A stretch of DNA of 64,000 nt from Chitinophagales bacterium. GTDB taxonomy: Bacteria; Bacteroidota; Bacteroidia; Chitinophagales; CAIODY01. The position numbers and the translations under genes were made by a program. Of the stretch, positions 1-64,000 are shown in pieces. Each line of letters begins with the position of its first letter. Within the stretch, counting starts at the first letter, position 1. Below the pieces are notes generated by a model. It was given only the letters and a program-made list of their open reading frames with translations, did not search any database and had not been told where the DNA came from. The stretch covers positions 100,666-164,665 of the forward strand of contig CANFST010000001.1 in NCBI GenBank assembly GCA_947449695.1, read 5' to 3'.

Positions 1-1
1 T

Positions 2-394
2 ATTATTTTACCCTACATCAATGCCGACCCTGTGTTGTGCAAGCGATTGGAAGATGCAGGCGCAGCGGCTGTTATGCCTTTAGGTGCGCCGATTGGCAGC
101 AACAGAGGCTTGGAAACTAAAGCCATGTTGAAAATAATTATCGAGCAAAGTAATGTGCCTGTGATTGTTGATGCAGGCATTGGAGCACCATCGCATGCCG
201 CTGAAGCTATGGAAATGGGTGCCGATGCAGTATTGGTGAATACAGCTATTGCCATTGCAGGCAATCCGAATCAAATGGCATTGGCTTTTAAAATGGCTGT
301 TGAAGCAGGAAGATTGGCTTACGAATCAAAATTAGCACAACCAATTTATTCAAAAGCTGCTGCAAGTAGTCCACTTACTGCATTCTTAGATTAA
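2..394 (+). CDS. thiG: Thiazole synthase ThiG, C-terminal part (5' truncated by window edge)
   Basis: Frame open from base 2: [38 protein letters not shown]...[31 protein letters not shown], typical ThiG motifs. Confidence 0.93.
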
Positions 395-486
395 ATAAAT
401 GCTTTCGATTCTTCTATTGGCAAAGCAATATTTTTATTTATCTTTAACCCAATCAAATAATTATTTAACCAAATAAATCAAACACA

Positions 487-690
487 ATGTCAAAAATGTT
501 AACAGCTTACTGCATGAAAACAAAAGAAAAAAATGTACCAATGCAAGATGCAGTAATTTCTAAAACTGCTCGTGGTGGCTATATGGCTCAAGGTCATGAT
601 GGTAAAGGCAACAAAATGACAACTATGTTGGGCGAAGCCACAGCTTTAGAAGCTGTAAAAAATGGTGTAGCTAAAAAACAAGGTTGGTAA
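487..690 (+). CDS. Small conserved-looking protein, possibly a DUF5679-like domain without its zinc cysteines
   Basis: 67-aa ORF, AYCMKTKEKNVPMQDAVISKTARGGYMAQGHDGKGNKMTTM, followed by a strong terminator at 715-747. Confidence 0.6.
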   Translation: MSKMLTAYCMKTKEKNVPMQDAVISKTARGGYMAQGHDGKGNKMTTMLGEATALEAVKNGVAKKQGW

Positions 691-714
691 TTTCTTTTAG
701 TTTCACAACTATTT

Positions 715-747
715 AAAAGCGCAGATTATTCTGCGCTTTTTTTATTT
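715..747 (+). terminator. Rho-independent terminator
   Basis: aaaagcgcaga-ttat-tctgcgctttt followed by T-tract. Confidence 0.9.
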
Positions 748-776
748 TCTTTATTGTCGTTTTCACTCCTCATTTT

Positions 777-2990
777 ATGAAGCCAATTTTATTCTTACTG
801 TTGCTTTCTTGTTTTAGTGTCCAAGCTCAAAACATTAAACAATCGCTCAACAGCGATAAAATGCAATGGAAATTTTATTGTACTACAAATTGTGAATTTG
901 GAAAAGCTGGACAGAAATTTTCAGCCACCGTTCCCGGCACTATTCATTTAGATTTGTTGGATAACAAATTAATTCCCGACCCATTTTATGCCGATAATGA
1001 AAAGCGATTGCAATGGATTGATACCTTGGATTGGGTGTATGAAACTACGTTTGATGTTGATTCCAACTTGTTTAAACAAAACAATATTGAATTGCAATTT
1101 GACGGTTTAGATACTTATGCAGATGTGTATTTGAATGATGAAAAAATAATCACAGCAGATAACATGTTTGTAAAATGGAATGAACAAGTTAAAGAACATT
1201 TGAAACAGAAAAACAACCAACTCAAAATCATTTTTCATTCTACTTTAAAAGAAGCAAAAAAACTAAAAGCAAAGTTTGAAAAAGAGCATGGTTATGAATT
1301 GCCCGAAGGTGAAAGAGTTTTTGTAAGAAAAGCGCAATACCAGTTTGGATGGGACTTTGCACCCAAATTTTTAGGTTGTGGGATTTGGAGAAATGTGAAG
1401 TTGATGGGAATAATGGAATTGAAAATTGAGAATGTAAAATTAGAAATTGACTCTTTCAATAAACAAAACGATTTTGCTTATACGCATGTAATTATCAGTT
1501 ATGAAAATCTAAAGCAAGAAATATTTACTGGTGAAGATTTTAACGCTACCGATGTTTGGTTGAAATTCAAAAACCTTACAACAAAACAAGAATTGCATTT
1601 TGTAAATCGAAATCATTTTACAAGTAGCGGTAGTTTTTCTTTCCCATTAAAATTTATAAAAAAAGATTTTTGGAATTGTAATAGTGAAGGCTCACCAATA
1701 CTGAATGAATTTAAAATTTCCATTTCAAATGATAGTATTCATTACATCACTCAAAAAATAAAAATTGGCATTCGAAAAGTAGATTTTATCCAACAAAAAG
1801 ATTCAATCGGCGAATCCTTTTATTTCAAACTCAATGGCAAACCAATTTTTATAAAAGGCGCAAATTGGGTTCCAGCTGATGTTTTTTTGCCAAGAGTTTC
1901 TCATCAAAAATATCGAACTCTTTTAACTGCTGCTAAAGAGGCTGGTATGAATATGCTTCGAGTTTGGGGTGGAGGAGTTTACGAAGATGAATATTTTTAT
2001 CATCTATGTGATTCGCTAGGCATAATGGTTTGGCAAGATTTGATGTTTGCTTGTGCTTTGTACCCTGAAGATTCTTTGGTAACCTCAAACTCTGTTACTG
2101 GTAAAATTGCAGGGTACAGATTATTTCCTGCAAATGCAGAAGATGAATTGGAACAAATAAAATCAAGATTGCAAAATCATCCATCAGTGGTTTTGTTTTG
2201 CGGTAATAATGAAATTGAAGAAGGATTGAAGAATTGGGGGTGGCAAGAAAGTTTACACTACACAAAAAAAGATAGTGCAATTGAATCAGAAAAATATTTC
2301 AAAATGTTTTCTGACAAAACTCAAGGTTTGAAAGGTGATATTTTTTATGAGGATGACAATTACATTTCAACTTCTCCCAAATTCGGTTGGGGACACAAAG
2401 AAAGTTTAACTAATGGAGATAGCCACTACTGGGGAGTTTGGTGGGGAATGGAACCGTATGAAATTTACAAAAAACGGGTGCCACGTTTTGCCAGCGAATA
2501 TGGTATGCAAAGTTTGCCTTGCTTAGCAACCATTAGAAAATTTGCGCCTGATTCATCTTTAAGAATTAATTCTGTCGCTTTGCGCAATCATCAAAAGCAT
2601 CCAACAGGTTTTGAAAACTTAGATGGTTATTTGAAATATTATGGCTTCAAAGTAAATGGCGGATTGGTAAAAGGCAGAAAAGTAATTCCTGAATATGGCA
2701 TAGGAAATCCTGATGAAGCGGATTCAACTTGGTCTACAAAAAATTATCACAATCCAACCATAAAAGAATTTGAAGATTACATCAACGCTACACAACAACT
2801 TCAAGCAGATGCTTTGAAAACAGCAATCGAAGCGCATATGAAAACTCAACCGAGATGCATGGGTACCATTTTATGGCAACTAAATGAACCTTGGCCTGGT
2901 GCAAGCTGGAGCTTGATTGATTATTACGGCAACAAAAAGAAAGCTTATTACCAAGTGCAAAAATTATTCACTGAAAAGAAACAAAACTAA
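777..2990 (+). CDS. Glycoside hydrolase family 2 protein, beta-mannosidase-like
   Basis: Signal peptide; GANWVPADVFLPRV, MLRVWGGGVYEDEYFYHLCDSLGIMVWQDLMFACALYP, NNEIEEGL, SEYGMQSLP motifs. Confidence 0.9.
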   Translation: MKPILFLLLLSCFSVQAQNIKQSLNSDKMQWKFYCTTNCEFGKAGQKFSATVPGTIHLDLLDNKLIPDPFYADNEKRLQWIDTLDWVYETTFDVDSNLFKQNNIELQFDGLDTYADVYLNDEKIITADNMFVKWNEQVKEHLKQKNNQLKIIFHSTLKEAKKLKAKFEKEHGYELPEGERVFVRKAQYQFGWDFAPKFLGCGIWRNVKLMGIMELKIENVKLEIDSFNKQNDFAYTHVIISYENLKQEIFTGEDFNATDVWLKFKNLTTKQELHFVNRNHFTSSGSFSFPLKFIKKDFWNCNSEGSPILNEFKISISNDSIHYITQKIKIGIRKVDFIQQKDSIGESFYFKLNGKPIFIKGANWVPADVFLPRVSHQKYRTLLTAAKEAGMNMLRVWGGGVYEDEYFYHLCDSLGIMVWQDLMFACALYPEDSLVTSNSVTGKIAGYRLFPANAEDELEQIKSRLQNHPSVVLFCGNNEIEEGLKNWGWQESLHYTKKDSAIESEKYFKMFSDKTQGLKGDIFYEDDNYISTSPKFGWGHKESLTNGDSHYWGVWWGMEPYEIYKKRVPRFASEYGMQSLPCLATIRKFAPDSSLRINSVALRNHQKHPTGFENLDGYLKYYGFKVNGGLVKGRKVIPEYGIGNPDEADSTWSTKNYHNPTIKEFEDYINATQQLQADALKTAIEAHMKTQPRCMGTILWQLNEPWPGASWSLIDYYGNKKKAYYQVQKLFTEKKQN

Positions 2991-4042
2991 AATACTTTTT
3001 GAATATCGTGTTGCACTTTAACAAAATCCTCCATCCTTCCAACATCAGTCCAGTAACCTATTATTGGAAATGTAGATACATTTTCTTTATTATCAATTGC
3101 CAATTGAATTAAATCGGTTGCATTAAAAAATTGTTGTTGAGGAATTAAATTTAAAATAGACTGATGCAATAAATAAATCCCAGCATTAGCTTCATAAGTA
3201 TATCTTGGTTTTTCATGCAAGGCTTTAACTTTTTTATGCTTATTTAAATCTAAAATTGCAAATGGTACATCAACTGAATAAGGCACCGTAGCAATGGTTA
3301 TAGCTGCTTTTGATTGCAATGCCTGCTGATAAAAAGCCTCATAATCAATGTTAGTTATCAAATCTCCATTTTGAACTAATACATATTCGTTTGAAAATTT
3401 TTTCACCAGACGAACACTTCCGATTGTGCCTAAAGGATTTTTTTCATGAATATAATTTACTTTGATTCCTTTTGTTTCACCCTCACCAAAATGTTGTTCA
3501 ATTTTTTCTTTTAAGTAATTGACTGATAAATAAAAATTTTGTACGCCATATTGAGCTAATCTATCAATTGTATGTTCCATTATTGGCTTATTACCAACAT
3601 GAAGCATAGGTTTGGGGACATCAGCTGTTAGAGGTCTTAAACGTTCACCCTTACCACCACACATAATAACCACATCCAGGGGCAAGATTGATTTGATTGT
3701 TTCTAAATCGTATATCCGAATTACCTTTTTTTGTTTATCAAGAAATGGAACAAACCTTATTTTCTTTTCTTTCAGTTCATTAATTAGAGAAGCTTTAAAA
3801 TTTTGTTCATTAAAAAATTTAAAGTTTTTGTTCATGCACACACTCACCGATTCAGTCAAATCAATTCCTTTCAATAATGAACGCCTTATATCCCCTTCTG
3901 TCAGTACTCCCAACAAATGTTTTTTGGAATCCACTACAAACAATGTTGTTTGCAAAATGGCTTCAGGTGCCAATTTATTAAATAACTCTAAAGCTTTTTT
4001 TACACTTGTTTTTGCTTCAATGATATTATGCATTTTGCCCAT
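2987..4042 (-). CDS. Nucleotidyltransferase with N-terminal CBS domains (sugar-phosphate NTP transferase)
   Basis: CBS-like N-terminus; VVIMCGGKGERLRPLTADVPKPMLHVGNKPIMEH. Confidence 0.88.
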   Translation of the reverse strand: MGKMHNIIEAKTSVKKALELFNKLAPEAILQTTLFVVDSKKHLLGVLTEGDIRRSLLKGIDLTESVSVCMNKNFKFFNEQNFKASLINELKEKKIRFVPFLDKQKKVIRIYDLETIKSILPLDVVIMCGGKGERLRPLTADVPKPMLHVGNKPIMEHTIDRLAQYGVQNFYLSVNYLKEKIEQHFGEGETKGIKVNYIHEKNPLGTIGSVRLVKKFSNEYVLVQNGDLITNIDYEAFYQQALQSKAAITIATVPYSVDVPFAILDLNKHKKVKALHEKPRYTYEANAGIYLLHQSILNLIPQQQFFNATDLIQLAIDNKENVSTFPIIGYWTDVGRMEDFVKVQHDIQKVF

Positions 4043-4114
4043 TGATAATGGATATTTTTAGTGATGCAAATCTAATGAAATCAATTTGCTTGAATTAATT
4101 ATTATTTTCCAAAA

Positions 4115-5332
4115 TCAAATAAGATGATTGGCTGCAATCATGCCAGTAGTCCAAGCATTTTGAAAATTAAATCCGCCTGTAATTGCATCTACATCAATTA
4201 CTTCACCTGCGAAGTAAAGATTTTTTATCAACTTGCTTTCCATAGTTTTGAAATTAATTTCATTTAATGTTACCCCACCGCATGTTACAAATTCTTCTTT
4301 AAAAGTTGATTTGCCTAAAACTTGCAATTCTAATGATGTCAGGCATTTCAATAGATTTTCTTTTTGTGATTTGTTCAAATCAGCCCAATTTTTTTCTTCA
4401 GTAATTTGGCTTTTCAGTAACAACATTTGCCAGCATCTTTTAGGCAGATTAAACAATGAATTTGCAACAACTTTTTTTCTACCTTCTGTTTGAACTGTTT
4501 TTTGCAGGATCTCTTTTATTTCATTTAAAGAAAAAAATGGCAATAGATTAATATTGATTTTAAACTCATAATTCATTTGATGTAAATGAATTGCTGCAAA
4601 AGAAGATAATTTTAAAATAGCAGGACCACTTAGGCCCCAGTGTGTAAATAACAATGGGCCTTCATAAGATAGATTAATTTGAGGAATAGAAACGCTGACG
4701 TTAGGTATTGAAAGCCCTGATAGATCAGTAATTAAGGTATCTTTTATTTGAAAAGTGAATAACGACGGAATAGCTGGTTGAATAGTATGTTTCCAATTTA
4801 TTAATTGCTCAAAAATAATCCCTTGCGAATTTCCGCCAGTGGCAATCAATAATTTATCGGCGATAATTCTTTCGCCATGTTGATTTTCAATTTTAAATTT
4901 TTCTTCGTAATGTTGAATTGCACTAACAGAATAATTTGTTCTTATTTGAACATTAAATTTATTGGCTTCCTTCATCAAACAATCAATAATAGTTTGCGAC
5001 GAATCAGTAGTTGGAAACATTCTGCCATCATCTTCAACTTTTATCTTTACTCCCCTTTCTTCAAACCAATTTATGGTATGTTCAGGATTGAAAGAATGAA
5101 ATGGCCCTTTCAATTCTTTCAATCCTCTCGGATAATTTTTAACCAATTCATTCACTTCAAAGCAATGATGTGTAACGTTACAACGCCCACCACCACTCAC
5201 TTTCACTTTGCTTAATAATTGGCTAGATTTTTCAAGCACAATAACTTTTGTGCCTTCATCCGCCATTCTTGCGGCATTCACAGCAGCAAACATTCCAGCA
5301 GCACCTCCACCTACGATCACAATTGTTTGCAT
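4115..5332 (-). CDS. NAD(P)/FAD-dependent oxidoreductase, HI0933/BaiN-like
   Basis: IVGGGAAGMFAAVNAAR; KVKVSGGGRCNVTH; TCGGVTLNEI...GLYFAGEVIDVDAITGGFNFQNAW-type C-terminus. Confidence 0.92.
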   Translation of the reverse strand: MQTIVIVGGGAAGMFAAVNAARMADEGTKVIVLEKSSQLLSKVKVSGGGRCNVTHHCFEVNELVKNYPRGLKELKGPFHSFNPEHTINWFEERGVKIKVEDDGRMFPTTDSSQTIIDCLMKEANKFNVQIRTNYSVSAIQHYEEKFKIENQHGERIIADKLLIATGGNSQGIIFEQLINWKHTIQPAIPSLFTFQIKDTLITDLSGLSIPNVSVSIPQINLSYEGPLLFTHWGLSGPAILKLSSFAAIHLHQMNYEFKININLLPFFSLNEIKEILQKTVQTEGRKKVVANSLFNLPKRCWQMLLLKSQITEEKNWADLNKSQKENLLKCLTSLELQVLGKSTFKEEFVTCGGVTLNEINFKTMESKLIKNLYFAGEVIDVDAITGGFNFQNAWTTGMIAANHLI

Positions 5333-5349
5333 TAATCTTTAAAATAAAA

Positions 5350-6213
5350 TTATTTCTTTTGATTAGTAGAATCAGCAGGAACAGTAAGAGGAGGCTCTAT
5401 ATTCTTTTCACTTATCACTACCCCATTTTTGTAATTAGTAACTTTTATCAAATTACCATTATCGTCAAATTCTTGCCATTCACCTTCTTCCTTATCGTTT
5501 AAATATTTTCCTATTTTAACTAATTTACCTTTACTGTTGTAGGTTTTGCTATCCCCATTCAATTTTCCATCTTTGTAATCTGATTCCATCATCACCACAT
5601 TTTTTTGGTAGAACCATTTTGTAGTACCATTTTTAATTCCATTTTTCCAATAGCTTTCTTCTTGATGAGTACCATCATCATAATTTAATAATTTTCTTCC
5701 ATCCAATTTTCCCTTCTTGTATTCAATTTGCGATTTTACCTTTCCGCCATTGATATATTTTAAAGAAACACCATCCAATTCATCATTTCTATAAGTTTCA
5801 TCCATTTGAATAAAACCGCTTCTGTCATAAGTTACAGCTACCCCATTTCTTTTTCCAAAATGATATTCTTCCATTTTTTGAGGTGCTCCAAATTCATAAT
5901 AAAAACGCCATAAACCTTCTTTCAATCCTTTCACTAATTTGCCTTGTACCAAAACAGTTCCATTGGAATTTTTTACTACATAATGGCTCAATGTCAAATC
6001 AGTAGCATCTTTTGAAATGATGGTATCATTTGCATTGGTGGGCTTAGGTGATGAAGGTTTTGATTGAGTGGTTTTATTAGTAGTTGCACCTTTTGTATTG
6101 GTTGCAATAGGTTGAACCTTTTGGTTAGTTTTAGAAGTAGCAGATAAACCAGGTTTTTGAGCTTGTGCTATTAAAATAGTTGAGCTTAAAATGAGTAAAA
6201 ATAATTGTTTCAT
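5350..6213 (-). CDS. MORN-repeat / YwqK-like secreted protein
   Basis: Repeated G.W..F...G......Y..G...G motifs; the signal peptide MKQLFLLILSSTILIAQAQ begins at 6213, so the longer ORF start in the track runs into rnpB. Confidence 0.82.
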   Translation of the reverse strand: MKQLFLLILSSTILIAQAQKPGLSATSKTNQKVQPIATNTKGATTNKTTQSKPSSPKPTNANDTIISKDATDLTLSHYVVKNSNGTVLVQGKLVKGLKEGLWRFYYEFGAPQKMEEYHFGKRNGVAVTYDRSGFIQMDETYRNDELDGVSLKYINGGKVKSQIEYKKGKLDGRKLLNYDDGTHQEESYWKNGIKNGTTKWFYQKNVVMMESDYKDGKLNGDSKTYNSKGKLVKIGKYLNDKEEGEWQEFDDNGNLIKVTNYKNGVVISEKNIEPPLTVPADSTNQKK

Positions 6214-6255
6214 TTGTTGTCGATTTTTTTGTTTTAAAATTTTATAAATAAAAAA

Positions 6256-6641
6256 TGTCAGTCTGTAAGCCGGGTTCTGTTTTCTTTTTTTCAAAAGAAC
6301 TTCTATCATTTATCTGGTTTAAGTTTCACAACTTAACTCTAACGACCTACCCACCCAACGCATCCATTTTTCAATGAAACTTAGACGAGTAGCCTTGTTT
6401 GGCGCTGGTATATTTGGTCTTTCAGTCCGCAAGGTTTGTTCTTTTTGATTGTTACCAATCAAAACCGTAGGCACTTACTCTACGTTTTCACCTTTGCCCC
6501 AACAAGTTGGAGTAGTTATTTTCTGTAACACTTTCTGTTATCTTAAATTGCTTCAAGATACCTTCCCGTTAGGAAGTGCGGCACTCTTTACTGCCCGGAC
6601 TTTCCTCTACAATTTTCATTGCAGCGATAGAACGACTGACA
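6256..6641 (-). ncRNA. rnpB: RNase P RNA
   Basis: Minus strand carries GAGGAAAGTCCGGGC near the 5' end and ACAGAACCCGGCTTACAGAC at the 3' end; termini pair as P1 (tgtcagtc/gactgaca). Confidence 0.93.
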
Positions 6642-6793
6642 CGGTTCAAAGTTACTTACAATAAAATTTTATGGCGAACGATTTTGTGAAATTTTTGAAA
6701 ATGAAAATCTATCTTTTTAAGAATCAAATTTTTTGCTATTCAAATTGTACCTTTGTATTTCTATTACAAAAAAATATTTTTAATTAATAATTT

Positions 6794-7966
6794 ATGAAAG
6801 AATTGTATATCGTAGCCGTAGCACGTACACCTGTAGGGTCTTTTGGTGGTTCATTGAGTGCGTTAAGTGCTGTTCAATTAGGTAGTATTGCCATTAAAAA
6901 TGCAGTGAGCCGAGCGAATATCAAACCCGAAATGGTACAAGAGGTATTTATGGGAAATGTAGTAAGTGCTAATATTGGTCAAGCACCAGTTACACAAGCC
7001 TTAATTGGTGCAGGTTTGCCTGATACTATTCCGGGAACAACCGTGAATAAAGTTTGCGCAAGTGGAATGAAAGCTATTATGCTGGCTGCACAGAGCATTG
7101 AGTTAGGACAAAATGAAATTGTTGTCGCCGGCGGAATGGAAAGCATGAGCAACATTCCTTATTATTTAGATAAAGCCAGAAATGGCTATAGAATGGGCAA
7201 TGGAGCCATAATTGATGGGATGATAAAAGATGGATTGTGGGATCCTTATGGCAATGTACACATGGGCAATTGCGGTGAAACTTGCGCCAAACATTACAAT
7301 TTCACTCGTGAACAACAAGATGAATTTGCTATCAATAGCTACAAACGTGCTATGGAAGCCACATCTGCTGGCTATTTCAGAAATGAAATTGTGCCTGTTG
7401 AAATTGTGGGAAAAGAGAACATCACTGTTTCGGAAGATGAACAATTCAAAAAAGTAAAGTTTGATAAAATACCAACTCTTAAACCTGCGTTTCAAAAAGA
7501 TGGTACTGTTACCGCAGCAAATGCTTCACCATTAAGCGATGGTGCATCAGCAGTGGTTTTAATGAGTGGAGAAAAAGTGAAAGAATTAGGCTTAAAACCA
7601 TTAGCAAAAATCAGAAGTTATGCCGATGCAGCGCAAAAGCCAGAATGGTTTACCACTGCACCTTCTAAGGTTGTTCCTATCGCTTTGCAACGTGCCGGAT
7701 TAACTTTAAATGATGTTGATTTACACGAAGTGAACGAAGCCTTTGCCGTGGTTGCTATGGCTAATGCGAAAGAAATGAACATTGGCCTGGACAAAATAAA
7801 TATTTGGGGAGGTGCAATTGCATTAGGTCATGCATTAGGCAGCAGTGGTTGTAGAATTGCGATTACTTTAATTTCGGCATTGCATCATACTAACAAAAAA
7901 ATTGGCGTTGCCAGCATTTGCAATGGCGGCGGTGGTGCATCAGCAATTGTAATTGAAGCATGCTAA
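6794..7966 (+). CDS. Acetyl-CoA C-acyltransferase (thiolase)
   Basis: VNKVCASGMKAIMLAAQ; GGMESMSNIPYY; NEAFAVVAM; GGAIALGHALGSSGCRI; CNGGGGASA. Confidence 0.95.
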   Translation: MKELYIVAVARTPVGSFGGSLSALSAVQLGSIAIKNAVSRANIKPEMVQEVFMGNVVSANIGQAPVTQALIGAGLPDTIPGTTVNKVCASGMKAIMLAAQSIELGQNEIVVAGGMESMSNIPYYLDKARNGYRMGNGAIIDGMIKDGLWDPYGNVHMGNCGETCAKHYNFTREQQDEFAINSYKRAMEATSAGYFRNEIVPVEIVGKENITVSEDEQFKKVKFDKIPTLKPAFQKDGTVTAANASPLSDGASAVVLMSGEKVKELGLKPLAKIRSYADAAQKPEWFTTAPSKVVPIALQRAGLTLNDVDLHEVNEAFAVVAMANAKEMNIGLDKINIWGGAIALGHALGSSGCRIAITLISALHHTNKKIGVASICNGGGGASAIVIEAC

Positions 7967-7983
7967 TTAATTTTTAAGAATAG

Positions 7984-8020
7984 AAAAGGCTTTACTCTTT
8001 AATGAATAAAGCCTTTTTTA
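7984..8020 (+). terminator. Rho-independent terminator after thiolase
   Basis: aaaaggcttta...taaagcctttt + T-tract. Confidence 0.85.
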
Positions 8021-8040
8021 TTTTTTCAAAAATAGAAAAT

Positions 8041-8625
8041 TTATACAGTTGACTTTCTTACAAATTTTGTTAAAATAACGATTGTATCACCTTCAATTTT
8101 TCCTTCAATTTGTTCAGCATTATCTGCAACCAATTTTATTTTTCTAATAACTATTCCTTTTGGCGCAATGAAATTTGCCCCTTTAACATTTAGATTTTGT
8201 GTTAGAATTACAGAATCTCCACTCTCTAAAATAACTCCGTAAGCATCTTTATGAATAACTTTTGATGCCTCTAACTCATCTTCAGCATTTGCCCAATTAA
8301 TAACTGCTTCATCTAATGACACGGATTCCAAGGCTTCCATAGCCCAGTCTTCTGTATTTAGCTTTGATAAAATTTTATACGAAAGTGTTTGTACTGATGC
8401 TACATTGCTCCATATGCTTCCAGAAAGGCATCTCCAATAATTCAAATCAGAAAAATCTGCATTTGAAATCTTATTGAAACAATTAGAGCAAAGTGCAACT
8501 TCATTTTCAATTGAATCATTGTTTTTAGGAGGAATTGCATAAGCCGTCATACTTTCAGTATGTTCGCCACAAAGCTCACAAGCGTTGCTACTTCTTTCTA
8601 TTAAATTGGAGGGTAATGTTTTCAT
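8041..8625 (-). CDS. PhnA domain protein
   Basis: CELCGEH...LCSNCF zinc ribbon and DAYGVILESGDSVILTQNLNVKGANFIAPKGIVIRKIKL C-terminal domain. Confidence 0.85.
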   Translation of the reverse strand: MKTLPSNLIERSSNACELCGEHTESMTAYAIPPKNNDSIENEVALCSNCFNKISNADFSDLNYWRCLSGSIWSNVASVQTLSYKILSKLNTEDWAMEALESVSLDEAVINWANAEDELEASKVIHKDAYGVILESGDSVILTQNLNVKGANFIAPKGIVIRKIKLVADNAEQIEGKIEGDTIVILTKFVRKSTV

Positions 8626-8672
8626 TGCTGCGAAGATAGTATTTAGAGAGCAAAGCAATTTAATAATTCATT

Positions 8673-10103
8673 CTATTTGGTCAATTTTTTCCAGACGAAA
8701 TAAACTGGAATCCCTAACGCCACAATCGCCAACCCAGGATAAGAATAATTTGGTTTCATGATTAGTAAATCGATGCAAATCAGCACCGCCAATAAAATAT
8801 AAATTGCTGGCAACATAGGATAACCAAAGGTTTTGTAAGGTCTATCGGCGTTAGGTTGTTTAATTCGTAAAATAAAAACACCAACAATAGTGAGAATATA
8901 AAAAATCAGAACAGCAAAAATTACATAGTCTAACAAGTCGCCATATTTTCCTGAAAGACATAAAATACTGCACCAAATAAATTGAATCCACAACGCAAAT
9001 TCGGGTACATTTTTAGCATTGTTATTCCTCATTTTCTCAAAAAATAAATTGTCCATTGCCATTTGCTGATACACTCTTGCACCTGCTAAAATCAATCCGT
9101 TGTTGCAAGCAAAAGTAGAAATGATAATCAGCAAAGCCATGATGGATGTGCCTATGGAGCCGAACAAAATATTTGCTGCCGATACACCAACTCTATCATT
9201 TGGTGCAAACATGATTCCCATTTCTTTCATCGAAGTTGATTTAGGAGTGCCAAAAAATGGGAGTAATTTCAAATAAGCTAAGTTGGCTAAAATGTAAATG
9301 ATGGTTACGATTGAAACGCCAATTAACAAACTTCGTGGAATATTTTTTTTCGGATTTTCAATTTCGCCAGCAATAAAAGTTACATTGTTCCAAGCATCGC
9401 TGCTGAATAAACTGCCTACCATCCCTACGCCCAATGCCATGATTAATCCTAAGTTGGTGAGCGATGAAGTAACAACTTGATGGTTGTTTTTGTCAATTGA
9501 AAAGGTTTCAGCATTCCAAAAATTGTGTAAATTATTTTGCCAAATAGTTGCATCGGTTGCGAAAAATAAACCTAAAAAAATTAACCCAAAAAGCGCAATT
9601 AATTTTGCCGAAGTAAAAATGCGTAATATGATTTTTCCGTACTCAATACCTCTTGTATTTAAAAAAGTAAGCACCGACAACATAGCAATGCCAAGTATTT
9701 GAGCGCCTGTAATTTTTATAAAACCAAAATCGTGTAGTACATTATTTTCGCTTAGTGTGGGGAAAAAAACTCCAACAAATTTCGAAAAACCAACTGCCAC
9801 TGCAGCTATAGTTCCACATTGTATAACAGTGAATAATGTCCAACCATATAAAAATCCAACAAACGGATTGTAAGCTTCTTTTAAATAAGTGTATTGTCCG
9901 CCTGCTTTGGGCATCATGCCTGCTAATTCGCCATAACTTAATGCAGCTAATAAAGTCATTACACCAGCCAAAATCCATAGTAACAACAACCAACCTACAC
10001 CGCCCACAGTCCTTGACATATCAGCACTTACAATAAAAATGCCGCTGCCTATCATACTGCCTGCAACAATTAATGTTGCATCAAACAAGTTGAGTTTTTT
10101 CAT
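8673..10103 (-). CDS. APC family amino acid permease
   Basis: Multiple TM segments; ATLIVAGSMIGSGIFIVSADMSRTVGG. Confidence 0.9.
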   Translation of the reverse strand: MKKLNLFDATLIVAGSMIGSGIFIVSADMSRTVGGVGWLLLLWILAGVMTLLAALSYGELAGMMPKAGGQYTYLKEAYNPFVGFLYGWTLFTVIQCGTIAAVAVGFSKFVGVFFPTLSENNVLHDFGFIKITGAQILGIAMLSVLTFLNTRGIEYGKIILRIFTSAKLIALFGLIFLGLFFATDATIWQNNLHNFWNAETFSIDKNNHQVVTSSLTNLGLIMALGVGMVGSLFSSDAWNNVTFIAGEIENPKKNIPRSLLIGVSIVTIIYILANLAYLKLLPFFGTPKSTSMKEMGIMFAPNDRVGVSAANILFGSIGTSIMALLIIISTFACNNGLILAGARVYQQMAMDNLFFEKMRNNNAKNVPEFALWIQFIWCSILCLSGKYGDLLDYVIFAVLIFYILTIVGVFILRIKQPNADRPYKTFGYPMLPAIYILLAVLICIDLLIMKPNYSYPGLAIVALGIPVYFVWKKLTK

Positions 10104-10127
10104 TTGCAGCAATTGAAAGTGATAAAT

Positions 10128-11735
10128 CTATTTATCATTCAGTCTGCTGTTTTTTGCACCGTAAAAAATGTAAATCACCATGCCTACAGCCATCCACACA
10201 AAGAAACGAACCCAGGTCATCGCAGGTAAGCTTAACATTAAAGCAAAGCAAAACAGAATAGCTAAAATTGGAACGAATGGAACAAAAGGTGTTCGGAAAG
10301 ATGCAATTCTTTCAGGTTGATTTTTGCGTAAATAAATGATGCCAGCTGAAACTAAAACGAATGCAAACAAGGTTCCGATGTTTGCCATTTCAGCAATGGT
10401 ATCTAACGGAACAAAGCCAGCAATAAGGGTTACAACACCACCGGTGATAGCTGTTCCAATCCAAGGTGTTTGAAACTTAGGATGAATTTGAGCAATCCAT
10501 TCAGGCAATAATTTGTCTTTACTCATCGAATAAAAAACTCGTGATTGACCTAAAAGTGTCACCAACAAAACACTGGTGATGCCACATAATCCGCCTATTT
10601 CAACTAGGAACAATGCAATTTTATTCACCCACGAAGCATCAACTTTCGAAAAAGCATAAGCTAATGGCGCACCTTTGAAAGTGCCCAATTCATCAAATTT
10701 TAAAGTTCCGTCGCATTTAACGATGCCCGTAAATACTGCACTCATCAATATGTACAAGATGGTGCAAATCAATAAACTCCAAATAATTGCACGTGGCACA
10801 TCGCGTTTTGGATTTTTTGCTTCTTCACTTGTAGTGGAAACTGCATCAAAACCAATGTAAGCAAAAAATATAACTGCCGCTCCCATAAAGATGCCACTCC
10901 AGCCACCAAAACCAGTCTGAACTGTACCTCCAAACAAATGAACGAGCCATTGCCAAAGCGGAGTTGAATTAGCATTAACAGTATTTACTGTCCCATCTGG
11001 AATAAATGCAGGTACAAATGGATGCCAATTTTCAGGATTGATAAATATGATGCCAACTCCGATGAAAAACAATGCCACCGAGGTTTTGATGACTACAATG
11101 ATGTTGTTGAATCGAGCAGATTCTTTGATTCCTAAAATCAATAAAAGTGTGATTGCCATTGAAATAAACATCGCTGGCAAATTCATAATGCCATGACCAA
11201 TTGTAGTAGCATGACCTGCTGCATCTTTCAAAATATTTCCAGCTGCATCTTTTGCAAATGTAGGCTCGAATGGTGTGAGCGCCCATATTTCGGGTACTTT
11301 CAAGCTATGCCCCGAAATTAAATCAATAAAGTTTACAAAGTGACTGCTCCAACCACTTGCTACTGCAGAAGTTGATAAACCATATTCTAAAATCAAATCC
11401 CAGCCAATTATCCAAGCAACCATTTCGCCCATGGTAGCATACGAATAAGTATAGGCACTACCTGCGATGGGAATGAAGGAAGCAAACTCAGCATAGCACA
11501 AAGCCGCAAGAATACAGGCTATCCCGCAGATGACAAATGAAATCATGATACCAGGACCTGAATTTTCGATGGCAACTTTTCCTGTTAAAACAAAGATTCC
11601 TGTGCCGATGATGCAACCAATTCCAATCGCAATCAATGACCACAAGCCCAATGTACGCTTGAGTTGATGGGTGCCAGATTCATTCTCTTGCAAAATTCGT
11701 TCAACAGATTTTGTACGGAAAAAATTATTTGCCAT
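10128..11735 (-). CDS. APC family amino acid permease (CAT-like)
   Basis: IAIGIGCIIGTGIFVLTG; FFAYIGFDAVSTTSEEAKNPKRDVPRAI. Confidence 0.92.
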   Translation of the reverse strand: MANNFFRTKSVERILQENESGTHQLKRTLGLWSLIAIGIGCIIGTGIFVLTGKVAIENSGPGIMISFVICGIACILAALCYAEFASFIPIAGSAYTYSYATMGEMVAWIIGWDLILEYGLSTSAVASGWSSHFVNFIDLISGHSLKVPEIWALTPFEPTFAKDAAGNILKDAAGHATTIGHGIMNLPAMFISMAITLLLILGIKESARFNNIIVVIKTSVALFFIGVGIIFINPENWHPFVPAFIPDGTVNTVNANSTPLWQWLVHLFGGTVQTGFGGWSGIFMGAAVIFFAYIGFDAVSTTSEEAKNPKRDVPRAIIWSLLICTILYILMSAVFTGIVKCDGTLKFDELGTFKGAPLAYAFSKVDASWVNKIALFLVEIGGLCGITSVLLVTLLGQSRVFYSMSKDKLLPEWIAQIHPKFQTPWIGTAITGGVVTLIAGFVPLDTIAEMANIGTLFAFVLVSAGIIYLRKNQPERIASFRTPFVPFVPILAILFCFALMLSLPAMTWVRFFVWMAVGMVIYIFYGAKNSRLNDK

Positions 11736-11778
11736 GTTATTAAAATAGTGTTTTTTAAGTTTGGTTAAAGAAACGAAA

Positions 11779-12546
11779 TCAAAGTGAAATTTTCAAACCA
11801 TCATACGCCAAAAAAATATTCGGCGGTAATTCTTTACTCACTTCATCATGCAAACCAAGCTGATGGCTGATGTGCGTAAAGTAAGTTTTTTCTGCGCCAA
11901 TTTTTTGAGCAATCGTAATCGCTTCATCTAAAGTAAAATGTGAAATGTGTTGTTCCTTTCGTAAGGCATTTAATACTAAAATTTTTGAGCCTTTTATTTT
12001 GTCAAATTCTCTTTCTTCAATAAAATTCGCATCGGTGATGTAAGTGAAATTACCAATGCGGTAGCCCATTACAGGCAGTTTGTAATGCAATACTTCAATT
12101 GGATTTACGATGATTTTGTTTTGGATTTTGAATGGTGAATTGTTGATTTCAAATAAATCAATTTCGGGAATACCCGGATATTTTTTGCCGCTAAAAACAT
12201 AATCGTAATCGCTTTTTATTTTCACTGCTGCATGTGCGCTACAATAAACCGGGATTGATTTCTTGTTGAAATAATTAAAAGCCCTGATGTCGTCTAGACC
12301 TGCAGTATGATCTTTGTGTTCATGCGTAAATAAAACTGCTTCCAAATGTTTTACTTCTTCTCTCAACATTTGTGTTCTAAAATCAGGACCAGTATCAATC
12401 ACCAAATTTTGTCCATCGCATTCAATCATCACCGATGAACGCAAGCGTTTATCTTTTGTATTGGTCGATTGGCAAATAGCACATGGGCAGGCAATCATAG
12501 GGATGCCTTGCGATGTGCCTGTGCCGAGAAAAGTGATGTTGAGCAT
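11779..12546 (-). CDS. MBL-fold metallohydrolase (PhnP-like)
   Basis: LGTGTSQGIPMIACPCAIC; LFTHEHKDHTAGLDD (HxHxDH). Confidence 0.92.
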   Translation of the reverse strand: MLNITFLGTGTSQGIPMIACPCAICQSTNTKDKRLRSSVMIECDGQNLVIDTGPDFRTQMLREEVKHLEAVLFTHEHKDHTAGLDDIRAFNYFNKKSIPVYCSAHAAVKIKSDYDYVFSGKKYPGIPEIDLFEINNSPFKIQNKIIVNPIEVLHYKLPVMGYRIGNFTYITDANFIEEREFDKIKGSKILVLNALRKEQHISHFTLDEAITIAQKIGAEKTYFTHISHQLGLHDEVSKELPPNIFLAYDGLKISL

Positions 12547-12580
12547 GATTACAAATGTAAGTTTTCAAATGAATCTACCG

Positions 12581-12922
12581 TTAAGTTTTTGTAATCATTT
12601 TCTGTTTTCCGTTCAATTCAATAATGTAAGTGCCTTGTGGCAAAAAAGAAATATCATAAAAGATTTGCTGCAAGCCTTCTTTTTGTTTCTCATCACATAG
12701 TTGCTGTATTTTCAGGCAATCAACAGTCAAAATCGATAAACTAATTTTTTGATTTTTGACAACAATGTATTGAATATTCAGCATCGTACTTTTATCATTT
12801 TGATAAACCTTTGCCACAAAATTTTTAGTAGTCAGTTTATTGACAGCATCATATTTTTTTCTGGCGCTTGAACTAAAACAAACGAAAAAAATAATTGGCA
12901 AGATGAAATAAATACGTTTCAT
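12581..12922 (-). CDS. Secreted small protein resembling a stand-alone T9SS C-terminal sorting domain
   Basis: Signal peptide, then ...LNIQYIVVKNQKISLSILTVDCLKIQ...FYDISFLPQGTYIIELNGKQKMITKT. Confidence 0.5.
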   Translation of the reverse strand: MKRIYFILPIIFFVCFSSSARKKYDAVNKLTTKNFVAKVYQNDKSTMLNIQYIVVKNQKISLSILTVDCLKIQQLCDEKQKEGLQQIFYDISFLPQGTYIIELNGKQKMITKT

Positions 12923-14142
12923 ATTTTGTTTTTTAAAGTCAATAAACTACTGTCACCATAACTCAAAAAACTAAAATTATTTTGCAGAGCATAATCATAA
13001 ATCTTTTTCCAATCATCGCCTACAAACGCAGCAATTAGCAACAAGAGTGTGCTTTTGGGTTGATGAAAATTGGTGATTAGTCTTTTAACAATTTTAAATT
13101 CATAACTCGGCAAACACATAATTTGTGTGGCAGCTTCAATTTTCGATAAATTATTTTCGTGCAAATAATTCAATATCGCCTGCATCGAATCGGCTTTTGA
13201 AATTTGTAAATGTTGGTTTTCCAAAGCATAAAATTGCGGCACAAAAAAAGGATTGCTTTCTTTTTTAATTAGCCGAACACCAATCCAATAAAGGCTTTCC
13301 AAAGTTCGTAAAGTCGTTGTACCAACAGCCACAATTTCATTTTTCAATTTTAATTGTTCAATTAATTTTTGCTCAATCAAAATATTTTCTTTGTGCATCG
13401 TATGCTGTAAAACATCGTCAGATTTCATCGGCAAAAAAGTACCAGCACCAACATGAAGCGTTACATACCCCACTTCAATTTTCTTCTTTTCTAAGTTATC
13501 AAAAATACTTTTAGTAAAGTGTAAACCTGCTGTTGGAGCGGCAACTGCTCCATTTTTTTCGGAATAAATGGTTTGATAGCGTTCCTCATCTGCATTATCT
13601 GCTTTGTGTTCGATGTATGGCGGAAGCGGCAACAAACCAATGGCCTCCAAAATTTTCCCAAAAGAAAAATTGCCGCTCCAGTTAAATTCAATCAAGAAGC
13701 TATCTTTTTCTTTTTCAGTTTTCTTTGCTTTTACAATTACATTTTCGTTTTCAATTTGCAATGATTTTTCTAGCAAAATGTTTTCTTTCCAACTTTTTGC
13801 ATTACCCACAAAACAACGCCAAATGCAGGTTTGCTGTACGTTCATCGACAACTCTTGTTGCGAAAATGGCGCAACAGGTTCTAAGCAAAAAATTTCGATA
13901 GGTTTATTTTTGCCAATGTCAAACAACATTCGGGCATGAATAACTTTGGTGTTGTTGAATACCAAAAAAGAATCGGCAGAAAGAAAATTTGTCACATTCA
14001 AAAACTGACTTTCTTTAATTTCCCCATTTTCATAAATCAATAATTTTGAAGCATCGCGTTGTGCCAATGGATGTTGTGCAATCCGCTCTGGTGGCAAATT
14101 GTAATTGTATTCGGATAAAGAATTTCTGCTTGGCTGCATCAT
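12919..14142 (-). CDS. queA: tRNA preQ1(34) S-adenosylmethionine ribosyltransferase-isomerase
   Basis: YNLPPERIAQHPLAQRDASKLL; GAVAAPTAGLHFT; TLHVGAGTFLP; TNFHQPKSTLLLLIAAF. Confidence 0.95.
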   Translation of the reverse strand: MMQPSRNSLSEYNYNLPPERIAQHPLAQRDASKLLIYENGEIKESQFLNVTNFLSADSFLVFNNTKVIHARMLFDIGKNKPIEIFCLEPVAPFSQQELSMNVQQTCIWRCFVGNAKSWKENILLEKSLQIENENVIVKAKKTEKEKDSFLIEFNWSGNFSFGKILEAIGLLPLPPYIEHKADNADEERYQTIYSEKNGAVAAPTAGLHFTKSIFDNLEKKKIEVGYVTLHVGAGTFLPMKSDDVLQHTMHKENILIEQKLIEQLKLKNEIVAVGTTTLRTLESLYWIGVRLIKKESNPFFVPQFYALENQHLQISKADSMQAILNYLHENNLSKIEAATQIMCLPSYEFKIVKRLITNFHQPKSTLLLLIAAFVGDDWKKIYDYALQNNFSFLSYGDSSLLTLKNKI

Positions 14143-16829
14143 TTACAAATTTCTTCGTCAATAATTTTTTGAACAAATTGTTGTGCTTTTTTTAAATCAA
14201 ATGCTTGATGTTCTTGAGTATAAATATCAAATAGGATTTGTCCCGATTGCGATGCTTTATAGTTGGTATGCCAATAATTATTTAGTGCATACAAAAACAA
14301 TTTCGATGTTTTCGGACAGTCATTTGTCCATACTTTTCCAAAATCCGAACGCATCTCACTTTCAATTTTATCTAATTCATACAAGTTGGCTTGCGGACAA
14401 AATATTGTAACGCCATAGCGTTCATTTGAAATATCAATCCAAGTTTGAGCCGCAAAATAGTCTTTGTTTGCTCCATTAATTTGCGTTTTACATGGTGTAT
14501 AAAAACCTCCATCAACGCTAATTCTGTAGGTAGGATTGTCTATTTCTAATGGCAGTGCTATGTGCATTGCCTCTTTGTCAAAATTATTTTTTTTGAACAA
14601 AGTATAGGTGCAATGACTTATTTCACCACTAACATCGCCTTCAGTAAACAGTTTGAAGCTATCAATAAATTTGTTTTGAATTGGAGGATTCACCAAAAGA
14701 AAACTATCTGGATTTAGTCCATCAATAAAAATTAATGGTGAACCACTAATTTCATTCATCAACATTTCATCTTTGTCTTCCCATTTTATTGATGGATTAA
14801 TGGATGATTTCATTTTGATATTCTTCAACAAAACATCGAAATAATATTGCGCCGAATCCACAAATCGTTTTTTAAAATTCCATTGCTTAATAGTAAAAGT
14901 ATCATTGGGTGCGCTGATGCTACACCATGCCCCCCAAGTGTGTTCGTGCCACATCACAATGCTTCTTTTTGCCCGATATAAAAGTTGTTCATCCAGTTTT
15001 ATTTGATGTTGTTCGGCATATTTTTCTAGCGCCGAAATTTTTAAACTCAACATTCTTGCATCACCTTCTTCTTTTGCCGAACTGAATGCCCCATCTTCCC
15101 AATAGCCAGTAAAATCCCCACTTTGCACAGGAATTTGCTTACCATATTTTTTTTCAAAATCTTCAAACACTTCATTGGTTGAGGCGATTTTTATTTTTGG
15201 AGAAGCATACATTTTATTCCATTTTTCAACAAAAGCAGAAAGAGAAGAATCAACTGGTCCATTGTCAGAACCAATATTGTAACGCCATTGCACAATAGAA
15301 TATGGATAATTATTGTGCTGCAATTCATCCATGTAATTACCAATTTTTTCTTGCCCTCGTTCGTTGATGTCGCCAACTTTAAAACCATGAAAAGAAGAAT
15401 AGCCTTTGCCGCAAGTCCAAAATAAAACACTATCTTTTCCGCTTACTGATTTCCACCAAAACATTTTATCGGCTTGTGCTTTTAATGTGTTTCCAATTCT
15501 ATCACCATGGTCAGGAAATTGTTCCATGTAATTTGGTGCATGGCTCACATATCTGATTCCGTGTTTTGTCAACGCACTAACTATTCCCCAGCTCATGCCT
15601 GGAATGTCGCTCTGCATGGCACTTTTAATCGGTAGTTGGAATTGCGTTCTCAAATTCGCAGCATAATCAACTGTCCAATTCAATTCATCTTGCGTCATCA
15701 AACCAGTTAATTCATTGGCGTAAAATGCAGATAATCCGATTTGATTTTTCTTTACTGCTTCAAAAAAATCTTGGCGTTGTTGAGGCGTTACAATTTTTAG
15801 AAAATTCTCTACAGCCCAAGCTGATTCAATATTCCACTTAAATGGTGCTTTGCTTTTTTCGGTTAGTTTAATCTGCCGAAGTGCATTAATGATATTTTGA
15901 TTTTGAATTTGTTCCACTTGCTCCTGCAAATGCGAATAACCGATATCATTGTGAGAATGCGGCAATAAATAAATTTCGCGATAAACAACTGGTTCTATTT
16001 TTAAAATAGTGTCTAATAATTTTCTGTGTGAATTATTTACAACTATGTGTAAATGCTTTGTGGATGATACTTTTGAGATATTGATGTTAAAATCATTGTA
16101 GTTGGTTGAAAAACTTTTTTCAATACTTCTATCATCAATTTTGATGGTAATTTTTTTATTATCATCCACATCAAAAATCTTGAAGTTCAAAACCTGTTCA
16201 TGATTATTTTGAAACTCAAAAGGAAATGGTTTTATCCAAATTTTATTTTTGTATTCAAATTGATAAGCCATCATCCAGTCTTCACTTTGTTGATTTTCAC
16301 CCACCAATTTCAATTTTATTGGGGAATGATTTTTCAAGTTTTTTGTTTCAATTTTCAAAATTGCATAGCCATGTAAATCGCCAAAAATATCTTTCTTCTT
16401 ATAGTCGTAAAGTAAAGCTGTACTATCGTTTGAGGAATTGAATATTTGATATGGGGGGTAATTTTTTTGCAGCGTTTTTATTTTTATTTTGAAATTATCA
16501 TTCACATAAAAATCAAAAAAACGAGTGCCAGAATTGGTGCCTGTAGAATGTGCAAATACCCAAATGATGTAAACGGATTTTTGTTTTTCAGAAAAGTTAA
16601 TAGTATCAGTTAGCCATTCAATTTTCATTTTTCCATCATTACATCTGGTTAATAAAGAATGATTGATGATATCGCTGTGCATAGAAATGTAAGGCAAAAT
16701 TTCGCCACTAATTCTTTCACTATAACCATTGATTACTTTTTGATTACCCCAATTTGGAGTGTTATATGATTGAGCATTGACAAAGGTTTCAATGCTCGTG
16801 AACAAAACAATTAGTAACAGCTTTTTCAT
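14139..16829 (-). CDS. GH38-like alpha-mannosidase family protein, secreted
   Basis: LLPHSHNDIGYSHLQEQVEQIQ; WNIESAWAVENFL; MWHEHTWGAW. Confidence 0.8.
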   Translation of the reverse strand: MKKLLLIVLFTSIETFVNAQSYNTPNWGNQKVINGYSERISGEILPYISMHSDIINHSLLTRCNDGKMKIEWLTDTINFSEKQKSVYIIWVFAHSTGTNSGTRFFDFYVNDNFKIKIKTLQKNYPPYQIFNSSNDSTALLYDYKKKDIFGDLHGYAILKIETKNLKNHSPIKLKLVGENQQSEDWMMAYQFEYKNKIWIKPFPFEFQNNHEQVLNFKIFDVDDNKKITIKIDDRSIEKSFSTNYNDFNINISKVSSTKHLHIVVNNSHRKLLDTILKIEPVVYREIYLLPHSHNDIGYSHLQEQVEQIQNQNIINALRQIKLTEKSKAPFKWNIESAWAVENFLKIVTPQQRQDFFEAVKKNQIGLSAFYANELTGLMTQDELNWTVDYAANLRTQFQLPIKSAMQSDIPGMSWGIVSALTKHGIRYVSHAPNYMEQFPDHGDRIGNTLKAQADKMFWWKSVSGKDSVLFWTCGKGYSSFHGFKVGDINERGQEKIGNYMDELQHNNYPYSIVQWRYNIGSDNGPVDSSLSAFVEKWNKMYASPKIKIASTNEVFEDFEKKYGKQIPVQSGDFTGYWEDGAFSSAKEEGDARMLSLKISALEKYAEQHQIKLDEQLLYRAKRSIVMWHEHTWGAWCSISAPNDTFTIKQWNFKKRFVDSAQYYFDVLLKNIKMKSSINPSIKWEDKDEMLMNEISGSPLIFIDGLNPDSFLLVNPPIQNKFIDSFKLFTEGDVSGEISHCTYTLFKKNNFDKEAMHIALPLEIDNPTYRISVDGGFYTPCKTQINGANKDYFAAQTWIDISNERYGVTIFCPQANLYELDKIESEMRSDFGKVWTNDCPKTSKLFLYALNNYWHTNYKASQSGQILFDIYTQEHQAFDLKKAQQFVQKIIDEEICK

Positions 16830-17431
16830 TCGATATTTTTTAGACTTACACTTTTTAAATGTTGCAATTTGTTTAAAATGGATTCAAAATTTTCAAGTGG
16901 AATTGCAACTTTAATTTCGCAAAACAATTCAATTTTTTTTGAAACAATATTCAGCGAATTTGCTTTTACAATATTCATCACTTCGCCTAATTGTGTATAA
17001 TCGCATTCTATAGAAATTTCTTTTTCAATTGATTTGGTAACGATTTCAACGTAGTTCAACGCCAATGTTGTTGCAGTTTTGTAAGCATTGATTAAACCTG
17101 GAACACCCAATAAAATTCCGCCAAAATATCTTACCACAACAACTAAAATGTTGGTTAAATTTTTAGAATCAATTTGATTTAAAATTGGCTTACCTGCTGT
17201 GCCACTTGGTTCGCCATCATCGCTGCTGCGAAAATTGTTTTTATCATTCCCAATTCTATAGGCAAAGCAATGATGAACTGCTTTTGGGTGTTCTTCTTTT
17301 AATTTTGATAATTGAATTTTAAATTCTTCCACCGATGAAATTGGAAATGCAAACGCAATGAATCTGCTGCCACGGTCAGTAAATTCAGCTATCGTAGTTG
17401 CTTTGATTGTTGTATATTGAAATTCAGTCAA
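16826..17431 (-). CDS. YigZ/IMPACT family protein
   Basis: DRGSRFIAFAFPISS; HHCFAYRIG; RSSDDGEPSGTAGKPIL; VVRYFGGILLGVPGLINAY. Confidence 0.95.
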   Translation of the reverse strand: MTEFQYTTIKATTIAEFTDRGSRFIAFAFPISSVEEFKIQLSKLKEEHPKAVHHCFAYRIGNDKNNFRSSDDGEPSGTAGKPILNQIDSKNLTNILVVVVRYFGGILLGVPGLINAYKTATTLALNYVEIVTKSIEKEISIECDYTQLGEVMNIVKANSLNIVSKKIELFCEIKVAIPLENFESILNKLQHLKSVSLKNIE

Positions 17432-17449
17432 AGAATATTTTTTGCGAAA

Positions 17450-18457
17450 ATGCTAATTAAGTTTTATTTTGCTATCAAATTTACAAGAAAGGTGAAAATA
17501 ATTTTATTGATTATTTCAATATTGGTATCAACAATGGTAATTACTTTTTCTTGCAAAAAGGAATATCAGGATGGTAGCACGACTATACTATCGGATAATC
17601 CTTACAGCCATATTATTTATCCACCAAATATCACTCCGCCTGTTATTGATAGCAATAGTTTTGTGGGTATTCATAAATACATTTTTCAAGCTCGTTGCGC
17701 CATGCCTGGGTGTCACGATGGAACTTTTGAACCCGATTTCAGAACAGTTCAAAGTGCTTATAGCACGTTGATTTTACAACCTGTAGTAAAAAATAATACA
17801 GCACATAGTTTTGTTTATCGAGTTAAACCTTATGATGCTGCGATGAGTTGGTTGCACGAAAGAATCATTACCAACGATAAAGTTTTAGGGCGAATGCCTA
17901 TTTATGATTCGATGTTGCCACCACATCAAATTACCCAAATATCAAACTGGATAAACAGCGGTGCACCTGATATGTTTGGCAACTTAGCTAATCAACCTAA
18001 TGCCAATCCGCAAACATTTGGTTTTGTGGCTACTATTCCAGTTGGAGGCAATCCATATCGAATTGATTCAATAAGAAAAGGCAATCCATTTATGCCATTT
18101 TTAGTTCCTAACAATACACAATTAACTATTTGGTTTGGTGTGTACGATGATATTCAAACGCCGCTACAATTAACTTATAACAAAGTAAAATTTAGTGCAA
18201 ATGCTTTAGGTTTTAATAGTGCATCTTCGTACAACTTGAATAGTGTAACAACACCAGTTTGGATGGATAATTTGTTTTCTATGCACATGCCATACTATTA
18301 CTATTACACAATTAATACTGCTTCGTTACCCAATGGGCAACCCATTTATTTCAGATTTTATACGCAAGATAATCAGCACACACAGCCTGTTGAATTACCT
18401 GCTGATGGATGGGATTTTTATCAGCAGAGTTACTTTTCTTTAATCGTTGCTCCTTAA
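17450..18457 (+). CDS. Lipoprotein with single CX4CH putative heme-binding motif
   Basis: Lipobox ITFSC; IFQARCAMPGCHDGTFEPDFRTVQSAYSTL; RMPI. Confidence 0.65.
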   Translation: MLIKFYFAIKFTRKVKIILLIISILVSTMVITFSCKKEYQDGSTTILSDNPYSHIIYPPNITPPVIDSNSFVGIHKYIFQARCAMPGCHDGTFEPDFRTVQSAYSTLILQPVVKNNTAHSFVYRVKPYDAAMSWLHERIITNDKVLGRMPIYDSMLPPHQITQISNWINSGAPDMFGNLANQPNANPQTFGFVATIPVGGNPYRIDSIRKGNPFMPFLVPNNTQLTIWFGVYDDIQTPLQLTYNKVKFSANALGFNSASSYNLNSVTTPVWMDNLFSMHMPYYYYYTINTASLPNGQPIYFRFYTQDNQHTQPVELPADGWDFYQQSYFSLIVAP

Positions 18458-18690
18458 TTTTTACGTTAAAGTTGGAGAATTTTAGTTTGTTTATCTCTTA
18501 AAAAAAATTAATCCAATAATTTTAATTAACTGATACATATAAATAATATCATAAATAAAGTCAAAGCATTTTATAAATAGCGTTTTAAAACTTTTATTTG
18601 GATCAACTTTATTTTACTTTTAACATGATTAACAATAAGTAAATTTAATTTTCTAAAACAATTACATTTGCCACTCAAAAAAATATAATC

Positions 18691-20058
18691 ATGCAAGTTT
18701 GGAAAGAATACCAAGAAAAAAATAAAGAACGTTTTTTAAATGAGTTGTTAGATTTATTGCGCATTCCATCGGTTAGCGCAAGAACAGAAAACAATGCCGA
18801 CACGGCAAAATGTGCCGAAGAAGTTAAGCAACGAATGATTGAAGCTGGTGCTGATAATGTTGAAGTGTGCCCTACTGCTGGTCATCCAATAGTTTATGGT
18901 GAAAAAATTATTGATGCTTCAAAACCAACAGTTTTGGTTTATGGGCATTATGATGTACAACCTGCTGACCCTTTAGAATTGTGGACTTCACCACCATTTG
19001 AACCTGTTATTAAAGATGGTAAAATCTATGCTCGTGGAAGTGCTGATGATAAAGGACAGTTTTATATGCATGTGAAAGCATTTGAAACCATGATGAAAAC
19101 TAACACTTTACCTTGTAATGTGAAGTTCATGATTGAAGGTGAAGAAGAAGTGGGCAGCAATAATCTGGGTATTTTCTTAGAAAAAAATAAAGAGAAATTA
19201 AAAGCCGATGTGGTTTTGGTTTCCGATACTTCCATGATTAGCATGGAAAACCCCAGCTTGGAAGCAGGTTTGAGAGGTTTAGCTTATATGGAAGTAGAAG
19301 TTGTAGGACCCAATAAAGATTTGCACAGTGGTGTGTATGGTGGTGCTGTGGCTAATCCTGCCACAATTTTAGCAAAAATGATTGCATCATTACACGATGA
19401 AAATAATCACATTACCATTCCAGGATTTTATGATGATGTAATAGAATTAACCGCTGCCGAAAGAGAAGAATTGAACAGAACACCATTCGATTTAAGCGAA
19501 TACAAAAAAGATTTAGGCATCAACGAAGTGTGGGGTGAAAAGGGTTTCAGCACTTTGGAGCGAACTGGCATTCGCCCGACGATGGAAGTGAATGGCATTT
19601 GGGGTGGTTATACTGGCGAAGGTGCAAAAACAGTTTTGCCTTCAAAAGCAAATGCAAAAATTTCGATGCGATTAGTGCCGAATCAAAAAAGTGAAACGAT
19701 TTCCAATTTATTCAAAGCACATTTTGAAAAAATTGCTCCGCCTTATGTTACGGTAAAAGTTACAGCACATCATGGCGGTGAACCTGTGGTAACACCTACG
19801 GATAGTGTGGCTTACAAAGCTGCACACAAAGCCATTGAAACTACTTTTGGTAAATCACCAATTCCAACTCGTGGTGGTGGAAGTATTCCAATCGTAGCGC
19901 TTTTTGAAAGTGTATTAGGATTAAAAACTGTGTTGATGGGCTTTGGTTTGGATAGCGATGGATTGCATTCGCCTAATGAGCATTACCATGTTTTCAATTA
20001 CTACAAAGGCATTGAAACCATTCCGTTTTTCTTCCAATATTTTTCTGAAATGAGTTAA
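18691..20058 (+). CDS. M20 family dipeptidase
   Basis: VLVYGHYDVQPADPLELWTSPPFEPVIKDGKIYARGSADDKGQ; EGEEEVGS; GLHSPNEHYH. Confidence 0.95.
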   Translation: MQVWKEYQEKNKERFLNELLDLLRIPSVSARTENNADTAKCAEEVKQRMIEAGADNVEVCPTAGHPIVYGEKIIDASKPTVLVYGHYDVQPADPLELWTSPPFEPVIKDGKIYARGSADDKGQFYMHVKAFETMMKTNTLPCNVKFMIEGEEEVGSNNLGIFLEKNKEKLKADVVLVSDTSMISMENPSLEAGLRGLAYMEVEVVGPNKDLHSGVYGGAVANPATILAKMIASLHDENNHITIPGFYDDVIELTAAEREELNRTPFDLSEYKKDLGINEVWGEKGFSTLERTGIRPTMEVNGIWGGYTGEGAKTVLPSKANAKISMRLVPNQKSETISNLFKAHFEKIAPPYVTVKVTAHHGGEPVVTPTDSVAYKAAHKAIETTFGKSPIPTRGGGSIPIVALFESVLGLKTVLMGFGLDSDGLHSPNEHYHVFNYYKGIETIPFFFQYFSEMS

Positions 20059-20156
20059 AAATTCAAAAATCATATAAGTTTATGGTTAAAATTATTTTCA
20101 AACTTAACTATAACAAAGGCTTTAGAACTTATTTGCAACTCAATTACATTTTTATT

Positions 20157-20186
20157 AAAAAATAGCGCATAAATGCGCTATTTTTG
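20157..20186 (+). terminator. Stem-loop terminator
   Basis: aaaaatagcgca-taaa-tgcgctattttt. Confidence 0.75.
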
Positions 20187-20224
20187 TTTCCATTTTTCAA
20201 AAAACAAATCAATATAATCGCACT

Positions 20225-21628
20225 ATGAGCGACATGCAATGTACTTTAAAATCAGCAGTTTCAATTTCTGGTTACGGTCTTCATACAGGTAAAAACGTTA
20301 CACTTACTTTCAAACCTGCTCCCGTAAATCATGGTTTCAAATTCAAACGAATTGATTTGCCCGACCAACCCATCATCAATGCTGATGCTGATTTGGTGGT
20401 AGATGTATCGAGAGGTACAACCTTAGAACAAAATGGTGCAAGAGTTTCAACTGTTGAGCATTCATTGGCGGCCTTAGTTGGAATGGGATTAGATAATGTG
20501 TTGATTGAAATGGACGGAATGGAGGTTCCAATTATTGATGGCAGTTCACAACCATTTATTGAAGCCATTGAAAGTGTAGGCGTAGAAGAGCAAAGTGCAG
20601 TTAGAGAATATTTTGTATTGAATTCAACAGTGCAATATTTCGACCCCATTAAGAAAGTTGAAATGACAGCTGTACCTGCTGAAGATTATCAAATTTCAGT
20701 GATGGTTGATTATAATTCACCAGTTCTAGGAACACAACATGCTACTTTGCATAATATTTCTGAATTCAGAGGAGAATTTGCTGCATCACGTACATTTTGT
20801 TTTTTACATGAATTAGAATTATTGCTCGATAACAACTTGATAAAAGGCGGTGATTTGAGCAACGCAATTGTTGTAGTTGATAAATTGGTGAGCGATGAAG
20901 AATTGGCTCGGTTAGCAAAATTATTCAATCGCGAAAAAGTGAGTGTAATGAAAGAAGGTATTTTGAATAATGTTGATTTACGTTATCAAAATGAACCTGC
21001 CCGCCATAAACTTTTAGATGTAGTTGGTGATTTAGCTTTAATTGGAACACCGATAAAAGGAAAAGTATTTGCAAGCCGCCCAGGGCATGCTAGCAATGTT
21101 GAGTTTGCTAAAAGAATTAAAGCTTACATCAAAGCTTCAAAAAACAGAAATGTAGTGCCTGAATACGATCCGAATGCAAAACCTGTTTTTGATATTCGTC
21201 AAATTGAAAAAGCATTACCGCACAAATATCCATTCTTATTAGTTGACAAGATTATTGAAATGACGGAAACACAAGTTGTTGGTATAAAAAATGTAACTTT
21301 CAACGAACATTTTTTTCAAGGACATTTCCCTGGAAACCCCGTGATGCCTGGTGTTTTGCAAATTGAAGCTATGGCACAAACAGGAGGAATATTAGCATTG
21401 GGAACTGTTCCAGACCCACATAATTATGATACCTATTTTGTAAAAATCGACAAATGTCGATTTAAAAACAGAGTAGTGCCTGGCGATACCTTGATTTTAA
21501 AATTAGAATTGCTTAGCCCAATTCGTCGTGGTATTTGCGAAATGAAAGGCACTGCATATGTCGGGAATAAAATTGTTACCGAAGCAGAATTAATTGCAAA
21601 AATTGTTCGTAAAGAAGATGTTCAATAA
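20225..21628 (+). CDS. lpxC-fabZ: Bifunctional UDP-3-O-acyl-GlcNAc deacetylase / 3-hydroxyacyl-ACP dehydratase
   Basis: LpxC: SGYGLHTGKNVTLTF, STVEHSLAALVGMGLDN; FabZ: LPHKYPFLLVDKIIE, GHFPGNPVMPGVLQIEAMAQ. Confidence 0.97.
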   Translation: MSDMQCTLKSAVSISGYGLHTGKNVTLTFKPAPVNHGFKFKRIDLPDQPIINADADLVVDVSRGTTLEQNGARVSTVEHSLAALVGMGLDNVLIEMDGMEVPIIDGSSQPFIEAIESVGVEEQSAVREYFVLNSTVQYFDPIKKVEMTAVPAEDYQISVMVDYNSPVLGTQHATLHNISEFRGEFAASRTFCFLHELELLLDNNLIKGGDLSNAIVVVDKLVSDEELARLAKLFNREKVSVMKEGILNNVDLRYQNEPARHKLLDVVGDLALIGTPIKGKVFASRPGHASNVEFAKRIKAYIKASKNRNVVPEYDPNAKPVFDIRQIEKALPHKYPFLLVDKIIEMTETQVVGIKNVTFNEHFFQGHFPGNPVMPGVLQIEAMAQTGGILALGTVPDPHNYDTYFVKIDKCRFKNRVVPGDTLILKLELLSPIRRGICEMKGTAYVGNKIVTEAELIAKIVRKEDVQ

Positions 21629-21665
21629 ACCTAACCTTAATAATTAAAACAAAAAATTATTCTGC

Positions 21666-22466
21666 ATGAATCAACCATTCTCATACATACATCCACAAGC
21701 AAAAATTGCTAAAAGTGTAGTAATAGAGCCATTTGTAACCATTGGCAAAAATGTTGAAATAGGTGAAGGAACAGTTATCGAATCGAATGTTACGATAATG
21801 GAAGGTGCACGAATTGGTAAAAATTGTAGGATTTTTCCAGGTGCAGTTATATCTGCTATTCCGCAAGATTTGAAATATGATGGCGAAGAAACTATCACTA
21901 TCATTGGTGATGGCACTACAATTAGAGAATGTGTAACCATCAATCGTGGAACTGTAGCTGCCGGAAAAACTGTGGTTGGTAGCAACTGTTTATTAATGGC
22001 TTATGTTCACGTAGCACATGATTGCGTAGTGGGTAATAATTGTATTTTAGCTAACAATGTAAATTTAGCTGGGCATATTGAAGTGGATGATTGGGTGATT
22101 TTAGGTGGAATGACAGCAGTTCATCAGTTTGTAAAAATTGGCAAACATGCTTTTGTTTCAGGTGGTTCATTGATTAGAAAAGATGTTCCACCTTATGTAA
22201 AAGCCGCTCGTGAGCCATTGTCTTATGTTGGTATTAATTCTGTCGGAATTCGTCGTCGTGGTTTCACTGAAGAACAAATAAATCGCATACAAGATATTTA
22301 TCGCTATATTTTTGTGAAGGGATTAAATACTTCAAAAGCTGTTGCATTAGTTGAAAGAGAATTGCCAATTTCTGCAGAACGTGATGAAATAGTTGATTTT
22401 ATTCGCAATTCAGTTCGTGGCATCATCAAAGGATACAGCAAGCGCAATGAAGGTAATATTGAATAA
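21666..22466 (+). CDS. lpxA: Acyl-ACP--UDP-N-acetylglucosamine O-acyltransferase
   Basis: Left-handed beta-helix hexapeptides; ISAIPQDLKYDGE; IRECVTINRGT; AYVHVAHDC. Confidence 0.97.
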   Translation: MNQPFSYIHPQAKIAKSVVIEPFVTIGKNVEIGEGTVIESNVTIMEGARIGKNCRIFPGAVISAIPQDLKYDGEETITIIGDGTTIRECVTINRGTVAAGKTVVGSNCLLMAYVHVAHDCVVGNNCILANNVNLAGHIEVDDWVILGGMTAVHQFVKIGKHAFVSGGSLIRKDVPPYVKAAREPLSYVGINSVGIRRRGFTEEQINRIQDIYRYIFVKGLNTSKAVALVERELPISAERDEIVDFIRNSVRGIIKGYSKRNEGNIE

Positions 22467-23055
22467 TGCTGGCAAAAGGTTCAATTATGATTGGATTTTT
22501 AGAGGCTTAAATGCTTCATGGAATTCGCCAAATATTATTGCAGTAAAAGGAAAAAATGGCGCTGGAAAATCAACATTAATGAGCCTACTGGGCGGTTTGT
22601 CATCTCCAAACGAAGGAACTATTGAATGGTTGATGAATAACCATAAAATTGATTCGGAAAAAATATTTCAACACATTTCTTGGTGTTCGCCATCTATTGA
22701 ATTACCTGATGAATTTACACTTACAGAGTTGATTCAATTTCAATCTACATTTAAAAATTGGTTGCCCAGTTTAACCGAAAAAGAAATTCTATCATTACTG
22801 AATTTAGAAAAAGAAGCAAATCAATATTTAAAAAATTTCAGTACAGGCATGAAACAACGAGTAAAAGTTGCATTCGCTGTATTAGCAGATGTTTCAATGG
22901 TTTTGTTAGATGAACCTACCAGCAATTTGGATGAATGGGGAATAAATTGGTATAAAAAATTATTGCAAAAATATTCAAATGACAGATTGATAATTATTGC
23001 TTCGAACAGTGAGGATGATTTTTTAAACACAGGTGCAACAATTATTTTAAATTAA
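22447..23055 (+). CDS. ABC transporter ATP-binding protein
   Basis: GKNGAGKSTLMSLLGGLSSP; FSTGMKQRVKVAFAV; LLDEPTSNLD. Confidence 0.92.
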   Translation: MKVILNNAGKRFNYDWIFRGLNASWNSPNIIAVKGKNGAGKSTLMSLLGGLSSPNEGTIEWLMNNHKIDSEKIFQHISWCSPSIELPDEFTLTELIQFQSTFKNWLPSLTEKEILSLLNLEKEANQYLKNFSTGMKQRVKVAFAVLADVSMVLLDEPTSNLDEWGINWYKKLLQKYSNDRLIIIASNSEDDFLNTGATIILN

Positions 23056-23115
23056 GATTGAACAATAAGATCGAAAAAAGGTTCTATAGTTGTTTAATCA
23101 ACAAGCTATTCTAAA

Positions 23116-24228
23116 ATGACATTTATAAAAACATTTAATGAATATAATTGGGAAACAGTAACTGAAAAAATTGCTGCAAAAACTGATGGAGATGTTGAGT
23201 ATGCACTTAAAAATGCAGGCAATACAACATTAGATGACTTTATGGCTTTGGTATCTCCTGCTGCTAAAAATTATTTAAACCAAATGGCGGAGATTAGTCA
23301 ACATCTCACTCAAAAAAGATTTGGTAAAACAGTTCAGTTTTATGCACCAATGTATTTGAGTAATGAGTGTCAAAACATTTGCACTTACTGTGGTTTTAGC
23401 TATGACAACAAAGTTCAAAGACTTACTCTTTCACCCAATGAAATGCGTAAGGAATTTGAGGCAATCAAAACATTGGGATTCGACCATATTTTATTAGTTA
23501 CAGGTGAGGCCAATCAAACTGTGCATATAGATTATTTCACACAAGCTATTGAAATTGCAAAAGAATATTTTTCTAATATAACCATTGAAGTGCAACCTTT
23601 AGAATTAGAGGAATATCAAATCTTACAAAAGCATGAATTGTATGCCGTGTTAGTTTATCAAGAAACTTATAATGGAGCCAACTACAAAACTTATCATCCC
23701 AAAGGAAAAAAATCAAACTTTAATTACAGGCTCGAAACACCTGACAGAATTGGCAATGCAGGAATTCATAAAATTGGGTTAGGTGTTTTATTAGGTTTAG
23801 AAGATTGGAGAACTGATTCTTTTTTTTGTGCACTTCACTTAGATTATTTACAACGAAAGTTTTGGCAAACAAAATATTCGATTTCATTTCCACGAATTCG
23901 CCCAAACGAAAGTTGCTTCCAACCGAATGTAGTCATTGATGAAAAAGATTTAATACAATTAATTTGCGCTTATAGAATATTTAACGAAAATGTTGAATTA
24001 AGTTTATCAACCCGTGAAAGCATTAAATTCAGAGACAATGCTTTTAATTTCGGTATAACGGCTATGAGCGCTGGTTCGAAAACTGAGCCTGGTGGATACG
24101 CACTAAATACAAAAGCTTTAGAACAATTTGAAATCGATGATAGTCGGACACCACAGCAGGTTGCTCGAGTAATAAATAACTCCGGATATGAAGTACTTTG
24201 GAAAGATTGGTTTTCATCTTTAAGCTAA
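23116..24228 (+). CDS. thiH: 2-iminoacetate synthase ThiH (radical SAM)
   Basis: NECQNICTYCGFSYDN (CX3CX2C); LLVTGEA; QPLELEEY; ETYHPKGKKSNFNYRLETPDRIGNAGIHKIGLGVLLGL-like. Confidence 0.95.
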   Translation: MTFIKTFNEYNWETVTEKIAAKTDGDVEYALKNAGNTTLDDFMALVSPAAKNYLNQMAEISQHLTQKRFGKTVQFYAPMYLSNECQNICTYCGFSYDNKVQRLTLSPNEMRKEFEAIKTLGFDHILLVTGEANQTVHIDYFTQAIEIAKEYFSNITIEVQPLELEEYQILQKHELYAVLVYQETYNGANYKTYHPKGKKSNFNYRLETPDRIGNAGIHKIGLGVLLGLEDWRTDSFFCALHLDYLQRKFWQTKYSISFPRIRPNESCFQPNVVIDEKDLIQLICAYRIFNENVELSLSTRESIKFRDNAFNFGITAMSAGSKTEPGGYALNTKALEQFEIDDSRTPQQVARVINNSGYEVLWKDWFSSLS

Positions 24229-25245
24229 TTTCATCAACCACTTCATTGTATCTATATTATCAGCATAATCACTCAATGATGGTTGTTGCGATTGCCCGAA
24301 AGAAATAAAATCTTTTCCAACAATACATTGTAAATCATCTTGCGAAATGTTTTGTAAAGCCTTTTTCAAATCATCTACTACTTCATAATACAAAACAGCA
24401 AGTGGAGAATGCAGATTTTTATTTTCAGTTAAAATCACACAATCATTTGCCAAGCAAGGTGTTTGATTCATCAACAGAATAGTGAGCTGATAATCAAAAT
24501 TATTTTTGTATTTATCGTGGTCAGCTAAATAATTAAAATATTCAAACGCCTTCAAAAGCCTTTGTAAATCTACATTAGGGGTAATTAGAATTTTGCCCAC
24601 ATTGCGGCAGCCCATTCCAAAATAAGAAAAAATATCTTTGCCAAGATTCAATAAATCTTCATCCGATTCTGTTCCATCTAACAAGCCAATTGAAGTTCTG
24701 TTTTTGCGAATGATGTGAGGATATTTCCCAAAATAATATTCAAAATACCGAGCTGAATTGTTTGAACCTGTTGCTATATAAGCATCGCAGCCTTTTAACA
24801 TATCAGAAAAAGCAATTTGCTTTTTAAATTCGGGTTCAATTTCAAAAAGAATTTCTAACAAATACGGCAACAGAATATTGTCTTTTGATGATTGCTTTAT
24901 CAACGCTTTATGATTGCTGATCAAAACACACAATAAATCTTGAAAGCCCACCAATGGTATATTACCAGCCATTGTTATGCCAACAGTTTGCATATGTTGG
25001 GTGGTGAGTAGTGAATATTTTTGAAGCCACTTTTCTAATTTTTCTTTTGCCAAAAAATCATGACAAATATTTTTCAAAGCCGACAAAACATTTTCTTCAG
25101 TAAACCATTTGTTGAATTGATAAGTTCTCGTAATTGCTTTTGCAAAGTCATTTTCCTTTTCAATTCCTAATTCATAATTCCTAATTCTTAATTTAATTTG
25201 ATCACTCCACAAACCTAATGTTGAAATTTTATGTTCTATTGTCAT
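24220..25245 (-). CDS. Acyl-CoA reductase (LuxC family)
   Basis: GITMAGNIPLVGFQDLLCVL; YFGMGCRNVGKI; overall length and order match LuxC-like proteins. Confidence 0.8.
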   Translation of the reverse strand: MTIEHKISTLGLWSDQIKLRIRNYELGIEKENDFAKAITRTYQFNKWFTEENVLSALKNICHDFLAKEKLEKWLQKYSLLTTQHMQTVGITMAGNIPLVGFQDLLCVLISNHKALIKQSSKDNILLPYLLEILFEIEPEFKKQIAFSDMLKGCDAYIATGSNNSARYFEYYFGKYPHIIRKNRTSIGLLDGTESDEDLLNLGKDIFSYFGMGCRNVGKILITPNVDLQRLLKAFEYFNYLADHDKYKNNFDYQLTILLMNQTPCLANDCVILTENKNLHSPLAVLYYEVVDDLKKALQNISQDDLQCIVGKDFISFGQSQQPSLSDYADNIDTMKWLMKLA

Positions 25246-25355
25246 ACTTTTCTTTTATGTAAAATATTTTTCTTTTAATTTCGCAGCCTTGATTTACATT
25301 TGCACTGCAAAGGTATTTTATTCAAAATCTTTTAATCAAAAAATCATAAATAATT

Positions 25356-25703
25356 ATGGCTATCAAAATTACTGACGACTGTATTAACTGTGGGGCTTGC
25401 GAACCAGAATGTCCTAACAACGCAATCTATGAAGGCGGTGTTGAATGGGCAATTGCAGATGGGACAACTGTAAAAGGATCTTTCACACTTCGTGATGGCT
25501 CAAGCGTAGATGCAGGCGCAAAGCATACGCCAGTGTCTGATGACCATTATTATATTACTTCAGATAAATGCACTGAATGCCAAGGATTTCATGATGAACC
25601 ACAATGTGCTGCGGTTTGTCCTGTTGACTGTTGTGTACCAGACGAAATGGTTGTAGAAACACCAGAACAATTGTTAGACAAAAAGAACAGAATGCACATT
25701 TAA
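25356..25703 (+). CDS. 4Fe-4S dicluster ferredoxin
   Basis: CINCGACEPECPNNAIYEGG; CTECQGFHDEPQCAAVCPVDCC. Confidence 0.95.
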   Translation: MAIKITDDCINCGACEPECPNNAIYEGGVEWAIADGTTVKGSFTLRDGSSVDAGAKHTPVSDDHYYITSDKCTECQGFHDEPQCAAVCPVDCCVPDEMVVETPEQLLDKKNRMHI

Positions 25704-25798
25704 TTGTGTGATAATTAATATTGAAACGCCATGCAGAACGGATAGGTTTTATCAGTTTTGTGTGGCTTTTTTATTTGGCAATAAATTGAATAAAGTAA

Positions 25799-28483
25799 AT
25801 GAAAATAGGAATCTTCTTTGGTGGCTCATCACGTGAACGTGAAATATCTTTTGCAGGTGGCAGAACGGTGTATGATAATTTGAATAAATCTTTATTCGAG
25901 CCCGTTCCGATTTTTATTGATTCACTGAATAATTTAATTCTGCTCAATTGGCAATTTATTTACAAAGGAACTATCCGAGATTTTTATCCAACAACTGATT
26001 TCATTCCTGAATCAAAATCTGGCTTTCAGATGTATGTAGAAAGTTTAAATAACTTATCTGATGAAGATTTGAACAAAATGATTAGTCAGGTTGGAAAAAA
26101 AATCTCACTCAATGATTTACCAAACTTGATTGATTTTGGCTTTTTGTGTTTGCATGGCAATAATGGCGAAGATGGCTCTATTCAAGGAGCTTTGCAATGG
26201 TTAAAAATTCCTTACAGCGGTTCAGGCATTTTACCGAGTGCAATCGGTATGGATAAAGCAGTGCAGAAAAAATTGATGGTTGCTGGCGGATTTCATTCAC
26301 CAAAATTTGAAGTAATTAAAAAAGGAGATTGGATAAATTCGAACTACAAATCTTCAATTTTCGAAAAAATAAAAACAGAATTAAAATTGCCAATTGCCAT
26401 AAAGCCTGCCAATCAAGGCTCTTCGGTAGGTGCAACAATTTTAAAAGATAATTCTATAGAAAAATTTTCAGAAGCTATTGATAAGGCATTTTTTATAAAA
26501 ACCATTTCAAAAACAGTTTGGGTAAATAAAACAGAATCTGAAAAAGTATTATTGGTAAAGGATTTAACGGACATCAGAGAAGGAGTTGGACTTCCTTTGA
26601 GAATTATGAATTATGAATTAGGAATTAAGAATTTAGTTTACAATCCTGAAAATTTATTTCACGAATTAGAAAAGCATTTTGCTGAAAGTACCGACAACAT
26701 TGAGTTGCAAGGTTTGGATTCAGAAAAAGAAGTGTTGATTGAAGGATTTATTAAAGGCCGAGAATTTAGCTGTATTGTAGTGCAAGATGAAAATGGAAAG
26801 CCAATTGCTTTGCCACCAACAGAAATTATTAAAGGACAAGAATTATTCGATTACCGTTCGAAATACTTACCTGGCTTGAGTCGTAAGGTTACACCAATTC
26901 AGGTAAGCGATGACCAAATTCAAAATATCAGAACAGAATGTGAAAAGTTATTTCAGTTTTTCAACTTCAATGTTTATGCTCGTATCGATGGATTTTTGAG
27001 TGATGATGGGAAAATATTTTTAAATGACCCGAATACTACAAGCGGAATGTTGCCAAGCTCATTCTTCTTTCATCAGGCAGCCGAGATTGGATTGAATCCA
27101 TCTCAATTCCTGACTTACATTATCGCAATATCCATTAAACAACGCATTGGTCTTGGATTTGAAAGCAATCAATTCAATTCATTGCTTAACGATTTGAATT
27201 CAAAAATCGAAAATCAAAAATCAAAAATCGTTAATAAAATAAAAGTCGCAGTTATCATGGGCGGCTACAGTTCTGAGCGACATATAAGTGTTGAAAGTGG
27301 TAGAAACATTTTTGAAAAATTATCAAGCAGTACTAAATACGAACCTATTCCAGTTTTTCTTTTTGGAAATAAAAACGAACACAACTTGTATGTATTGCCT
27401 ATTAACATGATGTTGAAAGACAATGCTGATGACATTCGTGAAAAGATTTTGCATTATTCCGTTCACCCAATGCTGAACAAAATCAAAGATGAATGTAAAA
27501 GTATCACTCAAAAATTTGCAGGAGAAAATGTTCAGTTTGCACCAAAGAAAATTTCATACAATGATTTGAAAGGCTTATGCGATGTAGTTTTCATTGCTCT
27601 GCATGGTCGCCCAGGAGAAGATGGAGCTGTACAAAATGAGCTGAATAAAATTGGCTTGCCTTACAATGGTTCAGGAGTTGAAAGTTCGCAATTAACAATC
27701 AACAAATTTGATACACTGCAATTATTAAAACAGCATCATCTGCCTGTTACCGAACAATATTTGTTGAGTAAAGCAGATTGGCAAAAAGATGAAAATGCTT
27801 GTTTAAAAACTATTAAATCTAAATTTCACTACCCATTAATCGCCAAACCAGTTGATGATGGTTGTAGCAGTGCTGTAAAGAAAATTAAAAATGATACAGA
27901 ATTAAAAGCCTTTGTGGAACTGATTTTCAGAGAAGGCGATGCTTTAATTGAAAATGATGTAGAGATTTTACATTTGAAAAAAAATGAAGAATTTCCGAAT
28001 AAAGATGTGGTGTTGTTAGAAGCGCTTGTAGATAAAAAAGATTCAACAAAATTCATGGAAGTGACAGTTGGTTTGCTTACGCATAAAACGGAAGACGGAA
28101 CAATTATGTACGAAGTTTTTGAACCCAGCGAAGCATTAGCCGATGGTGATGTATTAAGTTTGGAAGAAAAATTTCTGGCTGGTCAAGGGCAAAACATCAC
28201 ACCAGCAAGGTTTTCAAAAGATGCCAAAGAATTCAAAATTATTTCACGACAAGTAAGAAAAACAATTGAAGATGCTGCACAACTTTTGAAAATTGAAGGC
28301 TATGCTAGATTGGATGCGTTTGTAAGAATTTATGATGATTTGAAAACAGATACTTTGGTTATTGAAGCCAATTCATTACCAGGTATGACGCCTGCAACTT
28401 GTATCTATCATCAGGCAGCAATTGCAGGCTATAAGCCTTATGATTTTATTGATAAGATTTTGGAATATGCGATGAAAAAGTAA
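25799..28483 (+). CDS. Tandem D-alanine--D-alanine ligase-like protein (two Ddl/ATP-grasp modules fused)
   Basis: Half 1 KIGIFFGGSSREREISFAGGR...CLHGNNGEDGSIQG; half 2 KVAVIMGGYSSERHISVESGR...ALHGRPGEDGAVQN; each ends in a Ddl-like NTxxGM / NSLPGMTP segment. Confidence 0.9.
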   Translation: MKIGIFFGGSSREREISFAGGRTVYDNLNKSLFEPVPIFIDSLNNLILLNWQFIYKGTIRDFYPTTDFIPESKSGFQMYVESLNNLSDEDLNKMISQVGKKISLNDLPNLIDFGFLCLHGNNGEDGSIQGALQWLKIPYSGSGILPSAIGMDKAVQKKLMVAGGFHSPKFEVIKKGDWINSNYKSSIFEKIKTELKLPIAIKPANQGSSVGATILKDNSIEKFSEAIDKAFFIKTISKTVWVNKTESEKVLLVKDLTDIREGVGLPLRIMNYELGIKNLVYNPENLFHELEKHFAESTDNIELQGLDSEKEVLIEGFIKGREFSCIVVQDENGKPIALPPTEIIKGQELFDYRSKYLPGLSRKVTPIQVSDDQIQNIRTECEKLFQFFNFNVYARIDGFLSDDGKIFLNDPNTTSGMLPSSFFFHQAAEIGLNPSQFLTYIIAISIKQRIGLGFESNQFNSLLNDLNSKIENQKSKIVNKIKVAVIMGGYSSERHISVESGRNIFEKLSSSTKYEPIPVFLFGNKNEHNLYVLPINMMLKDNADDIREKILHYSVHPMLNKIKDECKSITQKFAGENVQFAPKKISYNDLKGLCDVVFIALHGRPGEDGAVQNELNKIGLPYNGSGVESSQLTINKFDTLQLLKQHHLPVTEQYLLSKADWQKDENACLKTIKSKFHYPLIAKPVDDGCSSAVKKIKNDTELKAFVELIFREGDALIENDVEILHLKKNEEFPNKDVVLLEALVDKKDSTKFMEVTVGLLTHKTEDGTIMYEVFEPSEALADGDVLSLEEKFLAGQGQNITPARFSKDAKEFKIISRQVRKTIEDAAQLLKIEGYARLDAFVRIYDDLKTDTLVIEANSLPGMTPATCIYHQAAIAGYKPYDFIDKILEYAMKK

Positions 28484-28598
28484 TTTCTATAATTTAGTTT
28501 GTAGAAACTCGATAAAAATCGAACATCATTAGAATCAAAATAATCTATCTGAAACTAACGATGTTCAAAATATTTAAGGAATATCAATATCTAAAAAA

Positions 28599-30905
28599 TT
28601 ATTCGACTTGATCAACTGGCGGTGCCTGATTGCCACCATTTTCATTTCTAGGACGGCTATCTCTGCGGTCGCCACCACTGTGTCTTCTGTCACCACCACC
28701 ATGTCTGCGATCGCCACCACCTCTTCTGTCACCACCGCTGCTTGGGCGATGTTCACGTTGAGGTTCTTCTACATAACCTTCTGGTTTAGGCATTAACACT
28801 TTGCGGCTTAAACGCAATTTGCCAGTACGTGGATCAGTACCAATGATTTTCACTTTTACTTTATCACCTACTTTAAATACACCTTCCATTGAAGCTAAAC
28901 GAGTATAGCTGATTTCAGAAATGTGTAATAAACCTTCTTTGCCTGGTACCAATTCAACAAAAGCACCGAATTCAACAACTGATTTTACAGTTGCGTCAAA
29001 TTCATCACCAATTTGTGGAACAAAAACAATGTTTTTGATTTGAGTTTTTGCAGCATCCATACCTTCTTTGCTGGTACTCAAAATTGTGATTTGCCCTACT
29101 TCAACACCATCTTTCACTACTTCTTCAATGTTGATTTGTGTTTTAGTAACCTTTTGCATTTCCTGAATAATTTTACCACCTGGCCCGATTACAGCACCGA
29201 TAAATTCTTTATCAATAATCATTTGCTCAATACGAGGTGCATGAGGTTTCAATTCAGGTCGTGCAACAGCAATCGTTTTATTCATTTCATTCAAAATGTG
29301 TAAACGACCACGGTTAGATTGTTGTAAAGCTTCTTTCAATACTTCAAAACTCAACCCTTTTACTTTAATATCCATCTGCGTTCCGCAAATACCTTTTGCA
29401 GTACCAGTTACTTTAAAATCCATATCACCCAAGTGATCTTCGTCACCCAAGATATCACTTAAGATAGCATATTTGCTGCCATCAGGACTAGTAATCATAC
29501 CCATTGCAATACCGGAAACACCACCTTTGATTGCAATACCTGCATCCATCAATGCCATTGATGAAGCACAAGTAGTAGCCATTGATGATGAACCATTGCT
29601 TTCCAATACTTCACTCACAATACGAATGGTGTAAGCGCAATCTTCAGGCATCACCATTTCCAACGAACGTTTTGCCAAGTTACCATGACCAATTTCACGG
29701 CGACCAGGGCCACGATTTGGTTTAATTTCACCAGTTGAGAAGGATGGGAAATTATAATGCAATAAAAACTTAGAGAACGTTAAATCATGCGCTTTATCCA
29801 ACATTTGTTCGTCATCTTTTCCACCTAAAGTCACTGTTGCCAATGCTTGAGTTTCACCACGTGTGAAAATTGCTGAACCATGCGGTGAAGGCAATGCGTC
29901 GATTTCCATCCATAACGGACGGATTTCATCTAATGCACGACCATCCAAGCGTTGACGTTCGTTCAAAATCATTGCACGAACAACATCATATTCTAAATCA
30001 CCAAAGTATTTTTTCAATAATGGTTTTACCTCTGGTGTTAAAGCTTCGCCCATTGCTTCTTCAAATTCTTTGCGAATAGCTTTGAAACCTTCGCTACGTG
30101 CATTTTTATCCAATTTGCCTTTAGCAATTGCATATACTTTCGCTTCGCAATCAGTTTTGATTTTTGCTTTTAATTCTTCGTTTTCAGCAGGAGCAGGATA
30201 TTCACGGAAAGTAGTTTTACCAACCATTTCTCTCAATTCCATTTGTGCTTTACATTGCAATTTAATAGCATCGTGACCAATGCGGATAGCTTCAATCATC
30301 TCATCTTCACTCACTTCTTTCATTTCGCCTTCAATCATCACAATGTTTTCCATCGAACCACCGATTAATAAATCAATGTCAGCTCTTTCCAAATCACTTC
30401 TGTTTGGATTTACTACAAATTTGCCATCAATGCGGCAAACTCTCACTTCACTCATTGGTCCGTTGAAAGGAATATCACTTACACTCAAAGCTGCGCTGGC
30501 AGCCAATCCTGCTAATGTATCAGGCATTATTTCTTTATCAGCACTAATCAACCACACGTTCACTTGAGTATCATATAAATAATCTTCAGGGAAAAGCGGA
30601 CGCAAAGTTCTGTCCACTAATCGGCTGATGATTACTTCATAATCACTCAATTTAGTTTCTCTTCTTGGAAAACTTCCCGGAATACGACCTGTAGAATAAA
30701 ATTTTTCTACGTAATCAACTGATAATGGGAAAAAATCTTGTCCGTCTTTTAAAGTAGTTGAACTTACTACTGTTGCTAATAGCATGCAATCGCCCATGCG
30801 AACTACTACGCTACCATCTGCTTGTTTGGCTAATTTGCCAGTTTCAATCGATACGGTGCGACCATCGCCCATGTCGAATGTTTTTACGATTCCTTTTTGA
30901 CTCAT
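28599..30905 (-). CDS. pnp: Polyribonucleotide nucleotidyltransferase
   Basis: RNase PH, KH (EFIGAVIGPGGKIIQEMQ) and S1 domains; downstream of rpsO. Confidence 0.98.
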   Translation of the reverse strand: MSQKGIVKTFDMGDGRTVSIETGKLAKQADGSVVVRMGDCMLLATVVSSTTLKDGQDFFPLSVDYVEKFYSTGRIPGSFPRRETKLSDYEVIISRLVDRTLRPLFPEDYLYDTQVNVWLISADKEIMPDTLAGLAASAALSVSDIPFNGPMSEVRVCRIDGKFVVNPNRSDLERADIDLLIGGSMENIVMIEGEMKEVSEDEMIEAIRIGHDAIKLQCKAQMELREMVGKTTFREYPAPAENEELKAKIKTDCEAKVYAIAKGKLDKNARSEGFKAIRKEFEEAMGEALTPEVKPLLKKYFGDLEYDVVRAMILNERQRLDGRALDEIRPLWMEIDALPSPHGSAIFTRGETQALATVTLGGKDDEQMLDKAHDLTFSKFLLHYNFPSFSTGEIKPNRGPGRREIGHGNLAKRSLEMVMPEDCAYTIRIVSEVLESNGSSSMATTCASSMALMDAGIAIKGGVSGIAMGMITSPDGSKYAILSDILGDEDHLGDMDFKVTGTAKGICGTQMDIKVKGLSFEVLKEALQQSNRGRLHILNEMNKTIAVARPELKPHAPRIEQMIIDKEFIGAVIGPGGKIIQEMQKVTKTQINIEEVVKDGVEVGQITILSTSKEGMDAAKTQIKNIVFVPQIGDEFDATVKSVVEFGAFVELVPGKEGLLHISEISYTRLASMEGVFKVGDKVKVKIIGTDPRTGKLRLSRKVLMPKPEGYVEEPQREHRPSSGGDRRGGGDRRHGGGDRRHSGGDRRDSRPRNENGGNQAPPVDQVE

Positions 30906-31064
30906 AAAATTTTGAATTGTTTTTAGTCGGGCTTCATCGTTAATAGTTGCTTCATCGAGGATGTTTAATCGGAGATAAAACTTTTTATTTTCAACTATTA
31001 CCCGAACGGTTAATGATAAATATTATACTTTTTGATGAGGTAAAAGTACAAAAAGCCTTTAAAT

Positions 31065-31093
31065 AAAAAAGGCAGGTAGAAAATTTACCTGCC
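31065..31093 (-). terminator. Terminator downstream of rpsO
   Basis: ggcaggta...tacctgcc stem followed on minus strand by T-tract. Confidence 0.85.
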
Positions 31094-31113
31094 AATTTAA
31101 TATTTTGATAAGA

Positions 31114-31383
31114 TTACTTTCTTAATCCTAATTTTTCAATCAATTTACGATATTCAGTTAAGTTGTTATCGTGTAAATAAGTCAATAATTTTTTACGTTT
31201 ACCAACCATTCTAATCAATCCACGATTGCTGTTATTATCATTTTTCTGACCTTTCATATGTTCAGTTATATGATTGATTCTTTCAGTAAACATAGCTATT
31301 TGAGCTTCTGTTGAACCTGTGTTTTTTTCAGAGCCACCGAATTTTTTGAAAATTGCTTTTTTTGATTCTGCTGTTAATTGCAT
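31114..31383 (-). CDS. rpsO: 30S ribosomal protein S15
   Basis: GSTEAQIAMFTERINHITEHMK; RGLIRMVGKRKKLLTYL. Confidence 0.98.
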   Translation of the reverse strand: MQLTAESKKAIFKKFGGSEKNTGSTEAQIAMFTERINHITEHMKGQKNDNNSNRGLIRMVGKRKKLLTYLHDNNLTEYRKLIEKLGLRK

Positions 31384-31470
31384 CTTTATTTTTTTTCTTA
31401 CTTATAATTTTGAGGTGCAAAAGTAAAATTTCTTTTTCATAAATAAAAATAATTTGCTAACATTCTTTCA

Positions 31471-31932
31471 CTAAATTTTTGGCAGATCAAAGTGCATTTT
31501 CTCTGCATTACTTTTTGGTAATACTGCTACAGTGTGCCTTACTATGCATAACAATTTACCTATTTCATCTTCGATTCTTATTTCCCATATTTGAGTCAGT
31601 TGCCCTAAATGAATTGGCTTTGCAATTCCAATAACAAAACCATCATGTTTAGCCCTGATGTGATTAGCATTAATTTCTAAGCCGACTGCATAAAATTCAT
31701 TTTGGTCAATACACAGATTGGCAGCCAAACTTCCAATACTTTCCGCCAAAGTAACATTTGCTCCTCCATGCAGAATCCCTGCTGATTGCTTGGTACGATG
31801 ATCAACGGGCATCTTTGCTTTTAAAAAATCACCCCCAACTTCAATACATTCAATGCCAATATAACCAATCATATTGCCTTTTATAAACTGTTTATTTATA
31901 ATATTTTCATCAAATTTATATTTCCAAATCAT
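31471..31932 (-). CDS. Hotdog-fold thioesterase
   Basis: AGILHGGANVTLAESIGSLAANL; GLEINANHIR. Confidence 0.92.
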   Translation of the reverse strand: MIWKYKFDENIINKQFIKGNMIGYIGIECIEVGGDFLKAKMPVDHRTKQSAGILHGGANVTLAESIGSLAANLCIDQNEFYAVGLEINANHIRAKHDGFVIGIAKPIHLGQLTQIWEIRIEDEIGKLLCIVRHTVAVLPKSNAEKMHFDLPKI

Positions 31933-32007
31933 TTATTATTTGTTTTTGCAAAGTTGTAATAGGAAATTGACATGTTTGAATTTTATTTTTTTTAATACCT
32001 TTAAGCA

Positions 32008-32490
32008 GTGAAAAAACAAATAATTATAGCCCTTATTTTAATTGCCTTTGGGATAATTAATTTTAATTGTAGAAAATATCCTGAAGGACCTGGCTTTAGT
32101 TTAAGAAGTAAAAAAAATAGACTTTGTCAAGATTGGAAGTTGGTAAATTATTATTATGATGATATTGATTACACCGATCATAAATTACAAATTTTCACTT
32201 TGTATGAAATGAACATCAATAAAGATGGGACAATGTACTTATTCACTTCTAGTTATATGCCACAAACAAGTACTATCCATACTGTTGAAATTCATGGAAC
32301 TTGGGAGTTCAGCGAAGACAAAAGACATTTTTATTTCACCGAGCAATACACTAATGATAACACCCAACCACAGCCATTATTGGGTGGTGTGAGGCATGAT
32401 TATTTTATATTAAAATTATTTGAAAAAGAAATGGCAGTAAGGGAAACATTAGATGGGCATACCAATAAATATTATTTCAATCGAAAGTAA
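32008..32490 (+). CDS. Putative lipoprotein, lipocalin-like
   Basis: Lipobox-like IINFNC; LCQDWKLVNYYYDD...GTWEFSEDKRHFYFTE. Confidence 0.6.
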   Translation: MKKQIIIALILIAFGIINFNCRKYPEGPGFSLRSKKNRLCQDWKLVNYYYDDIDYTDHKLQIFTLYEMNINKDGTMYLFTSSYMPQTSTIHTVEIHGTWEFSEDKRHFYFTEQYTNDNTQPQPLLGGVRHDYFILKLFEKEMAVRETLDGHTNKYYFNRK

Positions 32491-32493
32491 TAA

Positions 32494-33234
32494 TTACCAA
32501 TTTCCTTCTTGCAATAATGCCTTCTCCATAATTGAATAGCATTGTTGTTTTAACGCTTCCGTATCTTTCCACCTCAACCCTTGAGCTTTTATTACGGGTA
32601 AATAATTTACATCAATAAACCCTGGTTTGATTTTTAAAGCGCTAAATCTATCTAAGATTTGCTGAGTACCAGTAATAATAAATGGCTGAATATTAGTTTG
32701 AGTTTCGATAGCAATTCGAAATGCACCATCATAAAAATCGGCTAATGGGGCATCGCTCATATTAAATGTTCCTTCAGGAAAAATAACAACCGAAGTCCCT
32801 CTAACTATCTGGCGTTTCAACAATTTAACGCTTCTTGCACGATTATACGGACTACTCCTATCAACTGATATGGCTAATGAACGATAGATTGGTCCAAACA
32901 ATGGGATTTTCCCCATTTCAGCTTTCCCTAAAGGTTTAAAATATTTAGGAATTGCGATAAATATTAGCGCTGCATCCATGTATGAACGATGGTTGGCGAT
33001 AAAAATTTCTGATTCGTCTTCAATAATATTTTCTTTCCCTTTCACACGAATACGAATAAAACAAACAATAAAAAATAATTTTGTCCAGCCTCTATTTATT
33101 TTAAAAATAACCTTGCTGCATCTTGGTTCAGGTAGCAACTGACAAATCATTATTAATAAGAATGCAATCAACAAAGAGCAAATAAAAAAACTTACCACAT
33201 AAATTCTATATGGTAACCATACAATTTCTTTCAA
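32494..33234 (-). CDS. 1-acyl-sn-glycerol-3-phosphate acyltransferase
   Basis: FIANHRSYMDAAL (HX4D); VVIFPEGTFNMSD. Confidence 0.92.
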   Translation of the reverse strand: MKEIVWLPYRIYVVSFFICSLLIAFLLIMICQLLPEPRCSKVIFKINRGWTKLFFIVCFIRIRVKGKENIIEDESEIFIANHRSYMDAALIFIAIPKYFKPLGKAEMGKIPLFGPIYRSLAISVDRSSPYNRARSVKLLKRQIVRGTSVVIFPEGTFNMSDAPLADFYDGAFRIAIETQTNIQPFIITGTQQILDRFSALKIKPGFIDVNYLPVIKAQGLRWKDTEALKQQCYSIMEKALLQEGNW

Positions 33235-33323
33235 AACTTATAAACTTAATTTTATTAAAAAAATCCGAATTTGGTGAAGGTAGAAAATTGTAACTGCTTA
33301 TTTTTATTTGAAGTAACATTTTA

Positions 33324-34490
33324 TCATTTTACTTTTACGCAATCGGCAATTGTTTTTGCTTTTTTCCGCAAATTATTCATATCACTTTGCAAATCATCAT
33401 ACACCAAAGCCACTCCCATTCGTCGATGTAGCCGTGTGGTTGGTTTTCGGAAAATTTTCACATCGCTTTTTTCAAATCCCAATGCTTGCTCCATTCCAAC
33501 ATAAACAGGTTGGTTTTTATTTTCAGTATCGGCCAAAATAACTGCACTTACGCCACTTTTCAGTAAATCAATTTGCGGAATCGGTAAGCCTAAAATAGCA
33601 CGGGCATGCAATTCAAATTCATTCAAATTTTGAGTACCTGCTAAAGTAACCATTCCTGTATCATGTGGTCTTGGGGAGAGTTCGCTGAAGTAAACACCTT
33701 TATCCGTTAAGAAAAATTCAACGCCCCAAATACCAGCACCAGTTAATGCTTCTGTCACCTTTGCAGCCATATCTTGAGCTTCTTTCAAATCCTTTTCGCT
33801 GATTAAACAAGGTTGCCAGCTTTCTTGATAATCGCCCCGTTCTTGTCTGTGCCCTATGGGCGAACAAAATAATGTTGCCCCATTTTTTTGTGTAATGGTG
33901 AGTAAAGTGATTTCTGTTTCAAACGGAATAAATTCTTCTACAATCACTTCCATCAAATCGCCACGACTGCCGCTACAAGCATAATCCCACGACTTCTGAA
34001 TATCATTTTCATTACGCAAAACCGATTGCCCCTTTCCGCTACTACTCATCAAAGGTTTTACTACACAAGGAATTCCGATGTTTTTAACTGCATTTATAAA
34101 ACCTTCTAATGTTGTTGCATATTCATAGTTGGCAGTTCGTAAGCCTAATTCTTTCGCAGCTAAATCACGAATCAATTTTCTGTTCATAGTAAAATTAGCA
34201 GCTTTTGCACTAGGCACTACTTGAATATTCTGTTGTTCAAAATCATAAAATTTTTCAGTTCTAATTGCTTCAATTTCTGGTACAATCAAATCAGGGTTAT
34301 GCTTTGAAACAATTGCTGACAATGCATTTCCATCCAACATATCTATTACTTCAAATTCATCTGACACTTGCATAGCTGGTGCATTAACATAATTATCGAC
34401 AGCTACAACGTATTGCCCAAGCCGTTTTAGAGCAATCACTACTTCTCTTCCTAATTCGCCACTGCCAAGCAGCATTATTTTTTTGTTCAT
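33324..34490 (-). CDS. purT: Formate-dependent phosphoribosylglycinamide formyltransferase
   Basis: [55 protein letters not shown]. Confidence 0.97.
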
Positions 34491-34545
34491 AATTTCTATT
34501 TACAAAAGCAAAAGTAGGCTTTGAATAAAAATATTTTCATAAAAG

Positions 34546-34576
34546 TTGTGAAAATAAAAATCAACAATTACCTTTG
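34546..34576 (+). promoter_or_regulatory. Bacteroidota-type promoter of tRNA-Glu
   Basis: TTGTG-N18-TACCTTTG just upstream of tRNA-Glu. Confidence 0.7.
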
Positions 34577-34592
34577 CAGTCCTAAAAAAAAC

Positions 34593-34664
34593 GCCGCGTT
34601 GGTCAATCGGCTAAGACGCCTCCCTTTCACGGAGGAATGACGGGTTCGACTCCCGTACGTGGTA
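34593..34664 (+). tRNA. tRNA-Glu(UUC)
   Basis: Anticodon arm cctcc-ctTTCac-ggagg; T-arm gacgggTTCGActcccgt; acceptor gccgcgt/acgtggt with G.U pairs. Confidence 0.95.
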
Positions 34665-34676
34665 CAAAAAAAATAA

Positions 34677-34706
34677 TTGCAGAAATAAAATTTAATTTTA
34701 CTTTTG
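34677..34706 (+). promoter_or_regulatory. Bacteroidota-type promoter of tRNA-Val
   Basis: TTGCA-N18-TACTTTTG just upstream of tRNA-Val. Confidence 0.7.
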
Positions 34707-34722
34707 CAATCTTTTTAAAAAA

Positions 34723-34797
34723 GGGAGCTTAGCTCAGTTGGTTTAGAGCATCTGCCTTACAAGCAGAGGGTCACTGGTTCGACTCCAGTAGCTCCCA
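34723..34797 (+). tRNA. tRNA-Val(UAC)
   Basis: gggagct/agctccc acceptor; anticodon arm tctgc-ctTACaa-gcaga; T-arm actggTTCGActccagt. Confidence 0.96.
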
Positions 34798-36376
34798 CCT
34801 TACAAGAATCCCTCTCAAATCGAGAGGGATTTTTTGTTTCTAATTGGCTGAAAACTCTTGATAGTCGTAAGTTTTCAGAAAGTATAGGATTTACTTTTTC
34901 AGTTCGATAATTGGATTTATCACAGTTGTAGTAAATTTTATCAGGAAACACTATTTTTTGCAGTGTTTGCCTTTCCCATAAATCCCCTGAAGCCCATATT
35001 TTACTGATATTCAGCGAATATTCCATCATTTTTTCTTTGCTCAAATTCGAGTTCGATAATTTATTTTTGAAAGGTTGAATTTCTTTTAAAACTTCATTCA
35101 GTTCATTTGTGAATTTCGTTTTGAATTTTTCATACAAATCCTTCTTGATTTCGCCCGTTACATAACGCTCTTCCATTTGTTCTATCTTTTCTAAAATCTG
35201 ATGTTTGCGTTTGATATGGTCAGTTGTTTTTTCTTGTTCCTGATTTTTGACTTTTGACAAAGCATCCGTCAATCTTTCTTCAATCAATTTCGCATACTTC
35301 GGTTTTATCTCAAATCGCTTTAACAACTGCTCAAATTCTTGATTTAATTTTTCTGCACTCTTGTTACTGCAACAACCTTTCGTATTGCATTTGTAATAGT
35401 AAATCCCTTTTGCCCTTACCAAATAACCTGTCATCACTTTTTCGCATTTATCACAATACACTAATCGCTTGAGCGGTATTTGTTCATCCTCTTTATGTGA
35501 ATCAAATTTGGTGTAGTGTGCTTGTAATATTTGATTGGCTTTGAGGAATGTTTCTTTCGATACAACAGGTTCCCAATTCACTCCATCAATTAATCTATCG
35601 CCTAACATTCTGTTGGATAGCAGCCCACAGTAAAAAACATTTCTGAAAGCAGCACTCAATTTTTTTTCTGTTACAGGTGTTCCCAATTTTGTCAATCGGT
35701 TGGCGATTTCAGCAATAGAAAGATTTTGTTCAGCTTTCCATTTAAATGCCTTACCAATTGCTTTCCCTATTTCATTAGGCTTGAAAAAAGGCTTGCCATC
35801 TACCAAAACTCTATCATAACCAGTTGATAATCGTCCGAAGAAAATCCCTTTTTCATATTTCTGTTTCATGCCTCTCGAACATTTTTCTTTTCGCATCTGA
35901 TTATCAAATTTTGAAAACATTAATTGCATGTCTTGTTGGAACGCGCCAATTGGAGTTAATGTATCAACTGGTGCTGAAGTAGCTTTAATTTGAATGCCTT
36001 TATTTCTTAATTGTTCTGCGATGAAAATCGCATTTGCTCCTGTTCTGCTGAATCTATCATTATCAGAAACGATAATGAATTTCACTGATTGTTTAGAGTT
36101 TTTCACAAACTCCATCATACGTTTAAATTCTTTCCGTTCTTCTGATTGGGCTGACTCATAACAGCCCCCGAATTCTTTTAAAATCGGAATGTTGTTTTGC
36201 TCTGCAAATCGCAGGCATAATTTCTTCTGCGTTTCAATACTTCCATTGTGTAGGAATTGTTCTTTAGTTGAAACTCTTGTATAAATTACCCCATATTTTA
36301 CTACTGTTTCATCGTTTGACAATTCGCTTTTGTGGGTAACAAATTGCTTGAATGCTTCATTGTTGAGTGCTGCCAT
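34757..36376 (-). CDS. Large serine recombinase (Resolvase + Recombinase + zinc ribbon)
   Basis: YGVIYTRVSTKEQFLHNGSIETQ; IIVSDNDRFSRTGANAIFIAEQLR; YCDKCEKVMTGYLVRAKGIYYYKCNTKGCC; C-terminal ..GATGVEPVTLCL is antisense tRNA-Val. Confidence 0.93.
   Translation of the reverse strand: MAALNNEAFKQFVTHKSELSNDETVVKYGVIYTRVSTKEQFLHNGSIETQKKLCLRFAEQNNIPILKEFGGCYESAQSEERKEFKRMMEFVKNSKQSVKFIIVSDNDRFSRTGANAIFIAEQLRNKGIQIKATSAPVDTLTPIGAFQQDMQLMFSKFDNQMRKEKCSRGMKQKYEKGIFFGRLSTGYDRVLVDGKPFFKPNEIGKAIGKAFKWKAEQNLSIAEIANRLTKLGTPVTEKKLSAAFRNVFYCGLLSNRMLGDRLIDGVNWEPVVSKETFLKANQILQAHYTKFDSHKEDEQIPLKRLVYCDKCEKVMTGYLVRAKGIYYYKCNTKGCCSNKSAEKLNQEFEQLLKRFEIKPKYAKLIEERLTDALSKVKNQEQEKTTDHIKRKHQILEKIEQMEERYVTGEIKKDLYEKFKTKFTNELNEVLKEIQPFKNKLSNSNLSKEKMMEYSLNISKIWASGDLWERQTLQKIVFPDKIYYNCDKSNYRTEKVNPILSENLRLSRVFSQLETKNPSRFERDSCKVGATGVEPVTLCL
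34807..34836 (+). terminator. Terminator after tRNA-Val
   Basis: aatccctctc-aaatc-gagagggatt + T-tract. Confidence 0.85.
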
Positions 36377-36389
36377 GTTATTCGTTTTT

Positions 36390-36584
36390 TTATGCTGCTA
36401 ATTTGAACTCGAATATTTTTTGTTCAGTTTCCCGATTGATTTGTTGTGCTATTATGTGGCAAATACATTCCAAATCTTTAATAATTTTCGTTGCTTCTTC
36501 CTCACTCAAATTTTCATTGCCTTCTATTTTTTTGATGTCCTCAATCGTAATTTCTTTTGTTGATTTTAAAGTTTCCATACGCAC
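36390..36584 (-). CDS. Hypothetical small protein of the recombinase cluster
   Basis: 64-aa ORF immediately upstream of the recombinase, same strand. Confidence 0.5.
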   Translation of the reverse strand: MRMETLKSTKEITIEDIKKIEGNENLSEEEATKIIKDLECICHIIAQQINRETEQKIFEFKLAA

Positions 36585-36628
36585 TTTTCATTTTGATTTT
36601 TCCTTTTTAATTTAAAAATCAAAGAGAA

Positions 36629-36655
36629 TGCTTACCCTCTTCCCAAAGGTAAGCA
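36629..36655. promoter_or_regulatory. Inverted repeat upstream of the small recombinase-cluster gene
   Basis: tgcttacc-N11-ggtaagca. Confidence 0.45.
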
Positions 36656-36700
36656 CTCACCTTGGAATAACCTACTGTATTGACTTTGAGCCAAAATGTC

Positions 36701-36994
36701 TTAATTCGTCTTAAAATCGTTTTGCTGCGGTTTTAGCATTTTATTTCTGCTCAAAATGTAATTTCTGATGAAGTCTTCCAATCTTTCTTGTGGCTTTTCC
36801 TTTGAAATTTGGTCGATGTAATCGCTCAAGCTATTTTCCAATTTTAATGTGGTTCGTCTTTTAAAGCGTTCAATTTTTGTTTTAACCGCTGTTGACTTGA
36901 TTTCTTTTTCAAAGCAGTTTGCTAAGAGCAAATTGCTTACTAATCCTACAATTTGTGCTTCCTTGTCTGTTAATTCGATTGTTACTTGTTTCAT
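36701..36994 (-). CDS. Hypothetical protein
   Basis: 97-aa ORF MKQVTIELTDKEAQIVGLVSNLLLANCFEKEI..., 13 bp from the next gene. Confidence 0.6.
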   Translation of the reverse strand: MKQVTIELTDKEAQIVGLVSNLLLANCFEKEIKSTAVKTKIERFKRRTTLKLENSLSDYIDQISKEKPQERLEDFIRNYILSRNKMLKPQQNDFKTN

Positions 36995-37006
36995 GATTTT
37001 TGTTGT

Positions 37007-37870
37007 TTAATTTTTGTTTTGATTTTGTTGTTGATTGTTTTGAATGAATTGTAATGTTGATTGAATCAAAGGTTTGTTGCCAGCCATTTCTGTAAGAATG
37101 GTCATCACATTGGAAAACTCTCCTTCAGCTGAAAATGCTAACATGATTTCACGTAACATTTTTGACAATTCTTTTTCTGCTTCACTCGTTTCTTCAGCAG
37201 CCGAAAAAGTAACTTCGGTGTCTTGCGTTGATGAAGCAGAAGTATTGTTCTCAAGATTTAATTTCTGTTTGTTGTCTTGTTCAATCACGCCTGCCAAGCC
37301 TTTTGTGAGTGGATATTTAGAAAGCAACTGTGTATTATTTCTAAGTAATGCCTCTAAAGCAACGCCAGCAATTTCACCCAAATGAATACCACCGAGCTTA
37401 TTCTGATTTTGTTTTAGTTCAATGATTTTCGCTTCTAATTGCCCACTGTATTTTTCTAACTCGTCAATTCGTTCTTCGGCTTCTTCCAATTCTTTTTTGA
37501 TGAGATTATTATCCCACTTCTCTTTTTCCATTTGTAAAACCGTTTGAATTCTTTCAGTTACTTCTACGCCACTCAAACCTTGTTCTTTTGATTTGGAATC
37601 ATCATCTTTTACTCTGTAAATAAATTTATCGTTTCTCGGACTTTCTTCACTCGATGAATACAAGAGTATTTTTATCAACCTTGTATCTTCATTCATAAAG
37701 TTTTGAAAGCTGTCGAACTCTGCTACATCGTTGGTCTTTTCAATTACTCTTAAATTGTCAACGAAGATTTCGTAGTAACGAGGTTTACCTCTTTCAGCAT
37801 TTTGTTCTAAGAACATTTTGAGTTGCTCAATTTTCGCAACATCATACTTTTCAATTTTTGTTTGATTCAT
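37007..37870 (-). CDS. Hypothetical coiled-coil protein
   Basis: 287-aa ORF with central coiled coil (LIKKELEEAEERIDELEKYSGQLEAKIIELKQNQ). Confidence 0.65.
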   Translation of the reverse strand: MNQTKIEKYDVAKIEQLKMFLEQNAERGKPRYYEIFVDNLRVIEKTNDVAEFDSFQNFMNEDTRLIKILLYSSSEESPRNDKFIYRVKDDDSKSKEQGLSGVEVTERIQTVLQMEKEKWDNNLIKKELEEAEERIDELEKYSGQLEAKIIELKQNQNKLGGIHLGEIAGVALEALLRNNTQLLSKYPLTKGLAGVIEQDNKQKLNLENNTSASSTQDTEVTFSAAEETSEAEKELSKMLREIMLAFSAEGEFSNVMTILTEMAGNKPLIQSTLQFIQNNQQQNQNKN

Positions 37871-38240
37871 GTTTGTTGATTTATTTTTTATGTTTTTTTA
37901 AAAAATTAAACTTATGGATACAAAGGTCTGATGCAGGTTTGACATGGGTTTTCACCTTTAGCCGCCATTGCAATTTTGGGTAAAATTCTTATCACCACTA
38001 CGCAACGTTGTTCAACTTTTACCACGATTAACTTTTGTTTTTTTTGCAAAAATGAAAGGGATTGAAAAATTACTTGGTAACTTTTAGCAGCTTAGGCAAA
38101 ACAAAAGTTGATTTTCCCTGATTCTATATAAAAATTCCAGTTTCATTTTTTGAAACAACATCTGACAATTGTTTACTACTCTTCGGCGCTTCCCATCGCT
38201 TAACAGAACTTTTTCACAAAGATGAAATGAGGTTCCGATA

Positions 38241-38280
38241 TGGTTGGACGATGTTAGACAATGATGGACAATGATGTCAA
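38241..38280. repeat. 10-bp period iteron-like repeats
   Basis: tggttggacg / atgttagaca / atgatggaca / atgatgtcaa in tandem; related atgatgccaa at 38291. Confidence 0.6.
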
Positions 38281-38430
38281 ACAAAAGCTGATGATGCCAA
38301 AAAATGAATCAAGTATGAGTTGATTGGAAATGATTAATTTCTCAGAGCTTCTTTAAAAAAATTATGAAAACGGGTAAAAAGAATAGATTAAGATTACTGT
38401 AAGAAAAGTGTAAGATTAAATGTATGTATC

Positions 38431-38910
38431 ATGCAAAGTCATGTAACTTTGCCACAAAACAATGGCTTTCCAATGGCTAATCAAATGACAAAAGCAGCTC
38501 TGCAATCAAAATCTAAAGAAGAATTGATTGATTTATTGCAAACATCTGAAAAAGAAAATGCTCGTTTGACAAATATTATCACAAAAAAGATGAGTGAAAA
38601 TGTTTTGTTAGCCGAACAACTTTCAAAAATCAATGCAAAGAAAACTCCCAAAATAAAATTCAATTCGGAATGGAATTGGGTTAGGAAAATTGAATTCATT
38701 TTGCAAAAAGAAAATCGCCCACTTACCTCATCTGAAATGATTGAATTGCTTTCTGAATTAGATGACAATTTAAAATACGCCAACAATCCACAAAAATATT
38801 TCTCGATGCATTTGAGTAAGGCGGTGAAATATGGAATTGTGAAAAAAGAAAAAACAAGAGGAAAGACAGCAGCCAAATACTCATTGAATTATGACGAGAT
38901 AATCCCTTAA
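38431..38910 (+). CDS. Hypothetical protein with predicted C-terminal winged-helix-like region; start uncertain (38431 or 38473)
   Basis: KIEFILQKENRPLTSSEMIELLSELDD...SMHLSKAVKYGIVKKEKTRGKTAAKYSL. Confidence 0.55.
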   Translation: MQSHVTLPQNNGFPMANQMTKAALQSKSKEELIDLLQTSEKENARLTNIITKKMSENVLLAEQLSKINAKKTPKIKFNSEWNWVRKIEFILQKENRPLTSSEMIELLSELDDNLKYANNPQKYFSMHLSKAVKYGIVKKEKTRGKTAAKYSLNYDEIIP

Positions 38911-38970
38911 TATTTAAGCATGTTATTAGTTTTGATAAGTATGATTTTATAAAAAATAAATTTCATTTTG

Positions 38971-40104
38971 ATGGAACGAAAAACATTTACCAGAAAAGAA
39001 CTTTATGATTTAGTTTGGTCAACTCCGATGCTAACATTATCAAGAAAATTCAATATTTCTGATGTTGGTTTAAGAAAAATCTGTGTGAAAAATGACATAC
39101 CATTGCCAAAGGCTGGACATTGGCAAAGAGTAAAATTTGGAAATGCAGAACCCAATTTACCACTACCTAAAGAAAAAGTGAATGAAAAAAATATTACGCT
39201 CCCGTTAAGAGAAGATACGACTATTAAAATGAATGAACCATCTCCTTTAACAATTTTACAAAAAGAAATTGAGAATCATTTACAATCAATACTTAACGTA
39301 CCAGAGAAATTAACTAATCCAGACCGTTTGATTGTTGAAGCCAAAGAAAAACTTCTGAAATCCAATGAAGATTGGCAATACAAAGGAACTGTTAGCAGTG
39401 GCAACGGCTATCTAGATATTAGGGTTGGAAAGAACAACTTATCAAGAATGCTCAGATTAGTTGACACATTAATAAAATCAGTCAAAGCAAGAGGTTTTGA
39501 AATACAAGTTACAAATCAAGAAACCTGTGTTGTTATGGGGGAATTCAATTTTCAATTAGTTTTTAGAGAGCGATTTAAAAAAGAAATTATCTCTAATGAT
39601 AGCTACAACAACTTCATTTATAAACCTACTGATAAGTTTTACATTCAAGTAAAGCGGTATCACCATAAAGAATGGAGAGATGGGAAAAAACTATTGGAGC
39701 AACAAATTTCAACTATTGTCGCTGAATTAGAACTTAAGGCTGCGGAATGGAAGGCATATAGAATTCAGCAAAATAAAGAAGAAGAAGAGCGCCAAGAAAA
39801 AATAAGGTTATTAAAAGAATTTCGGCAAAAGCAAGAAACAGAACTTGAAAACTTCAAACACCTTATTGAAGATTCCGAACGACGGCACAAAGCAACTAAT
39901 TTAAGAAATTATATTGACGAAGTTGAAAAAAGAAAAGAGATAAGAACTCAGCATAATATTGAAAATATGCACTTGGATAATTGGTTAAATTGGGCAAGAA
40001 AAAAAGCAGATTGGTACGACCCATTTGTTGAGGGTAATGATGAGTTGTTAAGCGAAGTCAATAAAGAAAATCTTACGCTACCTAAAAAAAGTTTTTCTTG
40101 GTAG
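38971..40104 (+). CDS. Hypothetical protein with N-terminal HTH-like region
   Basis: FTRKELYDLVWSTPMLTLSRKFNISDVGLRKICVKNDIPLPKAGHW; charged coiled-coil C-terminus. Confidence 0.65.
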   Translation: MERKTFTRKELYDLVWSTPMLTLSRKFNISDVGLRKICVKNDIPLPKAGHWQRVKFGNAEPNLPLPKEKVNEKNITLPLREDTTIKMNEPSPLTILQKEIENHLQSILNVPEKLTNPDRLIVEAKEKLLKSNEDWQYKGTVSSGNGYLDIRVGKNNLSRMLRLVDTLIKSVKARGFEIQVTNQETCVVMGEFNFQLVFRERFKKEIISNDSYNNFIYKPTDKFYIQVKRYHHKEWRDGKKLLEQQISTIVAELELKAAEWKAYRIQQNKEEEERQEKIRLLKEFRQKQETELENFKHLIEDSERRHKATNLRNYIDEVEKRKEIRTQHNIENMHLDNWLNWARKKADWYDPFVEGNDELLSEVNKENLTLPKKSFSW

Positions 40105-40277
40105 TGGCTATTTTTTAACCCAGTTTTTAAAAATAAAATGTTGGCAATTTGTCTTGTTTTGTCTGAAGCAAAACTAATTTAGGTTTCGAATTGCATTTAA
40201 ATACTTTGAAACTTTGTATTTTTTTCGTCTTATCATTTTTTCATTTCTATTTTAGCAGTTCCATTTGATAGAGGAAT

Positions 40278-43200
40278 ATGCCAAAAATCTACGACAATAT
40301 TGAAAACCACCTTACCAAAGGTTTAAACGAAACGCTCGAAGTTTCTAATCGTACTGATTTTTGTGTGGGTTATTTTAATTTAAGAGGTTGGAAAGAAGTA
40401 GCCGAAAATATTGATTCTCTTTCTGGTGAAACAATTACTGAAAACGGAAAAGAATCTCATCGAATTTGCCGCCTTTTAGTTGGGATGCAAAAAATGCCAC
40501 TAGATGTCATTCGTGATTTTTATTCTAAAAATGAAGAAGATAATATTGACAATGCCGAAGCAATAAAACTAAAGAAAAAGTTAGCACAAGAATTTAAAGA
40601 GCAATTGACAATTGGTGTACCATCCGAAGCCGATGAAAAGGCTTTACGCAAATTAAGTCAGCAAATGAAAGACAACAAAGTTGTTGTCAAATTGCATTTG
40701 CGTTATACACTACATGCAAAATTATATTTAGCTTATAGTAAAGATAAACGTGTTCCTGTTGTTGGTTTTTTAGGTAGTAGTAATTTGACATTGGCAGGGC
40801 TTGCAAAACAAGGCGAATTAAACATTGATGTTTTAGAACAAGATGCTGCAAACAAATTAGCAACATGGTTTAATGACCGATGGAAAGACCGTTGGTGTAT
40901 TGATATTACCCAAGAACTGATTGAGATAATTGATAACAGTTGGGCAGCTGATAAATTAGTTGAGCCATACCATATTTATTTAAAAATGGCTTACCATTTA
41001 TCGCAAGAAGCAAGGGCAGGTATAAATGAATTTAAGTTGCCAAAAGTTTTTCAAACTGAATTATTAGAATTTCAACAAAAAGCAGTGTTAGTGGCTGCAC
41101 ATCATTTGCATAAACGTGATGGTGTTGTAATTGGCGATGTTGTTGGTTTAGGTAAAACCATTACAGCTACTGCATTGGCAAAAATGTTCAACGATGATTT
41201 CTTTTTAGAAACATTAATTATTGCTCCAAAAAATTTAACTGAAATGTGGGAAAGCTATGCTTTCAAATATCAGTTAGGAGCTTACAAAATTATTTCGCAA
41301 AGCCAAGTTCAAAAAATTTTGCCAACACTTCGCAGGTATCGTTTAGTAATAATTGATGAAAGCCACAACTTGCGAAATGATGAAGGCAGTAGATACAGAG
41401 CCATCAAAGAATATCTAACTGAAAATGAAAGCAAAGTCATTTTGCTTTCTGCTACACCCTACAACAAAACCTATTTAGATTTATCAAATCAATTGCGTTT
41501 GTTTATTCCCGAAGATAAGGATTTAGGCATTAGTCCCGAAAGGTATATTGAGAGCATTGGCGGACAAGTTCAATTTTCAGCTAATCATACTGAAACATTT
41601 ATTCGCAGCATAAAAGCATTTGAAAAAAGTCCCTTTGCTGATGATTGGAAAGAATTAATGCGATTGTATTTAGTGCGCCGAACAAGAAGTTTTATCAAAA
41701 ATAATTATGCTGAAACTGATGAAACCAACGGTAGGAAATTTCTAACTTTTGCCGATGGCACTAAATCATATTTCCCTGATAGAATACCAAAAAGAGTAGA
41801 ATACAAATTTAATCCTTCGGATAAAAAAGACATTTACGCCAACCTTTATTCGCCCAAAGTTGTTAGCACCATCAATGGTTTAGATTTACCTCGGTATGGT
41901 TTGCAAAAGTATTTAAATCAAACTCCAACAGAAAAAGCAACTAAAGAGGAAGAGGCTTTAATGGCTAATTTGAGCCATGCTGGCAAAAGATTAATGGGTT
42001 TTTGTCGTACCAATTTATTCAAACGATTAGAGAGTAGCGGCTATTCATTTTTACTTTCATTAAGCCGACACATTTTGCGTAATTATGTTTTTGTGTATGC
42101 GCTGCAAAATCATTTACCAATTCCAATTGGCAAAAATATCACTCACAATTTAGATGAGTTTTTAGAAGATAACGACACAGATAATGAAGATAGCCAATCG
42201 AAATTATTGAAGTTCATTTTAGAAGAAGAAACTTATTTACAAAAGGCTAAAGAGTTATACAATCAATATTCAAGTGAAAGTTATATAAACCAATTCGATT
42301 GGATTAGAACAGGGTTTTTTAATGCAAAATTGCAAAGCAGTTTAATAAAAGATAGTCGAGAAATTATTTCCATTCTCAACATTGGTAAAAACTGGAATGC
42401 TGCCGATGATAGGCAACTAAATGCTTTGTACGATTTACTAACCAAAACGCATAGCACCGAAAAAATTTTAGTGTTTACACAATTTGCAGATACTGCTTAT
42501 TATCTAACTGAACATTTAAAAAACAGAGGCATTCAGAAGATTGAATGTGTAACAGGCGATGATGAAAATCCAACTGCATTTGCTCATCGTTTTAGTCCTG
42601 TGAGTAACAACAAGCCCGAAATAATTAAATCAAATCACGATTTACGCATTTTAATTACTACGGATGTTTTGAGTGAAGGACAAAATTTGCAAGATGCACA
42701 CATCATTCTCAATTACGATTTGCCGTGGGCTATTATTCGTTTAATTCAACGTGCTGGCAGGGTTGACCGTATTGGGCAAAAGGCTGAAAAAATTATTTGC
42801 TATTCTTTTTTACCCGAAGATGGGTTGGAAAAAATTATAAAATTGCGCCACACTTTAACCAAGCGCATAGAAGAAAATGCAAACGTTGTGGGCAGCGATG
42901 AAACCTTTTTTGATGGCGACCCAATAAATATTGTTGATTTATACAACGAAAAATCGGGCATTTTAGATGGTGATGAAGATGACAATGAAGTTGATTTAGC
43001 TTCTTATGCTTATCAAATTTGGAAGAATGCAACCGATGCGAATCCTGAGTTGAGTAAATTAATCCCTAACATGCCCAATGTAGTGTATGCTACCAAACAA
43101 AATACTGAAACTGCTGAAAAACAAGGTGTAATTGTATACACAAAAACTAATCAGGAAAATGATGTTTTAGCATGGATAGATGACAAACAAAAAATAATTA

Positions 43201-43649
43201 CACAATCGCAATACACTATTTTAAAAGCAGCCCATTGCACACCTAGTACCGAGCCGAAATATAAAATTGAAAAGCATCACGATTTGGTTAAAAAGGCAAT
43301 TGAATTTATCAAGGAAGAAGAAATAAATACGGGTGGTTCATTGGGTAAAAAAACGGGCGTAAAGTATCGAACATTTATGCGCTTGGATAGATATATTCGA
43401 GAGTATGAAAATACCTTGTTTGTAAACGACCAATTGAAAAAAGCAGTAGATGATATTTACAAATATCCGCTTAAAGAATATGCACGAGAAACATTAGGCA
43501 GACAATTAAAATCAGGCATTGATGATGATTCATTAGCTGCTTTAGTGGTTTCACTTCGTGAAGAAGACAAACTATGTATCATTAACGATGATGAAAACCA
43601 TTTGAAAGATTTGCAAATTATTTGCTCATTAGGATTAACCAACAACTAA
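40278..43649 (+). CDS. PLD-like nuclease domain + SNF2/DEAD helicase
   Basis: LHAKLYL...GFLGSSNLTLAGL; GDVVGLGKTITA; LVIIDESHNLRN; ITTDVLSEGQNLQDA; QRAGRVDRIGQ. Confidence 0.92.
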   Translation: MPKIYDNIENHLTKGLNETLEVSNRTDFCVGYFNLRGWKEVAENIDSLSGETITENGKESHRICRLLVGMQKMPLDVIRDFYSKNEEDNIDNAEAIKLKKKLAQEFKEQLTIGVPSEADEKALRKLSQQMKDNKVVVKLHLRYTLHAKLYLAYSKDKRVPVVGFLGSSNLTLAGLAKQGELNIDVLEQDAANKLATWFNDRWKDRWCIDITQELIEIIDNSWAADKLVEPYHIYLKMAYHLSQEARAGINEFKLPKVFQTELLEFQQKAVLVAAHHLHKRDGVVIGDVVGLGKTITATALAKMFNDDFFLETLIIAPKNLTEMWESYAFKYQLGAYKIISQSQVQKILPTLRRYRLVIIDESHNLRNDEGSRYRAIKEYLTENESKVILLSATPYNKTYLDLSNQLRLFIPEDKDLGISPERYIESIGGQVQFSANHTETFIRSIKAFEKSPFADDWKELMRLYLVRRTRSFIKNNYAETDETNGRKFLTFADGTKSYFPDRIPKRVEYKFNPSDKKDIYANLYSPKVVSTINGLDLPRYGLQKYLNQTPTEKATKEEEALMANLSHAGKRLMGFCRTNLFKRLESSGYSFLLSLSRHILRNYVFVYALQNHLPIPIGKNITHNLDEFLEDNDTDNEDSQSKLLKFILEEETYLQKAKELYNQYSSESYINQFDWIRTGFFNAKLQSSLIKDSREIISILNIGKNWNAADDRQLNALYDLLTKTHSTEKILVFTQFADTAYYLTEHLKNRGIQKIECVTGDDENPTAFAHRFSPVSNNKPEIIKSNHDLRILITTDVLSEGQNLQDAHIILNYDLPWAIIRLIQRAGRVDRIGQKAEKIICYSFLPEDGLEKIIKLRHTLTKRIEENANVVGSDETFFDGDPINIVDLYNEKSGILDGDEDDNEVDLASYAYQIWKNATDANPELSKLIPNMPNVVYATKQNTETAEKQGVIVYTKTNQENDVLAWIDDKQKIITQSQYTILKAAHCTPSTEPKYKIEKHHDLVKKAIEFIKEEEINTGGSLGKKTGVKYRTFMRLDRYIREYENTLFVNDQLKKAVDDIYKYPLKEYARETLGRQLKSGIDDDSLAALVVSLREEDKLCIINDDENHLKDLQIICSLGLTNN

Positions 43650-43657
43650 AATTTACT

Positions 43658-46600
43658 ATGCTAAATATCGAAAGCACAAGAAACTATTTGCAGCAATTTG
43701 ATTTTAAAACTTTGTTCATCGAAGAGTTAGGATGGAACAATCCTGCCAATAAAAATAACTTCCCTTTTCAAACCAAAGATGGTCAATTTTATCGCAAAGC
43801 TATTGCGGAACTTTCAGGTGCTACAGTTTATGAAATAACAACTGATGATGGTTCAATTCCTGATAGAAAAATTCGTGAAACCATTTCAAAGGAAATCCAA
43901 AAAATCAATTTTGAACACATCCTTATTTTTGTTGACAAAGACCGTACACAAACCATTTGGCGATGGATTAAAAAACAGGATAAAAAGAATTTATCTCGTG
44001 AACATTATTTTTCAACTGGTCAAACAGGCGATTTATTTATTGCCAAACTATCCAGCTTATTGGTTGATTTAAGTGAAATTGAAAACGATATTACCATTAC
44101 AGATGTCGCAAAAAAAATTCAACATGCACTCGATTTAGAAACCGTTACCAAAGCCTTTTTCAAAGAATATCAAAACCAGTTTGTGGTATTTTTAGATTTA
44201 ATTCAAGGCATTGATAACGATGCAGACCGTCGCTGGTATGCTTCTGTTATTTTAGATAGATTGATGTTCATTTACTTTTTGCAAGAAAAAGGATTTATTG
44301 ACAATGGCGATAGAGATTATCTGTACAACAAACTAAAACAAACCAAAAAAACTCTTGGTGTAAATCATTACTACAAAACATTTTTACACAAATTATTTTT
44401 TGAAGGATTTGCAAAACCCGAAGAAGAAAGAAGTAAAGAAACAAATGCACTTTTAGGTAAAGTAGTTTATTTGAATGGCGGTTTGTTTTTACCTCACAAA
44501 ATCGAAAAAAAATATCCCAATATTTCAATTCCTGATATTGCTTTTGAAAACCTTTTAAAATCTGACGAACCGAAAGGGTTGTTTGAACAATTTAGTTGGA
44601 GCTTAGATGATACTCCAGGCGGAAAGGATGATGAAATCAACCCTGATGTATTGGGCTATATTTTTGAAAAATACATCAACCAAAAGGCTTTTGGGGCTTA
44701 TTATACCCGAACTGAAATCACAGAATATTTGTGTGAGCAAACCATTTACAAACTCATTTTAGATGCTGTAAATCAACCCGAAATTGATGATGAGTTATTG
44801 GCAAAAGCTAAAATTCCCAAAGCAAAGCATTACGATTCTGTCGAAGAGCTTTTAATAAAATTAGATGCGGCTACTTGCAAAAAATTAATTTATGGCGATA
44901 ATGCAGTGTTGCCCAATTTAAGCCTGCTCGACCCTGCTTGTGGTAGTGGTGCATTTTTGGTGGCTGCCATGAAAACGCTGATAAATGTATATGCTGCCAT
45001 ATTGGGCAAGATTGAATTTTTGGGCGATAAAAATTTGATTCAGTGGAAAAAGGGAATTGAAAAAGACCATCCAAGCATCAATTATTTCATCAAAAAACAA
45101 ATCATCACCAACAATTTATATGGTGTTGATATAATGGAAGAAGCTACTGAAATAGCCAAGTTGCGGCTGTTTTTGGCTTTGGTAAGCAGCGCACATACGG
45201 TGGAGCAATTAGAACCATTGCCTAATATTGATTTCAATATTATGAGTGGCAATTCATTGATTGGTATGATGAGGGTTGATGCCAATCAATTCAACAGGTT
45301 GGTAAATACTTCGGGCAAAAAGCCCAAAGGGAAAGTGTTGCAAAAAGAAAATATTTTTGACAAAGAAGTGATAGTAGGCAACCTATTTGCCGAAGAAAAT
45401 GCAAAAGGCTATCAACAATTAATAAATGAAAAAGAAGCCGCCATTAGTGCTTATAAAAATGCGAAAGGATTGGGTAGTGCAGGCTTACAAGATTTAAGAG
45501 ATAGCATACAAAAACAAGAAAATGAAGCCAACAAAATTTTGAACGAATTATTGTTAGAAGAATTTAACAACCTTAAAATAAAATATGAGCAAGTTACATG
45601 GGATGATGAAAAACAAAAAGAAGGCAAACCAAATAAGCGACCGCTTGAATTAGCTGATATAGAATCACTTGAACCGTTTCATTGGGGCTATGAATTTTCG
45701 GATATTTTTAGAAAGAAAAATGGTTTTGATGCTATTATTACTAATCCACCGTGGGAAGTTTTTCAAACAAATGAAAAAGAATTTTTTCAGCAGTTTGATA
45801 AAAAAATTACAAAGAAGAAATTGAGGATTGAGGATTGGGAACAAAATAGAAACGAATTAATGGCAGATGAAGAAATCAAAAATGCTTGGCTGCAATATTC
45901 AAGTAAATATCCTCATCAATGGGCTTATTTAAAAAATTCACCGCAGTATAAAAATCAAATTTCGGTTGTTAACGGTAAAGCAATTGGAAACAAACCAAAT
46001 TTGTATTGTTTATTTACCGAACAATCTCGAAACCTTTTAAAAAACGGTGGTTATTGTGGTATTGTTATTCCAAGCGGCATATACACTGATTTAGGAACAA
46101 AAAAACTTCGTGAAATGTTATTTGATGAAAATAAAATCACTGGTCTTTTTTGTTTTGAAAACAGAAAAGAAATTTTTGAAAATGTGCATCGTAGCTTTAA
46201 GTTTGTTGTCCTAAGTTTTGAGAAGGGAAGCAATTCTTCAAAATTTCCCTCATCATTTATGCGGCTCGATGTAGAAGAACTTCAGAATTTTCCTCAATAT
46301 GGTTCGATAAATATTTCCGTTGATTTAATAAAAAAATTGAGTCCAGATAGTTTTTCAATTATTGAATTTAAAACAGAACAAGAAGTTAAAATTGCTGAAT
46401 CAATAGCTCAATTCCCATTGTTGTCTGGCTTTAGCAAAGGTTGGGATTTAGAATTATATGGTGAAGAAATGAACATGACCCGTTCAGCAGATAGTTTTTT
46501 AACACATCCTACAAAATTTGTTTTGTATGAAGGAGGCATGATTTGGCATTTTACAAACACATTTGACCAACCTCGATACTTTATCAATGAAGCATCCATA

Positions 46601-47776
46601 AAGGAAGATTTTTTAAGCAAACGAGTAAAACGAATTGGAGTAGCGGATACACAAGTTAAACGCCGTCCTAAAGATTTAAAAAATGATTATGAAGCTTACC
46701 GTTTAGCTATCCGTAAGATTGCATCAAATACAAATGAGCGAACACTAATTACAACTGTTATTCCACCTAATTCAATTGCTGGTAATTCCCTTACTGTAAA
46801 TTTCCCATTCAAGCATGATTATGAAAAATACAATGAGCTTAACTACAGCGGAAATGATTTGATTTTACTTTCATCAATTCTAAATAGTTATGTGGCAGAT
46901 TATATTTTGCGTTCAAGGGTAACCACAAACCTTAACCTCTTTTTTCTTTATCAACTTCCAGTTCCTCGATTAAAGTCAACAGATAAATGGTATAAACCTA
47001 TTGTAGAACGGGCATCAAAATTAATTTGCACCTCTGCTGAATTTGCTGCCTTGTGGGAAGAGGTAATGAAAACGAAATGGAATGAAAAATTAGCAGCCAC
47101 CGAAGAAACAGAACGCAATAAATTAAGAGCTGAATTGGATGGCATCATTGCTCATATTTATGGCTTAAATCAAGATGAATTGGAATACATACTTTCAACA
47201 TTTCCAATTGTGGCTGCATCGCAAAAACAAATGGTATTGGAAGAATATAAAAAAATTGCTCCACAATTTTCAAATACAAAAACAGAAGATTGGGATGCTG
47301 CTTTGCAAAATGGCGAAAGCCCTACAGTTGAATACAAATCAACACTTCGGGTTGATTTAAAAACCAACAACCCTGAAAAGCATATTGAAAACAGTGTGGT
47401 AAAAACTTTAGCTGCATTTCTAAATTCACAAGGTGGCACATTGTTAATTGGTGTGGCTGATGATAAAACCATATTGGGTTTAGATACTGATTTTAATTCG
47501 TTTTCAAAAGCTGATAAATTAGATGAGTTTCAAAAACACTTTGATAATTTGATTCAAAAATCAATGGGTAACCACATACATCATTATTTAAAATTGGAGT
47601 TTCCAACCATTGCTGATAAAACAATTTGCAGCATCACCATTAAAGAAAAAAGTGCCGAGCCAGTTTATGTGCTGGATGAAAACAATCAAGAAAAGTTTTT
47701 CATTCGCCGCCAAGCATCCACCGTTGATTTAAAAACCAGCGAAACAACTAAATACGTAAAAGAGCATTGGAAATGA
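43658..47776 (+). CDS. Eco57I-type N6-adenine DNA methyltransferase with C-terminal AlbA_2 (Schlafen-like) domain
   Basis: LLDPACGSGAFLVAAM; ITNPPWEVFQ; C-terminal PTVEYKSTLRVDLKTNNPEKHIENSVVKTLAAFLNSQGGTLLIGVADDKTILGLD. Confidence 0.92.
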   Translation: MLNIESTRNYLQQFDFKTLFIEELGWNNPANKNNFPFQTKDGQFYRKAIAELSGATVYEITTDDGSIPDRKIRETISKEIQKINFEHILIFVDKDRTQTIWRWIKKQDKKNLSREHYFSTGQTGDLFIAKLSSLLVDLSEIENDITITDVAKKIQHALDLETVTKAFFKEYQNQFVVFLDLIQGIDNDADRRWYASVILDRLMFIYFLQEKGFIDNGDRDYLYNKLKQTKKTLGVNHYYKTFLHKLFFEGFAKPEEERSKETNALLGKVVYLNGGLFLPHKIEKKYPNISIPDIAFENLLKSDEPKGLFEQFSWSLDDTPGGKDDEINPDVLGYIFEKYINQKAFGAYYTRTEITEYLCEQTIYKLILDAVNQPEIDDELLAKAKIPKAKHYDSVEELLIKLDAATCKKLIYGDNAVLPNLSLLDPACGSGAFLVAAMKTLINVYAAILGKIEFLGDKNLIQWKKGIEKDHPSINYFIKKQIITNNLYGVDIMEEATEIAKLRLFLALVSSAHTVEQLEPLPNIDFNIMSGNSLIGMMRVDANQFNRLVNTSGKKPKGKVLQKENIFDKEVIVGNLFAEENAKGYQQLINEKEAAISAYKNAKGLGSAGLQDLRDSIQKQENEANKILNELLLEEFNNLKIKYEQVTWDDEKQKEGKPNKRPLELADIESLEPFHWGYEFSDIFRKKNGFDAIITNPPWEVFQTNEKEFFQQFDKKITKKKLRIEDWEQNRNELMADEEIKNAWLQYSSKYPHQWAYLKNSPQYKNQISVVNGKAIGNKPNLYCLFTEQSRNLLKNGGYCGIVIPSGIYTDLGTKKLREMLFDENKITGLFCFENRKEIFENVHRSFKFVVLSFEKGSNSSKFPSSFMRLDVEELQNFPQYGSINISVDLIKKLSPDSFSIIEFKTEQEVKIAESIAQFPLLSGFSKGWDLELYGEEMNMTRSADSFLTHPTKFVLYEGGMIWHFTNTFDQPRYFINEASIKEDFLSKRVKRIGVADTQVKRRPKDLKNDYEAYRLAIRKIASNTNERTLITTVIPPNSIAGNSLTVNFPFKHDYEKYNELNYSGNDLILLSSILNSYVADYILRSRVTTNLNLFFLYQLPVPRLKSTDKWYKPIVERASKLICTSAEFAALWEEVMKTKWNEKLAATEETERNKLRAELDGIIAHIYGLNQDELEYILSTFPIVAASQKQMVLEEYKKIAPQFSNTKTEDWDAALQNGESPTVEYKSTLRVDLKTNNPEKHIENSVVKTLAAFLNSQGGTLLIGVADDKTILGLDTDFNSFSKADKLDEFQKHFDNLIQKSMGNHIHHYLKLEFPTIADKTICSITIKEKSAEPVYVLDENNQEKFFIRRQASTVDLKTSETTKYVKEHWK

Positions 47777-47800
47777 AATTTAAAAACTGAAAAGTATTTT

Positions 47801-49489
47801 ATGAGTCTTCAATTAAATAAATACCAAAGCATCTTAAATGGTCTTAAAGATAAAATTCGCCATGCTCGATTAAAAGCTGCTGTTACTGCCAATACCCAGC
47901 TATTAGCTATTTATTGGGAAATAGGAACAGCCATTATTGAGCAACAAAAAGAAGAAGGTTGGGGAGCTAAAACAATAGAAAGATTATCAGTTGATTTGCG
48001 AACTGAATTTAGCGACATGAAAGGTTTGTCGGCTCGAAACCTGCGCTACATGAGAGAGTTTGCCAAATCGTATCCTCATTTTTCAATTTTGCAACCAGTG
48101 GCTGCAAAATTGCCAAACACAAAAAAATTAACACAATCAATTATGCAACCAGCGGTTGCACAATTACCCAAAGCAAAAAAATCGAAAATAGAAGTTGATA
48201 TTTTGCAGCCGCTGATTATAAAAATTCCTTGGACACACCACACCATTATTTTAGATAGAATTAAAAACAAAGAAGAACGATTTTTTTATTTGCAACAAAC
48301 GGTTGGAAATGGTTGGAGCAAAAGTGTTTTGTCGTTACAAATCGACAACAAACTTTATCAACGTCAAGGTAAATCCATCAACAATTTTGAAAACACATTA
48401 CCAGCCATTGATTCGGATTTAGCAAAAGAAACTTTTAAAAATCCATACTTGTTTGATTTTTTGGCAATGGGTGAAAAAATGCAGGAACGAGATTTTGAAA
48501 AGGCATTATTGCAACATCTGAAAGCCTTTATGTTGGAGCTAGGTAAAGGTTTTGCTTATGTAGGCAATCAAAAAAACATAGTTGTAAATGGCGATGATTT
48601 TTTCTTAGACCTGCTATTTTATAATTACAATTTACACTGCTTTGTGGTTTTTGAATTAAAAATTGGCGACTTTAAACCAGAGTATGCAGGCAAGCTGAAT
48701 TTTTATGTAAATACCATTAATGCACAGTTGAAAAGTGAAATCGATAAGCCAACCATTGGCGTATTGCTTTGTAAAACACCTAATGAAACAGTCATAAAAT
48801 ATTCACTTCAAAATATTGATGCCCCAATTGGTGTGTCGGATTATAAATTAGCCAACGCATTGCCTCAACAATTAAAAGCAGAAATGCCAACCATTGAAGA
48901 ATTGGAAAAGGAAATCGAGGAAGAATACAATGAACTGAAAAGCCCATCGCAAAAGCGATTTGATGCATTGAAAGAAAAATTAGGGCAATTAAAAAATGAA
49001 GAAATAAAGCAGACCGCCACTACACCAATTTTGTTTGAAATAATTGATAAAAGCCTTGTGCCTTTATTTAGTGCATTAATCAATCGGCTAAATACTTTGA
49101 GCGAATATTTTGTGTCAACCGATTACTATTGGCAGGGCAAAGACCATAAAAATGTGGATGAAAAACAATGGTTAGAGAATTGGAAAAATGAAGATTTTTT
49201 AAGAAAGACCTTTGAGCTTGAATTTACTTATCGTATGCATGGATTTAAAAAAGCAGGTACTGAAGCATTTGGTTTATTCATAGGACTTAAAATAAGAATC
49301 GATACTTATTGGTATGGTTTTTCAGTTGTGAACTATAACAACCAAGAACCAATTTTAAAGAAATTGTATCACGAACAACTTACACAACAAGATATTCAAG
49401 CCCTTGTAGAAACTGTTTTTGATTTTGCCTTAGCAGATATTGAAAAACGGATAGAGTGGATTAATGAAGACAAAAACAGAAAAAAATAA
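47801..49489 (+). CDS. DUF1016 (YhcG-like PDDEXK nuclease) protein with C-terminal DUF4268-like domain
   Basis: LLAIYWEIGTAIIEQQKEEGWGAKTIERLSVDLRTEFSDMKGLSARNLRYMREF; FFLDLLFYNYNLHCFVVFELKIGDFKPEYAGKLNFYV; YYWQGKDHKNVDEKQWLENW. Confidence 0.88.
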   Translation: MSLQLNKYQSILNGLKDKIRHARLKAAVTANTQLLAIYWEIGTAIIEQQKEEGWGAKTIERLSVDLRTEFSDMKGLSARNLRYMREFAKSYPHFSILQPVAAKLPNTKKLTQSIMQPAVAQLPKAKKSKIEVDILQPLIIKIPWTHHTIILDRIKNKEERFFYLQQTVGNGWSKSVLSLQIDNKLYQRQGKSINNFENTLPAIDSDLAKETFKNPYLFDFLAMGEKMQERDFEKALLQHLKAFMLELGKGFAYVGNQKNIVVNGDDFFLDLLFYNYNLHCFVVFELKIGDFKPEYAGKLNFYVNTINAQLKSEIDKPTIGVLLCKTPNETVIKYSLQNIDAPIGVSDYKLANALPQQLKAEMPTIEELEKEIEEEYNELKSPSQKRFDALKEKLGQLKNEEIKQTATTPILFEIIDKSLVPLFSALINRLNTLSEYFVSTDYYWQGKDHKNVDEKQWLENWKNEDFLRKTFELEFTYRMHGFKKAGTEAFGLFIGLKIRIDTYWYGFSVVNYNNQEPILKKLYHEQLTQQDIQALVETVFDFALADIEKRIEWINEDKNRKK

Positions 49490-49560
49490 CTTCAAATTTT
49501 CGGCAGTAAAAGGAGTTTGCTGCCGATTTATAGAGTTGAAAATAAAACGAAGAAACAACT

Positions 49561-51525
49561 ATGAGCTTTAAATTATTGGCAATAAGACCGCTGGAAGGTT
49601 GTAATGAAAGGTTTCTTAAAAACTTACAAGCTGGAGAAATCTATAAATTCTATAGTGATTATGAATTTCTTAACCAGAGAAATGAACAAGTGAGTTTATC
49701 TGAAGAAGTTGCTAAAATAATTTTCAAATCAACCATCCCTGAAGATTTATACTACATTAATAAGAACAAGGAAACTTATATTGCAGTTAGTATTTCTGCA
49801 ATTGTAGGAAAAAACGGCTCTGGAAAAAGTAGTATTTCAGAACTTTTTTTGTACGCCTTGTTTGTTATTTCAAACAGATTGGGATTTATAGATAAGAGCA
49901 AATTTTTAGAATTAGAATCCACAAAACAAGAAGATTTAATTGAATCGAAAGAATACGAAAAAGACGTTATTGACATTACTTCAGGATTAAAAATTGAATT
50001 ATATTATTTATTAGAAAATAATTTTTTTAAACTTTGTATTAGTGGGGGTAAAATATATTTAAGTGAATACTCTCCAAATCTAAACAACCAATCTTTTTCT
50101 ACCCCAACACCTGTAACATACAGAGAGGCTTTAGGGCATTTCTTTTATTCCATGATAGTAAATTACTCATTTTATGGGTTCAATACAAACCAAATTGGAA
50201 ATTGGATAAAAGCGTTTTTTCATAAAAATGATGGCTATCAAATGCCAGTTGTAATTAATCCATTCCGAGAAAAAGGAAATCTTGATGTGAATATTGAAAA
50301 TCAACTTACAAGGGCTAGATTACTTGCAAACATTCTTAGTATTTCCAATTACAAAAATATTAATCGTAAATCTGCAATAGATTCTATTGAGCTTTTTTTT
50401 GACAACAGAAAAGATTACAAATTCTTAGGAAACAATGAACTTAGATTTACTCATTCATTTGTACAAAAATTTAGAGAGCTTATAATAATTCCGCTTTACA
50501 AATTAACATTCAATGAAAGTATCAATTATCCTGAAATAAATACAGAAATAAAAAAATATGCTGAACTTTATTTGATTCATAAATTAATCACTATCCCTTC
50601 TCGATACAAGCTATTTGAAGACTTTAATAAAAGAAAAAGGAAAAAAGATGACAGTCAGGATAATTATAATCTAACAAATAAAATTGCCAATGATTATGTC
50701 GAAGCTTTACACAAGGATAAGAGTCACATAACTTTAAAGGTTAGGCAAACCCTTAATTTTCTCCGACAAAATCTTTATAATATTCCAGAAGGCATAGATT
50801 TTAAAAATGGAATCGAAATTAAATCCGCTGTAAGAAATATTAATAAAGCAAAAAGTGAAAAATGGTTTACAGAAACAATTGATTATTTACCACCACCATT
50901 TTTAACAAGTAGAATTAAGTTTAAAGATGGAAGTTATTTCGACCAGTTAAGTTCAGGTGAAAAACAGAAAATATATTCACTAAACTCTGTGATTTATCAC
51001 ATGAAGAACCTTGAATCAGTTCATAAAAACAAGCTCATTAATAAAGAGAAACTAATAATCGAATACGATACAGTAAATTTAATTTTTGATGAAATAGAGT
51101 TGTACTATCACCCAGAGTTTCAAAAAAACACTATCACTGATTTACTTTCATTATTAAGAAAAGCAAACTTTAAATATATAGAAAATATAAATATTGTGTT
51201 TCTTACTCATTCTCCATTTATACTATCAGATATTCCTATTCAAAATATTATGTTGTTGAATTTTGATTCAAAAACTGGAAAGTCAATACAAGTTAAAAGT
51301 AGAAAACAAACTTTTGGAGCTAATATTCATGATTTACTTGCGGATAATTTTTTCTTGCATGATACATTCATTGGAGACTTTGCAGATAAAAAAATTATGG
51401 GACTTATAAAAAACATAAAAAGTAAAACAACAACTAAAAGTGACAGGAAACTACTAAAATTAATTGGAGATACATTTTTGAAAACAGGAATAGAACTATA
51501 TAGTAAATCTAATGATAAAGATTGA
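49561..51525 (+). CDS. AAA/ABC-type ATPase, PtuA-like (restriction-system-associated AAA ATPase type)
   Basis: AIVGKNGSGKSSISELF; LSSGEKQKIYSLNSVIYHM; LIFDEIELYYHPEFQ; VFLTHSPFILSDIP. Confidence 0.85.
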   Translation: MSFKLLAIRPLEGCNERFLKNLQAGEIYKFYSDYEFLNQRNEQVSLSEEVAKIIFKSTIPEDLYYINKNKETYIAVSISAIVGKNGSGKSSISELFLYALFVISNRLGFIDKSKFLELESTKQEDLIESKEYEKDVIDITSGLKIELYYLLENNFFKLCISGGKIYLSEYSPNLNNQSFSTPTPVTYREALGHFFYSMIVNYSFYGFNTNQIGNWIKAFFHKNDGYQMPVVINPFREKGNLDVNIENQLTRARLLANILSISNYKNINRKSAIDSIELFFDNRKDYKFLGNNELRFTHSFVQKFRELIIIPLYKLTFNESINYPEINTEIKKYAELYLIHKLITIPSRYKLFEDFNKRKRKKDDSQDNYNLTNKIANDYVEALHKDKSHITLKVRQTLNFLRQNLYNIPEGIDFKNGIEIKSAVRNINKAKSEKWFTETIDYLPPPFLTSRIKFKDGSYFDQLSSGEKQKIYSLNSVIYHMKNLESVHKNKLINKEKLIIEYDTVNLIFDEIELYYHPEFQKNTITDLLSLLRKANFKYIENINIVFLTHSPFILSDIPIQNIMLLNFDSKTGKSIQVKSRKQTFGANIHDLLADNFFLHDTFIGDFADKKIMGLIKNIKSKTTTKSDRKLLKLIGDTFLKTGIELYSKSNDKD

Positions 51526-52717
51526 AATAAATAACCTTCAACAAAAAAAGCAAGAATACTTGGTTGCTACACTTTCAAGAGTTGCAACTAGAGTTTCTAT
51601 TTTAGAAAAATCGCTTTCTCATTTGCATGGTGATGATATTAATTTTACTGAGAATAATTTAACTAGTTTAAAAGCTATTACAAGAGAAATAGCCTCTTTA
51701 GTTGGTGATAAACTTAACATTCCTAATGGGCAAAATGGTTACTCAAGTGCCATAGAAGCTTACCTAGTAAGTGCAAACCATTTAGGCAATATTAATCTCA
51801 ATGGTCTTCTTGATTTTTGTCGGGACTTGCTGGCAAATACAAATAAGCTGCTCTCAGAATTATTAATTTGTGATGCAAGCGAATTAATGAATCTAAATCA
51901 AACATTACTTCAAAAACATGCATTAAACACAATTAATAATATCGCTGTAATTAAATTGGCATTTGATTACACATACGAAACTATAGCCTCAGAAGTGAAA
52001 AATTTCTTTAGAATCAACCAATTTGTATCAGCCTGTCCATATTGCAACAAAGTAGAGGCGAGACATTATACCAATGGTGCTGGTGAAGTTGTTGAATCAT
52101 TTCAATTGGATCATTTTTATGATAAAGCAACATATCCACTTTTGGCTTATTGTTTTTTCAATTTAGTACCAAGTGACCAAACATGTAACACCTTGAATAA
52201 ACACGATACTGAATTTAATGACGAATACCATATAAATCCTCACCATAAAGGTTATTTAGACAGATTTAAGTTTGAACCTACTGGCTGGAATACTGCATAC
52301 AAAGTCAACCAAATAAAGGTCAAAATAACAGTGCCGCAAAATTCTGCCTCTTATAAACAAATTAAAGGAGATAATCCGCCTCATGATGAAAATGGGGAAT
52401 TAGGGAATTTGAATGTTTTTAAAATACTTTCTAAATATCAGGCGGAAACACATAAAGCTGGAAAAATGCTTGAGGAACTAAATAATAGAAATAAATATTT
52501 AAAGCATTTGAAGAAGTTTTTAAAAAATCTTAACGAAATGGACAGAAAAAATAGTTATTTAAAATGGTATGAGAGGAATTTCAATGTTCGATTTAAAAAT
52601 TCTGACTTTAATGAAAAGAAATACTCAAAATTTTGCAGAGATTTACATGACTATTATTTTAGTGAAAATTCAAATCTACTCAATAAGTATATACAAGATT
52701 TAATTAAAAAATACTAG
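51512..52717 (+). CDS. HNH endonuclease, PtuB-like
   Basis: CPYCNKVEARHY...FQLDHFYDKATYPLLAYCFFNLVPSDQTCNTLNK; 14-bp overlap with upstream ATPase. Confidence 0.83.
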   Translation: MIKIEINNLQQKKQEYLVATLSRVATRVSILEKSLSHLHGDDINFTENNLTSLKAITREIASLVGDKLNIPNGQNGYSSAIEAYLVSANHLGNINLNGLLDFCRDLLANTNKLLSELLICDASELMNLNQTLLQKHALNTINNIAVIKLAFDYTYETIASEVKNFFRINQFVSACPYCNKVEARHYTNGAGEVVESFQLDHFYDKATYPLLAYCFFNLVPSDQTCNTLNKHDTEFNDEYHINPHHKGYLDRFKFEPTGWNTAYKVNQIKVKITVPQNSASYKQIKGDNPPHDENGELGNLNVFKILSKYQAETHKAGKMLEELNNRNKYLKHLKKFLKNLNEMDRKNSYLKWYERNFNVRFKNSDFNEKKYSKFCRDLHDYYFSENSNLLNKYIQDLIKKY

Positions 52718-52777
52718 TATCATTTATTTACTTTTTCCATTCGGAGTATTTTGATTATCTAAAAATATCAATTTTCA

Positions 52778-53101
52778 ATGGGTTGGAATTCAATTTATAA
52801 AAATGTTTTAAAGGCAATGTACACTGAAATGATTTATCATTCCTTGGTAGAAAAACGTGCTTATAAAATTATATCAGTAGAAGAAGATACAATAACAATC
52901 GCAAGAATGAGTGGTGGTGAAAATGACAGCCTTACAAAAGCAGAAGTAGAAAGAGCAATTGAAAAAATAAAAGCAACAGGTGGTAAAATAAAACGCAGAA
53001 CACTAATAAGCCCAACGGTTGCCAAAGAAACAACTTTAGTATTATTTAACCCCAATTTATCATGGGATGAAACGAGAGAATTCATTCTATATAAGCCCTG
53101 A
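52778..53101 (+). CDS. Hypothetical protein
   Basis: 107-aa ORF in same-strand run after the HNH gene. Confidence 0.6.
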   Translation: MGWNSIYKNVLKAMYTEMIYHSLVEKRAYKIISVEEDTITIARMSGGENDSLTKAEVERAIEKIKATGGKIKRRTLISPTVAKETTLVLFNPNLSWDETREFILYKP

Positions 53102-53115
53102 TTTTACCTACTACC

Positions 53116-53751
53116 ATGTCATCAGAAATTGAAAAACTAAATCAAATTATTGCCGAACAAGCTCAAAAAATCAAAGCGTTGGAATTTGAGCTGGGTAACA
53201 AATTAATTGAGTTTTCATTGGATAATTATTTTGCAATTGCCTCTCATTTTGAAAACCACTTGCATTTAATTAGTGATGAATTTAATTCGGTCAATAAAGT
53301 TCCGTTGAATGTTATTGATAGAAAATTTAGCAATGAACAAATCCCTATTAGCGTTTCATCAAAAGAAATCATCTTAATAATTTCAGCAGAAAAGGGAAGA
53401 AAGAAAACAATTTTAGTAAAGCAAAATGAGCAGATGAAATTCTATGAAATGAATAATGAAGATTCATTCGAGGATTTGCTAATTGATATTGACCCACTTA
53501 GCCGACATTTGATTCAAACAACTAAACACTGCATTTTGAATGTTTCCTATTTTGAGTTATTAAACAAATCAACATTAAAGCCATTATTCAATATTGAAAA
53601 TATAGAGAACTACTCTCCATTTAAATTATCTACAAATTATAATGCCTACAATAACTTCAATAAAGTTAAGTCGTATCAGCAGACTATCATTTCCTTACAA
53701 AAGTTACTCTCTTCTTACAAATCTTTATCGCAGCAATTAAAGTCAACTTAA
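53116..53751 (+). CDS. Coiled-coil + LytTR-like domain protein (tentative)
   Basis: N-terminal coiled coil; IILIISAEKGRKKTILVKQNEQMKFYEMNNEDSFEDLLIDIDPLSRHLIQTTKHCILNVSYF resembles LytTR. Confidence 0.5.
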   Translation: MSSEIEKLNQIIAEQAQKIKALEFELGNKLIEFSLDNYFAIASHFENHLHLISDEFNSVNKVPLNVIDRKFSNEQIPISVSSKEIILIISAEKGRKKTILVKQNEQMKFYEMNNEDSFEDLLIDIDPLSRHLIQTTKHCILNVSYFELLNKSTLKPLFNIENIENYSPFKLSTNYNAYNNFNKVKSYQQTIISLQKLLSSYKSLSQQLKST

Positions 53752-53775
53752 ATTTGCGACATAAAAATTATAATC

Positions 53776-53892
53776 ATGTCAAAACAATCAGCACCAAAAC
53801 CAGCACCGAAGCCTGCTCCTAATCCACTCTATCCAAGCACAAAACCAGGAAAGCCATCAGGCAAAGGCAGAGGTAACACTCCTAAAAAGTGA
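53776..53892 (+). CDS. Tiny Pro/Lys-rich protein (38 aa), not in supplied ORF track
   Basis: ATG...TGA reads MSKQSAPKPAPKPAPNPLYPSTKPGKPSGKGRGNTPKK; immediate downstream terminator. Confidence 0.55.
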   Translation: MSKQSAPKPAPKPAPNPLYPSTKPGKPSGKGRGNTPKK

Positions 53893-53895
53893 TAA

Positions 53896-53926
53896 CAAAA
53901 AAGGTCAGCAATGCTGACCTTTTTTA
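53896..53926 (+). terminator. Rho-independent terminator
   Basis: aaaaaaggtcagc-aat-gctgaccttttttt. Confidence 0.9.
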
Positions 53927-53995
53927 TATTGTTTCTGCTTTAAAATTCTGAAAAAAATTCAGTTAAGCGAAATTATTTTTAGAGTTGTAGATTAT

Positions 53996-54514
53996 TTAAT
54001 CTAAAATACCAAGTTTAGAAAGTCTAATACACATAGCAGTTGAACTCACATCAAATTTTTTTGAAAGAATTTGAATAGCTTCTTCACTTCCTAAATCAAA
54101 TTCAAGTTTAGCTGCTTCTTGTTTTACTAATGCTTCAGGCATCAATATAGCAGCGGCAAAAGCATTTGCTTCTTGTTCCAATCGTTGATTATGAGGGGTA
54201 TTTCCTGAAGTTTGGCTTCTGAACATTTTAAAATTCTTATCAACAAATAACTTGCCTTCTTCACGATGCAATTCATAGTGCCCAAGTTCATGAGCAATTG
54301 TAAATCTTCTGCGAACCTTAGATTCAGTATGATTTACACCAATAACCGCTTTGCCATTTTCAATGGCAAGCAACCCAGAAACATCATCACCTAATGGATA
54401 AGGTTTGATAAGTATGCCTCTTGATTTTGCAATTGATTCAATATTGATAGGCAACTGCAATTCAGGAATACTATTTAAAATAGATTCCACAGCCTGTTGT
54501 ACGTGTTTGTTCAT
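53996..54514 (-). CDS. ImmA/IrrE-type metallopeptidase
   Basis: RRRFTIAHELGHYELHREEG (HEXXH); QEANAFAAAILMP. Confidence 0.93.
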   Translation of the reverse strand: MNKHVQQAVESILNSIPELQLPINIESIAKSRGILIKPYPLGDDVSGLLAIENGKAVIGVNHTESKVRRRFTIAHELGHYELHREEGKLFVDKNFKMFRSQTSGNTPHNQRLEQEANAFAAAILMPEALVKQEAAKLEFDLGSEEAIQILSKKFDVSSTAMCIRLSKLGILD

Positions 54515-54528
54515 TAACTGATGTTCAA

Positions 54529-54864
54529 TTAAATAGTTGAAAGAAAATTACGAAGAACAGTTTTAGTAGTTTTACTATTAAGGCTTGTATCGGAAATAAT
54601 GCTATTTATATTCAACTGCTGTACTTTTTTTTCTGGAGTTACTTTAGGTATTAGCTCAGTGTATTGAATATTCAGCAAATTAGCTATCATAATAAGTTGG
54701 TGAATTGAAGGGCGGTGTCTGCCTTTTTCCAAATTAATGATTGATGCTCTTGTAAGACTTAGGTAATCGGCTAGCACTTCTTGGCTAAACCCATTCTTTA
54801 CTCTTTCTTCTTTAATTAGTGTACCAATCATTCCATAGAAATTCTCTTGGTTTGTAATATTCAT
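54529..54864 (-). CDS. XRE-family HTH repressor
   Basis: IGTLIKEERVKNGFSQEVLADYLSLTRASIINLEKGRHRPSIHQLIMIANLLNI; Met at 54864 fits better than the extended start. Confidence 0.9.
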   Translation of the reverse strand: MNITNQENFYGMIGTLIKEERVKNGFSQEVLADYLSLTRASIINLEKGRHRPSIHQLIMIANLLNIQYTELIPKVTPEKKVQQLNINSIISDTSLNSKTTKTVLRNFLSTI

Positions 54865-55014
54865 AAGTGAAAGATTTTTTTTGACAGCGCAAAGGTAATC
54901 AATATTTTCATAAAAACAATAGCATGTTTTATAAAACTTTACATCTTTATTTTTGAACAAATACTTTACTATTTCAATTTTTATAATTACCTTTATCCCC
55001 ATAAAAAACAAAAA

Positions 55015-55036
55015 CCAAGCAGTGGAAACTACTTGG
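55015..55036. repeat. Hairpin with A/T-rich flanking arms (possible bidirectional terminator)
   Basis: ccaagcagt-ggaa-actacttgg, one mismatch, with flanking aaaacaaa / tttgtttt. Confidence 0.6.
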
Positions 55037-55137
55037 CTTTGTTTTAGAATGAGTAGATAAGGGTTAGCCCCCCGTCTATATTCTCTTTTAATTTGGTAAA
55101 TCAAAAGTAGGTACTTCATTCTAAAACGACAAGCCTA

Positions 55138-55155
55138 AATGGAAATATTTCCATT
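55138..55155. promoter_or_regulatory. Perfect 18-bp palindrome, candidate operator
   Basis: aatggaaatatttccatt, identical to its reverse complement. Confidence 0.55.
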
Positions 55156-55228
55156 CCGTTTCCACTCCTTCGGTTTATAACGATTAATTATTACTACGGC
55201 TTATTATTCCTTATTGTTGACTTAGACC

Positions 55229-55248
55229 CTAATGAACAGGTTCATTAG
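55229..55248. promoter_or_regulatory. Inverted repeat, candidate operator
   Basis: ctaatgaac-ag-gttcattag (9-bp arms), ~70 bp upstream of the multi-Ubl gene. Confidence 0.55.
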
Positions 55249-55316
55249 ATCTTTTTCGTTGTGCAAAAAATGCACGACACAGTATTATTTTTTTAATAAC
55301 ATTTAATTTTTCAAAC

Positions 55317-56279
55317 ATGCATTTTAAATTTACGCTTAATAAAAAATCCCATGAATGGGATAAAAAAACAATCACTGGCTTCGAATTACGTGAAATCGGA
55401 ACCATTGATAAACATTCATCTCTATTCTACTCAGTAGAAGGACGTGATGAATTAGTTACGGACGAAAGAGAAATACTTTTAGCTCATGATGGAGTTGAAG
55501 TTTTCTATTCGGTGAAGAACCCTGAATTCAAATTTACCATTAATGGAAAAGAGTTTGAGTCGGAGAAAAAATGTATCTCGGAAACAGAAATTCGTAAGCT
55601 GGGTCACATTGATTCTTGCCAAGCTATTTTCCTGAAAACCCATCATGGGGATGAGTTAATTAAAATTCATCAAGAGGTTGATATTGCACCTTTTGGTACT
55701 GAACATTTCCTATCAAAAGCAATTGTTAAAGTAAAAGATAAGGGCAAGGAAGTAATTATTTACTTGTCAGCTGGCGAACACTCTGTAACTGAAATTAAAA
55801 AGTTAGCCAATGTTAGTGATGATTATGTTTTATCTCAAGTTGTTGATGGTCAATTTATCAAATTGGAAAATCATGCTCTTGTTCACATCAAAGGTTGTGA
55901 ACAGTTTGTGAGCAGTGTTCCATCTGGAGGCTCATCATCAATTATTCCTCATGAACAATTGGAAGATTTGAAACAATTGGGATTAACAGTAAGCGTAGCC
56001 TCTGAGGGAGGTTATGCTTATGTGTTAGTTGAAAAGCTGAAAATGCCTGATGGCTGTAATCCTAATGAAGTAGATGCTCTTATCTGCAACAGCATGAGGG
56101 ACAACTATCATAGTTCTCTTTTTCTTTCTTCGCATATTCAAGGTTGTCCACCATTGAATTGGAATCGTCAAAATGTTAGAATTTTGGATAGGAATTGGTT
56201 TGCTATTTCTTGGCAAACACAGCCTAATTTAAGTCTGACGGATATTTTAGTTAACCATTTAAAACCATTTCAAAAATGA
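55317..56279 (+). CDS. Multi-ubiquitin-like protein (three Ubl-like repeats) fused to a Prok-E2_E-like E2 domain
   Basis: Three repeated units: FKFTLNKKSHEWDKKTITGFELREIG.. / FKFTINGKEFESEKKCISETEIRKLG.. / VKDKGKEVIIYLSAGEHSVTEIKKLA..; then SGGSSS linker and VLVEKLKMPDGCNPNEVDALICNSM...NWFAISWQ. Confidence 0.78.
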   Translation: MHFKFTLNKKSHEWDKKTITGFELREIGTIDKHSSLFYSVEGRDELVTDEREILLAHDGVEVFYSVKNPEFKFTINGKEFESEKKCISETEIRKLGHIDSCQAIFLKTHHGDELIKIHQEVDIAPFGTEHFLSKAIVKVKDKGKEVIIYLSAGEHSVTEIKKLANVSDDYVLSQVVDGQFIKLENHALVHIKGCEQFVSSVPSGGSSSIIPHEQLEDLKQLGLTVSVASEGGYAYVLVEKLKMPDGCNPNEVDALICNSMRDNYHSSLFLSSHIQGCPPLNWNRQNVRILDRNWFAISWQTQPNLSLTDILVNHLKPFQK

Positions 56280-57613
56280 AAACTAAAAGGTCAAAACTTA
56301 AATTGAAGATTCCAAAGGCAATCTATGATGAAGTTTTAGCAGACCTTAAAAGACCTCACCCGTTCGCTTATGAACGGGTGGGTTTTTTAAGTACCGCTAT
56401 ATCCGTTTCGGAATTGAAAGAACCCATTGTGCTTGTTACTGAATATCAAACCATTCCAAATGAAAATTACATTAATGACAAGAAAGTTGGTGCAAGAATA
56501 AATTCGGAAGCGATTGTTTCAGCTCAACAAAGAATTTACAATTCAGGTAATGGATGCTTACACGTTCACCTACATAATCATTCAGGGAAAACTCATGCAA
56601 GTGGGACTGATGCTGCTGAGCTACCAAAAGTTGTAGAAAGTTTTTGCAATGTTGATTCTAACGTAGCAAACGGCATCTTAATTCTTAGCAATGATTCAGC
56701 ATTTGCAGCTATTAAACTAAATGGAATAGAATATTTAATTGAACCTGAAATTATTTCCATTATTGGCTATCCGATGAAATTTATTTTTGACAATAATTCA
56801 TCTTCGATAACCAATGAGATGTTTAAGAGGCAATCTTTTTTGGGTAACCAATCTCAATTGTTGTTTGAGAAAATAAAAGTTGGTATTGTAGGTTATGGCG
56901 GCGGCGGCTCTCATATTGGTCAACAGTTAGCACATGTTGGATTTAAAAACATTTTCGTTTTTGATAACGACAAAGTTGAGCTCTCTAATCTTAATAGGTT
57001 GATAGGTGCTAAATATTCCGATGTTAAAAATGGAACGCAAAAAGTGAATGTTGCTAAAAGGATTATTAAATCAATTTTCCCAGCTTCAAAGCCAATCGGA
57101 GTAAACGATATTTGGCAGAACAGAACTGATTTACTTAATCAATGTGATATTGTAATAGGGTGTGTCGATTCTTATGCTGCTCGAAGAGATTTGGAAGCAC
57201 AATGTCGTCGACACATGATTCCATACATCGATATTGGGATGGATGTTCATAAAAAGACTGATTCTTCAAATTTAATTTCTGGGCAAATTATTCTTTCAAT
57301 GCCAAACATGCCATGTCTTCATTGTCTCGGCTTTTTAACCTCAGAACGCATTGGTGAGGAAGCTGCTAAATATGGTAATGTTGGGGGATTTCCTCAAGTC
57401 GTTTGGTCAAATGGTGTTTTAGCCTCAACAACTGTAGGAATTGTAGTTGATTTGTTATGCAATTGGACTAAAATTGAAGACAGAATTGTTTATCTTGAAT
57501 ATAATGGAAATAGTGGAACAATTACCGAATCAGATTTAGTAGAATTTTGCAAAAAGAATTGTACGCACTACCCAATTAAAGAAGCTGGTAAACCAATTTT
57601 CAAATTGGCTTGA
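56276..57613 (+). CDS. JAB/JAMM deubiquitinase-like domain fused to ThiF/E1-like adenylating domain
   Basis: YERVGFLS; HLHNHSGKTHASGTD (HxH-x8-SxxD); VGIVGYGGGGSHIGQQLAHVGFKNIFVFDNDKVELSNLNRL; CLHC and CKKNC zinc-type cysteines. Confidence 0.88.
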   Translation: MKTKRSKLKLKIPKAIYDEVLADLKRPHPFAYERVGFLSTAISVSELKEPIVLVTEYQTIPNENYINDKKVGARINSEAIVSAQQRIYNSGNGCLHVHLHNHSGKTHASGTDAAELPKVVESFCNVDSNVANGILILSNDSAFAAIKLNGIEYLIEPEIISIIGYPMKFIFDNNSSSITNEMFKRQSFLGNQSQLLFEKIKVGIVGYGGGGSHIGQQLAHVGFKNIFVFDNDKVELSNLNRLIGAKYSDVKNGTQKVNVAKRIIKSIFPASKPIGVNDIWQNRTDLLNQCDIVIGCVDSYAARRDLEAQCRRHMIPYIDIGMDVHKKTDSSNLISGQIILSMPNMPCLHCLGFLTSERIGEEAAKYGNVGGFPQVVWSNGVLASTTVGIVVDLLCNWTKIEDRIVYLEYNGNSGTITESDLVEFCKKNCTHYPIKEAGKPIFKLA

Positions 57614-57707
57614 TGATTTTTAATAAGTTTTTTAGAACTAATTAATCTGGTTGATAATTGAAATTAATTGTTCTAAATCATCCAAAATTTGTTGAAAGTC
57701 TACTCCG

Positions 57708-57742
57708 CAAACAAAAGCCGCAATAAATGCGGCTTTTGTTTG
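57708..57742. terminator. Strong bidirectional stem-loop terminator
   Basis: caaacaaaagccgca-ataaa-tgcggcttttgtttg, 15-bp perfect arms. Confidence 0.85.
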
Positions 57743-57941
57743 TTTGAAAACTCCTTTCACTTTGTCTGTAGAAATCAAAATTGTTTTTTTCACATTTCAT
57801 CAAGTAAATACAAGGCTTTGCTTTTATTTCTTTTTGTCAAGCTATCACTTTACTTTTTTGGTATTAAAGTAAACTAATAGCTTTACTAAAATAGCTTATT
57901 GAAAGTTAGAAATAGCAACACACTAGTTCACAAACAAAAGA

Positions 57942-57960
57942 TGTTCACGGAACGTGAACA
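57942..57960. promoter_or_regulatory. Inverted repeat, candidate protein-binding site
   Basis: tgttcacg-gaa-cgtgaaca, 8-bp perfect arms. Confidence 0.45.
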
Positions 57961-58092
57961 AAGACAAAAAATAAATTTTTCGAAAACTATTTCAATGAAA
58001 CAGAATTAACTATGAACTAAAACATGACCGTAAAAATAAATTTAACTATTACCAGAAATAGTTCGATAAGTCGTACCTTGCTTCCACTTCCT

Positions 58093-58130
58093 AAAAAGGA
58101 TATTCATAGAAATTATGAATATCCTTTTTT
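58093..58130. terminator. Stem-loop terminator near cdd 3' end
   Basis: aaaaaggatattcat-agaaatt-atgaatatccttttt. Confidence 0.85.
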
Positions 58131-58133
58131 ATT

Positions 58134-58619
58134 TTAATGTAAATCTTTCGAACCAAAACTTAACGGTAAAAGACTTGAAACGCTTTCCAATTTGCAAATA
58201 GTTTTTCCTTCGCCTTTCATCAGGATTTTAATTGAATTTCCTGTTTCTTGTTCTTTCTCTAATAAAACCTGACGGCAAGCCCCACATGGTGAAATAGGCT
58301 CTAAAGTTGGTTTATTGAAGTTTTTAATAGTTACTGCAATAGCAATTATTTTCATCTTTGGATACAGTGATGTAGCTGCTGCAATTGCAATTCTTTCAGC
58401 ACATAAACCGATTGGAAAGCTGGCGTTTTCCTGATTAGTACCTGTTACAATCTTTCCATTTTCTAAAAGAATTGCAGCACCTACATGAAATTTGGAATAA
58501 GGAGCATAAGCCTCTGGAAGTACTGCCGAAGCAGCATTCATCAATTGTTGTTCTTCGTCAGGCAACTGATTTAGATTTTCAAATATTTTAAAAACCGTTT
58601 CAAATTTCAATTTTTTCAT
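58134..58619 (-). CDS. cdd: Cytidine deaminase
   Basis: YAPYSKFHVGAAILLENG; NASFPIGLCAERIAI; PISPCGACRQVL. Confidence 0.95.
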   Translation of the reverse strand: MKKLKFETVFKIFENLNQLPDEEQQLMNAASAVLPEAYAPYSKFHVGAAILLENGKIVTGTNQENASFPIGLCAERIAIAAATSLYPKMKIIAIAVTIKNFNKPTLEPISPCGACRQVLLEKEQETGNSIKILMKGEGKTICKLESVSSLLPLSFGSKDLH

Positions 58620-58620
58620 T

Positions 58621-59400
58621 TTACCAAGTAAGTTTTTCTTTGTTTAAAAACGCTGCAATTCCTTTTTTGCAATCGTCAGTTGCACGGGCATGGGCATTTT
58701 TCGAAGCCGCAAAATTCAATGCTTCATCAATTGATAAATTTTGAACATTGGCAATCATTTGCTTAGTCAACTCCAAAGATTTTGTGCTGGCTTGAGTAAG
58801 CAACTTTTCGCAAAACAGATTTACAGCATTTTGAATATTATTTTTTTCTTCTATAAAATTTATCAATCCCATTTGCAATGACTCGTTTGCTGAAATTATA
58901 TCGCCAGTGAGCAGTAATTGCTTGGCTTTTCCCTCCCCGATTTTTCTTAATAGAAATATCATAACAATTGCAGGAATGAATCCTATTTTAACTTCTGTAA
59001 ATCCAAATTTAGATTCGGGTGTTGCAAATGAAAAATCACAAACCGTTGCCAATCCACATCCACCAGCCAATGCAGCACCTTCAATTTGTGCAATTACAAT
59101 TTTTGGAAAATGATAAATCGTAGCGAACAATTCTTTTAAATGATTGCTATCTCCCAGATTTTCATTGTAAGAATTATTTTGCAATTGTTGTAAATAACCT
59201 AAATCAGCGCCTGCACAAAAAGCTTCACCGTTGGCTTTTAATATCACCAGTTTTACTTCAGTATCATTTTTTGCCGTTGCAAATGCACTCTTCAATTCAC
59301 TCACAACATCCGTATTTAAAGCATTCCGTTTTTCAGGTCGATTTAAAATGATAGTGGCAATGCGCTTTTCAACTGAATAAATAATATATTGATAAGTCAT
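58621..59400 (-). CDS. Enoyl-CoA hydratase/isomerase family protein
   Basis: LNRPEKRNALNTDVVSEL; AFCAGADLGYLQQL; GAALAGGCGLATVCDFSFA. Confidence 0.95.
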   Translation of the reverse strand: MTYQYIIYSVEKRIATIILNRPEKRNALNTDVVSELKSAFATAKNDTEVKLVILKANGEAFCAGADLGYLQQLQNNSYNENLGDSNHLKELFATIYHFPKIVIAQIEGAALAGGCGLATVCDFSFATPESKFGFTEVKIGFIPAIVMIFLLRKIGEGKAKQLLLTGDIISANESLQMGLINFIEEKNNIQNAVNLFCEKLLTQASTKSLELTKQMIANVQNLSIDEALNFAASKNAHARATDDCKKGIAAFLNKEKLTW

Positions 59401-59578
59401 AAATTTCTTTTTGTTTATTCTTTTGTGTAAAGAAAAGAAAAAACTACAGAATATCAATTTGCAAAATGCAAGTGTGTAAACAAATCAGCAATAAACATTT
59501 TTATGATTAGATAATTTTTGACGACTCAATTTTTTTGCGATAAAAAAACTATAATTTTGAAACTGAAAAATAACAGGA

Positions 59579-61810
59579 ATGACTGAAACACAGTTGCAAG
59601 CAGAAGAGTACGAGAAAAAACAGATTGTAAAGGAATATCGCAATTTATTAAAATCGCTGAAAGGCAATCTGAATAAAGGTGATAAAAAGCAAATCAGATT
59701 AGCATTTGATATGGCTGCCGAAGCGCATCAAGGAATGCGAAGAAAAAGTGGTGAGCCATATATTTTGCATCCATTAGCTGTGGCTCAAATTGTGGCAGGT
59801 GAAATTGGTTTAGGTCCTACAGCTGTTATTGCAGCATTGTTGCATGATGTAGTAGAAGACACTGAAACTACCTTGGATGATATTCAACGGGAATTTGGAA
59901 AACCCATAGCTCAGATAGTTGATGGGTTAACGAAAATCAAAGGCGTGTTTGATGTAAGCAGTGGCGCACAAGCTGAAAACTTCAGAAAGGTATTGGTGGC
60001 TATGGCGGAAGATGTAAGAGTGATATTGATAAAAATTGCTGACCGCTTACACAATATGCGTACGTTGGATAGCATGGCAAGGCAAAAGCAAATGAAAATT
60101 GCCAGTGAAACAACCTACTTATATGCACCGCTGGCGCATCGTTTAGGGCTTTATAACATCAAAGGCGAATTGGAAGATTTGAGTTTAAAATTCATGCAGC
60201 CCGATGTTTACAGAGACATTGCTAAAAAATTAGCCGAATCAAAGGCAAAACGCACCAAATACATAAACGAATTCGTAAAACCAATTAAAGAGGTTTTGAA
60301 TGAAAGCGGAATGAAGGTGGAAGCCTATGGCAGACCAAAATCAATTTCTTCCATTTATAACAAGATGGTAAAAAAAGGAGTTCGGTTTGAAGAAGTATAT
60401 GATTTGTTTGCCATCAGATTGATTGTGGATGCACCAACTGAAATTGAAAAACAAGAATGCTGGAAAATTTATTCGTTCATAACTGATTTTTATAAACCAA
60501 ATCCTGACAGGCTCCGCGATTGGATTTCAACACCCAAAAGTACTGGCTATGAAGCCTTGCATATTACCGTGATGGGACCTGAGGGCAAATGGGTAGAAGT
60601 ACAAATACGAAGCAAGCGCATGGATGAAATTGCTGAAAAAGGTTTTGCGGCGCATTGGAAATACAAAGAGGATAATCATCAGGAATCATCGCATATTGAT
60701 GAATGGCTGAATAAAATCAGAGATATGCTAAACAGCCCGTCGAGCAATGCTTTGGAATTGATTAGTGATTTCAAACTTAATTTATTTGCCGATGAAATTT
60801 ATGTATTTACACCAAAAGGTGAATCGAAATTGATGCCTTTAAAGTCAACTGCTTTAGACTTTGCATTTGAAATTCATACCGCTTTAGGTTTGCAATGTAT
60901 TGGTGCAAAGGTGAATCATAAACTAGTGCCACTAAGTCATGCACTTAAAAACGGTGACCAGGTTGAAATTATTACCAGCAGTAAGCAAAAGCCCCATGAA
61001 GATTGGCTCAGTTTTGTAGTAACTGCCAAAGCCAGAGCTAAAATTAAAGATGCATTTAAAGAAGAAAAACGCAGAATTGCTGAAGGAGGAAAACAACTAT
61101 TAGAAAAAAAATTAAAGCATCTAGAAGTAACCTTAACCAACGAAAATAGTAATGTTTTAATTAAAGAATTTAAAGTAAGCAACCTGACAGATTTATATTA
61201 TCACATTGGCTTGAAAAATATTGATTTAGCTGAGTTGGATAAAGCAAAAATTGTAGCAGGTAAATTTGTATTTGCAAAAGAAATTCAATCCCATCAGCAA
61301 CTGGCAGATTTTGAAAAAGAGGTAAAACAAATATTATCAAAAAATGCTGAAATAACCATTTTTGGCAATGACCAAACCTCTAAAGTAGAATACACTTTAG
61401 CAAAATGCTGTAACCCAATACCAGGCGATGATGTGTTTGGTTATGTAACAGCTACCGAAGGTTTAAAAATTCATACCACTAAATGCCCCAATGCTATACG
61501 ATTGCTTGGTAATCAGGCACATCGGGTAATTGCAACCAAATGGAGCAAAAGCCATGAAGTGGCATTTTTAACAAAAATAAAAATTGTAGGTATTGATGAA
61601 GTAGGAATGATGAGTAAAATAACCGAAGTAATTTCTGGCAAAATGAAACTAAATATTCGCTCTATATCTATTGATACTATGGATGGAATATTTGAAGGTG
61701 AATTTATGATTTACATAAATGATACCCAGCAACTGGAGCAAGCAACCCGTAAATTATTAGAATTGCCTGGCGTTCAGAATGTAGAGCGAATTGAAAAAAC
61801 AAATCATTGA
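59579..61810 (+). CDS. RelA/SpoT bifunctional (p)ppGpp synthetase/hydrolase
   Basis: HD: ALLHDVVEDTE; synthetase: YGRPKSISSIYNKM; TGS: VFTPKGESKLMPLKSTALDFAFEIHT; ACT C-terminus. Confidence 0.97.
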   Translation: MTETQLQAEEYEKKQIVKEYRNLLKSLKGNLNKGDKKQIRLAFDMAAEAHQGMRRKSGEPYILHPLAVAQIVAGEIGLGPTAVIAALLHDVVEDTETTLDDIQREFGKPIAQIVDGLTKIKGVFDVSSGAQAENFRKVLVAMAEDVRVILIKIADRLHNMRTLDSMARQKQMKIASETTYLYAPLAHRLGLYNIKGELEDLSLKFMQPDVYRDIAKKLAESKAKRTKYINEFVKPIKEVLNESGMKVEAYGRPKSISSIYNKMVKKGVRFEEVYDLFAIRLIVDAPTEIEKQECWKIYSFITDFYKPNPDRLRDWISTPKSTGYEALHITVMGPEGKWVEVQIRSKRMDEIAEKGFAAHWKYKEDNHQESSHIDEWLNKIRDMLNSPSSNALELISDFKLNLFADEIYVFTPKGESKLMPLKSTALDFAFEIHTALGLQCIGAKVNHKLVPLSHALKNGDQVEIITSSKQKPHEDWLSFVVTAKARAKIKDAFKEEKRRIAEGGKQLLEKKLKHLEVTLTNENSNVLIKEFKVSNLTDLYYHIGLKNIDLAELDKAKIVAGKFVFAKEIQSHQQLADFEKEVKQILSKNAEITIFGNDQTSKVEYTLAKCCNPIPGDDVFGYVTATEGLKIHTTKCPNAIRLLGNQAHRVIATKWSKSHEVAFLTKIKIVGIDEVGMMSKITEVISGKMKLNIRSISIDTMDGIFEGEFMIYINDTQQLEQATRKLLELPGVQNVERIEKTNH

Positions 61811-61862
61811 TTCTTACCATCGAAAAATAGTTTGATATAGTTTTACGTTTTAGACAAAACCG

Positions 61863-62765
61863 ATGAATAAAAAAACAATTTTGGTAACAGGTGCCAATGG
61901 GCAATTGGGTAGCGAATTACATCAATTAAGCAAAAGAAATACACCATTCAATTGGCTGTTTTGCAGTAGTTCGCAGTTAGATATTACCAACATCGAAATG
62001 CTGCAAAATTATTTCAATACACAAAGTATTGATGCTGTTATCAATGCCGCAGCCTATACAAAAGTTGATGCAGCCGAAACTGACCAGCAAAGTGCAATTG
62101 CCACCAATGCAACAGCTGTGGAACATTTAGCAAAAATTTGCAGCCACCAAAATATTTTACTGCTGCACATCTCAACCGATTATGTATTTGATGGCAACCA
62201 TAAGACACCTTATCTACCAGCTGATGCTACATCACCAGTTGGTATGTATGCTTTTTCAAAATGGAAAGGCGAAGAAATTTTAAAACAATATGTTGCCGAA
62301 AATCAGCTTAGGGCAATATTAGTTCGTACATCATGGGTATTTAGCAGTTATGGCAATAACTTTTTGAAAACCATGCTTAGGCTTATGAAAGAAAGAAGTG
62401 AATTAAAAGTAGTGAACGACCAAATTGGCAAACCTACTTATGCCTTCGATTTAGCGGAGGCATTAATAAAAATTTGCCAGCAAATATTGTTAGATGGAAA
62501 ATACAACTTCACAAATACACTTCCTGTGTATCATTTTGCTAATAAAGGCATAATCAGTTGGTTCGATTTTGCTTTAGGCATTGCACAACAAATCGGATAT
62601 AAAGGCAATCTGTTACCTATTCCTACAGCCCTTTATCCAACGCCTGCAAAACGACCAAAATACAGTGTTTTAGATACCACTTCATTTGAAGCCGATTTCA
62701 ATTTACAAATTCCTACTTGGCAACAAAGTTTAAACAACTGCATTAAAGCAATTCATGAAAAATAA
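61863..62765 (+). CDS. rfbD: dTDP-4-dehydrorhamnose reductase
   Basis: ILVTGANGQLGSELHQL; INAAAYTKVDAAE; STDYVFDGNHKTPY. Confidence 0.95.
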   Translation: MNKKTILVTGANGQLGSELHQLSKRNTPFNWLFCSSSQLDITNIEMLQNYFNTQSIDAVINAAAYTKVDAAETDQQSAIATNATAVEHLAKICSHQNILLLHISTDYVFDGNHKTPYLPADATSPVGMYAFSKWKGEEILKQYVAENQLRAILVRTSWVFSSYGNNFLKTMLRLMKERSELKVVNDQIGKPTYAFDLAEALIKICQQILLDGKYNFTNTLPVYHFANKGIISWFDFALGIAQQIGYKGNLLPIPTALYPTPAKRPKYSVLDTTSFEADFNLQIPTWQQSLNNCIKAIHEK

Positions 62766-63777
62766 GAAAATAACTGATCAATCATTAATTATTGGCATAG
62801 CAGGCTTAGGCAATATTGGCAAAAAACATTTGAACCTGTTGCTGCAAAACCCCTTGGTAAAAGTGGTGAGCATCTGCGACACTGATAAAAAACAAAATCC
62901 TGAACTTGCCGATATATCCTTTACCACTTCATTTGATGAATTGCTGAAAAACGATAGCATTCAGCTTATTAATATATGTACACCACATTATCTGCATACT
63001 GCCATGAGCATAGCAGCCATGAAGGCTGGCAAACATGTATTGGTTGAAAAGCCTATGTGCCTTACTACCGCCGATGCAAAAAAGATGGTTGCTGCATCAA
63101 AAAAATATAACCGCAAGCTAATTGTAGTAAAACAAAACCGATATAATCAACCCGTATTGGCGGTAGATGAATTGCTAAGCAAAAACAAACTGGGTAAAAT
63201 TATTGAAGCGCATTGCCATGTGTTGTGGAATAGGAATGATGCTTATTACCAATCTGACTGGAGAGGCAAAAAAGCAACCGAGGGCGGCGCACTTTTTACA
63301 CAAGGCAGTCATTTTATTGATTTATTAATTCATTGGTTGGGCAAAATAAATAAAGCTACTACCTGGAAGGGCACCCTGGCACACCGCATTGCTATTGATG
63401 ATAGCGGCAGCAGCACTGTTGAGTTTGAAAATAAAACCATTGGCAAAATAATATGGAGCAATAATGTGTACCAGAAAAACTACGAAGGAAGTATTACGCT
63501 TTTTGGCGAAAAAGGAACGGTAAAAATTGGTGGCCAATATTTAAACACGATTGAATACTGGCATGTGAAAAACACTCCTCCACCTTTGATTAACCATACT
63601 GAAACCATTGCCCCCAACCTTTATAACAGTGGCTATCAGGGTAGCAGCAGCCACCACCATTTGGTATTTAACGATGTGATTGATTTAATATTACATGGTA
63701 AAAATGTACCACTGGTGCAAGGCGATGAAGCTATTGCCTGCATTGCTGCTATTGAAAAAATTTACAAAGGCGTTTAA
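62755..63777 (+). CDS. Gfo/Idh/MocA family oxidoreductase
   Basis: GIAGLGNIGKKHLNLL; NICTPHYLHTAMSIAAMKAGKHVLVEKPMCLT. Confidence 0.95.
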   Translation: MKNKKITDQSLIIGIAGLGNIGKKHLNLLLQNPLVKVVSICDTDKKQNPELADISFTTSFDELLKNDSIQLINICTPHYLHTAMSIAAMKAGKHVLVEKPMCLTTADAKKMVAASKKYNRKLIVVKQNRYNQPVLAVDELLSKNKLGKIIEAHCHVLWNRNDAYYQSDWRGKKATEGGALFTQGSHFIDLLIHWLGKINKATTWKGTLAHRIAIDDSGSSTVEFENKTIGKIIWSNNVYQKNYEGSITLFGEKGTVKIGGQYLNTIEYWHVKNTPPPLINHTETIAPNLYNSGYQGSSSHHHLVFNDVIDLILHGKNVPLVQGDEAIACIAAIEKIYKGV

Positions 63778-63847
63778 ATAAAAATACCTTTCACTGACCT
63801 AATTAAGTTAATTCCCTAAGGTAAAACCTTTTTGCCTTAGCTCGAAA

Positions 63848-63931
63848 TCATTTCAACCAGAGTTATAGTCTTTTCAACCAAGATTAAAATCATTTCAACC
63901 AAAGTTAAAGTCTTTCGACTATTAACTCGAT
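63848..63931. repeat. 21-bp period tandem repeat, three clear units plus one degenerate
   Basis: tcatttcaaccagagttatag / tcttttcaaccaagattaaaa / tcatttcaaccaaagttaaag / tctttcgactattaactcgat. Confidence 0.8.
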
Positions 63932-64000
63932 GAAGGTTAAATTGAGATAAAATGTTTAAATTTGTGATGATGAAAACTAAGCTGGTTATTATTCTGATTA

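Follow-up and report, generated by a model that had tools for sequence, protein, structure and literature searches.

The 64,000-nt stretch of a Chitinophagales bacterium contig that we analyzed (CANFST010000001.1, hereafter the window) contains a two-gene ubiquitin-like (Ubl) operon, in which a (Ubl)3-E2 fusion is followed by a JAB-E1 fusion (Table 1). Rather than a new kind of system, it represents a branch of the known Bub/Iyer-6e class and falls in a divergent part of that class, a clade spanning many phyla. We consider it probable that it is a mobile, stress-inducible protein-modification operon of Bub type that works by the four steps outlined below. More tentatively, and with somewhat less than even confidence, we propose that this widespread branch activates and conjugates a modifier whose mature end is Ser-Ser rather than Gly, by way of a cysteine-less E1/E2 pair and a JAB whose altered active-site spacing is adapted to that end.

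Table 1. Features of the Ubl operon and its divergent regulatory genes (window coordinates)
Feature	Position	Strand	Basis
CapP-like ImmA/IrrE metallopeptidase	53996..54514	-	PADLOC capP E=5.2e-39, Pfam Peptidase_M78
CapH-like HTH repressor	54529..55119	-	PADLOC capH E=2.1e-8, Pfam HTH_3
Gene 1 (Ubl-E2 fusion)	55317-56279	+	320 aa ORF
Ubl part, aa 1-207: beta-grasp domains ~1-67, 68-134, 135-200, and tail F197-x6-G204-G205-S206-S207	55317..55937	+	Pfam Multi_ubiq, AlphaFold2, Foldseek
Conserved Ubl tail G-x-S-S, predicted cleavage point after Ser207	55926..55937	+	Equals free C-terminus of unfused relatives
E2-fold domain, aa 208-320, BubB-like, without conserved catalytic Cys	55938..56279	+	AlphaFold2, PDB fold match, profile comparison
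Gene 2 (JAB-E1 fusion)	56276-57613	+	445 aa ORF
JAB/JAMM metalloprotease domain, E33, H98-x-H100-x8-S109-x2-D112	56276..56788	+	Motif and relatives' alignment
E1/ThiF adenylation domain, C347-x2-C350 and C429-x-H431, no conserved Cys between	56828..57613	+	Pfam ThiF, 80-sequence alignment, PDB match to Citrobacter BubCD

A preliminary description of this DNA, made from the sequence alone, had placed the Ubl, E2-fold, JAB, and E1 set in two polypeptides, encoded by ORFs with an ATGA-type overlap and located among defense genes. All of this holds: both ORFs lie at the coordinates given there, and the operon is part of an accessory island with other defense-like genes. The three repeats described for gene 1 are partly visible by sequence. 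Its product matches Pfam Multi_ubiq (E=2.7e-17). Units 1 and 2 are identical at 25 of 63 positions, a similarity reached by none of 2000 shuffles; unit 3 is weak by this measure, with shuffles scoring as well in 39/2000 cases against unit 2 and 299/2000 against unit 1. The AlphaFold2 model of the Ubl part (mean pLDDT 92.8) nevertheless has three beta-grasp units, followed by a disordered tail, and its first Foldseek matches are multi-ubiquitin proteins of E. coli, Citrobacter, and Methylobacterium. The window thus encodes the multi-domain beta-grasp Ubl (BubA) that characterizes Bub. The Ubl and E2 parts were modeled separately, as the mixed Ubl and E2 alignment for a full-length model was misaligned, and sequences from plasmid records were left out of the structure-model alignments.

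The C-terminal part of the gene 1 product was modeled with 43 sequences (pLDDT 93.7) and adopts an E2 fold. Among 350,542 PDB chains, the sole significant fold match is 9eae_C (E 1.2e-4, TM 0.72, 14% identity), which is BubB in the Citrobacter BubCD(D104A)-BubB complex; the window therefore has a BubB-type E2 fold. The beta-grasp repeats and the E2 fold, which the preliminary description had named as points that structure prediction might overturn, both survived. Its more specific label, a Prok-E2_E-like domain, fares less well, since the Pfam match is marginal (E=0.034, below cutoff). A profile search of this domain against PDB sequences gave nothing significant. Comparison with Citrobacter-type E2 domains, using a trimmed Prok-E2_E-type profile, scored 30.2 against a maximum of 20.3 in 60 column-shuffled controls; earlier profile comparisons were not convincing. 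W282, W294, and S298 are present in 79/79 sequences and H314 in 77/79, and no cysteine is conserved among these 79 (best column 49/79), so we rejected a classical Cys-based E2.

Gene 2 carries a complete JAMM motif, with the HxH-x8-SxxD pattern first read from the sequence. Each of E33, H98, H100, S109, and D112 is kept in 78 or more of 79 relatives, and the x8 spacing occurs in 80/81 window-clade sequences, whereas most Citrobacter-type JABs have x7. The proposed ThiF/E1 fold is supported by Pfam (ThiF, E=2.4e-33), and the best PDB matches are to Citrobacter BubCD (E 7.6e-18), which identifies it as a JAB plus E1 of BubCD type. From the C-terminal CxxC and CxxxC pairs suggested initially, C347-x2-C350 was retained; the second set is C429-x-H431, as the first Cys of the supposed CxxxC is not conserved. 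C347, C350, C429, and H431 are invariant (80/80) and probably form a metal site, while C290 (76/80) lies within the Rossmann-fold stretch. Between C350 and C429, where the thioester Cys would be expected, the 80-sequence alignment contains no conserved Cys. With no conserved catalytic Cys in either E1 or E2, it would be unsafe to assume a thioester relay of the classical kind. To our knowledge, the published Bub E1 and E2 also do without catalytic cysteines. Bil (BilABCD) has the same set of Ubl, E2, JAB, and E1, but BilB contains a CEHH motif whose Cys138 is catalytic, BilD combines Cys417 with two adenylation domains (PMC11354881), and neither arrangement is found in the window. Membership in Bil was rejected, as there is no conserved Cys in the E2 or in the E1 crossover region.

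The two-gene layout had been put forward as a possibly undescribed minimal architecture, but earlier descriptions exist, an outcome that the preliminary description itself had named as refuting this claim. Row 6e of Table 1 in Iyer et al. 2006 lists a polyUbl, an inactive E2/RWD domain, and a JAB-E1 fusion, and in some species the polyUbl is fused to the E2-like domain (PMC1779556). The window has the same components, including an E2/RWD-like domain without catalytic Cys. It differs in that the metal-binding protein Y, searched for with the DUF6527 profile that we took to represent it, is absent from the window and 80 relatives. Among the closest known systems is the Bub operon of Citrobacter, with BubA, BubB, and BubCD (Ye et al. 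2026; Gong et al. 2025; both cited in PMC13373217) and solved structures (PDB 9d59, 9ea4, 9ea5, 9ea8, 9eae, 9eav). On a plasmid of Citrobacter braakii, the operon L058 encodes a (Ubl)3-E2 fusion of 362 aa, whose residues 1-229 and 230-362 match PDB BubA and BubB, and a JAB-E1 of 456 aa that matches BubCD. Mesorhizobium, Rhizobium, and Roseomonas plasmids likewise carry Ubl-E2 and JAB-E1 genes with a divergent HTH and ImmA/IrrE pair, and Multi_ubiq occurs in 22/396 Bacteroidota genomes, several with the same fusion. Altogether, these cases show that the architecture is known, and the window find in itself adds one member.

Citrobacter Bub and the window share the order of a (Ubl)3-E2 fusion and then a JAB-E1 fusion, with DNA-damage-type regulator genes alongside. 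However, the window E1 belongs to a separate clade and has the conserved CxxC and CxH. The two also differ in the residue at position +10 of the Ubl tail (Gly in Citrobacter, Ser in the window), in JAB spacing (x7 and x8), in DUF6527 (present and absent), and in regulators (CapK/CapS and CapH/CapP-like). DUF6527 was found in 0/90 tested loci, with 4/4 positive controls detected. Because it accompanies the Citrobacter and several other Bub operons but is missing from some two-gene relatives, it is probably not defining for Bub.

In the E1 tree, the window clade is separated from the Citrobacter type and from a third type with support of 99/97. A genome scan with the E1 alignment found 144 relatives, 80 loci of which were kept, many of them in MAGs; a scan of genome contigs with the JAB-E1 alone found no relatives, and neither did a search of viral contigs with the window Ubl-E2. 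Hosts include Bacteroidota, Planctomycetota, Acidobacteriota, Verrucomicrobiota, Melainabacteria, Pseudomonadota, Desulfovibrio, and others. The nearest kin on plasmids (tblastn) are from Spirosoma and alphaproteobacteria. Within the clade, plasmid operons of alphaproteobacteria (L050-L056; Methylocystis, Rhizobium, Bosea, Bradyrhizobium, Sphingobium) and operons of Bacteroidota (L062-L074, L100) resemble the window in E1 (44-59% identity), Ubl tail, gene order, and, often, a divergent regulator pair. They differ in gene fusion: the Bacteroidota have a fused JAB-E1 with separate Ubl and E2 genes, and the alphaproteobacteria have four-gene operons of Ubl, E2, JAB, and E1. Among members of this clade, the Ubl-E2 fusion occurs in the window only. 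Some of these loci have further neighbors. L050 and L053 have genes for an ATP-binding protein and an S8 family (subtilisin-type) peptidase downstream of the Ubl operon, and L054 and L055 are without CapH/CapP nearby and adjoin a RES-Xre type toxin-antitoxin pair. On the Spirosoma linguale plasmid pSLIN02 (L049 and L057), a Tn3-family transposase borders the JAB-E1 gene, which is 5'-truncated, and the Ubl and E2 genes are in another part of the plasmid; a transposon appears to have disrupted this operon.

Divergent from the Ubl operon, an HTH gene and an ImmA/IrrE peptidase gene adjoin each other, which is the CapH+CapP arrangement known beside immune-type operons; the CapH-like gene probably starts downstream of its listed ATG. 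A divergent ImmA/IrrE gene lies upstream in 48 of the 69 loci with enough upstream sequence, and only one locus has a downstream match. In published Bub operons, CapW or CapH+CapP flank 219 of 544, and CapP is activated by ssDNA and cleaves CapH (PMC13373217). The CapH/CapP-like pair likely regulates the window operon. The operon is absent from the two same-genus and three same-family genomes searched, and the island is probably mobile. Genes upstream of the operon encode a serine recombinase, a helicase, a type IIG-like enzyme, and a Septu-like pair. The minus-strand gene for the serine recombinase (34757-36376) extends into the 3' part of a tRNA-Val (34723-34799), probably as the module through which the island integrated. 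The window contains no further repeat of the tRNA-Val 3' end, so any island end is putative. The region 40278-49489 resembles a defense cluster, with an HKD+Snf2-type helicase, a type IIG-like restriction-methylation enzyme, and a PDC-S02 (DUF1016-type) nuclease in one run, and 49561-52717 encodes a PtuA/PtuB-like pair (PADLOC PDC-M62A and PDC-M62B).

What was initially read as a Ser/Gly linker between the Ubl and E2 parts is instead a conserved Ubl C-terminal tail, V-P-S-G-G-S-S, whose pattern is identical to the free C-termini of unfused relatives. We numbered tail positions relative to the Phe or Leu in the final Ubl strand and counted unique tails. Position +10 is Ser in 66 and Ala in 4 of the 70 window-clade tails, and a stop follows directly in 67/70, with three tails extending by 1-3 residues. 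Among the standard-length tails, +7 is Gly in 66/67 and +10 is Ser or Ala in 67/67. The window tail reads F-VSSVPSGGSS, then SIIP, with Ser at +10, and is thus intact inside the fusion. Citrobacter-type Ubls have Gly at +10 in 18/18, followed by a stop, a short tail, or a fused E2, and this C-terminal Gly is not found in the window clade. Our reading of these patterns is that the mature Ubl of the window would end in Ser, with the JAB separating Ubl from E2. A third multi-Ubl type (L002, L003, L005, L006, L013, L023, L024) is Ser-ended too (TDKS, TNKS, ETRS), eight residues past the anchor Phe, and adjoins a different E1 protein and often DUF6527. The solved E. coli multi-Ubl (PDB 9cd2) has Ser at its construct end, like this third type, so specialists may already have noticed the Ser terminus.

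In the four-step proposal, the CapH-like repressor would silence the operon until the CapP-like peptidase, activated on DNA damage as in the analogous systems, cleaves it. Gene 1 would then yield a (Ubl)3-E2 precursor, which the gene 2 JAB would cut at the conserved tail, most likely after Ser207 as judged from conservation and spacing, releasing the E2 from a modifier with -Gly-x-Ser-Ser at its C-terminus. Next, the E1 domain would adenylate the Ubl C-terminus and pass it to targets with the BubB-like E2, by a chemistry that we infer to run on enzymes with no conserved catalytic cysteines. Finally, the JAB may also remove the modifier. Since unfused relatives have no need to separate Ubl from E2, the JAB may mainly deconjugate, and the E2 could act without cleavage from the Ubl. 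Further points against the proposal are the absence of DUF6527 and the low identity of the E2 to BubB.

Processing could take place at another residue. The near-invariant Gly at +7 leaves room for a Gly-ended Ubl: the JAB could cut after Gly204, with x-S-S leaving with the E2, and the rest of the pathway would be the same. The usual cleavage site of JAMM proteases in Ubl systems is after Gly, and short conserved pro-tails exist, for example on UFM1. Against a cut at Gly204, the number of residues past the last strand is constant, nearly all tails stopping directly after +10, and the Citrobacter-type Gly sits at exactly +10, where PDB BubA constructs end. We regard a Gly204 cut as a serious but doubtful option. 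It is unlikely that the Ubl-E2 protein stays unprocessed, as a scaffold or filament in which the E2 would have no catalytic role and would bind Ubl in cis as an RWD-like domain. Such a role would fit the missing conserved Cys, the designation of the domain as inactive in Iyer 2006 (PMC1779556), and the filaments formed by Citrobacter and Methylobacterium multi-Ubl proteins (PDB titles), but clade relatives encode Ubl and E2 in separate genes and the Ubl tail is intact in the fusion.

The fusion itself might be an assembly or sequence error in an operon that really has separate Ubl and E2 genes, given that it is unique within the clade and comes from a draft genome of 99 contigs. Compared with L062, its nearest relative, however, the window lacks the stop codon and 12 bases of intergenic DNA and has another codon in place of the E2 start, with the reading frame preserved throughout. 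A single-base sequencing error is rejected on these grounds, and we consider an error of any kind very improbable. As to function, phage defense had been taken as established background for Bil/Bub-type operons, but it is not demonstrated for Bub operons, whose authors consider that they might serve in stress responses more generally (PMC13373217). The window operon could accordingly be a modification system for regulation or metabolism that does not act on phages, a possibility that we hold at well under even; against it, the neighboring genes resemble defense genes and the distribution is mobile and patchy, and an anti-phage role is putative.

In this branch, the terminal residue of the modifier is fixed as Ser/Ala across many phyla, while Gly is fixed at the same position in the sister branch. 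This makes the need of a Ubl for a C-terminal Gly directly testable. The branch would also allow tests of how an E1 and E2 without catalytic cysteines carry a Ubl.
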